A DNA stretch of 46,936 bases from Candidatus Omnitrophota bacterium. Lineage in GTDB: Bacteria; Omnitrophota; Gorgyraeia; 2-01-FULL-45-10. The stretch covers positions 70,385 to 117,320 of the forward strand of contig PLNN01000017.1 of assembly GCA_003142795.1 (NCBI GenBank), in the 5' to 3' direction. Of this stretch, positions 1 through 46,936 are shown piece by piece. The translations under genes and the position numbers were made by a program. Under the pieces are notes generated by a model. That model did no database searches. It saw only the letters and a list, made by a program, of their open reading frames with translations, and was not told the origin of the DNA. Every line of letters begins with the position of its first letter. Position 1 is the first letter of the stretch.

Positions 1-64
1 CAGGTTGAGCGGCCATCGAAATTTTACCACAGCGAGCGAGGATGCCTAATCCGAGCGAGCGACA

Positions 65-98
65 AGCGGAGGCAACACCCAAAAGTTATGCCTCCGCT
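65..98 (-). terminator. Hairpin downstream of dnaK (possible terminator)
   Basis: The first 163 bases hold no gene I can support. They lie downstream of the dnaK stop and contain a perfect 10-bp inverted repeat (AGCGGAGGCA / TGCCTCCGCT) with a 14-base loop. No clear T-run follows on the minus strand, so its role as an intrinsic terminator is uncertain; it could instead be one of several short inverted repeats here (variants of cgaaattttacca and GAGCGAGC recur). No dnaJ start is visible before the window edge. Confidence 0.3.
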
Positions 99-163
99 AG
101 CATCGAAAATTTTAATCCCCGCGAACCACTCGACGCATCACATTCTACCACGATGCGAAATTT

Positions 164-2104
164 TTACTTCTTCCCGCGCTTACCCTTATCGTCATCTTCC
201 TCGGTGTATTCCGCATCAATGACATCGTCCTTTTTCGGCCCCGCAGACTCTTTTTCCGTCTCCGGCTCTTCCTGCGGCCTATTCATATGCGGGCCTGCTT
301 CCTCACCGCCTGCGCCCGGACCTTTGCCCGCGCTTTGAGTCTTCTTATATATCTCCTCAGCAAGTTTATGCGAGACCTTGGTGAGCTCTTCGGTGCCGCG
401 CTTAACACTTGCTACGTTCTTATCTTTAATAGCCTGCTTCAGGTCATTGAGCTTCGATTCGATATCTGCGCGTTCGGTCGGGCTGACTTTGTCGCCCAGC
501 TCTTTTAATGACTTTTCCACCGCATAAGCGAGCGTATCGGCCTGGTTGATCGTCTCGACTTCCTCTTTACGCCTCTCATCCTCAGAGCCGAACTTCTCGG
601 CCTCTTTGACGAACTTATCTATCTCTTCCTTGGAGAGTTTCTTCGGCGCGGTGATCTTTATCGACTGCTCTTTACCGGTGCCGAGGTCTTTGGCATTGAC
701 GTGAACGATACCATTCGCGTCTATGTCAAATGTAACTTCGATCTGCGGAATTCCTCGAGGCGCCGGAGGTATGCCGACAAGATCGAACCTTCCGAGTTCG
801 ATATTGCCTTCAGCCATTTTGCGCTCGCCCTGCAGGACCCTGACCGTGACAGCGGTCTGGTTATCCGCTGCAGTCGAGAATACCTGGCTCTTTCTCGTGG
901 GGATAGTCGTATTTCTCTCGATGAGACGCGTCGAAACTCCGCCGAGCGTTTCAATGCCGAGTGAAAGCGGCGTCACGTCGAGGAGGAGGACGTCTTTAGC
1001 CTCTCCTGTCATGATAGCCGCCTGTATCGCTGCCCCAAGCGCCACGCATTCCATCGGGTCTACGCCGCGCTCTATCTTCTTTCCAACATAATCTTCGACG
1101 AACTTCTGCACTACCGGCATCCTTGTTGGTCCGCCAACGAGGATTATTTTATCGATATCTTTTGCCGTCAGCTTTGCATCGCCAAGCGCGCGTTCTATCG
1201 GACCGCGGCACTTTTCTATTATCGGCGAGATGAGCTCTTCTAACTTTGCCCTGTTCAGCGACATGGTCAAATGTTTCGGACCCGACGCATCCGCGGTAAC
1301 GAACGGCAGATTCAGATCTGTTGAAAGCGTACTCGATAACTCTACTTTAGCTTTCTCGGCCGCTTCTCTTATACGCTGTATTGCCATCTTGTCGTTCTTT
1401 AGATCGATCCCCGTATCTCTTTTGAACTGGTTCGTGATGTAATCGATCAAAGCGTTATCCATGTCTGTTCCGCCGAGCTGCGTATCGCCGCTCGTCGAGA
1501 TGACTTCAAATGTGGCCGCCTTGTGCTCATCGTCCCAACCCATTTCAAGCGTCGTTACGTCGAGTGTTCCGCCGCCGAGATCAAATACCATTATCTTCTG
1601 CTCTTTGCCGGCTTTATCCAGACCGTACGCAAGGCACGCCGCTGTCGGCTCATTGATTATCCTCAATACTTTAAGCCCCGCTATCTCGCCGGCGTCTTTT
1701 GTCGCCTGTCTCTGGTTATCGTTAAAATAGGCAGGGCACGTGATAACGGCTTCGTTCACAGTGTCGCCCAGGTAGCTTTCCGCGTCCTGTTTTATTTTCT
1801 GCAGGATGAACGCCGATATCTGCTGGGGCGTATATTCTTTTCCGTATACCTTATATTTGAAATCGGTTCCCATTTTACGCTTTGCGGCGAATATCGTGCC
1901 TTCGGGATTGACCGATGCCTGTCTCCTTGCCGGCTCGCCTACGAGCTTCTGTCCATCCTTGGTAAACGCCACGAAAGACGGGAATGCCTTGCCGCTCGAT
2001 ACTCCCGCGCCTTCCGCAGACGGGATTATCACAGGCCGCCCTGCCTCCATGTGCGCTGCCGCGGAGTTCGAAGTTCCTAAGTCGATTCCTATTACTTTTG
2101 CCAT
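164..2104 (-). CDS. dnaK: Molecular chaperone DnaK (Hsp70)
   Basis: This is the ATP-dependent Hsp70 chaperone of the cytoplasm, working with GrpE as nucleotide exchange factor. The 646-residue length is normal for the family. The actin-like ATPase domain opens with GIDLGTSNS near residue 6, includes the second phosphate loop DLGGGTLDV near residue 175, and is followed by the linker [19 protein letters not shown] that starts the substrate-binding domain. The C-terminal lid ends in an acidic and lysine-rich tail ([10 protein letters not shown]). The start is supported by a strong AAGGGGG ribosome site just upstream. It is the last gene of hrcA-grpE-dnaK, 10 bases after grpE, and should be heat-inducible through the CIRCE element at 3421-3447. 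dnaJ does not follow within the visible 163 bases. Confidence 0.98.
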
Positions 2105-2114
2105 AAATACCCCC

Positions 2115-2657
2115 TTATTTTTCTTCCTTCTTTTTTGTAATTTTCACCATCGCCGGCCTTAACAGCTTGCCGTTAAACATGTAACCCGGCTTCAATTCAG
2201 CCAGGACCAAACCATCATCTTTTTCGGATTCCTCCACCTCTATCGGGTCATGCAGATGCGGGTCGAATTTATCGCCCACAGTCTTTATACGCACGATCCC
2301 TATGTCTTTCAAAAATGCCTGCATCTGAAGCTGGATCATGTCAACGCCTTCCTGGACCGCCTTAAAATCTTTCGCCTCTTTAATGTGTTTTTCCGCTATC
2401 TCCATATTATCAAGTATGGGCAACAATCCCAATATAAGCCCTTCGTTGGCGTATCTAAGAAAATCCAGCTTCTCTTTCTCCATGCGCTTTCGCGCATTAT
2501 CGAATTCCGCCTGGGTCCTCAGGAGCTTATCCTTAAGCTCATCGCACTCGGCAGCCTTCGCTTTAATCGTCTCATATTCCTTTTTAGAAACGACAGCTAT
2601 TTCGTTCTTATTGCTTTCCGGCTTATTATTTTTCGTATCTTTTTCTTTTTCTGACAT
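2115..2657 (-). CDS. grpE: Nucleotide exchange factor GrpE
   Basis: GrpE is the dimeric cofactor that releases ADP from DnaK and acts as a thermosensor. The 180-residue protein has the family layout. A charged N-terminal tail of about 30 residues leads into a long coiled coil ([20 protein letters not shown]), and the C-terminal beta-domain carries the signature [11 protein letters not shown] and [16 protein letters not shown]. It sits between hrcA (5 bases upstream) and dnaK (10 bases downstream), the classic heat-shock operon order. The ATG at 2657 follows the hrcA stop closely, and the AGGCC of the hrcA end may serve as a weak ribosome site, so translational coupling is likely. Confidence 0.97.
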
Positions 2658-2662
2658 AAAAT

Positions 2663-3415
2663 TTAGGCCTCTAGATCTTCGAGCATTTCACTGACTGTAT
2701 CGGCAAGTAATTCCACGGCCGGTATGACCTTTTCATAGGCCATCCTCTTCGGCCCTATGACGCCGACCCTTCCTTTGACCTTGCCCTTCGTTTTATACCC
2801 GCGCGTTACGATACTGCATTCACTCAGATAATTGAATTTATTCTCCTTACCTATATGTATAGTCAGGCGGTCGTCGTCGATCTCATCGCTTAAAAGGCTC
2901 AAGATATCGCGCTTCTCCTCCAGGGACCTCAGGATCGTATGCAGTTTCTTCAGGTCCCTGAATTCGGGGAGTTCTATTATGTGGCTTGCGCCGTCAAGGT
3001 AGAGTTTATGATATTCCAGAAATATGTTGATCCCGACATAGTTGGTTAATGTTGATACGAGGTGAGTGGTCCTCTCCAGCATGTCCTCGAGAGAGCGCAT
3101 GGCCGGATGATATTCATTTTTTATCGATTGTGCGGTCTGGGCATTGACGCCGCTTAAATGCATCAGGGAATCTATGTAATACCTGTATCCCTTATCGGTC
3201 GGTATCCTGCCTGCGGAGGTGTGCGGATGGGTTATGAAACCGGCTTCTTCCAGGTCCGCCATGACATTCCGTATGGTGGCGCTGGAAAGGCCGAGGTTCT
3301 TGGCGACGTATCTCGACCCGACCGGCTCGGCCGTTTCGACATAACGCCTCACTATTATAGCAAGAACCCCTTGATGCCTTTTCCCGGTATCTGTTAATGC
3401 ATTATCGTTTCTCAT
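2663..3415 (-). CDS. hrcA: Heat-inducible transcription repressor HrcA (compact form)
   Basis: HrcA represses groE/dnaK operons by binding CIRCE and is kept active by GroEL. The N-terminal winged helix is clear (SSATIRNVMADLEEAGFI, HTSAGRIPTDKGYRYYID), as is the C-terminal GRVGVIGPKRMAYEKVIP motif of the GAF-like domain. I place the start at the ATG at 3415. An upstream in-frame start at 3454 would put the whole CIRCE operator and promoter inside the gene. From this start the protein is 250 residues, against about 340 for the usual family member. The missing stretch falls in the middle, where the inserted dimerisation domain normally lies. The gene heads the hrcA-grpE-dnaK operon and is probably autoregulated. 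Confidence 0.92.
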   Translation of the reverse strand: MRNDNALTDTGKRHQGVLAIIVRRYVETAEPVGSRYVAKNLGLSSATIRNVMADLEEAGFITHPHTSAGRIPTDKGYRYYIDSLMHLSGVNAQTAQSIKNEYHPAMRSLEDMLERTTHLVSTLTNYVGINIFLEYHKLYLDGASHIIELPEFRDLKKLHTILRSLEEKRDILSLLSDEIDDDRLTIHIGKENKFNYLSECSIVTRGYKTKGKVKGRVGVIGPKRMAYEKVIPAVELLADTVSEMLEDLEA

Positions 3416-3420
3416 ACCTA

Positions 3421-3447
3421 TTAGCACTCTACACCAAAGAGTGCTAA
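3421..3447 (-). promoter_or_regulatory. CIRCE operator
   Basis: This is a perfect match to the CIRCE consensus: TTAGCACTC, a 9-base spacer, GAGTGCTAA. It lies 5 bases before the hrcA ATG and overlaps the -10 element and most of the spacer of the predicted promoter. HrcA bound here would block RNA polymerase directly and so control hrcA, grpE and dnaK. Confidence 0.97.
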
Positions 3448-3454
3448 ATGTCAA
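3426..3454 (-). promoter_or_regulatory. Sigma-70-type promoter of hrcA-grpE-dnaK
   Basis: On the minus strand a perfect -35 TTGACA (3449-3454) is followed by a 17-base spacer and TAGAGT (3426-3431, 4 of 6 matches to TATAAT). The predicted transcription start is about 3418-3420, only a few bases before the hrcA ATG at 3415, so the mRNA would be almost leaderless. The -35 lies just past the hflX stop. Confidence 0.7.
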
Positions 3455-3458
3455 TAAT

Positions 3459-4544
3459 TTATTTTGGAGAATTCGGGATGGCTGAGGATACCCTATCTAT
3501 CAATTCTGCAAAGCCGGTCTTGTTAAGGGCGGAGATGGCGACGGCCTCTCCGAAATACCCTTTCAGTTTTTCTATGACATTTCCTTCGGGCACTTTATCG
3601 ATCTTATTCAGGACGGTAATGATCTGCTTGTCTTTAGCTTTTATCTCCTCCAGCACCTTGAATACGGCGTCAGATTGTTCTATCGCCTTCGGATGACTCG
3701 CATCAACGACGTGCAATAAGATATCCGCCTCTGTAACTTCTTCCAAAGTCGCTTTAAAGGCCTCTATGAGATGGTGCGGAAGGTTATTCAGGAAGCCCAC
3801 CGTGTCTATAAAGAGGATCTCTCTCCCATCAGGCGCCCGGAACCTTCTCACTGTAGGATCGAGCGTGGCGAACAATTTATCCCTGACAATGACTTCCGAT
3901 CCTGTAAGGGCATTTATCAGCGTGGATTTCCCTACATTCGTATAACCTATTATGGCGACCGTCGGCATCGAGAACCTGTCGCGCTTTTTTCTCATCATCT
4001 CGCGGCGCTTGTGCATGTCCTCAAGGTCTTTCTTCAATTTGAATATCCTCACCCTGATCCGGCGCCTTTCGACCTCGAGCTTTTGCTCTCCCGGCCCGCT
4101 CGTCCCGATACCGCCGCCGGGCCTCGACATCTCAACGCCCTTACCTGTGAGCCGCGGCATGAGATACAATAGCTGGGCCAGCTCGACCTGCAGTTTGCCT
4201 TCGTTCGAATGCGCCCGCTTTGCGAATATGTCGAGGATGAGCTGGGTCCTATCGAGCACTTTTACTTTTATTATATCCTGGAGGTTCTTCTGCTGTGTCG
4301 GCCTCAGATCGTTATTGAATATAACCAGAGCTATAGCTTCGCTGGCGCAAAACGCGGCGATCTCTTCGGCTTTCCCGGACCCGATAAAACATGCAGGCGC
4401 CGGCTCGTGCCTGCGGACGATCTCTTCTTTTATGACTTGGGCCCCGGCAGACCGCGCAAGCTCGGCCAGTTCCGACGACCTCTCTTCTGCCGTCCATGTT
4501 TCATTTTTATGAAAATCGACTGTGACTAGTAGTGCGCGTTCCAC
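3459..4544 (-). CDS. hflX: GTPase HflX, ribosome-splitting factor
   Basis: HflX is a ribosome-associated GTPase that splits stalled 70S ribosomes, especially under heat stress. The 361-residue protein has the N-terminal HflX domain (CFIGSGKAEEIAAFC), the glycine-rich linker MSRPGGGIGTSGPGEQKLE and the helical coiled segment with many Arg and Lys residues. The G domain follows, with G1 GYTNVGKSTL, G3 DTVGF and G4 NKID. The ATG at 4544 comes 1 base after the miaA stop, so it is co-transcribed with miaB-miaA, a pairing resembling the miaA-hfq-hflX cluster of other bacteria. It ends just before the hrcA promoter, which places two stress functions next to each other. Confidence 0.96.
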   Translation of the reverse strand: MERALLVTVDFHKNETWTAEERSSELAELARSAGAQVIKEEIVRRHEPAPACFIGSGKAEEIAAFCASEAIALVIFNNDLRPTQQKNLQDIIKVKVLDRTQLILDIFAKRAHSNEGKLQVELAQLLYLMPRLTGKGVEMSRPGGGIGTSGPGEQKLEVERRRIRVRIFKLKKDLEDMHKRREMMRKKRDRFSMPTVAIIGYTNVGKSTLINALTGSEVIVRDKLFATLDPTVRRFRAPDGREILFIDTVGFLNNLPHHLIEAFKATLEEVTEADILLHVVDASHPKAIEQSDAVFKVLEEIKAKDKQIITVLNKIDKVPEGNVIEKLKGYFGEAVAISALNKTGFAELIDRVSSAIPNSPK

Positions 4545-4545
4545 G

Positions 4546-5475
4546 TTATCTCCTATCTGATTTAAGGTTAATGCATACTTTTCTGATTATTTCCTTTTCA
4601 CCCATCTTACTCAAATCAAACCACCTGATCCTACCATCCGCCCTGAACCACGTCATCTGCCGCTTCGCAAAATGCCTGGTATTCAACTTCATAAGCGATC
4701 TTGCTGTATCGATATCGTATTCGCCGTCAAGATATCCGGCGATCTCTTTATAACCCAATACCGCATTCGCGGTTTTCGACAATCTTTTTTTACGCAGCCG
4801 CTTGACCTCGCCGACGATATTTTCATCGAACATCCTGTCGATCCTGTCTTCGATCCTTTTATAAATATCATTACGGGGTCGTATAAGCCCGATGATCTTT
4901 ATATTATATTGGTCTTTCAGGCCATGCGTCTGGGCCTTTAGTTCAGTCATTGTCCGCCCGGTAGAATTATATAGTTCAAGGGCTCTTATGATACGCCTCG
5001 CGTCATTGGGATGGATCTTGCCGGCAGCAACGGGATCTATCGCGGCGAGTTTTTTGTGAAGTTTTGCCGAGCCGTCCTTTACTATATACCTTGCCAAGGA
5101 TCTTCTATATTTCATATCGGCAGGAGGAGAAGGAAAAAGTCCGTCTACCAGGACTTTCATATATAGGCCGCTTCCGCCGGCAACAATGGGTGTCCTTTTT
5201 CGAGCGATCATGGATGCAATGAGACGGCTTGCCTTATCCCGGAATGACGCAACGCTGTATTCTTTTCCGGGATCGAGGAATTCCACAAGGTGATGCCTGA
5301 CCGTTTTCTTCTCGCGAGAGGTCGGCGCCTGGCTTAAAATTCGCATCCCTCTATAGACCTGCATCGAATCGGCCGATATTATCTCGCCTCTAACGCGCTT
5401 CGCAAGTTTTATGGAAAAGTCAGTCTTTCCTATCGCGGTAGGGCCGATTATGAATATGACGGTCAATTTCCGCAT
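4546..5475 (-). CDS. miaA: tRNA dimethylallyltransferase MiaA
   Basis: MiaA transfers a dimethylallyl group to N6 of A37 in tRNAs that read codons beginning with U. The P-loop GPTAIGKTDFS is near residues 11-21, followed by the conserved SADSMQVYRGM, the GGSGLYMKVLVDG motif and the RRIIRALE segment. The C-terminal region holds the tRNA-binding HFAKRQMTWFR motif. The 309-residue length is typical. It overlaps the end of the upstream SPOR-domain gene by 13 bases and is followed within 1 base by hflX. Its product is the substrate of MiaB, encoded two genes upstream. Confidence 0.96.
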   Translation of the reverse strand: MRKLTVIFIIGPTAIGKTDFSIKLAKRVRGEIISADSMQVYRGMRILSQAPTSREKKTVRHHLVEFLDPGKEYSVASFRDKASRLIASMIARKRTPIVAGGSGLYMKVLVDGLFPSPPADMKYRRSLARYIVKDGSAKLHKKLAAIDPVAAGKIHPNDARRIIRALELYNSTGRTMTELKAQTHGLKDQYNIKIIGLIRPRNDIYKRIEDRIDRMFDENIVGEVKRLRKKRLSKTANAVLGYKEIAGYLDGEYDIDTARSLMKLNTRHFAKRQMTWFRADGRIRWFDLSKMGEKEIIRKVCINLKSDRR

Positions 5476-6299
5476 ATTTTTACTTTATAACCGCTCTTCT
5501 TAAGCCGGCTAGCCAGCGTCTCAGCCTCTTGATGCGAATTGAGCCTGCCCACCTTGACCCTGTATAGCCTGTCGCCTGCGCCGGTGGGTATCTCGACGAA
5601 GCTTTCGTATCCGAGCCTGTGCAGCTTCTGCGACATATTCTCAGCGTTCCTTTTATTCTTGAAGCTCCCGACCTGCACGGTTATGACGGATGTCTGTTCG
5701 CCGCGCGGCACTTCCTGCGGCACAAAACTCGTTCTCGAAGTAAAATTAGACTCTACCGCAGAGCCGCCCGCCTGAGCCTGCATCGGAAGATTTGACAGCA
5801 CCGGTACCCTGGTTTTGTCGTCAGTGCCTATTTTTTTAGAACATTCCCCTAATTTTTGATATACAACGGAGATATTTTTATCCTTGGGGAACGCGGAGAG
5901 AGCCGTATTATACTCTTTTCCCGCTTCATTGTAACGGCCTTCCAGGAAATACGCGTCGCCGATGCCAAGGCGCGCGTCCAGGCCCCTCTTTGACCGCGGA
6001 TACTTCGAGAGGAGGGTTTCGAAAGTCTTTCTTGAATCATTGAATTTATTTAATTTGAGCTCGCTTAAACCTTTTAAATAATATAACTCGTCCCTCTGGC
6101 GGCTCCTCGCGTCGATCAGCCTTCCGGATTCATTTATCGCTTTTTCATAATGCCCTTCAAGGAACGCCTTCTCGGCCTCCATTATCTCCGACTCGGCGCA
6201 ATAAGCCGACGGCTGAAAGCCGGCAGCTGAAAGCAAAATAAAAACAAGAGTTATTATCATTTTCGTGTGACATGCGACTTGCAACTTGCAACTTTTCAT
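5463..6299 (-). CDS. Secreted TPR and SPOR-domain protein
   Basis: A signal peptide (hydrophobic stretch IITLVFILLSAAGF, cleavage near YCAES) targets this 278-residue protein to the envelope. Residues about 40-160 form TPR-like repeats (KAFLEGHYEKAINES, DAYFLEGRYNEAGKEYNTAL), similar to the C-terminal repeats of YbgF/CpoB. Residues about 200-278 are a SPOR domain (ITVQVGSFKNKRNAENMSQKL, YRVKVGRLNSHQEAE), which binds denuded peptidoglycan at division sites. The first ATG overlaps the miaB stop as ATGA; an internal Met at residue 14 would give a cleaner signal peptide. A cell division or envelope role is inferred from the domains. It sits between miaB and miaA without a functional link I can see. 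Confidence 0.85.
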   Translation of the reverse strand: MKSCKLQVACHTKMIITLVFILLSAAGFQPSAYCAESEIMEAEKAFLEGHYEKAINESGRLIDARSRQRDELYYLKGLSELKLNKFNDSRKTFETLLSKYPRSKRGLDARLGIGDAYFLEGRYNEAGKEYNTALSAFPKDKNISVVYQKLGECSKKIGTDDKTRVPVLSNLPMQAQAGGSAVESNFTSRTSFVPQEVPRGEQTSVITVQVGSFKNKRNAENMSQKLHRLGYESFVEIPTGAGDRLYRVKVGRLNSHQEAETLASRLKKSGYKVKICGN

Positions 6300-7591
6300 A
6301 TCTTCCTCCCTTTTAGCACATACGGCGCGGCATATTCGATCCTGACATTTACAAGTTTGCCGACAAGCCGCTTGTCGCCTTCAAATACAACCACTTTGTT
6401 GGTTCGCGTCCTTCCGGTAAGCATTACGGCGTCTTTTTTATTAACGCCATCTACGAGAACTTCTAATATCTTTCCTTCCGCCGGCTTATTGCGTTCCAAA
6501 GAGATCTTGCTTTGAAGCTCGAGGAGAGCTTTAAGCCTATCCTCTTTCTCTTCTTTCTTAACGCTGTCTTTAAACCTTGCCGATCTCGCGGGCGGCCTCG
6601 GTGAATATTTGAAAGTGAACGCGCTGTCGAAACGTATCTTTTTCATCAGGTCGAGCGTATCCTGAAAGTCACGCTTAGTCTCGCCCGGAAATCCTACGAT
6701 AAAGTCGGTGGTTATGGAGCCTTCAGGAACAAGCTTTTTGTATATTTCAGCCAGCTTCAAATACTTTTTCGCGGTATATCTTCTGTTCATCAGTTTCAAT
6801 ATCCTGTCGGAACCGGATTGAAGCGGCAGATGCAGGTGCTCGCAGACTTTATCCAGGTCTCTTATAGCTTTGAATAATTCGGGCGTTGCGTCCTTGGGAT
6901 GGCTGGTCATAAATCTTATGCGCTCGATGCCGTCTATCTTGTTAATTTTTTCGAGCAGCTTTGCGAAACTGCACCCTTTATACGAATTGACATTCTGCCC
7001 CAATAAAGTTATCTCTTTAAATCCGCGCTCCGCGAGGTCCCGGGCCTCCCTGATAATATCTTTCGCGTCTCTGGAGCGCTCTTTACCGCGTACATACGGC
7101 ACTATGCAGTAAGAGCAGAAATTATTGCATCCCTCGCCTATCGATACGTGAGCTTTGAATTTTTCGGCGCGGTATTTCGGGAATAGTTCGGGGCGCTTCT
7201 CATCTACCTTGTCGGTAGCTATTATGGCACAGCGGCCCAACAGTACCGCATTTATCAGGCTCGGGATGTCCGCCTCATTGCCTGGACCGCAGACAAAATC
7301 TATGAGCGGGGCATTTTCCAGGGCCTTCTGTTTATGGCTTTGAGCCGTGCATCCTATCAGGCCTATTACAAGATCGCGCTTTTTAGCTTTTAGTTTCCGC
7401 AGGTCCGCGATATTGCCGAATAGCCTGTCTTCCGCATGTTTTCTCACGGAGCAGGAGTTGAACAGGATAATATCCGCGTTCTGAATAGACTTCGCAGCGC
7501 GAAACCCGCTCTCCAATAGATGCCCCATCATGAATTCCGAATCGCGGATATTCATCTGGCAACCGAAGGTCTTTATGAACACCTTCTTCAT
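6296..7591 (-). CDS. miaB: tRNA-2-methylthio-N6-dimethylallyladenosine synthase MiaB
   Basis: MiaB is a radical SAM methylthiotransferase that converts i6A37 to ms2i6A37 in tRNA. Cysteines for the auxiliary cluster appear in the N-terminal UPF0004 domain ([30 protein letters not shown]). The radical SAM core carries the CxxxCxxC motif CNNFCSYC followed by VPYVRG, and the C-terminal TRAM domain ends near [15 protein letters not shown]. The 431-residue length is normal. The ATG at 7591 overlaps the stop of the upstream ACR3 gene as ATGA. It shares an operon with miaA, which makes its substrate. Confidence 0.96.
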
Positions 7592-8631
7592 GCGAAATGC
7601 CTTCTTTTAAAATAAAGCGCTACGTTGACCAGGCTGATCAATACAGGGACCTCAACCAACGGCCCGATAACAGCGGCAAATGCGGCCCCTGAATTAATTC
7701 CGAAAACTGCTACAGCAACAGCTATGGCAAGTTCAAAGTTATTACTTGCGGCGGTAAACGATAGTGTCGCTGTCTTCGCATAGCCTGCGTTGAATTTCCT
7801 GCCCATATAAAAGGACACTAAGAACATAATAACAAAATAGATAAAAAGCGGGATCGCTATTCGTACAACATCAAGCGGTATCTTTATTATATATTCACCC
7901 TTCAGAGAAAACATTACCAATATGGTAAATAATAACGCTATCAGTGTTATCGGGCTTATCTTAGGAATGAATTGTTCCTCATACCATTTCTTGCTCTTCA
8001 ATTTTAATAAAGTCATACGAGTGATAATGCCTGCAAGAAACGGTATGCCAAGATAGATAAAGACGCTGTTAGCTATCTGAGCTATCGTGACGCTTACCTG
8101 AACGCCTTTCAGGCCGAAAAATGGCGGAAGGATCGTGATGAACACCCATGCGTAGACAGAATAAAATATTACCTGGAACAACGAGTTGAATGCGACCAGA
8201 CCTGCGCAATATTCCGTATCTCCTTTTGCGAGTTCATTCCACACAATTACCATCGCAATACAGCGGGCAAGCCCGATCATTATCAAACCGGCCATATATT
8301 CCGGATAACCTCTTAAAAATATTATGGCCAGCAGGAACATCAGGACCGGCCCGATGATCCAGTTCTGGATAAGAGAAAGCGCCAGTATCTTTACGTCTTT
8401 AAAAACTCTCCCCATCTCCTCATATTTGACTTTTGCCAGAGGCGGGTACATCATGAGGATAAGACCGATTGCGATAGGGATATTGGTCGTGCCTACCTGG
8501 AACTTATTCCAGAAATTGACTATCTGCGGGAAAAAATATCCTGAACAGACCCCAACCGCCATGGCCAAGAAGATCCATAGCGTCAGGAATCGGTCAAGGA
8601 ACGATAGGCTCTTTATTATATTTTGTTTCAT
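7588..8631 (-). CDS. acr3: ACR3-family arsenite efflux transporter
   Basis: This 347-residue, ten-helix membrane protein belongs to the ACR3 arsenite exporter family (bile/arsenite/riboflavin transporter superfamily). Recognisable family segments are [17 protein letters not shown], the [19 protein letters not shown] region with the conserved cysteine of helix 4 that binds As(III), and [23 protein letters not shown] near the end. It would export As(OH)3 using the proton gradient. No arsR or arsC is visible nearby, which is unusual. The gene overlaps both neighbours by 4 bases (COG4705 protein upstream, miaB downstream), so it is translated as part of this operon. Confidence 0.93.
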
Positions 8632-9365
8632 TCTCTTCTTAATTTTTCCAGCATAGTTTCTCTATGGATCGCAATAATGAAAATTATAAAGATAACTATC
8701 GAGGAAGCAACTGTACCAAAGTTAATTCCTCCTTTTGCGCTGGGCTTGGTAAGAAAATCACCGAATGTGGCGCCAAACGGTCTCGTTAAAACAAATGCCG
8801 CCCAAAATAGTAATATGTTGGAGATCTTCGTAAAGAAGTGCAGCAGAGCCACAATAACAAGTATCACTGATATCAAGATCGCACTATTTACAAATCCAAG
8901 CCCCATATTATCGGCTAAATAATCTCCCGCTGCCGTCCCCAGTGTGTTTGCGATCAAAAAAGCCGCCCAATAAAATATCTCCGCTGTCGGCGTCGTAATA
9001 TGTTCCACGTTTATCGATCTTTCTTTTTTGTACCAAATCGCAAGAATTATCAATAACATCACTATCAAAATAGCGGATCCTAACGCATAACCAAACCCTA
9101 ATGTGCGATCTATGAAGTCGGATATCGCGGTACCTGCTATAGCCGACGCGGTAAACGTCAGCCAGTAAACCAATGGGTGGTAGCCTTTCAAAGAAAGCTT
9201 GATCGCAAGCAATATGAGAAATACACTCATGAATATCGCGATCGTGGTCCAATAGCCTAAATTTAAGGTCATGGAGAACATGTCTGCCCCGGTTTCCCCC
9301 AATGTTGTCGATACTACCTTGATCACCCAATACAGGAAAATAATATGCGGAACTCTATTTTTCAC
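8628..9365 (-). CDS. COG4705-like repeat membrane protein
   Basis: This 245-residue protein has about eight predicted helices and a four-fold internal repeat. [57 protein letters not shown] and [19 protein letters not shown] each start with an aromatic residue plus W and end with a conserved Asp. This pattern is that of the uncharacterised COG4705 membrane proteins, whose function is unknown to me. A GTG start at 9365 overlaps the preceding glycosyltransferase end by 11 bases, and the stop overlaps the ACR3 start. The conserved Asp residues in the repeats suggest an ion- or metal-related function, which is inference only. Confidence 0.8.
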
Positions 9366-10965
9366 TTATGTACGGTTCCCTTATGGTTAAGCAATCTTTA
9401 TTATATGGCAATATGTATAAATAGTAAATCTCTTCACGTTTTAAGCTATTTGTGAATTTTCTAATGAATTCAAGTCGACGGGTCATCTCGTCGGGTTTTA
9501 ATTCGTATGTGAGAATGAGCAGCACGTTTTGCCGGTTTTGCAACATTAGCTTTTCGGCATCGCGAAAGATCACAGCCTGGTTAATTTTTCGCTCAAATCC
9601 CGCCCTGTTCCATAGAAAATAAGAGCCGAATCGGGATATTTTGGGATAATAGATCGTATTGCATAGATATCCCGCAATGGGAGCAATATGCTCACCCATA
9701 TCCCCCAGCATTATCATTTTATCCATATGCTTGTTTTTGATGAACTGTGCGGTCTCCTTTCCGGCGGAAAATTGTTCATTCAAGGCTTCGGCGCTGACGA
9801 TGATGCCGGCGTAAAACTGGCTCAACAGGATCGCTATTATAAAGAGGTTACGGTAAACGTTGGCCGTGATCGATAGCCGGTTAAAAAATTTAGACTTCAA
9901 ATCTACCGGCTGAAAATAATATCCCAGCCAAAGACAGGCGATAAGTAAGATGTATAGATATCCGTGATGCCGTAAACGAACTCCATCTTGAAGATAAAAG
10001 AATGCCAGTAGTCCAAGAACGCCCACAACGTACAGAAAAAGGACCTTTGGTTTCCGGAGGAAAAGCAATACAACAAAAAGTAACTCCAGTGCAGAAAAAA
10101 GACGATCGCCTGCGGAAATAACAAAAAACTCTTTCTTTAACTCATGAAAAGAAGGCATATATACCCGATTGATATTGGAAATTGTTTGCACGATCCTTTC
10201 GAAATTTATACCCCCAAGGTATCTCGGTGCCCAACTGTAATATGTATCGGGAGGCAGATGAGTTTGAAAAATCAATAATATGATCATGCAAACAAACAGG
10301 CAGGCGCCCATTGCGATATCTTTTTCCTTTACGGATACCGATATCTCTTCCCGCTTTGCCGTGAACTCGAGTAATAGGAAACAACCGAATGTGATGGCAA
10401 GGATAGCGCCGATGAAATTACTTTGGGACAGCAGAAATAACAATCCGAACAGAATGGTGTATTTTCGTGTACGCCCGGGGAAAAGAGCACAAAAAATAAA
10501 TACGAAAAGAACTCCCATGGCGTAAGATCGGCTTATAACCATGTATTCATATAAGGGGAAATATCCAAAAATGAATAAGACTTTCTGCAGTTTCGAAAAC
10601 GGCGAGAATCTCATAAAAACCCAGGCACTTAACACAGCGATCACAAAATGCAATAACTGCATAAATGCAGGCTGGCAGGTAAATCGGGTGATCACATACA
10701 ACAAAAAATGCCAGAGCGGCGGGTGGCCTTCATAGCGCATGTTAAATAACAGATCCGGGATCGACCGGCTGTCTCTCGCCAATAGCCAGGCCTGCATTTC
10801 ATCACGCCACATTGCATGCCGTAATATCCCCAGCGCGCTGAAACATAAAAAAATGCATGAGACGAAAGGAATGAAAAGAGGATAAAGATTTTTAAGAAGA
10901 GCTGTTATTTTTTCTTTGAAATCTCTCATTATTGATAACGCCGCAAAGCGGCCCTCTTTCTTCAA
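9355..10965 (-). CDS. Membrane glycosyltransferase-like protein (GT39/ArnT-like fold)
   Basis: This is a 536-residue polytopic protein with about eleven hydrophobic segments and a C-terminal non-membrane tail of roughly 120 residues. The first extracytoplasmic loop carries WRDEMQAWLLARDS followed by EGHPPLWHFLLY. That matches the acidic DE motif and His-Pro pattern of GT-C glycosyltransferases that use polyprenyl-phosphate sugars (PMT, ArnT, PglB relatives). The acceptor cannot be told from sequence. Start choice is uncertain: the ATG at 10929 (MRDFKEK) would also leave the whole first helix. The gene is noticeably more AT-rich than the miaA or dnaK regions. It lies downstream of a FAD-dependent sugar-nucleotide-mutase-like protein, so both may serve surface glycan synthesis. 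Confidence 0.75.
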   Translation of the reverse strand: MKKEGRFAALSIMRDFKEKITALLKNLYPLFIPFVSCIFLCFSALGILRHAMWRDEMQAWLLARDSRSIPDLLFNMRYEGHPPLWHFLLYVITRFTCQPAFMQLLHFVIAVLSAWVFMRFSPFSKLQKVLFIFGYFPLYEYMVISRSYAMGVLFVFIFCALFPGRTRKYTILFGLLFLLSQSNFIGAILAITFGCFLLLEFTAKREEISVSVKEKDIAMGACLFVCMIILLIFQTHLPPDTYYSWAPRYLGGINFERIVQTISNINRVYMPSFHELKKEFFVISAGDRLFSALELLFVVLLFLRKPKVLFLYVVGVLGLLAFFYLQDGVRLRHHGYLYILLIACLWLGYYFQPVDLKSKFFNRLSITANVYRNLFIIAILLSQFYAGIIVSAEALNEQFSAGKETAQFIKNKHMDKMIMLGDMGEHIAPIAGYLCNTIYYPKISRFGSYFLWNRAGFERKINQAVIFRDAEKLMLQNRQNVLLILTYELKPDEMTRRLEFIRKFTNSLKREEIYYLYILPYNKDCLTIREPYISEK

Positions 10966-10992
10966 AAAATCAAACTAATGATATTGTCGCTC

Positions 10993-12432
10993 CTATCCCC
11001 CCTCGAGATATCCGCCGTCACTGTTAATATCCCATAACGAATAAGGGGAACCCGCTGCTTTTAAATAATTCCGCGCGGCAAATATTCCGCCCAGTAAAGC
11101 GTGATCCATATTGTTATACTTATGCGTGCCCCCGCGCCCTATGGAGTAAAAATTCGAAAAACCATCGATCCGGGACTTCAGCAAAGCATGATATTTTTGA
11201 AATCCGGAATCGTAAACAGGGTAGGCCTCTGTACTGCGTACGACCCATGCTTTCTCTACTTCATTCTTTTCCAATAGGCCGGCTTCGATCAACTCATGCT
11301 CCGCCAATTGAGCCAGAGAATCGTCGGTCTGGTTCCATAGCCCTTTGTCTTTAAAAACAAAATACTCGACGCTCAAGGCGGTTTTATTATTGTCCTTGAC
11401 CATTGCGCGAGAAAAATTATTGTAGTTAGTCACTCTTGCCATTTGCAGATCAGGGGAATGAATATAGATCCACTGATCGGGAAATAGAGGGGCTTTTTTT
11501 ATCAACAAATTGACGGCAATATGATCCCGGTGCCTGAGCATCCCTGCTGCAGCATTGATCTCTTCGGAATCCGCCGGTGTAAGCATTTTAAAAAAATGTG
11601 CCATCGGAATGCTGCTGAAAAAATGGCTTGCAGAAATGGTGACTTCTTTGCCGAAGGCATCGATAAGATCGATCGAATTGATGGTATTATCCTTCCGGTT
11701 ATACCGGATCACTTTGCTATTCAGTTTTAATTCAGCTCCCCGTGATGTGACCGTGTCCGCCATGGCCTCGTACATTTGGCCGGCGCCCAATACCGGAAAA
11801 CCGAATTCCTCGATCAATGTTTTTATTTTTTTGTTCCTTTTCCCCGCGAGTGCGTGCTTAATGATTTCCAGGATATCCAGGCCCTTAATTCTCTGCGCGG
11901 CCCACTCGGCCCCTATTTGACTGCATGGGATCCCCCAGACTTTCTCGGTATATGACTTAAAAAAAGTCTCATAGAGTTTGCGTCCAAAATTGTGCACGAT
12001 CCAATCCTCATAATTGTTGATTTTCGTATTTTTTTTGAGCCGGGATGAAATAAAGGAAAAAAATATCGCAGCTAACTCGATCATATTGAACTGCATTAAT
12101 AATTCGATGGGTTTGATGGGATAACTGAAGTACTTTTTTTTATAATATATTCGCGTCAGGCGGGATACCGGCCGAAAATCCCTTCCTAATGTTTCATGCC
12201 AAATTTTATTAATTTCTTTATTCTTGGTGAAAAAACGATGGGGCCCGATATCAAATCTAGCATTATCAAGAATGGTGGTCCTGGACAACCCGCCGACCAG
12301 GGAATTTTTATCGATAAGCACGATATCTGTAATGCCGTTTTTGTTGAGCTCCAGGGCTGCCCCTAAACCCGCCGGCCCTGCCCCAATAATACAGCATTCG
12401 TAATGGCGCGAGTTGGAACTTTCAACTATCAT
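10993..12432 (-). CDS. FAD-dependent amine-oxidase/UDP-galactopyranose-mutase-like protein
   Basis: This 479-residue flavoprotein starts with the dinucleotide-binding motif IIGAGPAGLGAALELN, followed by the FAD contact VGGLSRT and the GPHRFFTKNKEINKIW stretch. The latter resembles UDP-galactopyranose mutase and the COG1232 protoporphyrinogen oxidase-like family often found in glycan clusters. The C-terminus has YSIGRGGTHKYNNMDHALLGGIFAARNYL, the usual FAD-closing motif. No heme pathway genes are nearby, so a role in sugar-nucleotide or polyprenyl glycolipid modification is more plausible than haem synthesis. The gene follows feoB by 19 bases and precedes the membrane glycosyltransferase by 27 bases. 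Exact substrate unknown. Confidence 0.8.
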   Translation of the reverse strand: MIVESSNSRHYECCIIGAGPAGLGAALELNKNGITDIVLIDKNSLVGGLSRTTILDNARFDIGPHRFFTKNKEINKIWHETLGRDFRPVSRLTRIYYKKKYFSYPIKPIELLMQFNMIELAAIFFSFISSRLKKNTKINNYEDWIVHNFGRKLYETFFKSYTEKVWGIPCSQIGAEWAAQRIKGLDILEIIKHALAGKRNKKIKTLIEEFGFPVLGAGQMYEAMADTVTSRGAELKLNSKVIRYNRKDNTINSIDLIDAFGKEVTISASHFFSSIPMAHFFKMLTPADSEEINAAAGMLRHRDHIAVNLLIKKAPLFPDQWIYIHSPDLQMARVTNYNNFSRAMVKDNNKTALSVEYFVFKDKGLWNQTDDSLAQLAEHELIEAGLLEKNEVEKAWVVRSTEAYPVYDSGFQKYHALLKSRIDGFSNFYSIGRGGTHKYNNMDHALLGGIFAARNYLKAAGSPYSLWDINSDGGYLEGG

Positions 12433-12451
12433 GATCTGTACTGATCCTCTC

Positions 12452-14182
12452 TTAACGCAATATCGTAAAATTAAGCAAGGTTCCGACTATAATACTTATC
12501 CCGATCATTATGGCTGTCGATTTCATCAGGTCCTTGAAACCGAGCTCTTTCCAGATTATTACAAAAGTGGCTATGCACGGGAAAGATATGGCAAGTAATG
12601 TCGAGGCTATGAAGAGCTGTTTTACGGTAAGGCCAAGCGGCATGAGCAGGCCGACGGCAACGTCTTTTCTTATAAAGCCTATTACCAGAGCGACGACCGC
12701 CTCTTTAGGCAATCCGAACAGATTATGGATTATGGGCGCGGTTATCGAGGTCACAATATCGAATAATTTGAAATATATAAGGATGTTTATGAATAGAACG
12801 CCTATCATGACTACCGGCACCGCTTCTATCAAAAATCCTTTAACGCGAAAATACAATTTTTGCAAAAGTGTAACCAGCGGCGGAAACCTGTACGGAGGTA
12901 TCTCCAGCAAAAATTCAGGACTGTATCCCGGCATGAGGCGATTCAATATTATCCCCAGTAAAAGGACCAGGGAAAAAAGGACAAGGTAGACGCCCGCTAC
13001 ATAAAATCCGCCGAATTTACCCAGCAACCCGAATATCATCGCCTGTAACGGCACGCACGGCACGCCTATAGAGATAAGCGTCGCGGCGATGAACCGCTCG
13101 CGCTTGGATTCAAGCGCGCGTGTAGCAAGTATGCCGGGCACATTACAGCCAAAACCCAATAGCACCGGGATGACGGCAAATCCGTGCAGTCCCAGTTGAT
13201 GTAAAAGATTGTCCAATAGTATCGCAAGGCGCGGCAAGTATCCTATATCTTCCAAAAGGCTCAGTATAAAATAGAAAGATATAACGTAAGGCAGGACCAT
13301 CCCGAATTCGATATAAGGCGCGGTGGTCAATACGCCCAGGGATTGCTTGAAATCTATCTTACCGCCGATCAGGTCGCCGATGAAGAGGTGGAACCAGAAG
13401 CCCTTCTCCTGCCAATGGATGGTCAGCTTTTCCAAAATAGGCTGATACAGCTTGATGAATATCGGATCGGTCACTTTACTTATTATGAATTCACCGACAA
13501 AACGCACTATATTATACGACGCATAGATAACCCCGGCTGCGATCGCAAGACCTGTAAACGGCCGGACCGACGCGTCTTCCAGCATCTCTCTGAAAGTATG
13601 ATGCCTGTGTTCAAGATGTTGGACTTGCTCTATGACCTGCCCTATCTCTTTCCACCGCTCCTCATGCTGCAGCTTATTTTTAGTGATAGGTTTCGATTCT
13701 TTTATTCTTTCGATCAGGAGTTTTATACCGGCTCCGGTCACGGCGCACGTGGAAATGACCGGCACGCTCAATATCTTCTCCAATTTCTCCACATCGATAT
13801 GGATCCCCCTGTGGCCAGCATCATCGCACATATTCAGGCATATGATCACGGGAAAGCCTGTCTCGATCAACTGCAGGGTCAGGACGAGGTTCCTCTCCAG
13901 GTTGGTAGAGTCGAGGATGTTTATTACCGCCATCTCGTCCTTCGACTGTTCCTTCAATAACGACACGGCTACTTCTTCCGCACGAGATGTCGGCTCTAAC
14001 GAATATGTCCCGGGAAGATCGATGACCTCGATCTTCTCGCCCTCCATGGGAAAGTAGCCTTTTGTTATCTCGACAGTAGTGCCGGGATAGTTGGAAGACA
14101 TTACCCTCACGCCTGTGAGACGTGAAAATACTACGCTCTTGCCAACATTGGGGTTACCGATCAGATATATCTTCTTTATCAT
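12452..14182 (-). CDS. feoB: Ferrous iron transporter FeoB (short form)
   Basis: FeoB imports Fe(II) across the inner membrane and is gated by an N-terminal G domain. The motifs are G1 GNPNVGKSVVF (residues 8-18), G2 SSNYPGTT, G3 DLPGTYSL and G4 LNMCDD. Two Gate-type membrane blocks follow (YVISFYFILSLLEDIGYLPRLAILLD with the LLGFGCNVPGI cysteine motif, then VGFIRKDVAVGLLMPLGL). At 576 residues it is shorter than the 700-770 of E. coli-like FeoB, mainly in the linker and C-terminus. It starts in a 4-base overlap with feoA. A Val replaces Thr/Ser after GKS, as seen in some archaeal-type FeoBs. Confidence 0.95.
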   Translation of the reverse strand: MIKKIYLIGNPNVGKSVVFSRLTGVRVMSSNYPGTTVEITKGYFPMEGEKIEVIDLPGTYSLEPTSRAEEVAVSLLKEQSKDEMAVINILDSTNLERNLVLTLQLIETGFPVIICLNMCDDAGHRGIHIDVEKLEKILSVPVISTCAVTGAGIKLLIERIKESKPITKNKLQHEERWKEIGQVIEQVQHLEHRHHTFREMLEDASVRPFTGLAIAAGVIYASYNIVRFVGEFIISKVTDPIFIKLYQPILEKLTIHWQEKGFWFHLFIGDLIGGKIDFKQSLGVLTTAPYIEFGMVLPYVISFYFILSLLEDIGYLPRLAILLDNLLHQLGLHGFAVIPVLLGFGCNVPGILATRALESKRERFIAATLISIGVPCVPLQAMIFGLLGKFGGFYVAGVYLVLFSLVLLLGIILNRLMPGYSPEFLLEIPPYRFPPLVTLLQKLYFRVKGFLIEAVPVVMIGVLFINILIYFKLFDIVTSITAPIIHNLFGLPKEAVVALVIGFIRKDVAVGLLMPLGLTVKQLFIASTLLAISFPCIATFVIIWKELGFKDLMKSTAIMIGISIIVGTLLNFTILR

Positions 14183-14412
14183 TCGCCTTCGACCATGACT
14201 TTTAAAGCTATGGTATGTCCCAGTGCTAAAATGCTTCTGCCGGCCTTGACAACGACCGGCCCTCTCAATCCTAAATGGCTGAGTTTAGTCACCTCTTTGC
14301 CTTTATATATGCCCATATTCATCAGCTTATCCTGCAGCTGACCGCCTCCAAGTATCTCCACCACCTTGCTTTTACGATTCGCCTTAAGATTTATTAAAGA
14401 GATCCTTTTCAT
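14179..14412 (-). CDS. feoA: FeoA ferrous iron transport regulatory protein
   Basis: FeoA is a small SH3-like cytoplasmic protein needed for FeoB activity. The 77 residues contain the family pattern VVEILGGGQLQDKLMNMGIYKGKEV, followed by the beta-barrel ending GRSILALGHTIALKVMV. It overlaps feoB downstream and the LOG-family gene upstream by 4 bases each, showing strict translational coupling of the three genes. Confidence 0.93.
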   Translation of the reverse strand: MKRISLINLKANRKSKVVEILGGGQLQDKLMNMGIYKGKEVTKLSHLGLRGPVVVKAGRSILALGHTIALKVMVEGE

Positions 14413-15479
14413 GCACTTCTCCGGGAAGTATTTTTACGCGCCCGATCTTTGTTAATGATCGCGATCATCTCATATAACCTGCCGTAATTGCGCATGTTGA
14501 AATTCATCTCAAGTCGGGGTAAGCCGGGAAATTCTCCATCCTGGATCTCTTTCTCGGTAGGGAGCGAAGGAGCGATCGCTCCGCTCGCCAGGATATCTTT
14601 AAAGTTTTTGTTTATAAAACCGAGCGTCCTGTTGGATATCTTCCTATTAAGCCTCATTACGGTCAGGCCCGAAACATATCTTATCGAGTGATATACCTTG
14701 TAAAAATCTTCTATATATCTGACCGCCTCGTCGACGTTCTTTACGATACGAAAAAGGCTAAGGTCCTCTTTTTCTATATATCCGTTTTTCAGTAATTCGT
14801 TATTTATAAAACGCTTCCATGTACCCCAATAGGTGGAGCCGTTCGGTTCCATTAAAACTATGGGTCTTGGCTTGGATTTACCGGTCTGGATAAGGGTGAG
14901 CATCTCGAAACCCTCGTCATGGGTGCCGAATCCGCCCGGGAAGAGGGCGGTTGCGTCGGTCTCTTTTACAAAAACCAGCTTTCTGGTGAAAAAATATTTA
15001 AAATTTATTATTTTATCTTTTTCGTCTATGTAAGGATTGGGTTTTTGTTCGAAAGGAAGGCGGATATTCAGCGCAAAATCTTTCCCCGGCGCGGCGCCCT
15101 TATTCCCCGCCTCCATGATCCCCGGGCCGCCGCCCGTTACGATCATATAGCCTTTTTCTGTCAGCCGCCTCGCGAATTTCTCGGCCATCTTGTATCCGGC
15201 CGATGTCTTTTTCGATCTAGCGGAACCGAAGATGATGACTTTTTTGACGTCTCTGTAGGGGGCAAATATCTTGAAAGAATACCGCAGCTCTTTCAATACG
15301 TTATTTACAAGCTTGAGGTCTCCCCTGTCGCTCGATTCGCGGCCGAGCTTAACGGCGGTCGTAAGTATCTCACGCAATAAATATTCGGTTTCTGCTGAAC
15401 TGGACTTTTTGGCAAGGTTGGTTATCAGGCCATCTATAACCGCATCACCAATCTCGTATTCTTTCAGGATCTTTTTCAT
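14409..15479 (-). CDS. LOG-family (TIGR00730-like) Rossmann protein
   Basis: The core of this 356-residue protein carries the two hallmark motifs of the LOG/YgdH family: GGGPGIMEAGNKGA and PGGFGTHDEGFEML. LOG proteins hydrolyse nucleotide 5'-monophosphates to base plus ribose 5-phosphate; the family was earlier misnamed lysine decarboxylase. Compared with the roughly 200-residue minimal form it has about 90 extra N-terminal helical residues and about 80 at the C-terminus, like the PpnN type. The gene overlaps feoA by 4 bases, so iron uptake and this enzyme are co-expressed. A TATAAT lies 8 bases before its ATG, suggesting a leaderless transcript. Confidence 0.85.
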   Translation of the reverse strand: MKKILKEYEIGDAVIDGLITNLAKKSSSAETEYLLREILTTAVKLGRESSDRGDLKLVNNVLKELRYSFKIFAPYRDVKKVIIFGSARSKKTSAGYKMAEKFARRLTEKGYMIVTGGGPGIMEAGNKGAAPGKDFALNIRLPFEQKPNPYIDEKDKIINFKYFFTRKLVFVKETDATALFPGGFGTHDEGFEMLTLIQTGKSKPRPIVLMEPNGSTYWGTWKRFINNELLKNGYIEKEDLSLFRIVKNVDEAVRYIEDFYKVYHSIRYVSGLTVMRLNRKISNRTLGFINKNFKDILASGAIAPSLPTEKEIQDGEFPGLPRLEMNFNMRNYGRLYEMIAIINKDRARKNTSRRSA

Positions 15480-15487
15480 ATATGGAT

Positions 15488-15493
15488 ATTATA
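15488..15493 (-). promoter_or_regulatory. -10 element of the LOG-feoA-feoB operon
   Basis: A perfect TATAAT on the minus strand ends 8 bases before the ATG at 15479, so transcription would start within 1-2 bases of the start codon. No good -35 is visible at the usual distance. The 97-base gap up to the next gene shows no other structure. Confidence 0.5.
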
Positions 15494-15576
15494 CCTCAAT
15501 ATGATTAAATATAAAACATTATGTCGGATTTGCCGGGGATATGTCTGGGAGGTGATCGTTTAAACCGTATCGTTGG

Positions 15577-16455
15577 TCAGGCTATATTTTTGCTGCTCTT
15601 TTTATTTTCATAAAGCGCTTTATCCGCCAGCTCGAATATCTCTTTTGCGCTTACGAATCTCTCCTCATAAGTCGCACAACCCGCGCTTACGGAAAACGTG
15701 ATATTTGCCGTATCGGCATATTGGATAGGATTTGCGCTATTTATATTTTGCTTAAGCCTATTTATGGAAATCGCGGCCTGCTCGCAATTGGTCTCCGGCA
15801 TTATAACGGTAAACTCGTCCCCGCCATACCTGGCAATGATATCCGCGCTCCTGAAGCACTTTTTTGCTATTTGAGCGAACTCCTTCAGGATGAGATCGCC
15901 TGCCATGTGGCCGTTCATATCATTTATGGATTTAAGATCATCCACATCTACGATGATGAGCGAGAACGGTTTTTTATACCTCTTGGCGATATTGAAGAAC
16001 AGGCTGAATTGCTTGTTAAAATAGGCGGTGTTCGGCAGTGCGGTGAGGCCGTCTGTCATGGATATCTTTTCATAGAAATCCCTTTTATCTAACGCGGCCT
16101 TGATCCTGGCGAGAAGCTCTTCGGAATCGAATGGCTTTGTAATGTAGTCATCGGCTCCGAGCTGAAGGCCCTCTATCTTGTCTGTAGTCTCGCTTTTGGC
16201 TGAGAGAAATATGACGGGTATGCGGGCAGTCGACTCATCTTCATTCAGTTTGCTCTTTATGCGTTTTCCATCGATATCCGGCAGAAGGACGTCGAGAAGA
16301 ATAAGGTCAGGCATCAATTCGCGGGCTGCTTTAAATGCGCCCGCCCCATCTGCTTTTTCGAACACTTCATAGCCGGCGCTCGAAAGCCTCATATTCAAGA
16401 CTTTCAACAGGTCTTTTTCGTCGTCAACTACCAGTATCCTTTTTTTCCTGATCAT
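15577..16455 (-). CDS. Response regulator with diguanylate cyclase (GGDEF) output
   Basis: This 292-residue PleD-like protein has a receiver domain at residues 5-120 (VVDDEKD acidic pocket, phosphoacceptor Asp in LILLDVLLPD, conserved Thr/Ser in FLSAKS, Lys in YITKPF). A GGDEF domain follows at about 130-288 with the intact active site RYGGDEF, preceded by the inhibitory I-site RSAD at the correct 5-residue spacing. It should therefore make cyclic di-GMP when phosphorylated and be subject to product feedback. No cognate kinase is adjacent. A TATAAT lies 6 bases before the ATG, inside an inverted repeat, so an autonomous, probably leaderless transcript is likely. Confidence 0.93.
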   Translation of the reverse strand: MIRKKRILVVDDEKDLLKVLNMRLSSAGYEVFEKADGAGAFKAARELMPDLILLDVLLPDIDGKRIKSKLNEDESTARIPVIFLSAKSETTDKIEGLQLGADDYITKPFDSEELLARIKAALDKRDFYEKISMTDGLTALPNTAYFNKQFSLFFNIAKRYKKPFSLIIVDVDDLKSINDMNGHMAGDLILKEFAQIAKKCFRSADIIARYGGDEFTVIMPETNCEQAAISINRLKQNINSANPIQYADTANITFSVSAGCATYEERFVSAKEIFELADKALYENKKSSKNIA

Positions 16456-16461
16456 ATATTG

Positions 16462-16483
16462 ATTATATCTTAAATGTAAGATA
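16462..16483 (-). promoter_or_regulatory. Promoter and palindrome of the GGDEF regulator gene
   Basis: TATAAT (16462-16467, minus strand) ends 6 bases before the ATG. A perfect inverted repeat TATCTT / AAGATA with a 6-base spacer (16466-16483) overlaps the -10 and could be a repressor site; its factor is unknown. No convincing -35 hexamer is seen. Confidence 0.45.
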
Positions 16484-16538
16484 AGAGGAATACCGCAATT
16501 CCCTTTTTTTTTGACTTTTTTCCATCATTAAATGCGTT

Positions 16539-17198
16539 TTAGAACGAAATTTTCAACTTGGTCCAAAGCACGTTCGCTTCAAGCCACTTATTACCTTTTC
16601 CCCGCAAGGACTGCAGCATATAAGAGATGTCGGCTTTTACGTATTTCGTCAGCTCAAACTCAAGACCAGACTGAAACCTGTTCTGGTTAAACCCTCTTCC
16701 GTTGGAAGATACGAAGATCTCGTCCGATGTATATGGCGCTATTTTTATCATATGAAAATCGAAAGGGTATCTAAGCATGGACCTATTGCGGTAACGCATG
16801 TGGTCATCCGCGTATCTTAAATGCCTGTATTCGATGCGGTTCCTGTCTTCGAATTTGAATTTCCACACATCAAACTTCGCAGTGATGTTCGTATAGGGTT
16901 CGTCCTCTTCCAGCCACTTATGCTGGAACTTTTCCAGGACCAGCCGGTAACCGAATGCCAGTTCAAGCAGCTTGTCGAATGAGCAGGCAACTCCCCAGTC
17001 GTAATGCTGGTAGAAGAGCTCCGATGCATTCTCGCCAAAACGGAACTCCTGCTCCATTGTGAATTTCGTGCCTTTCCCGATCTTTATGTCCTCACCGTCC
17101 GTCTGCCAGATCTGAAAATCTCCGTTATCATAGGCATAAACGCCCGGACCGGTCAATATCAAACATAAGGCTAAAATTGCCGATTTATTTTTAAACAT
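16539..17198 (-). CDS. DUF2490 outer-membrane beta-barrel protein
   Basis: A signal peptide (SAILALCLILTGPGVYA) precedes a mature region built of alternating amphipathic strands with many aromatic and charged residues (FTMEQEFRFGENASELFYQHYDWGV, NRIEYRHLRY) and a final Phe, as expected of an outer-membrane barrel. The repeated E-W/F-R pattern and the 219-residue length fit DUF2490, whose function is unknown. It follows phoU by 101 bases and has its own AGGAG ribosome site before ATG 17198, with a TATAAT immediately upstream. It may belong to the phosphate island, but this rests on position only. Confidence 0.75.
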   Translation of the reverse strand: MFKNKSAILALCLILTGPGVYAYDNGDFQIWQTDGEDIKIGKGTKFTMEQEFRFGENASELFYQHYDWGVACSFDKLLELAFGYRLVLEKFQHKWLEEDEPYTNITAKFDVWKFKFEDRNRIEYRHLRYADDHMRYRNRSMLRYPFDFHMIKIAPYTSDEIFVSSNGRGFNQNRFQSGLEFELTKYVKADISYMLQSLRGKGNKWLEANVLWTKLKISF

Positions 17199-17299
17199 CT
17201 TCTCCTCTATTATATATCTATTAACACTAAACCGGCATAAAATCCATATAAAATGTCAGTTGAATAAAGGATGGTTTTTCTAAGGGCGTAAAGGCTGGA

Positions 17300-17965
17300 T
17301 TACAATTTCTCCGGATGGTGCCTGACGACCTCTGCCTGGACCATGTATATCACGTCTTCGGCGATATTAGTGGCATGGTCACATATGCGTTCCAGGAAAC
17401 GCGCGATCAGTAAAAGCTGGACGGCCCTTGGAGCCGTAGATGCGTCTTTGACTATATAATCTTCCATCAACTCATCGGTTATCAGATTTCGCAGCTTATC
17501 GGCTTCGGTATCGGACATTATAACTTTTTTCGCAAGTTCAACATCGCCTTTTATAAAAGAATCTACCGCCATCTTGACCATCTTTTGCGCTACCTCCGTC
17601 AATTTTGGAATGTCGACCAGCGGTTTCAACAGTGGCTTATCAGCGATAGCTATCACCCGTTGGGCTATATCTACCGCTATGTCCGCTATTCTTTCAAGCT
17701 CGGTATTTAATTTCATTCCTATCGTAATAAATCTCAGATCTTTGGCAAGCGGCTGGTGGCGCGCTATAAGCTCTATACATTTCTCATCTATGACCAGTTC
17801 AAGTTTGTCTATGTTAACATCGTTCTCTACGACACTTTTTGCCTCTCCCATATCCCGGTTTTTCAGGGCTTCTATGGATCTAGCGATAGCCTCTTCGGCA
17901 AAGATCCCCATCTTTAATATATCCTGTTTCAGGCCTTTTAATTCATCGTCAAAATGTCTTTGCAT
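17300..17965 (-). CDS. phoU: Phosphate signalling protein PhoU
   Basis: PhoU couples the Pst transporter to the PhoR kinase and represses the Pho regulon when phosphate is plentiful. The 221-residue helical protein has two PhoU three-helix repeats, each with the metal-binding E/D-xxx-D signature: ELERIADIAVDIAQRV near residue 90 and LERICDHATNIAEDV near residue 200. A GGAG ribosome site precedes ATG 17965. It is the last core gene of the pst operon here, after a small lipoprotein gene. Confidence 0.96.
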   Translation of the reverse strand: MQRHFDDELKGLKQDILKMGIFAEEAIARSIEALKNRDMGEAKSVVENDVNIDKLELVIDEKCIELIARHQPLAKDLRFITIGMKLNTELERIADIAVDIAQRVIAIADKPLLKPLVDIPKLTEVAQKMVKMAVDSFIKGDVELAKKVIMSDTEADKLRNLITDELMEDYIVKDASTAPRAVQLLLIARFLERICDHATNIAEDVIYMVQAEVVRHHPEKL

Positions 17966-17989
17966 ATCGTTCTCCGTTTTGATAAAACT

Positions 17990-18385
17990 TTATTTTTTCA
18001 ACAGCTTAAAATGGATTTTTCTCGGAAGCTCGGTCCTGATCCGCAGGCTGGCTTCCTGCGCCGGCATACTCTCGTCGAGCGGGATCGCGCGAACCACTAT
18101 GTAATCGTCTTTGTCAAGAGTCCCACTGAAACGGTAGATAAAGGGCGTGGTGCCGATAGTTTTCCCGCCCCACTGGACCCTTGCCTGGACCGGTTGGGCC
18201 GTGATCTCTATCTCGTACTCGTTATATTCGTAGGTTTTACCGTCGTACCAATAAGCATTTGCCTGGACGGGATTTAACTGAAAAGAACCGATCGTCTTTC
18301 CGACATCCCCGTTCTGTATTTCATTCACCGTCCCGCAAGAAGACAATAATAGACAGGCAAGCATAAGCCCGATCATCCTGATCAT
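17990..18385 (-). CDS. Small lipoprotein in the pst operon
   Basis: This 131-residue protein has a lipobox (LLLSSC, Cys near residue 17) after a short hydrophobic signal. The mature part is beta-rich: [27 protein letters not shown] resembles a PEGA-type surface module (xVxGxxxGxTP). It is inserted between pstB and phoU, overlapping pstB by 4 bases and ending 24 bases before phoU. A role in phosphate uptake or surface binding is inferred only from that position. I do not know an equivalent in standard pst operons. Confidence 0.8.
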
Positions 18386-19140
18386 CCGAATCTCCCCGTT
18401 ATGTAATCTTCCGTTATCTTTTTTGCCGGTTTGGTAAATATGATGTTTGTAATATTATACTCTATGAGTTCGCCCAACATGAAAAATACTGTGAAGTCTG
18501 ATATCCTGGCCGCCTGCTGCATGTTATGGGTCACGATTATTATGGTGTATTTTTTCTTCAGCTCCTGGATAAGCTCCTCGATCTTTAGGGTCGCGGTCGG
18601 ATCGAGCGCCGATGCCGGCTCATCCATCAGTATTATCTGCGGTTCGACCGCAAGAGCCCTGGCTATGCAAAGTCTCTGCTGTTGGCCGCCGGACAGTTCA
18701 AAAGCATTCTTATTAAGCCTGTCCTTAACTTCGTCCCAGATGGCCGCGTCCCTCAGACTCTTCTCCACCCGGTCCTGTATATAATATTTATCTTTCACAC
18801 CGTTCACCATGAGTCCATACGCGACGTTATCGAATATGGTTTTGGGGAAAGGGTTCGATTTCTGGAATACCATGCCTACTTTACGCCTTATTTCTACGAC
18901 GTCGACATCCTCATCGTAAATATTCCTTCCGTCTATTATTATACGGCCCTGGGCCCTGGCGCCGATTATGGTGTCGTTCATCCGGTTGATGCTGCGTAAA
19001 AATGTCGATTTCCCGCAGCCGGACGGCCCTATGATCCCCGTGACCTTATTCTCGACGATGTCTATCGATATATTCTTCAGCACTTGCGCCTTGCCGTAAT
19101 AGAAATTAAAATCCCCTACCCGTATCTTGACATTTTCCAT
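18382..19140 (-). CDS. pstB: Phosphate ABC transporter ATP-binding protein PstB
   Basis: PstB is the ATPase of the high-affinity phosphate importer. The 252-residue protein has Walker [10 protein letters not shown], the Q-loop in [10 protein letters not shown] (the PstB-typical form), signature LSGGQQQRL, Walker [13 protein letters not shown] and the switch His in [13 protein letters not shown]. It lies 4 bases after pstA and overlaps the following lipoprotein gene by 4 bases. Confidence 0.98.
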
Positions 19141-19144
19141 TATA

Positions 19145-19999
19145 CTACTCCATCCTGACTTTTCTTAAACGGTAACGTATAATTACTGCGAACAGGTTCA
19201 TCGCGAAGACTAGAGCTATCAACACCAAAGCCGTACCATAGGCAATGGGCCGGACTTTCGATATGGCGTGATGCTGGGTCGACATTATGTAAAGGTGGTA
19301 CGGCAAAGCCATAAATTGGCTGAATAACGACTTGGGCAAGAACGGCAGGTAGAATGCGGCTCCGGTAAAAAGAATGGGCGCTGTTTCGCCTGCCGCGCGC
19401 GATAATCCAAGTATCGTGCCGGTCAACATTCCAGGTATTGCGTAAGGCAATACATTCGTCTTGATCGATTGCCATTTCGTTGCCCCCAAAGCGAGCGCTC
19501 CTTCTCTATACGAATTCGGCACGTTCTTTAACGCTTCTTCACTGGCTGTGATGGTCCATGGCAGCGTCATAAGACCAAGCGTAAGGCCGGCCGACAATAT
19601 ACACGTCCCGAAGTTCAGCGTCTCTACAAATAAGATGACCCCGAACAATCCATATACTATAGAAGGAACCCCGGCCAGGTTCCGGATAGCCATCCTTATC
19701 AGGCGCGTTATCAAGGTGTCTTTGGCATATTCATTTAAATATATGGCGCATCCCATGCCCAAGGGAATGGCTAATAACGCGGTGATGGCGGTGGTTAAAA
19801 CAGTGCCTACAATGGCCGGAAATATCCCGCCCTCTGTCATGCCGTTCTTGGGCATAGCTGTCAGGAATTTCCAGCTTATTATTCCGATCCCTTTACTTAT
19901 AATATCGTATAAAATAATTACTAAAATGAATATTACCATCCCGACGCATAGCCTCAAGATACCGAAACCGACCATCTCTTTAAATTGTTTTATCTTCAT
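19145..19999 (-). CDS. pstA: Phosphate ABC transporter permease PstA
   Basis: This is one of the two integral membrane subunits of the phosphate importer, 284 residues with about six helices. The EAA loop that contacts PstB is visible as [33 protein letters not shown], and PstA-type [22 protein letters not shown] lies near the start. Its ATG overlaps the pstC stop by 4 bases. Confidence 0.97.
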
Positions 20000-20883
20000 T
20001 TCAAGACTTTCTGGTGTTTGTGCAATACGACATCGGCGATCATATTCACGGCGAAAGTGATAATGAACAGGACGAGCCCTATGCCAAATAGAGCATAATA
20101 ATGCGTTGTATTATAAGGGACCTCTCCTAGCTCTATGGCTATGGTAGAGGTCATCGTTTCGACCGACTGTAAAAAATTCTTCGGCATCGCTATGGAACAG
20201 CCCGTTGCCATCAGGACCGTCATAGTCTCGCCTACCGCCCTGCCCATGCCGAGCATGCAGGCCGCTATTATTCCGGATGCGGCGGCCGGTATCTTCACCC
20301 GTACGAGCGTCTGCCAGTACGTGGCTCCCAGGGCAAGCGATGCTTCCTCGAATGATTTCGGCACGCTTTTTAAAGCGTCTTCGGTCAGGCTTATAATAGT
20401 AGGCAGCGCCATTACGGCCAATAATATCGAGCCGTTAAGCGCGTTTAAACCGTTCGGCAGATGAAAGATCTTAGCGATAACGGGTCCCACCAAAACTATT
20501 CCCAGGAACCCTATCACCACAGAAGGAATGCCTGCCAATATTTCTATTACAGGCTTTGCTATCTCGCGGACACGGCTGCTTGCCACATCCGATAAATATG
20601 CCGCGGCGCCTATACCAAGCGGGATGGCAATAATAAGCGCGCCTATCGAAACCGCCATGGTACTCACGAACATGGACAATATCCCGTATGTAGGGGCTAC
20701 AAAAGTAGCGGTGGGATTCCAATTCGCGCTGAATAAAAACTCGATTAGGCGGATTTCTCTGAAGGCAGGAAGCGCTTTTGCAACTAATAATATAAATATT
20801 CCTACTAGAACGAGTACGACCAACAACCCATTCAAAAAGAACAGGCCATGGACCATTTTTTCTTTAAATTTAGAATGACCCAT
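19996..20883 (-). CDS. pstC: Phosphate ABC transporter permease PstC
   Basis: The partner permease of PstA, 295 residues with six predicted helices. Family features are the N-terminal helix followed by FLFSANWNPTATFVAPTYGIL, the GIPSVVIGFLGIVLVGP segment and the EAA loop EEASLALGATYWQTLVRVKIPAAASGI. It begins 11 bases after the pstS stop and overlaps pstA by 4 bases. Confidence 0.97.
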   Translation of the reverse strand: MGHSKFKEKMVHGLFFLNGLLVVLVLVGIFILLVAKALPAFREIRLIEFLFSANWNPTATFVAPTYGILSMFVSTMAVSIGALIIAIPLGIGAAAYLSDVASSRVREIAKPVIEILAGIPSVVIGFLGIVLVGPVIAKIFHLPNGLNALNGSILLAVMALPTIISLTEDALKSVPKSFEEASLALGATYWQTLVRVKIPAAASGIIAACMLGMGRAVGETMTVLMATGCSIAMPKNFLQSVETMTSTIAIELGEVPYNTTHYYALFGIGLVLFIITFAVNMIADVVLHKHQKVLK

Positions 20884-20894
20884 GGCCTATCCCT

Positions 20895-21833
20895 CTATGA
20901 TGTCCCGGCATTTCTGTCGGTTGATGACTCATGGCTATCCCTTAATTCCATTGACTTTCCAAGAGTCCCATCATTATATTTTTGATATTCTTCCGGTATC
21001 GCGAAGAAACCCTCTTTTTCCACTACCTCTTGTCCTTCAGGACTGAGCTCGAATTCTAGAAAATCTTTGGCGACGCCTTTAGGAACGCCATCCGTATACT
21101 GGTTGAGGGGCCTGGATATAGGATATCTTCCGCTTTTGACATCAGCAGAATTGAACGGATCAAAATATCCTAATGCCGGAGTGGACGCCACCTTTAAAAC
21201 TTTAATACCGGCAGCTTCTTTAGCATAACCGACTCCTACATACCCAATGCCGGAGGCGTCCTGTTTTATCGCCTCTACTATCTGGGCATTGCCGTTCATG
21301 CTCTTCATCGCGGAAGAATATTCGCCCTTCATCACCACTTCCTTCATGAAATCATACGTTCCTGAATTCGACTGCCTTCCGTAAAGCGTTATGGGAGCGT
21401 CGCTTCCGCCGACTTCGTTCCAATTCTTAACCTCGCCTCGATAGATCTTACCTATCTGGTCCACCGTAAGTTTATTGACAGGGTTTTGCGCGCCTACTAT
21501 AATACTTAGCCCGTCTATCGCGACAACAATCCTCTTGGGATCGACTCCTTTAGTATTTGCGTCTTCCACTTCTTTCGGTTTGATCTGCCTGGATGAATCG
21601 GCAATATCGCACTTCCTGTTTATCAGTGCCGCTATGCCTGTGCCGGAGCCGCCGCCTGTTACCGACAGGAACTTACCGGAATTTTTTGCCATATACGTCT
21701 CTGCCAACCTCTGCACCATATTGATAAGAGTATCCGACCCTTTTATCTCGACCATACCGTCTTTTGCCGAAGAAAGGCCGGCAAAAGACAGCATCGTCGC
21801 TATTATCGTAAATATAGTCAATATCTTTTTCAT
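20895..21833 (-). CDS. pstS: Phosphate-binding periplasmic protein PstS
   Basis: PstS captures phosphate in the periplasm for PstCAB. I choose the ATG at 21833 because a perfect AGGAGG lies just upstream and the protein then begins with a normal signal peptide (KKILTIFTIIATMLSFAGLSSA). An in-frame upstream Met would add 11 residues. Phosphate-contact motifs are present: KGSDTLINM, SVTGGGSGTGIAAL, the DSSRQI loop and GRQSNSGTYDF. The C-terminal 20 residues are Ser/Asp/Glu-rich and probably disordered. The gene leads pstCAB and follows the porin gene by 53 bases. Confidence 0.96.
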   Translation of the reverse strand: MKKILTIFTIIATMLSFAGLSSAKDGMVEIKGSDTLINMVQRLAETYMAKNSGKFLSVTGGGSGTGIAALINRKCDIADSSRQIKPKEVEDANTKGVDPKRIVVAIDGLSIIVGAQNPVNKLTVDQIGKIYRGEVKNWNEVGGSDAPITLYGRQSNSGTYDFMKEVVMKGEYSSAMKSMNGNAQIVEAIKQDASGIGYVGVGYAKEAAGIKVLKVASTPALGYFDPFNSADVKSGRYPISRPLNQYTDGVPKGVAKDFLEFELSPEGQEVVEKEGFFAIPEEYQKYNDGTLGKSMELRDSHESSTDRNAGTS

Positions 21834-21886
21834 TACGCTTCCTCCTTTAAATGCGAACTTTTTCATATTTTTAATGTATTACATCT

Positions 21887-23326
21887 TTAGAATTTAGTCA
21901 AGACATCAAACATAAACTCATTCCACGGATCTGTCTTATTGTCTGATTTTATCGGCTCCATCCACGAGTATTTAAGGTTGAGGCTCGTATTCTTAAATAT
22001 CATATACTCTGAGGCCAGGACTATGCCTTTGCCGTTGGTACCGTTCTGCGCGGGATAACCATTATTATTCTGCGTGCCGATACCGTTAACAACGCCTGCG
22101 ATAGTACTGGTTTGCGTGCCAAAACCGTACCAATCGTTATCCGTCATAAAGTCCGGTAAAGCATCGCGTTCCAGATATCTGTATTCAGCGCGGATCTTCC
22201 AGTCGTTCTTCTCTTTCGGTTTCTTCTTGCCGAGATATCCGCCGAATAGCATGCCACTGTTTTCAACAGCAGCTGGATTGCGGATAAGATCAATATACAA
22301 TCCATTAGACAAATTCCAATCAAGGAACTTTCCGTTATCAATGGTGAAGAGAAGATCTAAAACATCGTATTCATACTTATAGCTGCCTAAGATAGACCCG
22401 GTTACACCGGACAGGTCGCCATTCCACACTCGCGAGTTTGTGCCGGCTGTATTTGCGAGAGGCGTCTTGTTCTTCAGGTTCTCAAAGTTGTATACGGCTC
22501 CCGCTACATTGAACGTTGAGTCAAACGGACCGAAGGGAACTGTCTTCGCTCCTACCTGTATAGCAAAAAGCATCGGGTCGGTATTGATCGACGCAGATTC
22601 GTCGAGAACAAACTCTCCGCCGTTTGAATAGACGTTAAAAGACGGAAGAGGGCCAAGCTTAACATCGGGGCCAACGACCTGGAACGCCGCGCCGCCCGGG
22701 TTGATGTTATTGTCCCAGACCAGATCCGTAGTCTCGAACGGGTTCGCGAACTTACCAAGCCATATTTTAGCGTCATTAAAGTATTGGCCGTAATGCTTAA
22801 CTATATCCTGCGGCGCTTCGAACCTTATCCAATACTGGTCCCACTCAACGGGGTATTTGCTAAAATAACCAAATGCGCCGCCGCCCAACGTATCATTACC
22901 CGTATTACTCGCCGTTTGACCGCCCATGAGCCTTACCCCGGCATAAGTAAAATCATTGACTTTACCTTCAAGCCCTATGCGCGCGCGAACCCTCTCTCTC
23001 CACCTCTGGTCAAGAATTCCATTATTGGCAGTACCGTTGGTTGTGGTATTACTCTTACCTGAATCATACTGGGTCCTGAAGCGTATGTCACCGCTCGCCT
23101 TTATCCTCTGCGTCCATTCAGGGACCGAATACGAACTTTGTGTTGCAAGATCTTTCGAAACCTGCACTTTTGTTTCATCCAGGATGATCTGGCCTTCAGC
23201 CGGACTTAGGACCCCTTTTTCGACCAACTTATTCACCAGGACATCCATTTCGCCCGCCTGAGCCGATTGGTTGGCAATTAGCAGGAGGAATGCGCCCAAA
23301 ATTACTGCTAACAATATCCTTTTCAT
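21887..23326 (-). CDS. Putative outer-membrane porin, phosphate-selective type
   Basis: After a signal peptide (ILLAVILGAFLLLIANQSAQA) comes a short helical segment (DVLVNKLVEKGVLSPAEGQIIL), typical of the putative-porin family in which a coiled or SLH-like linker precedes the barrel. The remaining residues, to 479, form alternating beta-strands such as RIKASGDIRFRTQYDS and WKIRAEYRYLERDAL and end with Phe (DVLTKF). An AGGAGAGG ribosome site precedes ATG 23326. Its place at the head of the pst genes suggests it passes phosphate or organophosphate across the outer membrane, like OprO/OprP in pseudomonads, but this is inference from context. Confidence 0.85.
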   Translation of the reverse strand: MKRILLAVILGAFLLLIANQSAQAGEMDVLVNKLVEKGVLSPAEGQIILDETKVQVSKDLATQSSYSVPEWTQRIKASGDIRFRTQYDSGKSNTTTNGTANNGILDQRWRERVRARIGLEGKVNDFTYAGVRLMGGQTASNTGNDTLGGGAFGYFSKYPVEWDQYWIRFEAPQDIVKHYGQYFNDAKIWLGKFANPFETTDLVWDNNINPGGAAFQVVGPDVKLGPLPSFNVYSNGGEFVLDESASINTDPMLFAIQVGAKTVPFGPFDSTFNVAGAVYNFENLKNKTPLANTAGTNSRVWNGDLSGVTGSILGSYKYEYDVLDLLFTIDNGKFLDWNLSNGLYIDLIRNPAAVENSGMLFGGYLGKKKPKEKNDWKIRAEYRYLERDALPDFMTDNDWYGFGTQTSTIAGVVNGIGTQNNNGYPAQNGTNGKGIVLASEYMIFKNTSLNLKYSWMEPIKSDNKTDPWNEFMFDVLTKF

Positions 23327-23371
23327 AACTTATCCTCTCCTTTTTTTATCACTGATATCCTTATACATTGT

Positions 23372-23566
23372 TCAGCCGCACTGATTTATATGCCCAAAGT
23401 CCGCCTTTCGGATCTTTCTCAGGTTCCTCTCGATGTCATGTATCTGGCTGGCATAATACAAGCCATGATCTTTCCATTTTTCATCATCTTCTATCTGAGA
23501 CAGGATTTCTTTAAGGTGACTGACTTGAGCTCTAACGCTCCCTATAATAAGTTCATCTCCAAACAC
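23372..23566 (-). CDS. Small hypothetical protein upstream of porin/pst
   Basis: The 64-residue product is highly charged and helical (VRAQVSHLKEILSQIEDDEKWKDHGLYYASQIHDIERNLRKI split over two helices), without membrane segments. A textbook AAGGAGGTGA ribosome site lies 5 bases before the GTG at 23566, which makes expression credible. It sits between the 34-residue ORF and the porin in the candidate Pho-controlled transcript. Function unknown. Confidence 0.7.
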   Translation of the reverse strand: MFGDELIIGSVRAQVSHLKEILSQIEDDEKWKDHGLYYASQIHDIERNLRKIRKADFGHINQCG

Positions 23567-23602
23567 TTTTCACCTCCTTTCTTATAAATTCGAGATCGTC
23601 GC

Positions 23603-23707
23603 TCATTGCTGTTGTTTATAAAAACTATCTATGCTATCAAGTTCAGCATGATATATTTTTTGAAAAAACTCTTTAACGGTAAGCATCGCTTTGAATAAGA
23701 AACGCAT
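23603..23707 (-). CDS. Very small ORF behind the candidate Pho promoter
   Basis: The 34-residue product (starts MRFLFKAMLTVKEFFQKIYH) is an amphipathic, basic-then-acidic helix. AAGGAG lies 9 bases before ATG 23707, and the -10 element is about 30 bases upstream, so it would be the first gene of the phosphate transcript. The stop is 36 bases before the next small gene. It could be a small membrane-associated regulator or a leader ORF; I do not recognise it. Confidence 0.5.
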   Translation of the reverse strand: MRFLFKAMLTVKEFFQKIYHAELDSIDSFYKQQQ

Positions 23708-23738
23708 GGCGTCTTCTCCTTTTTTGGATCACGCAATA

Positions 23739-23793
23739 AGTATAGAATATTGACGTTAAATCCGCTTCAAGGAGAAGTAAAATGCAGGTAAAA
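23739..23793 (-). promoter_or_regulatory. Candidate Pho box array with -10 element
   Basis: On the minus strand four hexamers recur at exactly 11-base steps: TTTTAC (23788-23793), TTTTAC (23777-23782), CTTGAA (23766-23771, weaker) and TTTAAC (23755-23760). Ten bases after the last comes TATACT (23739-23744), with no -35 hexamer. PhoB-type activators bind 11-bp direct repeats that replace the -35 and end about 10 bp before the -10. The site lies between phoR and the small ORF/porin/pst genes. Confidence 0.55.
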
Positions 23794-23814
23794 TCTTATG
23801 GAATGACTTTGGGG

Positions 23815-25590
23815 CTATTTTGGAAGAACGAACCAGAATTTGGAACCAAAACCTTCAACGCTTTCGACGCCGATAGTACCGTCGTGCAGTTCCACGATAT
23901 GTTTTACTATGGAAAGTCCGAGGCCGGTCCCGCCGAGTTCGCGCGAGCGCGCTTTATCTACGCGGTAGAACCTCTCGAAAATGCGGGGAATATCTTTGGC
24001 GGGAATGCCGATACCTGAATCTTCTATTATGATCTTTATTTTCCCATCTACGTCCTGGTAGTGAATTTTAATATTGCCTTTGTCTTTATTAAATTTTATC
24101 GCATTATCGATCAGGTTAGTGAACACCTGCTCGAGCCTGTTTTTGTCCGCCCTGATCGAAAGGCCTGTCTGCAATTCGTTTTTTATTTCGATATTTTTTT
24201 TCCTTAATTGCGCGCTAAAACCCAGGATGACTTCTTCGGCCTGCTGCCTCAGATTAAAATCGATCTTACTCAAAATTATTTCTTTAGACTCAAGATGCGA
24301 TAAGCTAAGCAGGTCATTCACCAGGTTATTAAGCCTTTCCGCATGCTCCTGTATTATATTAAGGAAAGCGCGGCTATTATCCTTATCTTCCAGGGCGCCC
24401 TCAAGAAGTGTTTCGATAAATCCTTTTATGGAGGTGAGCGGTGTCTTCAGTTCATGCGAAACGTTGGCTACGAAATCGCTACGGACGGTCTCCAGTCTCC
24501 GTATTTCGGTTATATCATGTATCACTACCAAACAACCGCTTACGACATTATTGTCGAAGATAGGAGTAGCGCTCGTCTCGAATATCCGGTGGATAGGATA
24601 TGCCAGCGTTATTTCTCCGCTTATGGACTCCCTTTTATTTAAAACACTGTTTATGAATTCGGAAATATCGTTATTACGAATTGCCTCCAGAAAGAGTTTC
24701 CCTTCCGCCTCATTTTTGGATACCCCAAAGAGCTTCTCGATCGTGGGGTTAACGGAAATTATATGATTTCCCTTATCGACAACGATGATGCCTTCGATCA
24801 TGCTGTTAAATATGGCCGCAAGTTTTTGGTTCTGCTCTTTTGTCTGGCCGATCTTATCCTCGATATCCTGGGCCATCTTATTAAAGGTGGCGGCAAGCTC
24901 TCCTATTTCATCCGAGGAGGCGCTAAACACCCTCCTGGTGAAATCGCCCGCTGAAAACTGTCTCGACACATGAATCATCTTATTGATAGGCTCGATCGTC
25001 CTTGAGGCCAACAGGGAACCTAAGAGGACTGCGATCGCTAATGCAAAGATCGATCCAAGCATAACTATTTTTCTTATGGTAAATAATGTCTTCTGCACAC
25101 TATGAAGCGGGAGGGCAAGCCTTATTATTCCCGTAATCGCACCTTTATCTTTGATCGGCAAGGCCATATAAAGCATATCTATTTTAAGTGTTGAGGAATG
25201 CCGTATATCTATCCCGAGGCCTCCGGACAAGGCCGCCCTTACTTCGGTCCTGCCCTGGTGATTTTCCATCTGCGGGATCTCCAGAAGCAATTTTTCCGAA
25301 TCGGCGAGGACTTTCCCCTTAATAGTAATGACGGTGATCCTGCAGCCCGCTTTTTGGCTCAAGTTTTTGACCGTCGCGGATAAAGACGCCATGTCCTCTT
25401 TTTTCAGGCTTTCAGCGGGGATCTGGGGCTCGATCAGCCTGGCCTGCGTGATAAGCGCAGATTCGATATTATGGAGGGAATTCTCTTCCAGACTTTTATC
25501 TAAAAAGAACGCCATGAATCCGAAAGAGATGAAAACGACCAATATATATGAAAGGATAAGTTTTGTCTTAAAACTTTTTTTGATCAACAT
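23815..25590 (-). CDS. phoR: PhoR-like sensor histidine kinase
   Basis: This 591-residue membrane kinase has a helix at residues 11-30, an extracytoplasmic sensor of about 135 residues and a second helix at about 173-195. Then come HAMP (about 195-248), PAS (about 258-365) and HisKA with His379 in FVANVSHELKTPLTSIKG. The HATPase domain carries NLIDNAIKFN, EDSGIGIP and GGTGLGLSIVKH. Its place 6 bases after a PhoB-type regulator and next to the pst genes makes phosphate sensing with PstSCAB-PhoU the likely role. The large sensor domain is unlike E. coli PhoR, which has almost none, and resembles the Bacillus-type PhoR. Confidence 0.9.
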   Translation of the reverse strand: MLIKKSFKTKLILSYILVVFISFGFMAFFLDKSLEENSLHNIESALITQARLIEPQIPAESLKKEDMASLSATVKNLSQKAGCRITVITIKGKVLADSEKLLLEIPQMENHQGRTEVRAALSGGLGIDIRHSSTLKIDMLYMALPIKDKGAITGIIRLALPLHSVQKTLFTIRKIVMLGSIFALAIAVLLGSLLASRTIEPINKMIHVSRQFSAGDFTRRVFSASSDEIGELAATFNKMAQDIEDKIGQTKEQNQKLAAIFNSMIEGIIVVDKGNHIISVNPTIEKLFGVSKNEAEGKLFLEAIRNNDISEFINSVLNKRESISGEITLAYPIHRIFETSATPIFDNNVVSGCLVVIHDITEIRRLETVRSDFVANVSHELKTPLTSIKGFIETLLEGALEDKDNSRAFLNIIQEHAERLNNLVNDLLSLSHLESKEIILSKIDFNLRQQAEEVILGFSAQLRKKNIEIKNELQTGLSIRADKNRLEQVFTNLIDNAIKFNKDKGNIKIHYQDVDGKIKIIIEDSGIGIPAKDIPRIFERFYRVDKARSRELGGTGLGLSIVKHIVELHDGTIGVESVEGFGSKFWFVLPK

Positions 25591-25596
25591 CGGGAC

Positions 25597-26295
25597 CTAT
25601 CCTTCATCGTCAAATCTATAACCGTAATTTTTAATGGTTACGATACGCTTTGCTTCTGTCTTTAATTTTTTTCTCAGGGTCTGTATGTGGACGTCCACCG
25701 TGCGGGTCTGTATCTCCGCGGCATGATCGAAACCCCAGATAGTATCTAATAGATGGTCCCGCGTCAAGACCCTGCCTCTTGCCTTGATAAGCGTCTTCAA
25801 AAGCTCGAATTCTTTCGCTGTAAGCTCTAGCGTCTTACCTTTGACCGTTACCGCTATCTTAGACAGGTCGATCGCCAGATCTCCGATCTTCAGCGTGTCC
25901 GGGAGCTTATCTTTTTCTTTCGCGCGGCGCAGGAGCGCCTTTATCCTGGCTATTAATTCCCGCGGACTAAAGGGTTTCGTTACATAGTCGTCCGCGCCGG
26001 CATTCAGAAGCGCGACCTTGTCGGATTCGATATGGCGCGCGGTGAGCACCACGATCGGTGCAAGCGAGTGCGCACGAATTGCTCGGCATAGATCGAGGCC
26101 TGATTGATCTGGGAGACCAAGATCGAGAACGATCAGGTCTGGTGTTTGCGCCTTGACCGCAGCGAGCGCACTGCGGCCGTCGGCGGCATCGAGCACACGA
26201 GCGACGGTTGATCGAAGCGCAGAGTGCACAACGTGACGGATCTCTGGCTCATCATCTATTACCAGCACCGTCGCGTCCGTTCTTGTTGGATGCAT
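25597..26295 (-). CDS. phoB: OmpR/PhoB-family response regulator (apparent fusion of two genomes)
   Basis: The reading frame has a receiver (IDDEPE, phosphoacceptor Asp in IVLDLGLPD, LTAR, YVTKPF) and an OmpR/PhoB winged helix (LTAKEFELLKTLI, RTVDVHIQTLRKKL). The DNA changes character inside the receiver: upstream of about 26,000 (protein N-terminus) it is GC-rich and KdpE-like. From the conserved GADDYVTKPF block onward it is the AT-richer style of phoR and pst. The C-terminal half is thus the partner PhoB of the adjacent PhoR. The N-terminal half probably belongs to another organism's regulator. ATG 26295 (or 26301) is preferred over 26358, which would run into the mutarotase gene. Treat the full-length product as doubtful. 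Confidence 0.75.
   Translation of the reverse strand: MHPTRTDATVLVIDDEPEIRHVVHSALRSTVARVLDAADGRSALAAVKAQTPDLIVLDLGLPDQSGLDLCRAIRAHSLAPIVVLTARHIESDKVALLNAGADDYVTKPFSPRELIARIKALLRRAKEKDKLPDTLKIGDLAIDLSKIAVTVKGKTLELTAKEFELLKTLIKARGRVLTRDHLLDTIWGFDHAAEIQTRTVDVHIQTLRKKLKTEAKRIVTIKNYGYRFDDEG
25969..26050. other. Composition junction, probable assembly chimera
   Basis: Codon use switches here within one reading frame. Codons on the left side include TTA ATA GCC AGG ATA; on the right side GTG GTG CTC ACC GCG CGC. The switch falls on the most conserved DNA of receiver domains (encoding LLNAGADDYVTKPF), where two unrelated genomes can share a stretch long enough to mislead an assembler. Strand layout, gene density and composition differ on the two sides. 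Confidence 0.75.
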
Positions 26296-26329
26296 CACCA
26301 TTGTGCGAATCCCAGCCGAACCGGCTAGT

Positions 26330-27175
26330 TTAGGTTGCGCCGATGACTTCTGTGCCACACCACACCGCGCTTGGAGCTAATACCACGGGATCGGAAATCC
26401 GTGCCGCTTCCACGCACATCATCTGAAGGTAGTCTTGAGGGTCCATGTCAGCGAGCGAGGCCGATCCTTCGCGCCAGGGATTCCAGACTACCCAATCGCC
26501 GAATCCATCAGTACCGACGACGGTGGAGCTGGAGCCAACGGCGGAGGAAATCGTTACCTGGCGAGGGCCAGATATATAGATACGATCTGTCTGGCCGCGA
26601 AGGTGAAGATCAGGAGCCTCTTCGACGGAACGCGTACCAGCCGCCATCTTATCCACGTAGACCAAGCCAGAGAGTCCCCGGACGGTTGCCAGTTGGACGT
26701 CCGTAACCGCGAAATAGTTATGTAGCGCGGCTGTAAACGAGAACGGTGAGTCACCTGAGTTCGTGATCGTCAGTGACACCGTCAGCATGTCGGCAAGGTT
26801 GACCGTGAGCTCGGCGATGAACGGATAGGGCCAGAGAGCACGCGTCTGCTCGTCGTCGGTAATTCGAAACGTGGCACTGGTATAGACATGCGCGATGAGT
26901 GACCAGCGTCGCGTGCGGAGAAATCCATGTTTGGGAAGCGGCCCGGTCCCGAACTGGGGAAAGACTACTGGGATACCGCCTCGAATGGATTTACCTTGGC
27001 CAAACTGCGCGCGGGAGCTCAGGTAGAACCGCTCCCGGCCGCTCGCATCCACCCAGCTCACCACATGTCCGCCGTAGTGAGTTATACGGGCCGAGGCCCC
27101 GGACGGATGCACAAGCGCGACGGCATCCTCACCGCTCCCAGGCTGATCGGGGTAGCCGGTCGGGTCACGCGTCAA
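26330..27175 (-). CDS. D-hexose-6-phosphate mutarotase (aldose-1-epimerase-like)
   Basis: This 281-residue protein belongs to the YeaD family, which interconverts the alpha and beta anomers of glucose 6-phosphate and similar sugars. Family motifs are SIRGGIPVVFPQFG, the HGFLRTRRW segment with a catalytic His, LHNYFAV with the second His, and WNPW...ADMDPQDYLQMMCVEAA with the catalytic Glu. The first 20 residues are likely a disordered lead. It is upstream of the receiver-encoding fragment in the GC-rich genome, 35 bases apart, with no evident functional link. Confidence 0.88.
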   Translation of the reverse strand: MTRDPTGYPDQPGSGEDAVALVHPSGASARITHYGGHVVSWVDASGRERFYLSSRAQFGQGKSIRGGIPVVFPQFGTGPLPKHGFLRTRRWSLIAHVYTSATFRITDDEQTRALWPYPFIAELTVNLADMLTVSLTITNSGDSPFSFTAALHNYFAVTDVQLATVRGLSGLVYVDKMAAGTRSVEEAPDLHLRGQTDRIYISGPRQVTISSAVGSSSTVVGTDGFGDWVVWNPWREGSASLADMDPQDYLQMMCVEAARISDPVVLAPSAVWCGTEVIGAT

Positions 27176-27212
27176 CGTACGGAGTCCCCCGGGATTTCGC
27201 TCAGGCGTTTTG

Positions 27213-27689
27213 TCAGATGTGGCAGCTCGCTAGGCCGCGCTTCTCGAGGTATTGCTGGTGATAGTCCTCCGCCACATAGAATGTGGACGCAGGAACGATC
27301 TGCGTAACAATTGGTCTCTTGAACCTGCCGCTCTGCTCCATGATCTGTCTGGAACGCTCGGCAAGCTCCTTTTGCTCCTCATCGTGATAGAAGATGACTG
27401 AGCGATACTGCGTTCCGACGTCAGGTCCCTGGCGATTGAGCGTTGTGGGGTCGTGATTGTTCCAGAAGACATCGAGAAGAGTGTTATAGCCAACCTCTTC
27501 CGGATCGAAATCGATCTCTACGACTTCTGCGTGCCCGGTCGCGTGTCCGCAGACCTCTTCATAGGTCGGGTTTGGCTTTGTGCCGCCCTCGTATCCCGAA
27601 GCCGTGCCGGCCACCCCCGGGATCTGTCGAAACGTTGCTTCGGTTCCCCAGAAGCATCCTGCGCCAAATGTTGCTTTGGCAGTCATCAT
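27213..27689 (-). CDS. msrA: Peptide methionine-S-sulfoxide reductase MsrA
   Basis: MsrA repairs methionine-S-sulfoxide in proteins. The catalytic motif GAGCFWGTE is at residues 9-17 and the conserved [12 protein letters not shown] follows; C-terminal Cys (LASCHI) may be the resolving residue. I choose ATG 27689 (or the next codon) because AGCGAGGT lies just upstream. The open frame reaches 27791, but those extra 34 residues do not resemble MsrA. About 158 residues is normal for the family. It ends 37 bases before the mutarotase gene. Confidence 0.94.
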
Positions 27690-27720
27690 ACCTCGCTTGA
27701 ACGAACGATCGTTCCAGGTG

Positions 27721-27870
27721 TTAGTGTCGCTTGAAATATTGCACGTCGCGCTCGTGCTTTTCTGCTGCCGCGCGTGTATTGAAGGTACCAAGATTACGAC
27801 GCTTGCCGGTCTTCGGATTGGTCTTTTTTGAGTACAAACGATACTCGCCGGTTTTCAGTTTGCGGATCAT
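27721..27870 (-). CDS. Small basic conserved protein (49 aa)
   Basis: The product starts [16 protein letters not shown] and continues with [32 protein letters not shown] split around it; it is very rich in Lys and Arg. Near-identical short proteins are, to my knowledge, widespread in Proteobacteria and Acidobacteria as conserved hypotheticals. AGGAGAGG precedes the ATG. The basic N-terminus and helical C-terminus suggest nucleic acid or ribosome binding, which is inference. The gene ends 31 bases before msrA. Confidence 0.75.
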
Positions 27871-27937
27871 TGCACCTCTCCTTTTGGGCAAAGAATTGGC
27901 AAGGATCAGTCCAGACCGCTCGATGAGCGAGCGTGCT

Positions 27938-28165
27938 TTATTCGTCCGGCAAGTCCAGTAGCCGGAGTGCCTGCACGGCGTCGGAATGCTTCACCGCCAG
28001 CCGCACTCCATTGGAAAAAGTGAGAGCTGGGTAGGCTCCCCCGGCATCATCGCCTACGACGATGGACTGAATGTCGTTAGCGTCGAGCGCTGCTTGCGCG
28101 ATGTGAGCCGAGATGGCGTCGGAGAACGTCCGAATCACTACTATGTCGTCGTTGGCCTCAAACAT
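27938..28165 (-). CDS. DUF2007-like small protein
   Basis: This 75-residue protein has the DUF2007 pattern: DIVVIRTFSDAISAHIAQAALDANDIQSIVV (beta-alpha-beta, ferredoxin-like) followed by VRLAVKHSDAVQALRLLD. These proteins are thought to be small regulatory or signal-transducing modules; the function is not established. I choose ATG 28165 over 28204 because GGGGAG lies 5 bases upstream and the overlap with murB falls to 8 bases. Confidence 0.75.
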   Translation of the reverse strand: MFEANDDIVVIRTFSDAISAHIAQAALDANDIQSIVVGDDAGGAYPALTFSNGVRLAVKHSDAVQALRLLDLPDE

Positions 28166-29144
28166 CGAACTCCCCGACGAATCCAATTTCGGGTGTGAGC
28201 TCATGGCCTAGCTCGCTTTTTACTCGATGCTGAGCGAGTGCTATGAGCTCGCGCACATCGCGGGCGGTGGCACCGCCCAGGTTCACCATGATATTGGCAT
28301 GGATGTGCGAGATCTGAGCGCCGCCGATGCGATGCCCTTTCATTCCAAGTTGATCGATGAGGCGACCGGCACCCACGCCCTCGATCTTCCTGAAGATCGA
28401 TCCAGCGGATGGATGAAACTGAAGCCACGGATGCCGAGCGCCCCGCCAGCTGAGGTTCTCCTGGATGATTCGATGCATCACCGCTGGATCACCTGGTGAG
28501 AGGCGGAAGGTGACAGCGAGGGCGTAGTCGGCGCGATGATGAAATACCGAATCGTCGTATCCGAAGCGCAGGTATTCCGCATCGACGCTTTGCCTGTGGC
28601 CTTCCGCGCTCAGTATCTCGCACGACTCCACAACCTCAGCGATAAACATCGTCCGGTCGCGTCCTGGTGCTGGGCTGAGGAAGTGCAGGTTCTGCCATGC
28701 GGCACCGCCAACGGTGCTTGGGATTCCAACGTAGTGCTCGAGACCGGACCATCCACGTTCGACCGCTTCCGGAATGAGTTCGCCCATTACAACGCCACTC
28801 TCCGCTACGAGGCGTCCGTCCTCGTAAAAATCGAAGTGGCGGGCGCAATTACGAATGACCAATCCGCGAAAGCCGAGGTCGCCGACCAGAATGTTGGCGC
28901 CGAGTCCGAGTACGAAGAACGGGACGTCGAAACGCCTTGCAACGCTGATTGCTTCAGCGAGATCATCGGCGGAATCGGCGGAATACAGCAGGTCAGCTGG
29001 TCCGCCAATGCGGAACGTGGTATATGGCGCGATAGGCTCGTCGCGAGTCAGTCGCGACTGGTCGAGATGCGGCGCCAGCTTATCGTACGCATATTTTTCC
29101 GACGGCCCGTTGCTGCCGATCTTCACGCCATGGCTCTGAGTCAT
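28158..29144 (-). CDS. murB: UDP-N-acetylenolpyruvoylglucosamine reductase MurB
   Basis: MurB reduces UDP-GlcNAc-enolpyruvate to UDP-MurNAc in peptidoglycan synthesis, using FAD and NADPH. FAD-binding motifs are TTFRIGGPADLL and LGLGANILVGDLGFRGLVI. The domain also carries LEHYVGIPSTVGGAAWQN, and the C-terminal HPSAGSIFRKI supplies the catalytic Ser. Lack of the long tyrosine loop of E. coli-type enzymes suggests the type II class. The first 30 residues are variable, so a start at an internal codon is possible. It is divergent from the M28 peptidase gene. Confidence 0.93.
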   Translation of the reverse strand: MTQSHGVKIGSNGPSEKYAYDKLAPHLDQSRLTRDEPIAPYTTFRIGGPADLLYSADSADDLAEAISVARRFDVPFFVLGLGANILVGDLGFRGLVIRNCARHFDFYEDGRLVAESGVVMGELIPEAVERGWSGLEHYVGIPSTVGGAAWQNLHFLSPAPGRDRTMFIAEVVESCEILSAEGHRQSVDAEYLRFGYDDSVFHHRADYALAVTFRLSPGDPAVMHRIIQENLSWRGARHPWLQFHPSAGSIFRKIEGVGAGRLIDQLGMKGHRIGGAQISHIHANIMVNLGGATARDVRELIALAQHRVKSELGHELTPEIGFVGEFDV

Positions 29145-29230
29145 ACTTTATGGTGCGGATGCATAACCAATCAAATATACGGTGTGAGGATCGCACCCCA
29201 ATCAGCCGCCTAATTCACCAGGATTCCCTG

Positions 29231-30751
29231 ATGCCGAGTCGTGCTACCCTTCGTATCGCGCTGCGCATGCGTGCGCTATTCACAGTCTCAATCGTCGCCG
29301 CGTTTGCGCTTTCGATTCCCGCAAGTGGGCAAATCGCTCAGGAGCGCGTTGATCTTGATGCAGTATTGCGCATTCGTCAGGAAGGACTCGAACGCTCGCA
29401 AATTCCTGAGCTCGCGCATCATTTAACTGATGTGATTGGGCCGAGGTTGACAGGGTCGCCAGGAATGAAAGCGGCGAACGAATGGACCGCGGCGACGCTG
29501 CGCATGTGGGGGCTCACCGGCGTCGAGATCGAGCCGTGGGGCCGATTCGGGCGCGGCTGGGAAAATGTGGCGTACGAGGGGCGTGTGCTCACCCCATACA
29601 GCCAGTCAATGCCAGGTCAGGCGAGCGGTTGGACCGGGAGCACCAAGGGCACCATAACGGCGCCCGTACTTGTGGTCGAAGGCGGCGTGGATAGTATCGC
29701 GAAATACGGAACGAAGCTACGCGGTGCGCTCGTGCTCGCGACTCCCCCGCGCGCGACAGCTCCGGAGTTCCGCGACTACGAACGCCGTACTCCACTCGAT
29801 TCGCTACTGGCGCCGGCGAATCAACGTCCTGAGGCGCGGATTGGATGGGATACACTGCTCGTCAAGATCCAGAAGCAGCAAGCCCACCGCGACTCGCTGC
29901 TGAGCGCGGCCAGCGTGGCGGGAGTAATCACGGGATCGGGTAGCCCGTACGGAACGATTCGTGGCGGCGGCGATTGGTCAGCGACAAATCCGGATGCGCC
30001 GATCCCGGTGCCGACCATTGTCATAGCTCAGGAACAGTACAATGAGATGTACCGCAACATCATGAGTGGAGTACCGGTAAAGGTTCAGTTGAATGTTCAG
30101 AACCGATTCCTGACAGACGACCTGAACGCGTACAACACGCTTGGCGACATTCGCGGCAGCGACAAGGCCGAGGAGTATGTGATGATCGGCGCCCATCTCG
30201 ATTCATGGCACTATGGCAACGGCGCGACCGACAACGCAGCAGGCTCGATTGTGATGATGGAGGCCATGCGTATCCTCAAAACGCTCAACCTTCACCCGCG
30301 GCGCACAATTCGCATTGCCCTGTGGAGTGGCGAAGAGGAGGGTATCTACGGATCCCGCGGATGGATCAAGAACCATCCGGAAATGACGCCCAAGATCTCG
30401 GCGTACCTCAACCTCGACAACGGGACTGGCAAGATCCGCGGGATATGGGATCAGTCGAACGAAAAGGCAGTGCCAATCTTCGAGCAGATTCTGTGGCCGT
30501 TTCGCGACCTTGGAGTTGTTGCGGTCCGTCGTGGCAATACCGGGAGTACCGATCACGTATCGTTCGATGACGTGGGGATCCCCGGGTTCAACTTCATCCA
30601 GGATCCAATCGAATATGGACTCCGCACGCACCATTCATCGGCTGACGTGTACGATCACCTGATGCTCGACGATCTGAAGCAGGCAGCCGTTGTCGTGGCT
30701 GCGACGGCCTACGAGCTCGCCAATAGAGACGAGATGTTTCCACGCAAGTGA
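29231..30751 (+). CDS. Secreted M28-family aminopeptidase
   Basis: A signal peptide (MRALFTVSIVAAFALSIPASGQ) follows the ATG at 29231, which I prefer to 29150. The M28 zinc site is complete: His and Asp in GAHLDSWHYGNGATDNAAG, the catalytic Glu pair in WSGEEEGIYGS, Asp in LNLDNG and a C-terminal His in RTHHSSADVYD. A PA-type insert of about 130 residues sits between the N-terminus and the catalytic core. About 506 residues from this start. The GTG of the next gene overlaps its stop, so the three peptidases form one operon probably serving extracellular peptide scavenging. Confidence 0.92.
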   Translation: MPSRATLRIALRMRALFTVSIVAAFALSIPASGQIAQERVDLDAVLRIRQEGLERSQIPELAHHLTDVIGPRLTGSPGMKAANEWTAATLRMWGLTGVEIEPWGRFGRGWENVAYEGRVLTPYSQSMPGQASGWTGSTKGTITAPVLVVEGGVDSIAKYGTKLRGALVLATPPRATAPEFRDYERRTPLDSLLAPANQRPEARIGWDTLLVKIQKQQAHRDSLLSAASVAGVITGSGSPYGTIRGGGDWSATNPDAPIPVPTIVIAQEQYNEMYRNIMSGVPVKVQLNVQNRFLTDDLNAYNTLGDIRGSDKAEEYVMIGAHLDSWHYGNGATDNAAGSIVMMEAMRILKTLNLHPRRTIRIALWSGEEEGIYGSRGWIKNHPEMTPKISAYLNLDNGTGKIRGIWDQSNEKAVPIFEQILWPFRDLGVVAVRRGNTGSTDHVSFDDVGIPGFNFIQDPIEYGLRTHHSSADVYDHLMLDDLKQAAVVVAATAYELANRDEMFPRK

Positions 30752-30756
30752 GGAAG

Positions 30757-32145
30757 ATGAAAGCAGGATTGCTTCGCCGGGCGACGATAGCGTTTGTCAC
30801 GACCATATGTCTGTTGCCGGCCGTGCTACCGGCGCAGCGCGCGGAGCTCGACAAGATCATCAAGCGGCGAGTGTTGTCGAATGGACTGGAGATTATAGTC
30901 ATCGAGAACCACGGTGTGCCACTCGCGACGGTCGAGGTGAATGTGCGGAACGGATCGTTCACGCAAACACCGGAGTATGCCGGCCTCGCTCACATGTATG
31001 AGCACATGTTTTTCCGCGCCAATTCCGAGTATCCGCAGAGCGAGATGTATCTGGATCGCGCGGCGCAACTTGGCGCTGTGTTCAATGGAACCACGCAGGA
31101 AGAAACGGTGAGCTACTATCTCACCGTTCCCGCAGACTCCGTTCGCGGTGCTATTCAGTGGCTGACACCGGCACTTCGCGCTCCACTCTTTCTCGAGAAT
31201 GAGCTCGCGGTGGAAAGGCAGGTGGTGATTGGAGAGTACGACCGGAACGAATCGAGTCCGTTCTTTCAGCTACAACGGCAAATGGACACGAAGCTGTATC
31301 CGGGCAACTACTCGCGAAAGAATGTGATTGGCGATCGCCAGGTTGTGGCGACGACCACACCAGAGAAGATGCGTTTTATCCAGCACAAGTATTACATCCC
31401 CAACAACTCGGTATTAATAGTTGCGGGTGATGTGAAGCCGGATAGCATTTTCGCAATCGCAGAGAACCAGTTGGGGAGCTGGCCGCGTGGTCCTGATCCG
31501 TTTGCCACTGATCCCATACCAGATATTCCGCCGCTTACCGCGAGCGATGCCGTAGTTGCGGAAGCGGGCGTCAACGCGGTCAGCGTGTTGCTTCAATGGC
31601 AGGGACCGAGCGTTGGTAAGGATCCAAAGTCGACGTATGCAGCAGATGTGTTCTCCGATCTTCTCAACGATCCACGGTCGCGCTTTCAGCAGCGACTGGT
31701 TGACAGCGGTCTGTGGCAGGGCGTGGTAGTCAACTACTACACGTTGAACCACACGGGCCCGATCACGATAAGCGGACAGACCTCGCCGGAGAAACTACGG
31801 CAGGCACTTGCCGCGCTAGACGCCGAAATCAAGAAGCTGGATGATCCAGCCTACTTTGATCCGGACGAGCTGAAGGCCGCGCAAGCGCACCGTTCGGTGA
31901 CTTCAGCATTCGGGCGAGAGGAAGCATCCGCGTTTGCGCACACACTCGGTTTCTGGTGGAGCGTCGCGAGTCTTGAATACTACATGGGCTACGTTGACAA
32001 CATGGCGCATCAGAGCACAGCGGACATGCGTGCATACGCAGACAAGTACATCGTTGGCAAGCCACGCATTACCGGCGTTCTCATCTCACCAGAAGGGCGT
32101 CAGCAAATACATCTCACAGTCGACGAACTGAAGGGGCCAAAGTGA
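30757..32145 (+). CDS. M16 zinc metallopeptidase, catalytic subunit
   Basis: This is a secreted insulinase-family peptidase (signal peptide ATIAFVTTICLLPAVLPAQ). The inverted zinc motif HMYEH (counting from the GTG at 30748: His82, Glu85, His86) and the third ligand Glu163 in VIGEYDRN fit HxxEH-x76-E exactly. The second M16 domain starts near residue 220. The start is either GTG 30748, overlapping the previous stop, or ATG 30757; I use the ATG. It pairs with the next gene, which lacks the zinc motif, as in bacterial heterodimeric M16B peptidases. Confidence 0.92.
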   Translation: MKAGLLRRATIAFVTTICLLPAVLPAQRAELDKIIKRRVLSNGLEIIVIENHGVPLATVEVNVRNGSFTQTPEYAGLAHMYEHMFFRANSEYPQSEMYLDRAAQLGAVFNGTTQEETVSYYLTVPADSVRGAIQWLTPALRAPLFLENELAVERQVVIGEYDRNESSPFFQLQRQMDTKLYPGNYSRKNVIGDRQVVATTTPEKMRFIQHKYYIPNNSVLIVAGDVKPDSIFAIAENQLGSWPRGPDPFATDPIPDIPPLTASDAVVAEAGVNAVSVLLQWQGPSVGKDPKSTYAADVFSDLLNDPRSRFQQRLVDSGLWQGVVVNYYTLNHTGPITISGQTSPEKLRQALAALDAEIKKLDDPAYFDPDELKAAQAHRSVTSAFGREEASAFAHTLGFWWSVASLEYYMGYVDNMAHQSTADMRAYADKYIVGKPRITGVLISPEGRQQIHLTVDELKGPK

Positions 32146-33455
32146 TGCTGCGCAGAGTCATCACAGGTATTGGGCTCGTGTGTGTGGCCGCTGGCGGTGT
32201 TGCTGCCCAGACAGCCGCGGACACTCTCACATCGAGCTTCTCCGTAGACGGAATGCCGGTGATCCTTCGACGTAACACGTCGAACAATGTAGTTGTTGCC
32301 AACGTGTATCTATTGGGCGGGGTGCGCCAAGTAACTCGCGCGAATAGCGGGATCGAGCCATTTCTGCTATCAGTCTCGGAGCGTGGGACGACGCACTATC
32401 CCAAAGCAGTTCTGCGCAGCAAGACTTCCGCGTTGGGGAGTGACTTTGTGGTGGCACCGAGCACTGACTGGACGATGTTCGGGGCGCGCACGATAACGAC
32501 AGTGCTTGACTCGACGTGGGCGATATTCGCCGACCGGCTGATGTATCCGGCTATTCAACCCGCTGAAGTCGAGCTGGTGAGATCGCAATTACTCAGCGCC
32601 GAAAAACAGGAACGGGATGATCCGGATTCGTACGTATCGAATCTCGCGGATAGCATCGCGTTCATCGGGCACCCATACTCGGTATCGTCGACGGGTAATG
32701 CAACCTCGCTCGCCAGCATCACGCCGGCCAGTCTACGGGAGTATCAGCGCTCACAGATCGTGAAGTCGCGGATACTGGTCGTTGTGGTTGGGGATGTAAC
32801 GCGAGCGCATCTGGAATCGTTAATTCACGGGACGCTCGGCCGTTTGCCAGCAGGTTCGTACAAGTGGTCGCTTCCCGATCCGATTCCGCTCACGCCATCT
32901 TCGACCGTGCTCGTGCAGCGTGAGCTTCCAACGAATTACATACTCGGATATGTCGCAGGGCCACAGGCATCGTCGCCTGACTACACGGCACTGCGTGTTG
33001 CGGCAACCGTACTGACCGGGCAGATGTTCGCGGAGATCCGCGGGCGCCAGAATCTGACGTACGATGTACACGCACCGTTCCTGGAGCGCGCCGCCAGTGC
33101 GTCGGGTCTTTACGTGACGACGGTTTCGCCGGACACAACGCTCAAGCTCATGAAGTATTTCATAGATCAGTTGAAGAACGAAACCGTGACTAGCGAAGGA
33201 TTGCAGCGGTTGGAGCTGCAGTTCATTACTCAGTATTTTCTGGATAACGAGACCAACGCATCTCAGGCTGACTTTCTTGCCAGGTCGCAGTTGTATCAGG
33301 GCGACTACCGACGGGCGATGTCATTCGTCAATGATCTGAAATCGGTCACGCCAGAGGCAGTGCAAGCGGCGGCTCGAAAGTACATCAAGAGCTTTCACTG
33401 GGCGTATCTGGGCGATACGACAAAGGTGAATCGAAATTTGCTGGAGAGTTTCTAA
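32145..33455 (+). CDS. M16-family peptidase, non-catalytic partner
   Basis: After a signal peptide (VITGIGLVCVAAGGVAAQ) the fold follows M16, but where the catalytic subunit has HMYEH this protein has IEPFLLS, so it cannot bind zinc there. The C-terminal half keeps the Arg/Tyr region (RGRQNLTYDVHAPF) that completes the partner's active site in heterodimeric M16B enzymes. About 436 residues. Start at ATG 32145 or GTG 32142, both overlapping the upstream stop, indicating coupled translation and probably 1:1 stoichiometry. Confidence 0.88.
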   Translation: MLRRVITGIGLVCVAAGGVAAQTAADTLTSSFSVDGMPVILRRNTSNNVVVANVYLLGGVRQVTRANSGIEPFLLSVSERGTTHYPKAVLRSKTSALGSDFVVAPSTDWTMFGARTITTVLDSTWAIFADRLMYPAIQPAEVELVRSQLLSAEKQERDDPDSYVSNLADSIAFIGHPYSVSSTGNATSLASITPASLREYQRSQIVKSRILVVVVGDVTRAHLESLIHGTLGRLPAGSYKWSLPDPIPLTPSSTVLVQRELPTNYILGYVAGPQASSPDYTALRVAATVLTGQMFAEIRGRQNLTYDVHAPFLERAASASGLYVTTVSPDTTLKLMKYFIDQLKNETVTSEGLQRLELQFITQYFLDNETNASQADFLARSQLYQGDYRRAMSFVNDLKSVTPEAVQAAARKYIKSFHWAYLGDTTKVNRNLLESF

Positions 33456-33475
33456 CGCGTCTGATGTGGTTCGGT

Positions 33476-34057
33476 TCAGTAGCGTAGATTGACGCGGAGG
33501 GAGAGGACAGTCGCGGGTCCTCGGTCGTGGTTGTAACCTGGATTGCGAATGTACTGTACGTCTGGGCTGAGTTGGAAGTACGCGCCCAACTGCGCGCGAT
33601 AGTATGTCTCGATGAGCTGCTCGGGCCTGTAGTTGAGCTTGCCGTCACCGAGTAGGAATCCGAGACCACCGGCATTGAGATATTCGCGGTGGATCTTCAC
33701 AATTTCTGTCTTTGCACCAGCGAGACCGATGCGATCATCCGTCCGGCTCCAGTGACTGCCGCTTACCTGAACGCCCGCGCTGATGTGACGATCGACCTCG
33801 GTGAATGCGAAGCTCTCATTCTTACCGTCGTTACCGCCGATCCGGGCGAACGCTCCCGTCTCACCACCATCAGCAAACGGTTGCTCGAGATTGACCCCCC
33901 ATCCGTATTTGCTACGGCCGGGTTTATCGTCCGCAGAGATATTGGGGGTTGACTCTGTCGCACGGGCGATCATCAACGCCTCGGCGTAACTTCCCATGCG
34001 CGCGTGGTTCATATACCCGAGGAAGCGCGCGATTGTGCCAGTAGCAGGAGCTATCAC
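33476..34057 (-). pseudogene. C-terminal remnant of an OprB-like carbohydrate porin
   Basis: The 193-residue frame looks like the last third to half of an OprB-family porin: FLGYMNHARMGSY, the extended strand pairs YGWGVNLEQPFADGGETGAFARIGG, YRPEQLIETYYRAQLGAYF and the final PATVLSLRVNLRY ending in Tyr, as needed for outer-membrane insertion. Full proteins exceed 400 residues and carry a signal peptide. Here the N-terminal part and signal are absent: the preceding DNA holds a short membrane ORF and then hisIE. A nonfunctional fragment is the simplest reading. Confidence 0.65.
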
Positions 34058-34188
34058 TGTGAGCTCGAGGTGATCGCCACGTGCGCGCCGAAGGTCATGA
34101 TCACCAGAAGCATGATGAGCAGGGATACGACGTCACCGAGCATCGTGAGTAGCAATGTGACGATGGAACGCTTGCGTGGTGACGCCAT
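34054..34188 (-). CDS. Small single-helix membrane ORF after hisIE
   Basis: This 44-residue ORF starts MASPRKRSIVTLLL, followed by a long hydrophobic stretch (LLIMLLVIMTFGAHVAI), so one basic-inside membrane helix. It begins 9 bases after the hisIE stop and overlaps the porin remnant by a GTGA. No convincing ribosome site. It could be the degraded front of the porin region or a real small protein; I cannot tell. Confidence 0.35.
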   Translation of the reverse strand: MASPRKRSIVTLLLTMLGDVVSLLIMLLVIMTFGAHVAITSSSQ

Positions 34189-34197
34189 GTGGATCGT

Positions 34198-34791
34198 CTA
34201 TTCCGCGCGGCTCGCGAGTACACGTCGCACGTCGTCAAGCGTGACACTCTGTGCACGCAGTGCGACCATCATGTGATACAGGAGATCAGCCGCTTCTTCG
34301 GCGGCGCGGTCGTTGTCGTCGTCTGCCAGCGCCAGCACCAACTCGGCGGTTTCCTCACCGAGTTTTTTCAATCGCAGATTGCGATCAGCGAGTAGGCGCT
34401 GAGTGTAGCCATGGCCGGTTTCCGCGCCATGTACACGTGATTCGATCAGCGCCGCGAGCGCTGTGAGCGCGTCGCCGTTGGCCGGCTGGTCGAAGCAGGA
34501 TACGGTGCCGTTGTGACACGCAGGACCGGCGGGTGTCACGCGTGCGAGAATAGCGTCCCCATCGCAATCCGTGGTAAGCGAGATCACCCGTTGAATGTTG
34601 CCGCTACTTGCGCCCTTGTGCCACAATCCGCGCATCCGTGAGCGGTAATGCATCTCGCCAGTCTCGATGGTTTTGTCGAATGCTTCGCGGTCCATGTGGG
34701 CGACCATCAACACGGCGCCTGTCTGAGCGTCCTGTGTTACCACGGTGACCATGCCGCCGCTCTTGTCGAAATCGAGGTCGTCTACTGTCAT
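34198..34791 (-). CDS. hisI: Bifunctional phosphoribosyl-AMP cyclohydrolase / phosphoribosyl-ATP pyrophosphatase
   Basis: This is the fused HisIE enzyme performing the second and third steps of histidine synthesis. The HisI half carries VLMVAHMDREA, YRSRMRGLWHKGASSGN, the metal site DCDGDAIL and CHNGTVSCF. The HisE half (from about residue 110) has LGEETAELVLA and the AAEEAADLLYHMMV helices with acidic metal ligands. 197 residues, normal for the fusion. It is the last gene of the his operon; its ATG overlaps the hisN stop. Confidence 0.95.
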   Translation of the reverse strand: MTVDDLDFDKSGGMVTVVTQDAQTGAVLMVAHMDREAFDKTIETGEMHYRSRMRGLWHKGASSGNIQRVISLTTDCDGDAILARVTPAGPACHNGTVSCFDQPANGDALTALAALIESRVHGAETGHGYTQRLLADRNLRLKKLGEETAELVLALADDDNDRAAEEAADLLYHMMVALRAQSVTLDDVRRVLASRAE

Positions 34792-35555
34792 GGAACCTGT
34801 ACCAGAATGTCACGTACTGGCTGTGCCAGCGCAAAGGTGGTCGCTATGATGTCGCCACCGAATGCTGTAGAGCGACCGCGCCAATCAGTAAACGAGCCAC
34901 CAGCTTCAGTGATGATCGGATAGAGCGCGGCGGAGTCCCACGGAGAGACGATGTCGTCGACCATGACATCGGCGCGTCCTGTAGCCAGAAGGAGATAGCC
35001 GTAGCAGTCGCCCCATGTTCGTGCTACCGCGGCCTTTGAAGCCAGCCGGCGCCACGCTGAAGCGCGATCGGGGCGTTCGGCGAATCGGTCGTCGGTGATA
35101 AGTACGGTGGACTCGGCGATGGTCGCGCGCTCCGACACGCTGCAGCGGGCGCCGTTCCAGAAACAACCCTCGCCCAGGGCAGCTACTATGGTTTCGGCAA
35201 TCGCGGGAAAGTACGCGCATCCAGCGAGAACTGAATCCCCCTCCGTTACGGCCACGAGCGTGCCCCAGAGCGGAACCGTTCTCACGAAGCTCTTGGTGCC
35301 GTCTATCGGATCGATAATCCAGCGTCTTGGAGCATCAGGCCGAACGTCGCCGAACTCCTCACCCAAAATCCCGTCATCCGGAAAGCGTTTCTCTATCCAC
35401 GCTCTTGCACGCTCCTCGGCTCCGCGGTCCGCGATGGTTACTGGCGAGCCGTCCTTCTTTACGTCGACTGTCAGCTCCTTTCCGTAATGCGACATCGCGA
35501 AGTTGCCGGCGAGCGATGCAACCTCGGCAATGGCGTCAAGGTATGATTCGGTCAC
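34788..35555 (-). CDS. hisN: Histidinol-phosphatase, inositol-monophosphatase type
   Basis: This 255-residue protein of the IMPase superfamily has the metal-site motifs [18 protein letters not shown] and [15 protein letters not shown]. Within this his operon hisB contains only the dehydratase domain, so this gene supplies the missing histidinol-phosphate phosphatase step, as HisN does in Actinobacteria. It overlaps hisF upstream and hisIE downstream by 4 bases each. Confidence 0.9.
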
Positions 35556-36316
35556 GCCGCGTTCCTCACCGGTAGGAGAGCCTCTCGCATGTGCGCCTTG
35601 ATCTCGGCGACGGTTGTGACGCGATCGTGCAGAATGCCAGCGACAAGCGCAGCGTCGGCGTTCCCCGATCGAATAGCGACGATCACATCGGCAGCTGATC
35701 CGGCTCCGCCAGAGGCAATGACAGGCACGTCGACCGCATCAGAAACGGCGCGTGTCAGATCGATGTCGTAACCGTCGCGAGACCCATCGCGATCGACGCT
35801 GGTGAGCAGGATCTCCCCTGCTCCGCGACTCACGCACTCCCGCGCCCAGGCGATAGCGTCCAGATCCGTCGCGGTTTTGCCACCGTGGGTGAAGACTCGC
35901 CACGAGCCTTCAATCAACTTTGCATCGATGCTAGACACGACGCATTGAGCGCCGAACATGGCGGCGGCATCGCTCAGTACTTCGGGCCGAAGCACAGCAG
36001 CCGAATTGATGGCCACCTTGTCGGCGCCGGCGCGCAACACGCGCGCGACGTCATCGGCAGTACGCACGCCCCCACCAATGGTGAGCGGGATAAATAGCCG
36101 TTCGGCGGTCCTCTGCGCGACATCCAGCAGAGTGCCGCGCTCCTCGCTCGTCGCAGATATATCGAGGAAGACTATCTCGTCCGCGCCTTCGGCTTCATAT
36201 CGTGCGGCGAGCTCCACGGGATCGCCAACATCGCGCAGATCTACGAAGCGCGTGCCCTTCACCACGCGGCCGCCCTTTACGTCCAGGCATACGATAAGCC
36301 GGCGCGTGAGTGTCAC
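35552..36316 (-). CDS. hisF: Imidazole glycerol phosphate synthase cyclase subunit HisF
   Basis: HisF is the TIM-barrel synthase half, which uses ammonia from HisH to make IGP and AICAR. Catalytic Asp is in [16 protein letters not shown], the second in [14 protein letters not shown]; phosphate-binding loops are PLTIGGGVR and [12 protein letters not shown]. 254 residues, normal. It overlaps hisB and hisN by 4 bases. Confidence 0.97.
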
Positions 36317-36864
36317 TTCACCTTCAGTGATACGGGCCCTTTGGTGCTGAATACAGCACCACCGCCCGTGTCGTGCATGGCGTCGCGGATGGCCAGACCC
36401 AATGCCTTGAAAGCAGCTTCCACGATGTGATGCCGGTCAATCCCCCGCAGCACGCGAAGATGCACTGTTGCCTTCGCATTGTCAGCGAACGAGCGCATCC
36501 AGTGGTCGTACAGGTCGCTCGGCAACGGTCCGCGATAGAAGGGTCGGCCACCCATATCGACGCACGCCTGCACGAGTGCCTCGTCCATTGGGATCGTGCG
36601 CTCACCATAACGCGCGGCTGATTGGCTGATCACCTCGCCAACAGCCGCGCCCATCGCGATCGCGACATCCTCGATTGTGTGATGTCTGAGATCACCTTCC
36701 GCGCGGAGCATCATGTCGAGACCGGCGTAGCGGGCAAACGTAACCATCATGTGATCCAGGAATGGGACTCCGGTTGTGATGTCGCCCTTCCCTTCTCCAC
36801 GCTGAAGCTCGAGCCGGATCTTTGTCTCACGTGTCACGCGTTCGATCACGCTCTTGTCACTCAT
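36313..36864 (-). CDS. hisB: Imidazoleglycerol-phosphate dehydratase HisB
   Basis: This monofunctional dehydratase converts IGP to imidazole acetol phosphate. Metal-binding repeats are visible as GVPFLDHMM with [14 protein letters not shown], and [18 protein letters not shown] 36864 is chosen because GGAG lies 8 bases upstream; the frame opens at 36903 inside hisA. 183 residues from this start, without the phosphatase domain seen in E. coli HisB. Confidence 0.95.
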
Positions 36865-36880
36865 GCAGGATTCTCCGTGG

Positions 36881-37594
36881 TCATTCCGCAAATTCCTCAG
36901 CAACGACGGCTGGCTCCAGCGCTCCGGTGTAGAGCGCCATGCCTATTACGACTGACGCGACTCCGCGGTCCTGGAGTGCACGCAGGTCACCAATTGTCCC
37001 GATGCCACCGCTGGCGCACACCGGATGCTCGCTCTCCTCCACCACATCTTCCATGAGCGGAAGATCGGTCCCTTCCATGAGCCCTTCCTTGTGCACCGCC
37101 GTAACCATCACGCCGGCCAGCGGCAGTGCATTGAGTTCCTCTATCAGATCCAGTATGTAGCGATCCGAAATACGCGCCCATCCACGCGTGAGTACATGGC
37201 GGTCGCGCACGTCGGCCGCAACGATCAGGGTGCCGGGAAATGCTTCCGCCATATCTCCGAGCCAGTTGGGACTCTCCACCGCCTTTGTGCCGAGCACGAT
37301 ACGTTGCGCGCCGTCACGAAGAAGCGCCTCGATCCGCTCCTCATCGCGGACGCCGCCACCTACCTGAGCCTCCATGGAAGTGGCACGTAGCACCTGCCGT
37401 ATGGTTTCAGCGTTGCTCCCGCGGCCGGTAGCAGCGTCGAGATCCACGATGTGTACACGACGAAAGCCGGCATAGTCCCAGCGATGCGCCACACCAGGCG
37501 GATCATCGAGCCGAACCTGCTCGGCGTCGTATGATCCACCGACCAGCTGCACGCATGCGGCTTCGCGAATGTCTATCGCTGGTATCGCAATCAT
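36881..37594 (-). CDS. hisA: Phosphoribosylformimino-5-aminoimidazole carboxamide ribotide isomerase HisA
   Basis: HisA is the TIM-barrel isomerase converting ProFAR to PRFAR, the substrate of HisHF. The catalytic Asp is in IAIPAIDIREAACVQL; phosphate loops are VGGGVRDEERIEALL and VCASGGIGTIGDL. 237 residues. It overlaps hisH by 4 bases and ends 16 bases before hisB, the only non-overlapping joint in the operon. Confidence 0.95.
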   Translation of the reverse strand: MIAIPAIDIREAACVQLVGGSYDAEQVRLDDPPGVAHRWDYAGFRRVHIVDLDAATGRGSNAETIRQVLRATSMEAQVGGGVRDEERIEALLRDGAQRIVLGTKAVESPNWLGDMAEAFPGTLIVAADVRDRHVLTRGWARISDRYILDLIEELNALPLAGVMVTAVHKEGLMEGTDLPLMEDVVEESEHPVCASGGIGTIGDLRALQDRGVASVVIGMALYTGALEPAVVAEEFAE

Positions 37595-38196
37595 CGAATC
37601 ACACCGTGGACGAAGTCTCGTACGAAGCGAACTCCGGCACTGGAGCTCTTCTCCGGATGGAACTGCACACCGACCGCGTTGGCTATCGTCACCGCCGACG
37701 CAAAGCGATCGCGCTCGTGAGTGGTGTAGGCCACAACGCAGTCTTCGTTGTCAGGCTCGCATACATAGCTGTTTGCGAAATATGCCACTTCGGGAAGCGC
37801 TTCATCAAACGAGTCAACTTCATTCCATCCGATCTGCGGAATTCGCCGTGCTCTGAGTCTTCGCACGCGTCCGGGAATTACGCCAAGTCCGGCCGGTCCT
37901 CCTCCCGGCCCCTCTTCGCTCTCCTCGAACAACAGCTGCATGCCGAGGCAGATGCATAGAGTGGGGAGGCCCGCGAGGATTGCATCGCGCATGGGTCCGG
38001 CTCCGCTCGCAAGGCGAGCCGCGGCATTGCCGAATGCGCCGACACCCGGCAGCACTAGCGCGTCAGTAGCCAGTGCGGCGAGTGGATCGCGCTGTAGCCG
38101 GATCTCAACATTGTCACCGACATCGAGCGCCTTTGCCAGTGAATGCATGTTGCCGGCGCCGTAGTCGAAGATTGTGACAATCGTCTTCGCGCTCAC
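37591..38196 (-). CDS. hisH: Imidazole glycerol phosphate synthase glutaminase subunit HisH
   Basis: HisH is the class I glutaminase that feeds ammonia to HisF. The catalytic triad is visible: Cys in LPTLCICLGMQLLFE, and His plus Glu in VQFHPEKSS; PGVGAFG forms the oxyanion region. 201 residues. The gene overlaps hisC and hisA by 4 bases each. Confidence 0.96.
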   Translation of the reverse strand: MSAKTIVTIFDYGAGNMHSLAKALDVGDNVEIRLQRDPLAALATDALVLPGVGAFGNAAARLASGAGPMRDAILAGLPTLCICLGMQLLFEESEEGPGGGPAGLGVIPGRVRRLRARRIPQIGWNEVDSFDEALPEVAYFANSYVCEPDNEDCVVAYTTHERDRFASAVTIANAVGVQFHPEKSSSAGVRFVRDFVHGVIR

Positions 38197-39278
38197 CTGG
38201 CAACGCTCCCAAGCACATCAATGCATTGCTCCAGCATGTGCCACGGGCCAACTGATATGCGCAGCGCGTCGCCTATGTTCGGAAGCGAATTGAAAGGCCG
38301 AACCGCGATGCCATGATCGCGCAACCGGCGGTCCCACTCTGTCGCGTCGTTCACAGGCACCAGTATAAAATTACTGTCGCTTGGCATTGGTGCGAGACCG
38401 ATTGCTACGAGCGCGCGAGCAAGCCTGTCTCGGTTCGTTACTGCTTCCTGAACATGCTCCTCGACCCAGGTGCGGTCATATGTGAGCGCCGCTACAGCTG
38501 CGCGTTGAGCCAGTGCGTTCACCTTGTAGGGGCCGCGCGATTTCTCTATTTCCGCGACGACAGCCGGATCGCCTATCGCGTAGCCCACGCGTAGCCCGGC
38601 CAGGCCAAATGCCTTGGAGAGCGTACGAGTTATCACGACATGAGGATAACGAGCTAGCAGATCAAGGCAGTTCCACGATGCGAACTCAGCGTACGCTTCG
38701 TCGATTACCACGATGCCGCTCACACTCGATATCACCTGCTCGATCGCCGCGCGCGTGAAGGACGCACCAGTTGGATTGTTCGGAGAGCACAGGTAGCTAA
38801 TTGTAGCGTTCGCCGAAACGTATCCGTTCACGTCCGCATCATTGGATGAAGTGAGCGGGATGGGTATGCTAACGAGCCCGTTCATCTGAGCGAAGATTGG
38901 AATCATCGCGAACGACGGATCCGGATACGCGACAGTATCGCCGGCTTCCCCGAATGCACGGATCGTGGAGTCCAGTATATCGTCCGATCCGCAGCCTGTC
39001 ACCACCATATCCGGAGTAAAGCCCACGTAATCGGCGATCGCCTGCTTCACGTCAGCCGCGTACAGCGCCGGGTACCGCGTGACCGTTGATAATGCAGCGT
39101 CAGCGATGGCGCGCAACGCAGCTGGCGGAACACCCCAGAGATTGGTGTTGTCGCTGAGATCGATCGCCGCTGGTGCGCGGTTCGGCGCGTAAAGGGAAAT
39201 GGATCGATATGTATCACGAGCCACGTCGAGAGCGACGCGACTGGCTGGCCCGAAATCACCAGAACGTGAGGGTTTCAT
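38193..39278 (-). CDS. hisC: Histidinol-phosphate aminotransferase HisC
   Basis: HisC is the PLP enzyme that forms histidinol phosphate. The PLP Lys lies in RTLSKAFGLAGLRVGYAIG; other fold type I motifs are TGCGSDDILD, YLCSPNNPTGASF, VVIDEAYAEF and the C-terminal LRISVG. The start is ATG 39278, overlapping the hisD stop as ATGA; the open frame to 39416 is non-homologous shadow. 361 residues. Confidence 0.95.
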   Translation of the reverse strand: MKPSRSGDFGPASRVALDVARDTYRSISLYAPNRAPAAIDLSDNTNLWGVPPAALRAIADAALSTVTRYPALYAADVKQAIADYVGFTPDMVVTGCGSDDILDSTIRAFGEAGDTVAYPDPSFAMIPIFAQMNGLVSIPIPLTSSNDADVNGYVSANATISYLCSPNNPTGASFTRAAIEQVISSVSGIVVIDEAYAEFASWNCLDLLARYPHVVITRTLSKAFGLAGLRVGYAIGDPAVVAEIEKSRGPYKVNALAQRAAVAALTYDRTWVEEHVQEAVTNRDRLARALVAIGLAPMPSDSNFILVPVNDATEWDRRLRDHGIAVRPFNSLPNIGDALRISVGPWHMLEQCIDVLGSVAR

Positions 39279-40603
39279 GACTGACGCACTCCCGTTGAGG
39301 CCCATTGACGAGCCGCTGCTGCGTGTGCTGGAAGTCCTTCGGCATCCGCGAAAATTCCCACGTCCTGCGCCAACCGATCTGCGGCTCCGGCGTCTATCAC
39401 CTGGTAGGTAGTCCATCGAATGAAGTCGAGTACGGAGAGGCCGGAGTACGAGCGCGCGAGACCGCCGGTAGGAAGAACGTGGTTGGCTCCGGTCATGTAA
39501 TCGCCGAACGCGACAGAGCTGTGCTCACCGACGAATATCGTTCCAGCATTGCGGAAGCGCGGAAGCAGATCGCCCGCGCGAGCCATGGCGAGCAGAAGGT
39601 GTTCGGGCGCGAATTCGTTGGCGAAGGTAATGGCCTGCTCCACGTCAATCGCCCACAGTACGGCTCCGCGGCTGCGCAATGATTCCTCGATGATGTCGCG
39701 ACGTTGCTGCGACGGCAATGCGTCAATTATGCAGCCGAGAATACTTTCGGCGACGGCCTGACCGATCGCGATCACAACAGCTACTGCCCGCGGGTCGTGC
39801 TCGGCCTGCGCGAGTACCTCGCGCATCACGACGTCTGGATCAGTGCTCGAGTCGGCGACGACCAGCAGCTCGCTGGGGCCGGCCGGAGAGTCTATCGCAA
39901 CAGCACTTGCGACCTGAAGTTTGGCCTCCGCCACATACGCGTTACCAGGCCCCACGATCCGATCGACCCTCGGCACGCTCTCAGTTCCGTACGCCATCGC
40001 AGCGATCGCGCCGGCACCTCCGATGGCGAATACTCGGTCGACGCCGGCAAGCTCAGCGGCCGCAAGAACGACCTGCGACGGTAATCCCAATGGTCCTGGC
40101 GGTGAACACAGCACTATCTCCCGAACGCCAGCCACGCGCGCAGGCACGGCTCCCATCAGTACGCTACTCGGATACGCGGCTCGGCCTCCGGGGGCATAGA
40201 CCCCTACTCTGTCGAGCGGATCAGGCCGCCGTCCCACTACGATTCCGAGCTCCGGGGTCGCTTCCGTGGACGTGGGCAGGAAAGCCCGCTGTACGGATTC
40301 GATGTTATGGATGGCGCGCTCAAGAGCACGGAGGAGCTTCCTGTCGAGCGAGTCGACGGCTGCCCTGCATGCCTCCCGCGGTACCTCCAGGCGTTCCAAT
40401 TCCACCCGATCGAACCGGAGTGCCATGTCCCTTAGCGCCAGGTCGCCCCGCTGCCTGACATCGATGATCAGCTTGGAAGTCGTGATGCTGACTGATTCAT
40501 CATCGGAAGCTGAGCGCGCCAGGAGTGCGTTTCTCCGGGTAATCGTTAGGCTGTCAATACTCTGGGTAAGAAATAGCTTCTCTGAGTAACCATTTCGGCT
40601 CAT
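39275..40603 (-). CDS. hisD: Histidinol dehydrogenase HisD
   Basis: HisD oxidises histidinol to histidine in two NAD-dependent steps. Conserved stretches are RVGVYAPGGRAAYPSSVLM, RIVGPGNAYVAEAK, SPAGPSELLVVAD, AQAEHDPRA with Zn-binding Gln/His, the EFAPEHLLL catalytic Glu/His and NAGTIFVGEHSSVAFGDY split at the family G-D-Y. 442 residues, normal for the enzyme. It overlaps hisG by ATGA and hisC by ATGA. Confidence 0.97.
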   Translation of the reverse strand: MSRNGYSEKLFLTQSIDSLTITRRNALLARSASDDESVSITTSKLIIDVRQRGDLALRDMALRFDRVELERLEVPREACRAAVDSLDRKLLRALERAIHNIESVQRAFLPTSTEATPELGIVVGRRPDPLDRVGVYAPGGRAAYPSSVLMGAVPARVAGVREIVLCSPPGPLGLPSQVVLAAAELAGVDRVFAIGGAGAIAAMAYGTESVPRVDRIVGPGNAYVAEAKLQVASAVAIDSPAGPSELLVVADSSTDPDVVMREVLAQAEHDPRAVAVVIAIGQAVAESILGCIIDALPSQQRRDIIEESLRSRGAVLWAIDVEQAITFANEFAPEHLLLAMARAGDLLPRFRNAGTIFVGEHSSVAFGDYMTGANHVLPTGGLARSYSGLSVLDFIRWTTYQVIDAGAADRLAQDVGIFADAEGLPAHAAAARQWASTGVRQS

Positions 40604-41535
40604 CGCATCAACCTCTCGATGCGGATCACGAGGATGCCTTCTCCACCGATCGCCTTGAGGTCCGCGATAGTTCGATATATCGCGGACGCTGCCACAACGG
40701 CATGCACGGCCACGTGCTTTCCACCGTCGAGGACGTCGATTACAGTTGGACCATTCAAGCCCGGAAGGATCTGACGGACGTCCTGGAGGCGATCTCGAGG
40801 GACATTCGCCATCAGGTAACGTTGGCCGCGCGCGGAGGTGACGGACTCAAGCGCTGTCGAGAGCTCCTGGAGAGCGGTTTCCTTGGCGGTCGGCCAGCCG
40901 GATCTGTTCCTGGCAACGACCAACTGAGCGGTGGACCACATGACTGTGCCAATCTCACGAAGTCCGTTGGTCTTGAGGGTCGAACCTGTCGAGACCAGAT
41001 CAACTATCACGTCCGCGATGCCCAGGTGAGGTGCGATCTCCGCGGCGCCGGAAATGGGTACTATCTCAATGTCCTGCCGAGCGTCCTCGAAGAAACGCGC
41101 GGTGATATTGGGGAATGCTGTTGCCACTCTGGTGCGTGGCGGGAGTTGGTCAACCGCGTGGAACCCACTCTCATCACGGGCTGCCACGGCAAGGCGGCAT
41201 CGGCCGAAGCCCAGATCGAGCCGGCTAACGATCTCGCGCCGGCTTTCAGCCACGAGATCCAGGCCGGTGACGCCTGCGTCGGCGGCACCGTCGGAGACAA
41301 ATTCCGGGATGTCCTGCGCCCTTACGAAGATTGCCTCGAACTCGCCGCCGAGTGCCGCCTTTAGGGCACGGTCACTCAGAGCGCGGACCTCCAGGCCCGC
41401 GTCATTGAAGAGGTCACGCGTGTCCTGAGCCAGGCGTCCCTTGTTCGGGAGCGCGATGCGGAGAAGTGGCGCTGCCGTAGTACCGGCCGGGCTGAGTATG
41501 CGGGGCTGTGGAAGCTGAGGATCTACGGGGTTCAT
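40600..41535 (-). CDS. hisG: ATP phosphoribosyltransferase HisG, long form
   Basis: HisG catalyses the committed step, joining PRPP to ATP. The catalytic part has RIALPNKGRLAQDT, DAGVTGLDLV and the PRPP-loop region VDLVSTGSTLKTNGL. The C-terminal 80 residues (YLMANVPRDRLQDVRQILPGLNGPTV, VAASAIYRTIADLKAIGGEGILV) form the regulatory ACT-like domain that binds histidine, so no hisZ is needed. 311 residues including a 25-residue Pro-rich lead. It is the first structural gene and lies 111 bases downstream of the His leader peptide stop, past the terminator. Confidence 0.96.
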   Translation of the reverse strand: MNPVDPQLPQPRILSPAGTTAAPLLRIALPNKGRLAQDTRDLFNDAGLEVRALSDRALKAALGGEFEAIFVRAQDIPEFVSDGAADAGVTGLDLVAESRREIVSRLDLGFGRCRLAVAARDESGFHAVDQLPPRTRVATAFPNITARFFEDARQDIEIVPISGAAEIAPHLGIADVIVDLVSTGSTLKTNGLREIGTVMWSTAQLVVARNRSGWPTAKETALQELSTALESVTSARGQRYLMANVPRDRLQDVRQILPGLNGPTVIDVLDGGKHVAVHAVVAASAIYRTIADLKAIGGEGILVIRIERLMR

Positions 41536-41585
41536 ACGGGGACTCTTGAAGGTGTGACGGATGTTTAACAGTTGAGCCGGGAAAC

Positions 41586-41613
41586 AAAAAAGGCCCGTCC
41601 AGATGGACGGGCC
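41586..41613 (-). terminator. Intrinsic terminator of the his attenuator
   Basis: On the minus strand GGCCCGTCC, a 4-base loop (ATCT) and GGACGGGCC form a perfect 9-bp GC stem followed by six T residues. It lies between the His-rich leader ORF and hisG. The 5' arm can instead pair with an earlier GACGGGCC segment at 41667-41674 inside the leader ORF, giving an antiterminator. The 306 bases between hisG and the cupredoxin gene are therefore all regulatory. Confidence 0.9.
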
Positions 41614-41646
41614 CGGGAGTGCACGGATGATTGGCCGATCAGCCCA

Positions 41647-41721
41647 TCACGTGCGACAGCTTCCCCGGCCCGTCAGGACATGGAGATGATGCAGCGCGTG
41701 GTGGGTTGCTATGCGAGCCAT
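41647..41721 (-). CDS. hisL: His operon leader peptide
   Basis: This 24-codon ORF starts MARIAT and contains HHALHHLH, five His codons within eight, then ends in TGA. It is followed 33 bases later by the terminator hairpin. Ribosome stalling at the His codons under histidine shortage would leave the downstream GACGGGCC segment (41667-41674), located just past the His run, free to form the antiterminator. I see no Shine-Dalgarno site; the predicted transcript begins almost at the ATG, so translation may be leaderless. Confidence 0.85.
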   Translation of the reverse strand: MARIATHHALHHLHVLTGRGSCRT

Positions 41722-41727
41722 TCATTG

Positions 41728-41756
41728 AATGTGATAGGAGTGAGTTCTGCTGTCAA
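41728..41756 (-). promoter_or_regulatory. Candidate promoter of the his operon
   Basis: Minus-strand TTGACA (41751-41756), a 17-base spacer and CACATT (41728-41733; 3 of 6 matches). The start point would be about 41722-41724, at the hisL ATG. The -35 is perfect, the -10 poor. Confidence 0.45.
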
Positions 41757-41775
41757 CATTGAAAGTGGCGTGATC

Positions 41776-41791
41776 TGTGAATACTTTCACA
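41776..41791. promoter_or_regulatory. CRP/FNR-family-like palindrome TGTGA-N6-TCACA
   Basis: The 16 bases TGTGAATACTTTCACA match the symmetric CRP half-sites exactly. The centre (41783.5) is about 60-62 bases before the predicted his start point, a class I activator position. It is also 58 bases before the cupredoxin ATG, overlapping a weak plus-strand TTGAAA-17-TACTTT promoter (41759-41787). Which gene it serves cannot be told. Confidence 0.5.
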
Positions 41792-41841
41792 ATGCCCACG
41801 AGAGTCCTCGTTGGCCGTACTTACCTAGGAGAATAAAGTAG

Positions 41842-42369
41842 ATGCGGTATTTCGGTTTTACTGCTATAGCGGCCAGCGCTCTGATGCTTGCCGCGTGCGG
41901 CGGCGGCGAAAAGGCTGCCGGCACAACGGCTGCTGCGACGACCCCGGCGACTGATACAACGGCTGCCGCTACGGCGGCTACGGGATCGACTGCAGCGCCA
42001 GCAGTTGGCGCGGTTGCGGCCGCCCCGGTTACGGGGACGATCCACGAAGTGAAGATGATCGGCGACGCGAAAGGCTATCGTTTTGAGCCTGCGACGATCA
42101 CGATCAAGGAAGGCGACGGGATCAAGTACATCAACATCAGCGGTGGCCCGCACGATGTCGCATTCGATCCGGCCGCGATTCCAGCCGCTGTGAAGCCGCA
42201 GCTCTCGGCGAACATGCCGAACCAGATGAGTGATCTTGCTGGCCCGCTCCTGATTCAGCCGAACGCAGACTACACGATCTCGTTCGCGAAGATTCCGGCA
42301 GGGACGTACGAGGCGCACTGCACGCCGCACCTCGCAATGAACATGAAGCAGACGATCACGGTTCAGTAG
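41842..42369 (+). CDS. Cupredoxin (plastocyanin/amicyanin-like) lipoprotein
   Basis: The lipobox LAAC (Cys19) directs lipidation. Residues 20-65 are an Ala/Thr linker, and 66-175 form a cupredoxin barrel. Type 1 copper ligands are His104 (GGPHDVAFD), Cys160 and His163 (AHCTPH) and Met166 or Met168. It is thus a membrane-anchored periplasmic electron carrier. TAGGAG lies upstream of ATG 41842, and a strong hairpin follows the stop, so it is probably monocistronic. Its partner in respiration is not visible here. Confidence 0.9.
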   Translation: MRYFGFTAIAASALMLAACGGGEKAAGTTAAATTPATDTTAAATAATGSTAAPAVGAVAAAPVTGTIHEVKMIGDAKGYRFEPATITIKEGDGIKYINISGGPHDVAFDPAAIPAAVKPQLSANMPNQMSDLAGPLLIQPNADYTISFAKIPAGTYEAHCTPHLAMNMKQTITVQ

Positions 42370-42392
42370 TAAGAATCGAGCTTCCGTATCTC

Positions 42393-42431
42393 ACCGGCTG
42401 CCTCGGAGCTCAATTAGCTCTGAGGCAGCCG
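42393..42431 (+). terminator. Terminator hairpin after the cupredoxin gene
   Basis: Arms CCGGCTGCCTCGGAGCT and AGCTCTGAGGCAGCCGG pair over 17 bases with one mismatch, around a 5-base loop, followed by a short T-rich tail (TTCGTTT). It begins 23 bases after the cupredoxin stop. The rest of the 223-base gap shows no gene. Confidence 0.75.
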
Positions 42432-42592
42432 GTTCGTTTATGTGCAAATGACCGGCGAGGCTCTGGTACCGGAGCCGGATCGGTTCGATATTCCGCTGGC
42501 GTACGATGTGCGCACCAGGCAGACTCAGTAGACACACACGCCAGCACCCCGGCCGGGCCAAACCGTGAGCGAAGCTTCTGATATGGTAAGGA

Positions 42593-44233
42593 ATGCCGCC
42601 AGGTAACCCGACGTATGTCTGGATCGCAGCGCGCGCGCGCAACGCGCTGAGGCGCCGTGCGTTGGTGAGCACGGTGAGCGGGGCCGCCTTTGTCTGCGCA
42701 TTGATCGGGTTGATACTGATTCCGCGCGAGACTACGCGATTGGTACACATCGCGAGCCAGCATCCCACCGAGAAGTCAGCCGATACGTCGGCCGCCGCTG
42801 ATGCCCTGATACTCGCACGGACATCAATACAGCAGGCGGACTCGGCGCTCGCCGCCGCTCGTCGAGTCGTGGCGTTGCAACAACAGTCGGTCGTAGCTCC
42901 GCAGGATACGTTATCGCCCGCATTGCGCGCGGAGCGTGATTCGCTCACCACGCTGCTCACCTCACTCAACACGGCGATGGCGCGCGCCGCAGAGTCTCCG
43001 TTGCCGCCTGCGTTCAGATCGCTCGGCACATCGCCAGCGCTGGCGGGGGACCAGCGGATTTCGGTATGGCTGGATTCGTTGGATCAGGTTGACAAGCTTC
43101 GCGCACCGTTCGGCGCGCTTGGCGCTGGTGATCCGATATACGTCGCGCTTACCGCACGAGTGAACGAGCTCGGCCGTTCGATCCGTGATGCAGCGTCCGA
43201 GAAGCGGTCCGAGCTACGTGCGCGCATTGCGCCGCTTGCCGTACCGTCGCCGATTGTGACGCTGCAGACAACTCATGTGGATACGACAGGGTTCGTCAGC
43301 GCTCGCGTAAGCGCAACGCGGGAATTTCTACTGGCGCGCCAGAGGCTCGACTCGTTGCGGCATACAAACGCGAGGATCGATACAGCGGCGACGCAAGCGC
43401 GTGCCGTGGCAAATGTCGGGGCGCCACCAATAGCGATGCTCGGTGCAGCGCTGGTGATTGCGCTAGCAGTTGGATTTTCGGTCGTCTTTGTTGGGGAGGT
43501 GCGGCATCCGCGTGTCGCGCACATGCGTGAAGGGGAGGCGGTGTCCAATGTACGCGTGTTGAGCGTGATTCAATCGAGCAGTGTTGTGGAACGTGCGCGG
43601 CGGCAATCGGATGTTGAAGCACCACCGTTGATCGACATAACATCGGAGAATTATCGGACGTTGTATCTGCACCTAGCCGCGACCGAGGCGAGTGTGCCGA
43701 TCATAACTCTGACGGGCGATATTCTTCCGGTCGTTGCGACCGTGGCAGCGAACCTTGCGGCGGTCGCGGCTTACGAAGCGCGCAGCACGCTGCTGGTCGA
43801 CGGCGATCCATCGACGAGCGCGATTGCATCGGTATTGCGGATCGAGTCTGATCCGGGATTGAATGGCGTGCTGAGCGAGCGCGTGGAGCTCGCGGCGGCG
43901 ATTGTTACGACGACAATCGGCCGTGATCGGCCGCTGGATGTGTTACCCAGCGGACACGGGCGGGTTGGTACGGCAACACCGGAGGCTGTGCAAAAGCTGC
44001 ACGACACGCTGGCGCGGATGGAGCGCCGGTATGACTTCATAGTTATCGCGGTGCCGTCGAGCTATGCCCAGTTGGCGGCCAATACGATAATTCCGGCGCC
44101 TGACGTGATTGTGTGCGCGCAGGTTGGTGTGACGGAGATCGCGAATCTGCGCGCGGCCGTGAAGGGGTTACGCGCGGCCGGGAAGGTAGTGCACGGAATA
44201 GTGCTCTGGGACGACGAGGCTCCACGGCTTTAA
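42593..44233 (+). CDS. Wzz/Wzc-like membrane protein with degenerate ATPase domain
   Basis: This 546-residue protein has a helix at about 25-45, a long Ala/Arg/Gln-rich coiled-coil extracytoplasmic region (about 60-270), a second helix (MLGAALVIALAVGFSVVFV) and a cytoplasmic domain. That is the layout of Wzc-type chain-length regulators with a BY-kinase. The cytoplasmic domain keeps the Walker A' -like STLLVDGDPS and the VAANLAAVAAYEAR helix, but where Walker A should be (GxxxxGKST) it reads TGDILPVVATVAANLA, without Gly-Lys-Ser. It has no Tyr cluster at the C-terminus. It is probably a pseudokinase regulating surface polysaccharide; no other glycan genes adjoin. Confidence 0.7.
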   Translation: MPPGNPTYVWIAARARNALRRRALVSTVSGAAFVCALIGLILIPRETTRLVHIASQHPTEKSADTSAAADALILARTSIQQADSALAAARRVVALQQQSVVAPQDTLSPALRAERDSLTTLLTSLNTAMARAAESPLPPAFRSLGTSPALAGDQRISVWLDSLDQVDKLRAPFGALGAGDPIYVALTARVNELGRSIRDAASEKRSELRARIAPLAVPSPIVTLQTTHVDTTGFVSARVSATREFLLARQRLDSLRHTNARIDTAATQARAVANVGAPPIAMLGAALVIALAVGFSVVFVGEVRHPRVAHMREGEAVSNVRVLSVIQSSSVVERARRQSDVEAPPLIDITSENYRTLYLHLAATEASVPIITLTGDILPVVATVAANLAAVAAYEARSTLLVDGDPSTSAIASVLRIESDPGLNGVLSERVELAAAIVTTTIGRDRPLDVLPSGHGRVGTATPEAVQKLHDTLARMERRYDFIVIAVPSSYAQLAANTIIPAPDVIVCAQVGVTEIANLRAAVKGLRAAGKVVHGIVLWDDEAPRL

Positions 44234-44246
44234 ATGCATCCGCGTG

Positions 44247-44921
44247 CTACGGAATCGCCAATACCTTGTGGAACTGGCGCGGCTGTTTCCCGTTTAATGG
44301 CGTGAGGGTGAGCACGCTGTCGGCGACGGTGAACCGCGCAATGGCGGGGAGTTGAAAGGTTTGGTCGTTGGAGAGATGTAGCGTGTCGGCGCGGACAGTG
44401 TACTTGCCGTGTTCGTCTCCAACCTGTGCGCGCACGTGCATCGTTCCGTCGGCGCCGAATACGTAGTGTGCGGCAGTGCCGCTGCTCACTCGGATCGCCC
44501 AGTCGCCGATGATTGACGAAGTCGCCGCCGGTCGTCCGGAGCGATGTAGCACGCGCGCGGGTGCGCCGGCGCGCTCGTGTACCGTGAGCGAATCGCCAAG
44601 GATTGTGAACGTTGCGGTGTCGGTGTTTGTAACACCGACAGTTGGCAGGGTTACGGTCTCGATCAACTGATTGCCGTCAACGCGGTAGCTACCGTCAACG
44701 GCGAGTGCCGAGGCGAGGTCGAACGTGCCGTCGGGATCGAACCGGAATGTCTGGACAACACCGTTTGGAAGCGGTACGTCAGCGCGCCATGCACCTGTGA
44801 TGCCTGGTGAGGACACCTGAGCGCTAGCCGATGCGGCGACAAATATTGGCACTACGAGTGGGGCTAGGAGTAGCGCCAAAATGGTCGTGCGGAGAAATGA
44901 TTGGGACTTTATTGGCGACAT
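44247..44921 (-). CDS. Secreted two-repeat hypothetical protein
   Basis: A signal peptide (TTILALLLAPLVVPIFVAASASAQ) precedes two similar beta-rich modules: GAWRADVPLPNGVVQTFRFDPDG...GSYRVDGNQLIETV and GDWAIRVSSGTAAHYVFGADG...GKYTVRADTLHLS. Each is a G-x-W start, an FxxDG turn and a G-x-Y-x-V strand, as in lipocalin-like or META-like stress-sensing domains. The product is about 224 residues. The gene is convergent with the Wzc-like gene. I do not recognise a named family. Confidence 0.65.
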   Translation of the reverse strand: MSPIKSQSFLRTTILALLLAPLVVPIFVAASASAQVSSPGITGAWRADVPLPNGVVQTFRFDPDGTFDLASALAVDGSYRVDGNQLIETVTLPTVGVTNTDTATFTILGDSLTVHERAGAPARVLHRSGRPAATSSIIGDWAIRVSSGTAAHYVFGADGTMHVRAQVGDEHGKYTVRADTLHLSNDQTFQLPAIARFTVADSVLTLTPLNGKQPRQFHKVLAIP

Positions 44922-45079
44922 CACAATGCGAGCGGTGTGGCTGAGGGCGTTGTCGGATGTTGGAACGGATGACGTGAGAAAAAGACGATCGAGCTGGGAC
45001 TGATGAAACAGTAAGGGTCGTATGCGGGCGCGGCTGGATTCGCGCCTTACGCGGTACGGTCCGTGCAGGCAAGCCCCGC

Positions 45080-45214
45080 ATGAGCAAAATCCTACGCGGG
45101 CTTGCGGCCGGCTACGGCGCCAAAAAGCTGGGGGGCGGTGGGTGTGGGTGCGGCACCATTGTCATATTCATAATTCTCTGGCTGGTGCTGGGTCACTTCG
45201 GAATATTCAAGTAA
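45080..45214 (+). CDS. Small glycine-rich membrane protein (44 aa)
   Basis: It starts MSKILRGLAAGYGAKKLGGG, then a Cys-Gly cluster (GCGCG) and one hydrophobic helix (TIVIFIILWLVLGHF). The A-x-K-K-L-G-G-G pattern before a single helix recurs, as I recall, in small conserved membrane proteins of several phyla. It is 18 bases upstream of the fRMsr gene, on the same strand. Function unknown. The 155 bases before it show nothing. Confidence 0.55.
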   Translation: MSKILRGLAAGYGAKKLGGGGCGCGTIVIFIILWLVLGHFGIFK

Positions 45215-45232
45215 CTCTGCTAGCTTTGACGA

Positions 45233-45718
45233 ATGGCGGAAGTCACACTGGATCTGCGCGGGGTCCCCAAACCCCAGGCGTATGGAGAGCTGGCGGGTCA
45301 GATCAATGCCGTGCTCGACGGGATTGACGATGAAATAGCGGAGATGGCGACTGTTAGCTCGCTGATTCACAACGCGTTTGGGTTTTTGTGGACCGGTTTC
45401 TACCGCGTAGTGACGCCAGATGTGTTAATGCGTGTTGGCCCGTATCAGGGTACACTCGGCTGCCTGGAGATATCATTCGGGCGTGGTGTCTGCGGCGCGG
45501 CAGCGGCGGAGCGCCGCTCGATAATAGTACGCGACGTGAACGAGTTCGCCGATCATATAGCATGTGATGCGCGCTCGCGGTCGGAGATCGTGCTTCCTGT
45601 GAAGAACGCGCGCGGCGAGTTGATCGCGGTATTCGACGTTGATTCGGAGAGCGTCGGGACGTTCGATGCTGACGATGAGCGCGGGCTGACTACGATTCTC
45701 TCGCGGTTCGCTCGCTAG
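45233..45718 (+). CDS. msrC: Free methionine-R-sulfoxide reductase (GAF-type)
   Basis: This 161-residue GAF-domain protein reduces free Met-(R)-sulfoxide. The three catalytic cysteines are Cys77 (GCLEI), Cys87 (GVCG) and Cys111 (HIACD), with spacing 10 and 24, the same as in the E. coli enzyme. The pocket motifs FLWTGFYR, SEIVLPV and VFDVDS are all present. With msrA 17 kb away it shows both protein-bound and free Met-sulfoxide repair in this genome. Confidence 0.94.
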   Translation: MAEVTLDLRGVPKPQAYGELAGQINAVLDGIDDEIAEMATVSSLIHNAFGFLWTGFYRVVTPDVLMRVGPYQGTLGCLEISFGRGVCGAAAAERRSIIVRDVNEFADHIACDARSRSEIVLPVKNARGELIAVFDVDSESVGTFDADDERGLTTILSRFAR

Positions 45719-45820
45719 GCGAAAAGGAATGCCGTAGCACCGACTACGCCCATGATAATCGCCAGGGATACACCGTAAGCCAGCTTGCCTGTGGTAGCTG
45801 CGATACCCTGACCATAGACG
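45715..45820 (-). pseudogene. Possible C-terminal remnant with one membrane helix
   Basis: Just behind the tandem repeat, the minus-strand frame reads a protein-like end: GQGIAATTGKLAYGVSLAIIMGVVGATAF and stop, with one good hydrophobic helix. No own start or ribosome site is seen. Beyond the repeat the same strand, in another frame, encodes a zinc-ribbon-like GRTCLNCGTLL. This could be a gene split by repeat-length change, or chance. Confidence 0.2.
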
Positions 45821-45898
45821 GTGAGCAGCACCAGGTGAGCAGCACCAGGTGAGCAGCACCAGGTGAGCAGCACCAGGTGAGCAGCACCAGGTGAGCAG
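45821..45898. repeat. 14-bp tandem repeat, 5.6 copies
   Basis: The unit GTGAGCAGCACCAG is repeated perfectly five times (from 45821) plus 8 bases of a sixth copy. There are no spacers, so it is not a CRISPR. Because 14 is not a multiple of 3, copy-number change would shift any reading frame crossing it. Confidence 0.97.
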
Positions 45899-45946
45899 AG
45901 TCCCACAGTTCAGGCAGGTGCGGCCCTGCGCTGGAGAAGATGCCTG

Positions 45947-46936
<990 letters not shown>

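Follow-up and report, generated by a model that had tools for sequence, protein, structure and literature searches.

A probable ribosome-mediated attenuator of the his operon, with a predicted leaderless start, in Gemmatimonadota, Myxococcota and Eisenbacteria

The his operon of the window, the term used here for the whole 46,936-nucleotide stretch of DNA that was analysed, is preceded by a short open reading frame rich in His codons and by a terminator, raising the question of whether its transcription is attenuated by a ribosome translating the leader. A preliminary description of the sequence had claimed a complete and correctly ordered set of attenuator parts ahead of the operon, leaving the strand unstated. 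All parts were located on the minus strand (Table 1), and the order leader ORF, His codons, arm 2, terminator and hisGDCHABF was confirmed. Also confirmed were the 24-codon leader containing HHALHHLH, the 9-bp GC terminator with its six T residues, and a segment after the His codons that duplicates the 3' arm of the terminator and is able to pair with the 5' arm. The terminator (41614-41591) has a 9-bp stem GGCCCGTCC/GGACGGGCC, or 10 pairs counting an outer G-T, and a 4-nt loop; read 5' to 3' it is GGGCCCGTCC-ATCT-GGACGGGCCT followed by the six-T tract to 41586. The codons after the His run are GTC CTG ACG GGC CGG, and arm 2 (GACGGGCC) lies within the last four of them, is a repeat of the terminator 3' arm and the complement of the 5' arm, and could extend its pairing with arm 3 by GGGG located just 3' of it. 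A spacer of 32 nt separates the leader stop codon from the terminator, and 6 nt separate the -10 CACATT from the leader ATG at 41721. The upper limit given in the preliminary description, 41756, coincides with the start of a perfect TTGACA.

Table 1. Features of the his locus in the window (positions are those of the window).
Feature	Position	Strand	Description	Basis
Operon hisG, hisD, hisC, hisH, hisA, hisB, hisF	35552..41535	-		NCBIfam and ORF coordinates
hisG	41535-40600	-	First gene of the operon	
Promoter	41728..41756	-	-35 TTGACA 41756-41751, 17-bp spacer, weak -10 CACATT 41733-41728	Sequence and near relatives
Leader ORF hisL	41721-41647	-	24 codons plus stop, MARIATHHALHHLHVLTGRGSCRT*	Sequence, His-rich, wobble-type variation across relatives
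His control codons	41680..41703	-	HHALHHLH, codons 7-14, five His	
Arm 2 (putative antiterminator arm)	41667..41674	-	GACGGGCC, inside the leader ORF directly after the His codons	Swap test and shuffles
Arm 3 (terminator 5' arm)	41605..41614	-	GGGCCCGTCC; partner of either arm 2 or arm 4	
Arm 4 (terminator 3' arm) and T6 tract	41586..41600	-	GGACGGGCC, T6 at 41591-41586	Stem covariation in relatives
Plastocyanin/amicyanin-type copper domain, lipoprotein-like protein	41842-42369	+	Divergent from the his leader, with a 120-nt intergenic region in common	

The products of hisG, hisD, hisC, hisH and hisF scored above the NCBIfam cut-offs, while HisA and HisB were best-family matches below the curated cut-off. 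The hisG start lies approximately 110 nt after the leader stop. The called start of HisG adds approximately 23 residues (41535-41467, minus strand) that align poorly with other HisG sequences, and the true start may be further downstream. Since the only other neighbour of the leader is divergent, the terminator of the window can end only transcripts begun at this leader.

Over 1,690 compared bases the window matches, without a single difference, a contig of palsa_1236, a Gemmatimonadetes metagenome-assembled genome (PLEG01000133.1), which places the window in the Gemmatimonadota and bears out the earlier view of a Gemmatimonadota-like genome. The source assembly (G000, with the window on contig C54) holds a second HisG on contig C55 that is approximately 30% identical to that of the window, and the taxonomic relatives of this assembly have only HisG of the second kind. 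The contig of the window seems, from these sequence comparisons, to be mis-binned. The kin of the source assembly were rejected as comparison relatives, their HisG being approximately 30% identical to that of the window, and named Gemmatimonadota genomes were used instead.

Within the window, hisL was the only ORF of 10-50 codons in which a stretch of eight codons includes five or more His; second-order Markov simulations gave a mean of 0.05 such ORFs per window. The leader RNA folds better than 200 dinucleotide shuffles (z = -3.8), and the pairing of the post-His segment with the terminator 5' arm was -27.9 kcal/mol versus a shuffle mean of -17.1 (p = 0.01). The decisive evidence for an attenuator is comparative.

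A HisG scan of species genomes yielded 80 loci. Where the upstream sequence was sufficient, nearly all showed the order seen in the window, a His run followed by a terminator of the GGCCCGTCC...GGACGGGCC type, and 59 of the loci served to build a covariance model, R1. When 14 genomes reached through these loci were searched whole with R1, the top match of each scored 42-118 bits and the next matches listed scored at most 27.5 bits. Among 297 Gemmatimonadota genomes sampled, 120 contained a hisG at least 54% identical to that of the window, and an R1 match was found just upstream of hisG in 94 of the 120. Full-length upstream regions were inspected for 19 of the 26 genomes with no match: the His run and terminator were present, merely divergent, in 11, a degenerate leader with two His preceded a conserved terminator in one (L197), and the element was absent in seven, five of them of one lineage together with G350 and G144. 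A search for relatives having an intact his operon and lacking the His codons or the pairing returned seven, set against 94 genomes with the element by model and the 11 recognized on inspection. In the lineage with no leader (L199-L203) hisG is 54-55% identical to that of the window and lies approximately 35 nt behind another gene; by eye, this gene resembles an anti-sigma-factor antagonist (STAS-like). As regards the other seven of the 26, two upstream regions were cut by a contig end with the terminator still visible (L184 and L193), three hisG genes were at a contig edge and two were left out.

Leaders were also present in deeper relatives with HisG identities of 34-41% (L214-L217), their arms being quite different. 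R1 matches were obtained in 71 of 179 Myxococcota genomes, with the element carried by Myxococcus xanthus (L078), and in 7 of the 44 genomes from the phylum Eisenbacteria. Judged by sequence, the same predicted switch recurs across Gemmatimonadota, Myxococcaceae and Eisenbacteria. The inspected members have four to seven His in nine codons, most commonly six, and in nearly every member the leader stop is followed, 20-53 nt on and ahead of hisG, by a terminator with a T tract. In one genome (G201) the leader occurs twice, before hisG and approximately 9.5 kb further on before a hisC-like gene (L204, G201:C210:21600-22800; L231), as if a split operon had kept one attenuator for each part. Another locus (L206, G248:C45) has a leader RHHHVHHGFQARGG and a CGCCGGCT terminator before a different, distant HisG-like gene; the search for an arm 2 at this locus gave nothing convincing, its own pairing being no better than shuffles. 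Matches to R1 of 27-40 bits located away from hisG (L205, L207, L208, L209, L211, L219 and L220) were rejected, there being no correctly ordered leader and terminator at these places.

The pattern of change among relatives was examined for the codons and for the arms. Over 119 leaders the His codons were CAT 365 times and CAC 334 times, with positions 1 and 2 (CA) nearly fixed and the third mixed. Gaps between the His run and arm 2 mostly measure three bases. The leader frame in which arm 2 begins is 0 in 71 cases, 1 in 27 and 2 in five, indicating that the RNA sequence and not the peptide is conserved there. The His codons and the arms are conserved, and the spacer between the leader stop and the terminator is not conserved in sequence. 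The terminator stem covaries in relatives above shuffles (four pairs, 19 cells). Column covariation between arms 2 and 3 was not significant in the main alignment because the arms are nearly invariant, and this pairing was assessed instead with shuffles and a swap test. For the 35 leaders with divergent arms, the own arm 2 and arm 3 paired at -22.5 kcal/mol versus -18.5 kcal/mol for swapped arms (permutation p = 2e-4), and own pairs were also stronger than shuffles; since the sequences are mutually related, the p-values of these comparisons are indicative. One relative (L235) shows a three-way change, GACAGGTC/GGCCTGTC/GACAGGCC, in which the leader codon change ACG to ACA is silent. A second clear three-way change is that of a deep relative (L214) with different arms, where the leader segment CCGGAATCGGAGGCGAGC copies the 3' arm and its loop except for one base. 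Both the His-rich ORFs and the compensatory changes that had been proposed as things to look for upstream of hisG were found, the pairing being maintained when the arms change.

The arrangement TTGA..-N16-18-TAnnnT was present in 61 of 103 non-redundant leaders, the spacing being 17 in 52, and in 58 of the 61 the -10 element ends 5-10 nt before the start codon; the corresponding frequency in shuffled upstream regions was 0.06% (null rate 0.0006). Most of the remaining leaders keep TTGAC with a weaker -10, as in the window, where CACATT is weak, does not conform to TAnnnT and was missed by a generic promoter scan. The arrangement TTGACA-N17-CACATT is common to the window and its near relatives L154 and L155. 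A Shine-Dalgarno-like motif was found in just 2 of 89 leaders. From the promoter spacing and the near absence of Shine-Dalgarno motifs, transcription is predicted to start no more than about 4 nt from the AUG, in the window at approximately 41721, the A of the leader ATG. The leader mRNA is thus probably leaderless.

From the anatomy of the element, its conservation and its compensatory pairing, which were observed directly, we infer a start site, ribosome stalling, termination and a histidine response as follows. The transcript would begin at the leader AUG or a few bases away from it, and its 5' end would then be loaded by a ribosome. When charged tRNA-His is scarce, the ribosome would stall on the His codons and leave arm 2 free to pair with arm 3 once arm 3 is made; with arm 3 taken, arm 4 would have no partner and RNA polymerase would continue into hisGDCHABF. 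When histidine is plentiful, the ribosome would cross arm 2 to the stop codon, making arm 2 unavailable as arm 3 emerges, and arm 3 would pair with arm 4 to end transcription at the T tract.

Folding in both conformations, as had been suggested, agreed in part with this scheme: the expected switch appeared in partial transcripts, but finished leaders mostly keep the terminator at equilibrium. The finished leader of the window, as free RNA, forms the terminator with a probability of 0.94. Placing a ribosome on the first His codon lowered this value to 0.50 and raised the upstream pairing of arm 3 from 0.05 to 0.43. For most members the terminator was dominant at equilibrium whatever the ribosome state, an appreciable shift on stalling being confined to the window and about 17% of members. 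As proof of switching, the equilibrium folds of finished leaders were accordingly rejected, failing as they do for most members, and partial transcripts were used instead. In partial transcripts ending just after arm 3, arms 2 and 3 paired in 118 of 118 leaders when the first or middle His codon was occupied by a ribosome. None of the 118 formed this pairing when the ribosome had reached the stop codon, and about half formed it with no ribosome. Since a control with the post-His region shuffled still scored some pairing in 79% of cases, at a lower mean (0.95 versus 1.48), the partial-transcript result is supportive and not decisive. The presence of the switch in partial transcripts but not at equilibrium for most members leads to the prediction that the decision is kinetic, being taken by arm 2 before arm 4 exists. 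The window is among those leaders pairing arms 2 and 3 with no ribosome present, so that basal read-through in the absence of translation may be appreciable.

The persistence of the terminator at equilibrium in nearly all ribosome states of most members is what would be expected of a constitutive intrinsic terminator beside a chance His-rich ORF, trimming read-through and sensing no histidine. That explanation is nevertheless very improbable: no upstream gene on the same strand needs a terminator, the His run with wobble-type variation and the arm 2 duplication are conserved in at least three phyla, a second copy precedes hisC in one genome (G201), and the number of such ORFs expected by chance is that given above for the simulated windows. 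The spacer that separates the leader stop from the terminator is long and structured, as might suit an RNA that senses a metabolite or tRNA (a riboswitch or T-box) or a leader bound by a protein, the ORF then being incidental. However, no T-box or riboswitch was matched in Rfam by the window or ten diverse relatives, even at permissive thresholds, and the spacer, unlike the His codons and arms, is unconserved in sequence, which leaves this reading scarcely credible. Equally hard to credit is that the leader works chiefly by reinitiation onto hisG or by translational coupling, and not by termination: an increase in translation by reinitiation has been proposed for leader peptides close to structural genes (PMC4833913), but a strong T-tract terminator intervenes in nearly every member and, in the window, hisG starts approximately 110 nt past the leader stop. 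Overall, it is highly probable that the element in the window attenuates transcription of the his operon by a ribosome-mediated mechanism coupled to translation of the leader.

The history of the element was considered with a quick hisG tree that is unrooted and has long branches and some doubtful labels. In this tree Myxococcota and Eisenbacteria are scattered among Gemmatimonadota, and the Gemmatimonadota label needs at least five changes. The tree suggests transfer of the his operon between phyla together with its attenuator, a suggestion that, given the missing root, the long branches and the doubtful labels, is not advanced as a claim. Three records titled Candidatus Kuenenia (L047), Planctomycetota (L105) and Comamonas (L086) contain hisG of the Gemmatimonadota or Myxococcus type with matching leaders, and may be mislabelled or mis-binned.

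No match at gathering level was found in Rfam for the window or ten diverse relatives; matches of the window to suhB, anti-hemB and rnk_pseudo, which stem from the terminator hairpin and fall far short of the gathering scores, were rejected. The His_leader family (RF00514, gathering score 49 bits) gave no match over the cut-off in any of 61 Gemmatimonadota genomes, while the E. coli control was found. Sub-threshold places were also rejected: a His run was missing from the best three, and the two whose surroundings were read completely had no his gene and look like ordinary terminators. No paper linking His leaders with Gemmatimonadota or Myxococcus was found in an open-access literature of 5.4 million papers, in keeping with the earlier remark that the system may be undescribed in Gemmatimonadota. 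Neither was an earlier report of a leaderless his leader peptide found in that literature, most subscription papers lying outside the search. The mechanism is classical ribosome-mediated attenuation and is not new; the RNA family and its taxonomic range appear undescribed. With less assurance than attaches to the attenuator itself, we favour the view that the element represents an undescribed family of leaderless his attenuators with three arms, in which the leader peptide starts at a 5'-AUG, a run of His codons follows and arm 2 is placed in the ORF. The family would be common to Gemmatimonadota, Myxococcota and Eisenbacteria, with arms that change together, and may have moved between phyla with the his operon.

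The results extend textbook his attenuation to phyla in which the regulation of amino-acid synthesis is little known, and supply a covariance model for an element missing from Rfam. Since the element is present in Myxococcus xanthus, attenuation from a leaderless start can be tested in a laboratory organism. The element also offers a case for asking whether attenuators travel with operons between phyla.

The his leader of E. coli forms a longer chain of alternative stems. Like the element described here, the leader of E. coli and Salmonella (RF00514) comprises a His-codon leader peptide, an intrinsic terminator and a competing antiterminator before the his operon, whereas here there is one three-arm switch, arm 2 is inside the ORF and the start is probably leaderless. 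Leaderless leader peptides are known for trpL of Sinorhizobium (S. meliloti) (PMC7298713) and for the leuL, trpL and ilvL attenuators of Streptomyces lividans (PMC8079986), and leaderless transcripts of Streptomyces have promoters with a TAnnnT -10 and a TTGACn -35 (PMC8079986). In these systems, as predicted here, the transcript begins at the leader AUG; however, they concern Trp, Leu or Ilv and not His, and their starts were mapped in RNA while that of the his leader is predicted from promoter spacing alone. The earlier statement that such systems are best known from Proteobacteria holds in that they are described there but is too narrow, since his leader peptides with a run of His codons, a terminator and an antiterminator have also been reported or predicted in Firmicutes, the lineages concerned being few and without control by HisR or a T-box (PMC9413887, PMC2965389). 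As described in those papers, the Firmicutes leaders resemble the present element in the His run and the terminator/antiterminator and belong to other phyla. Unlike in Firmicutes, where such leaders are reported from a few lineages, the element is found in most hisG-first operons of the Gemmatimonadota sampled.
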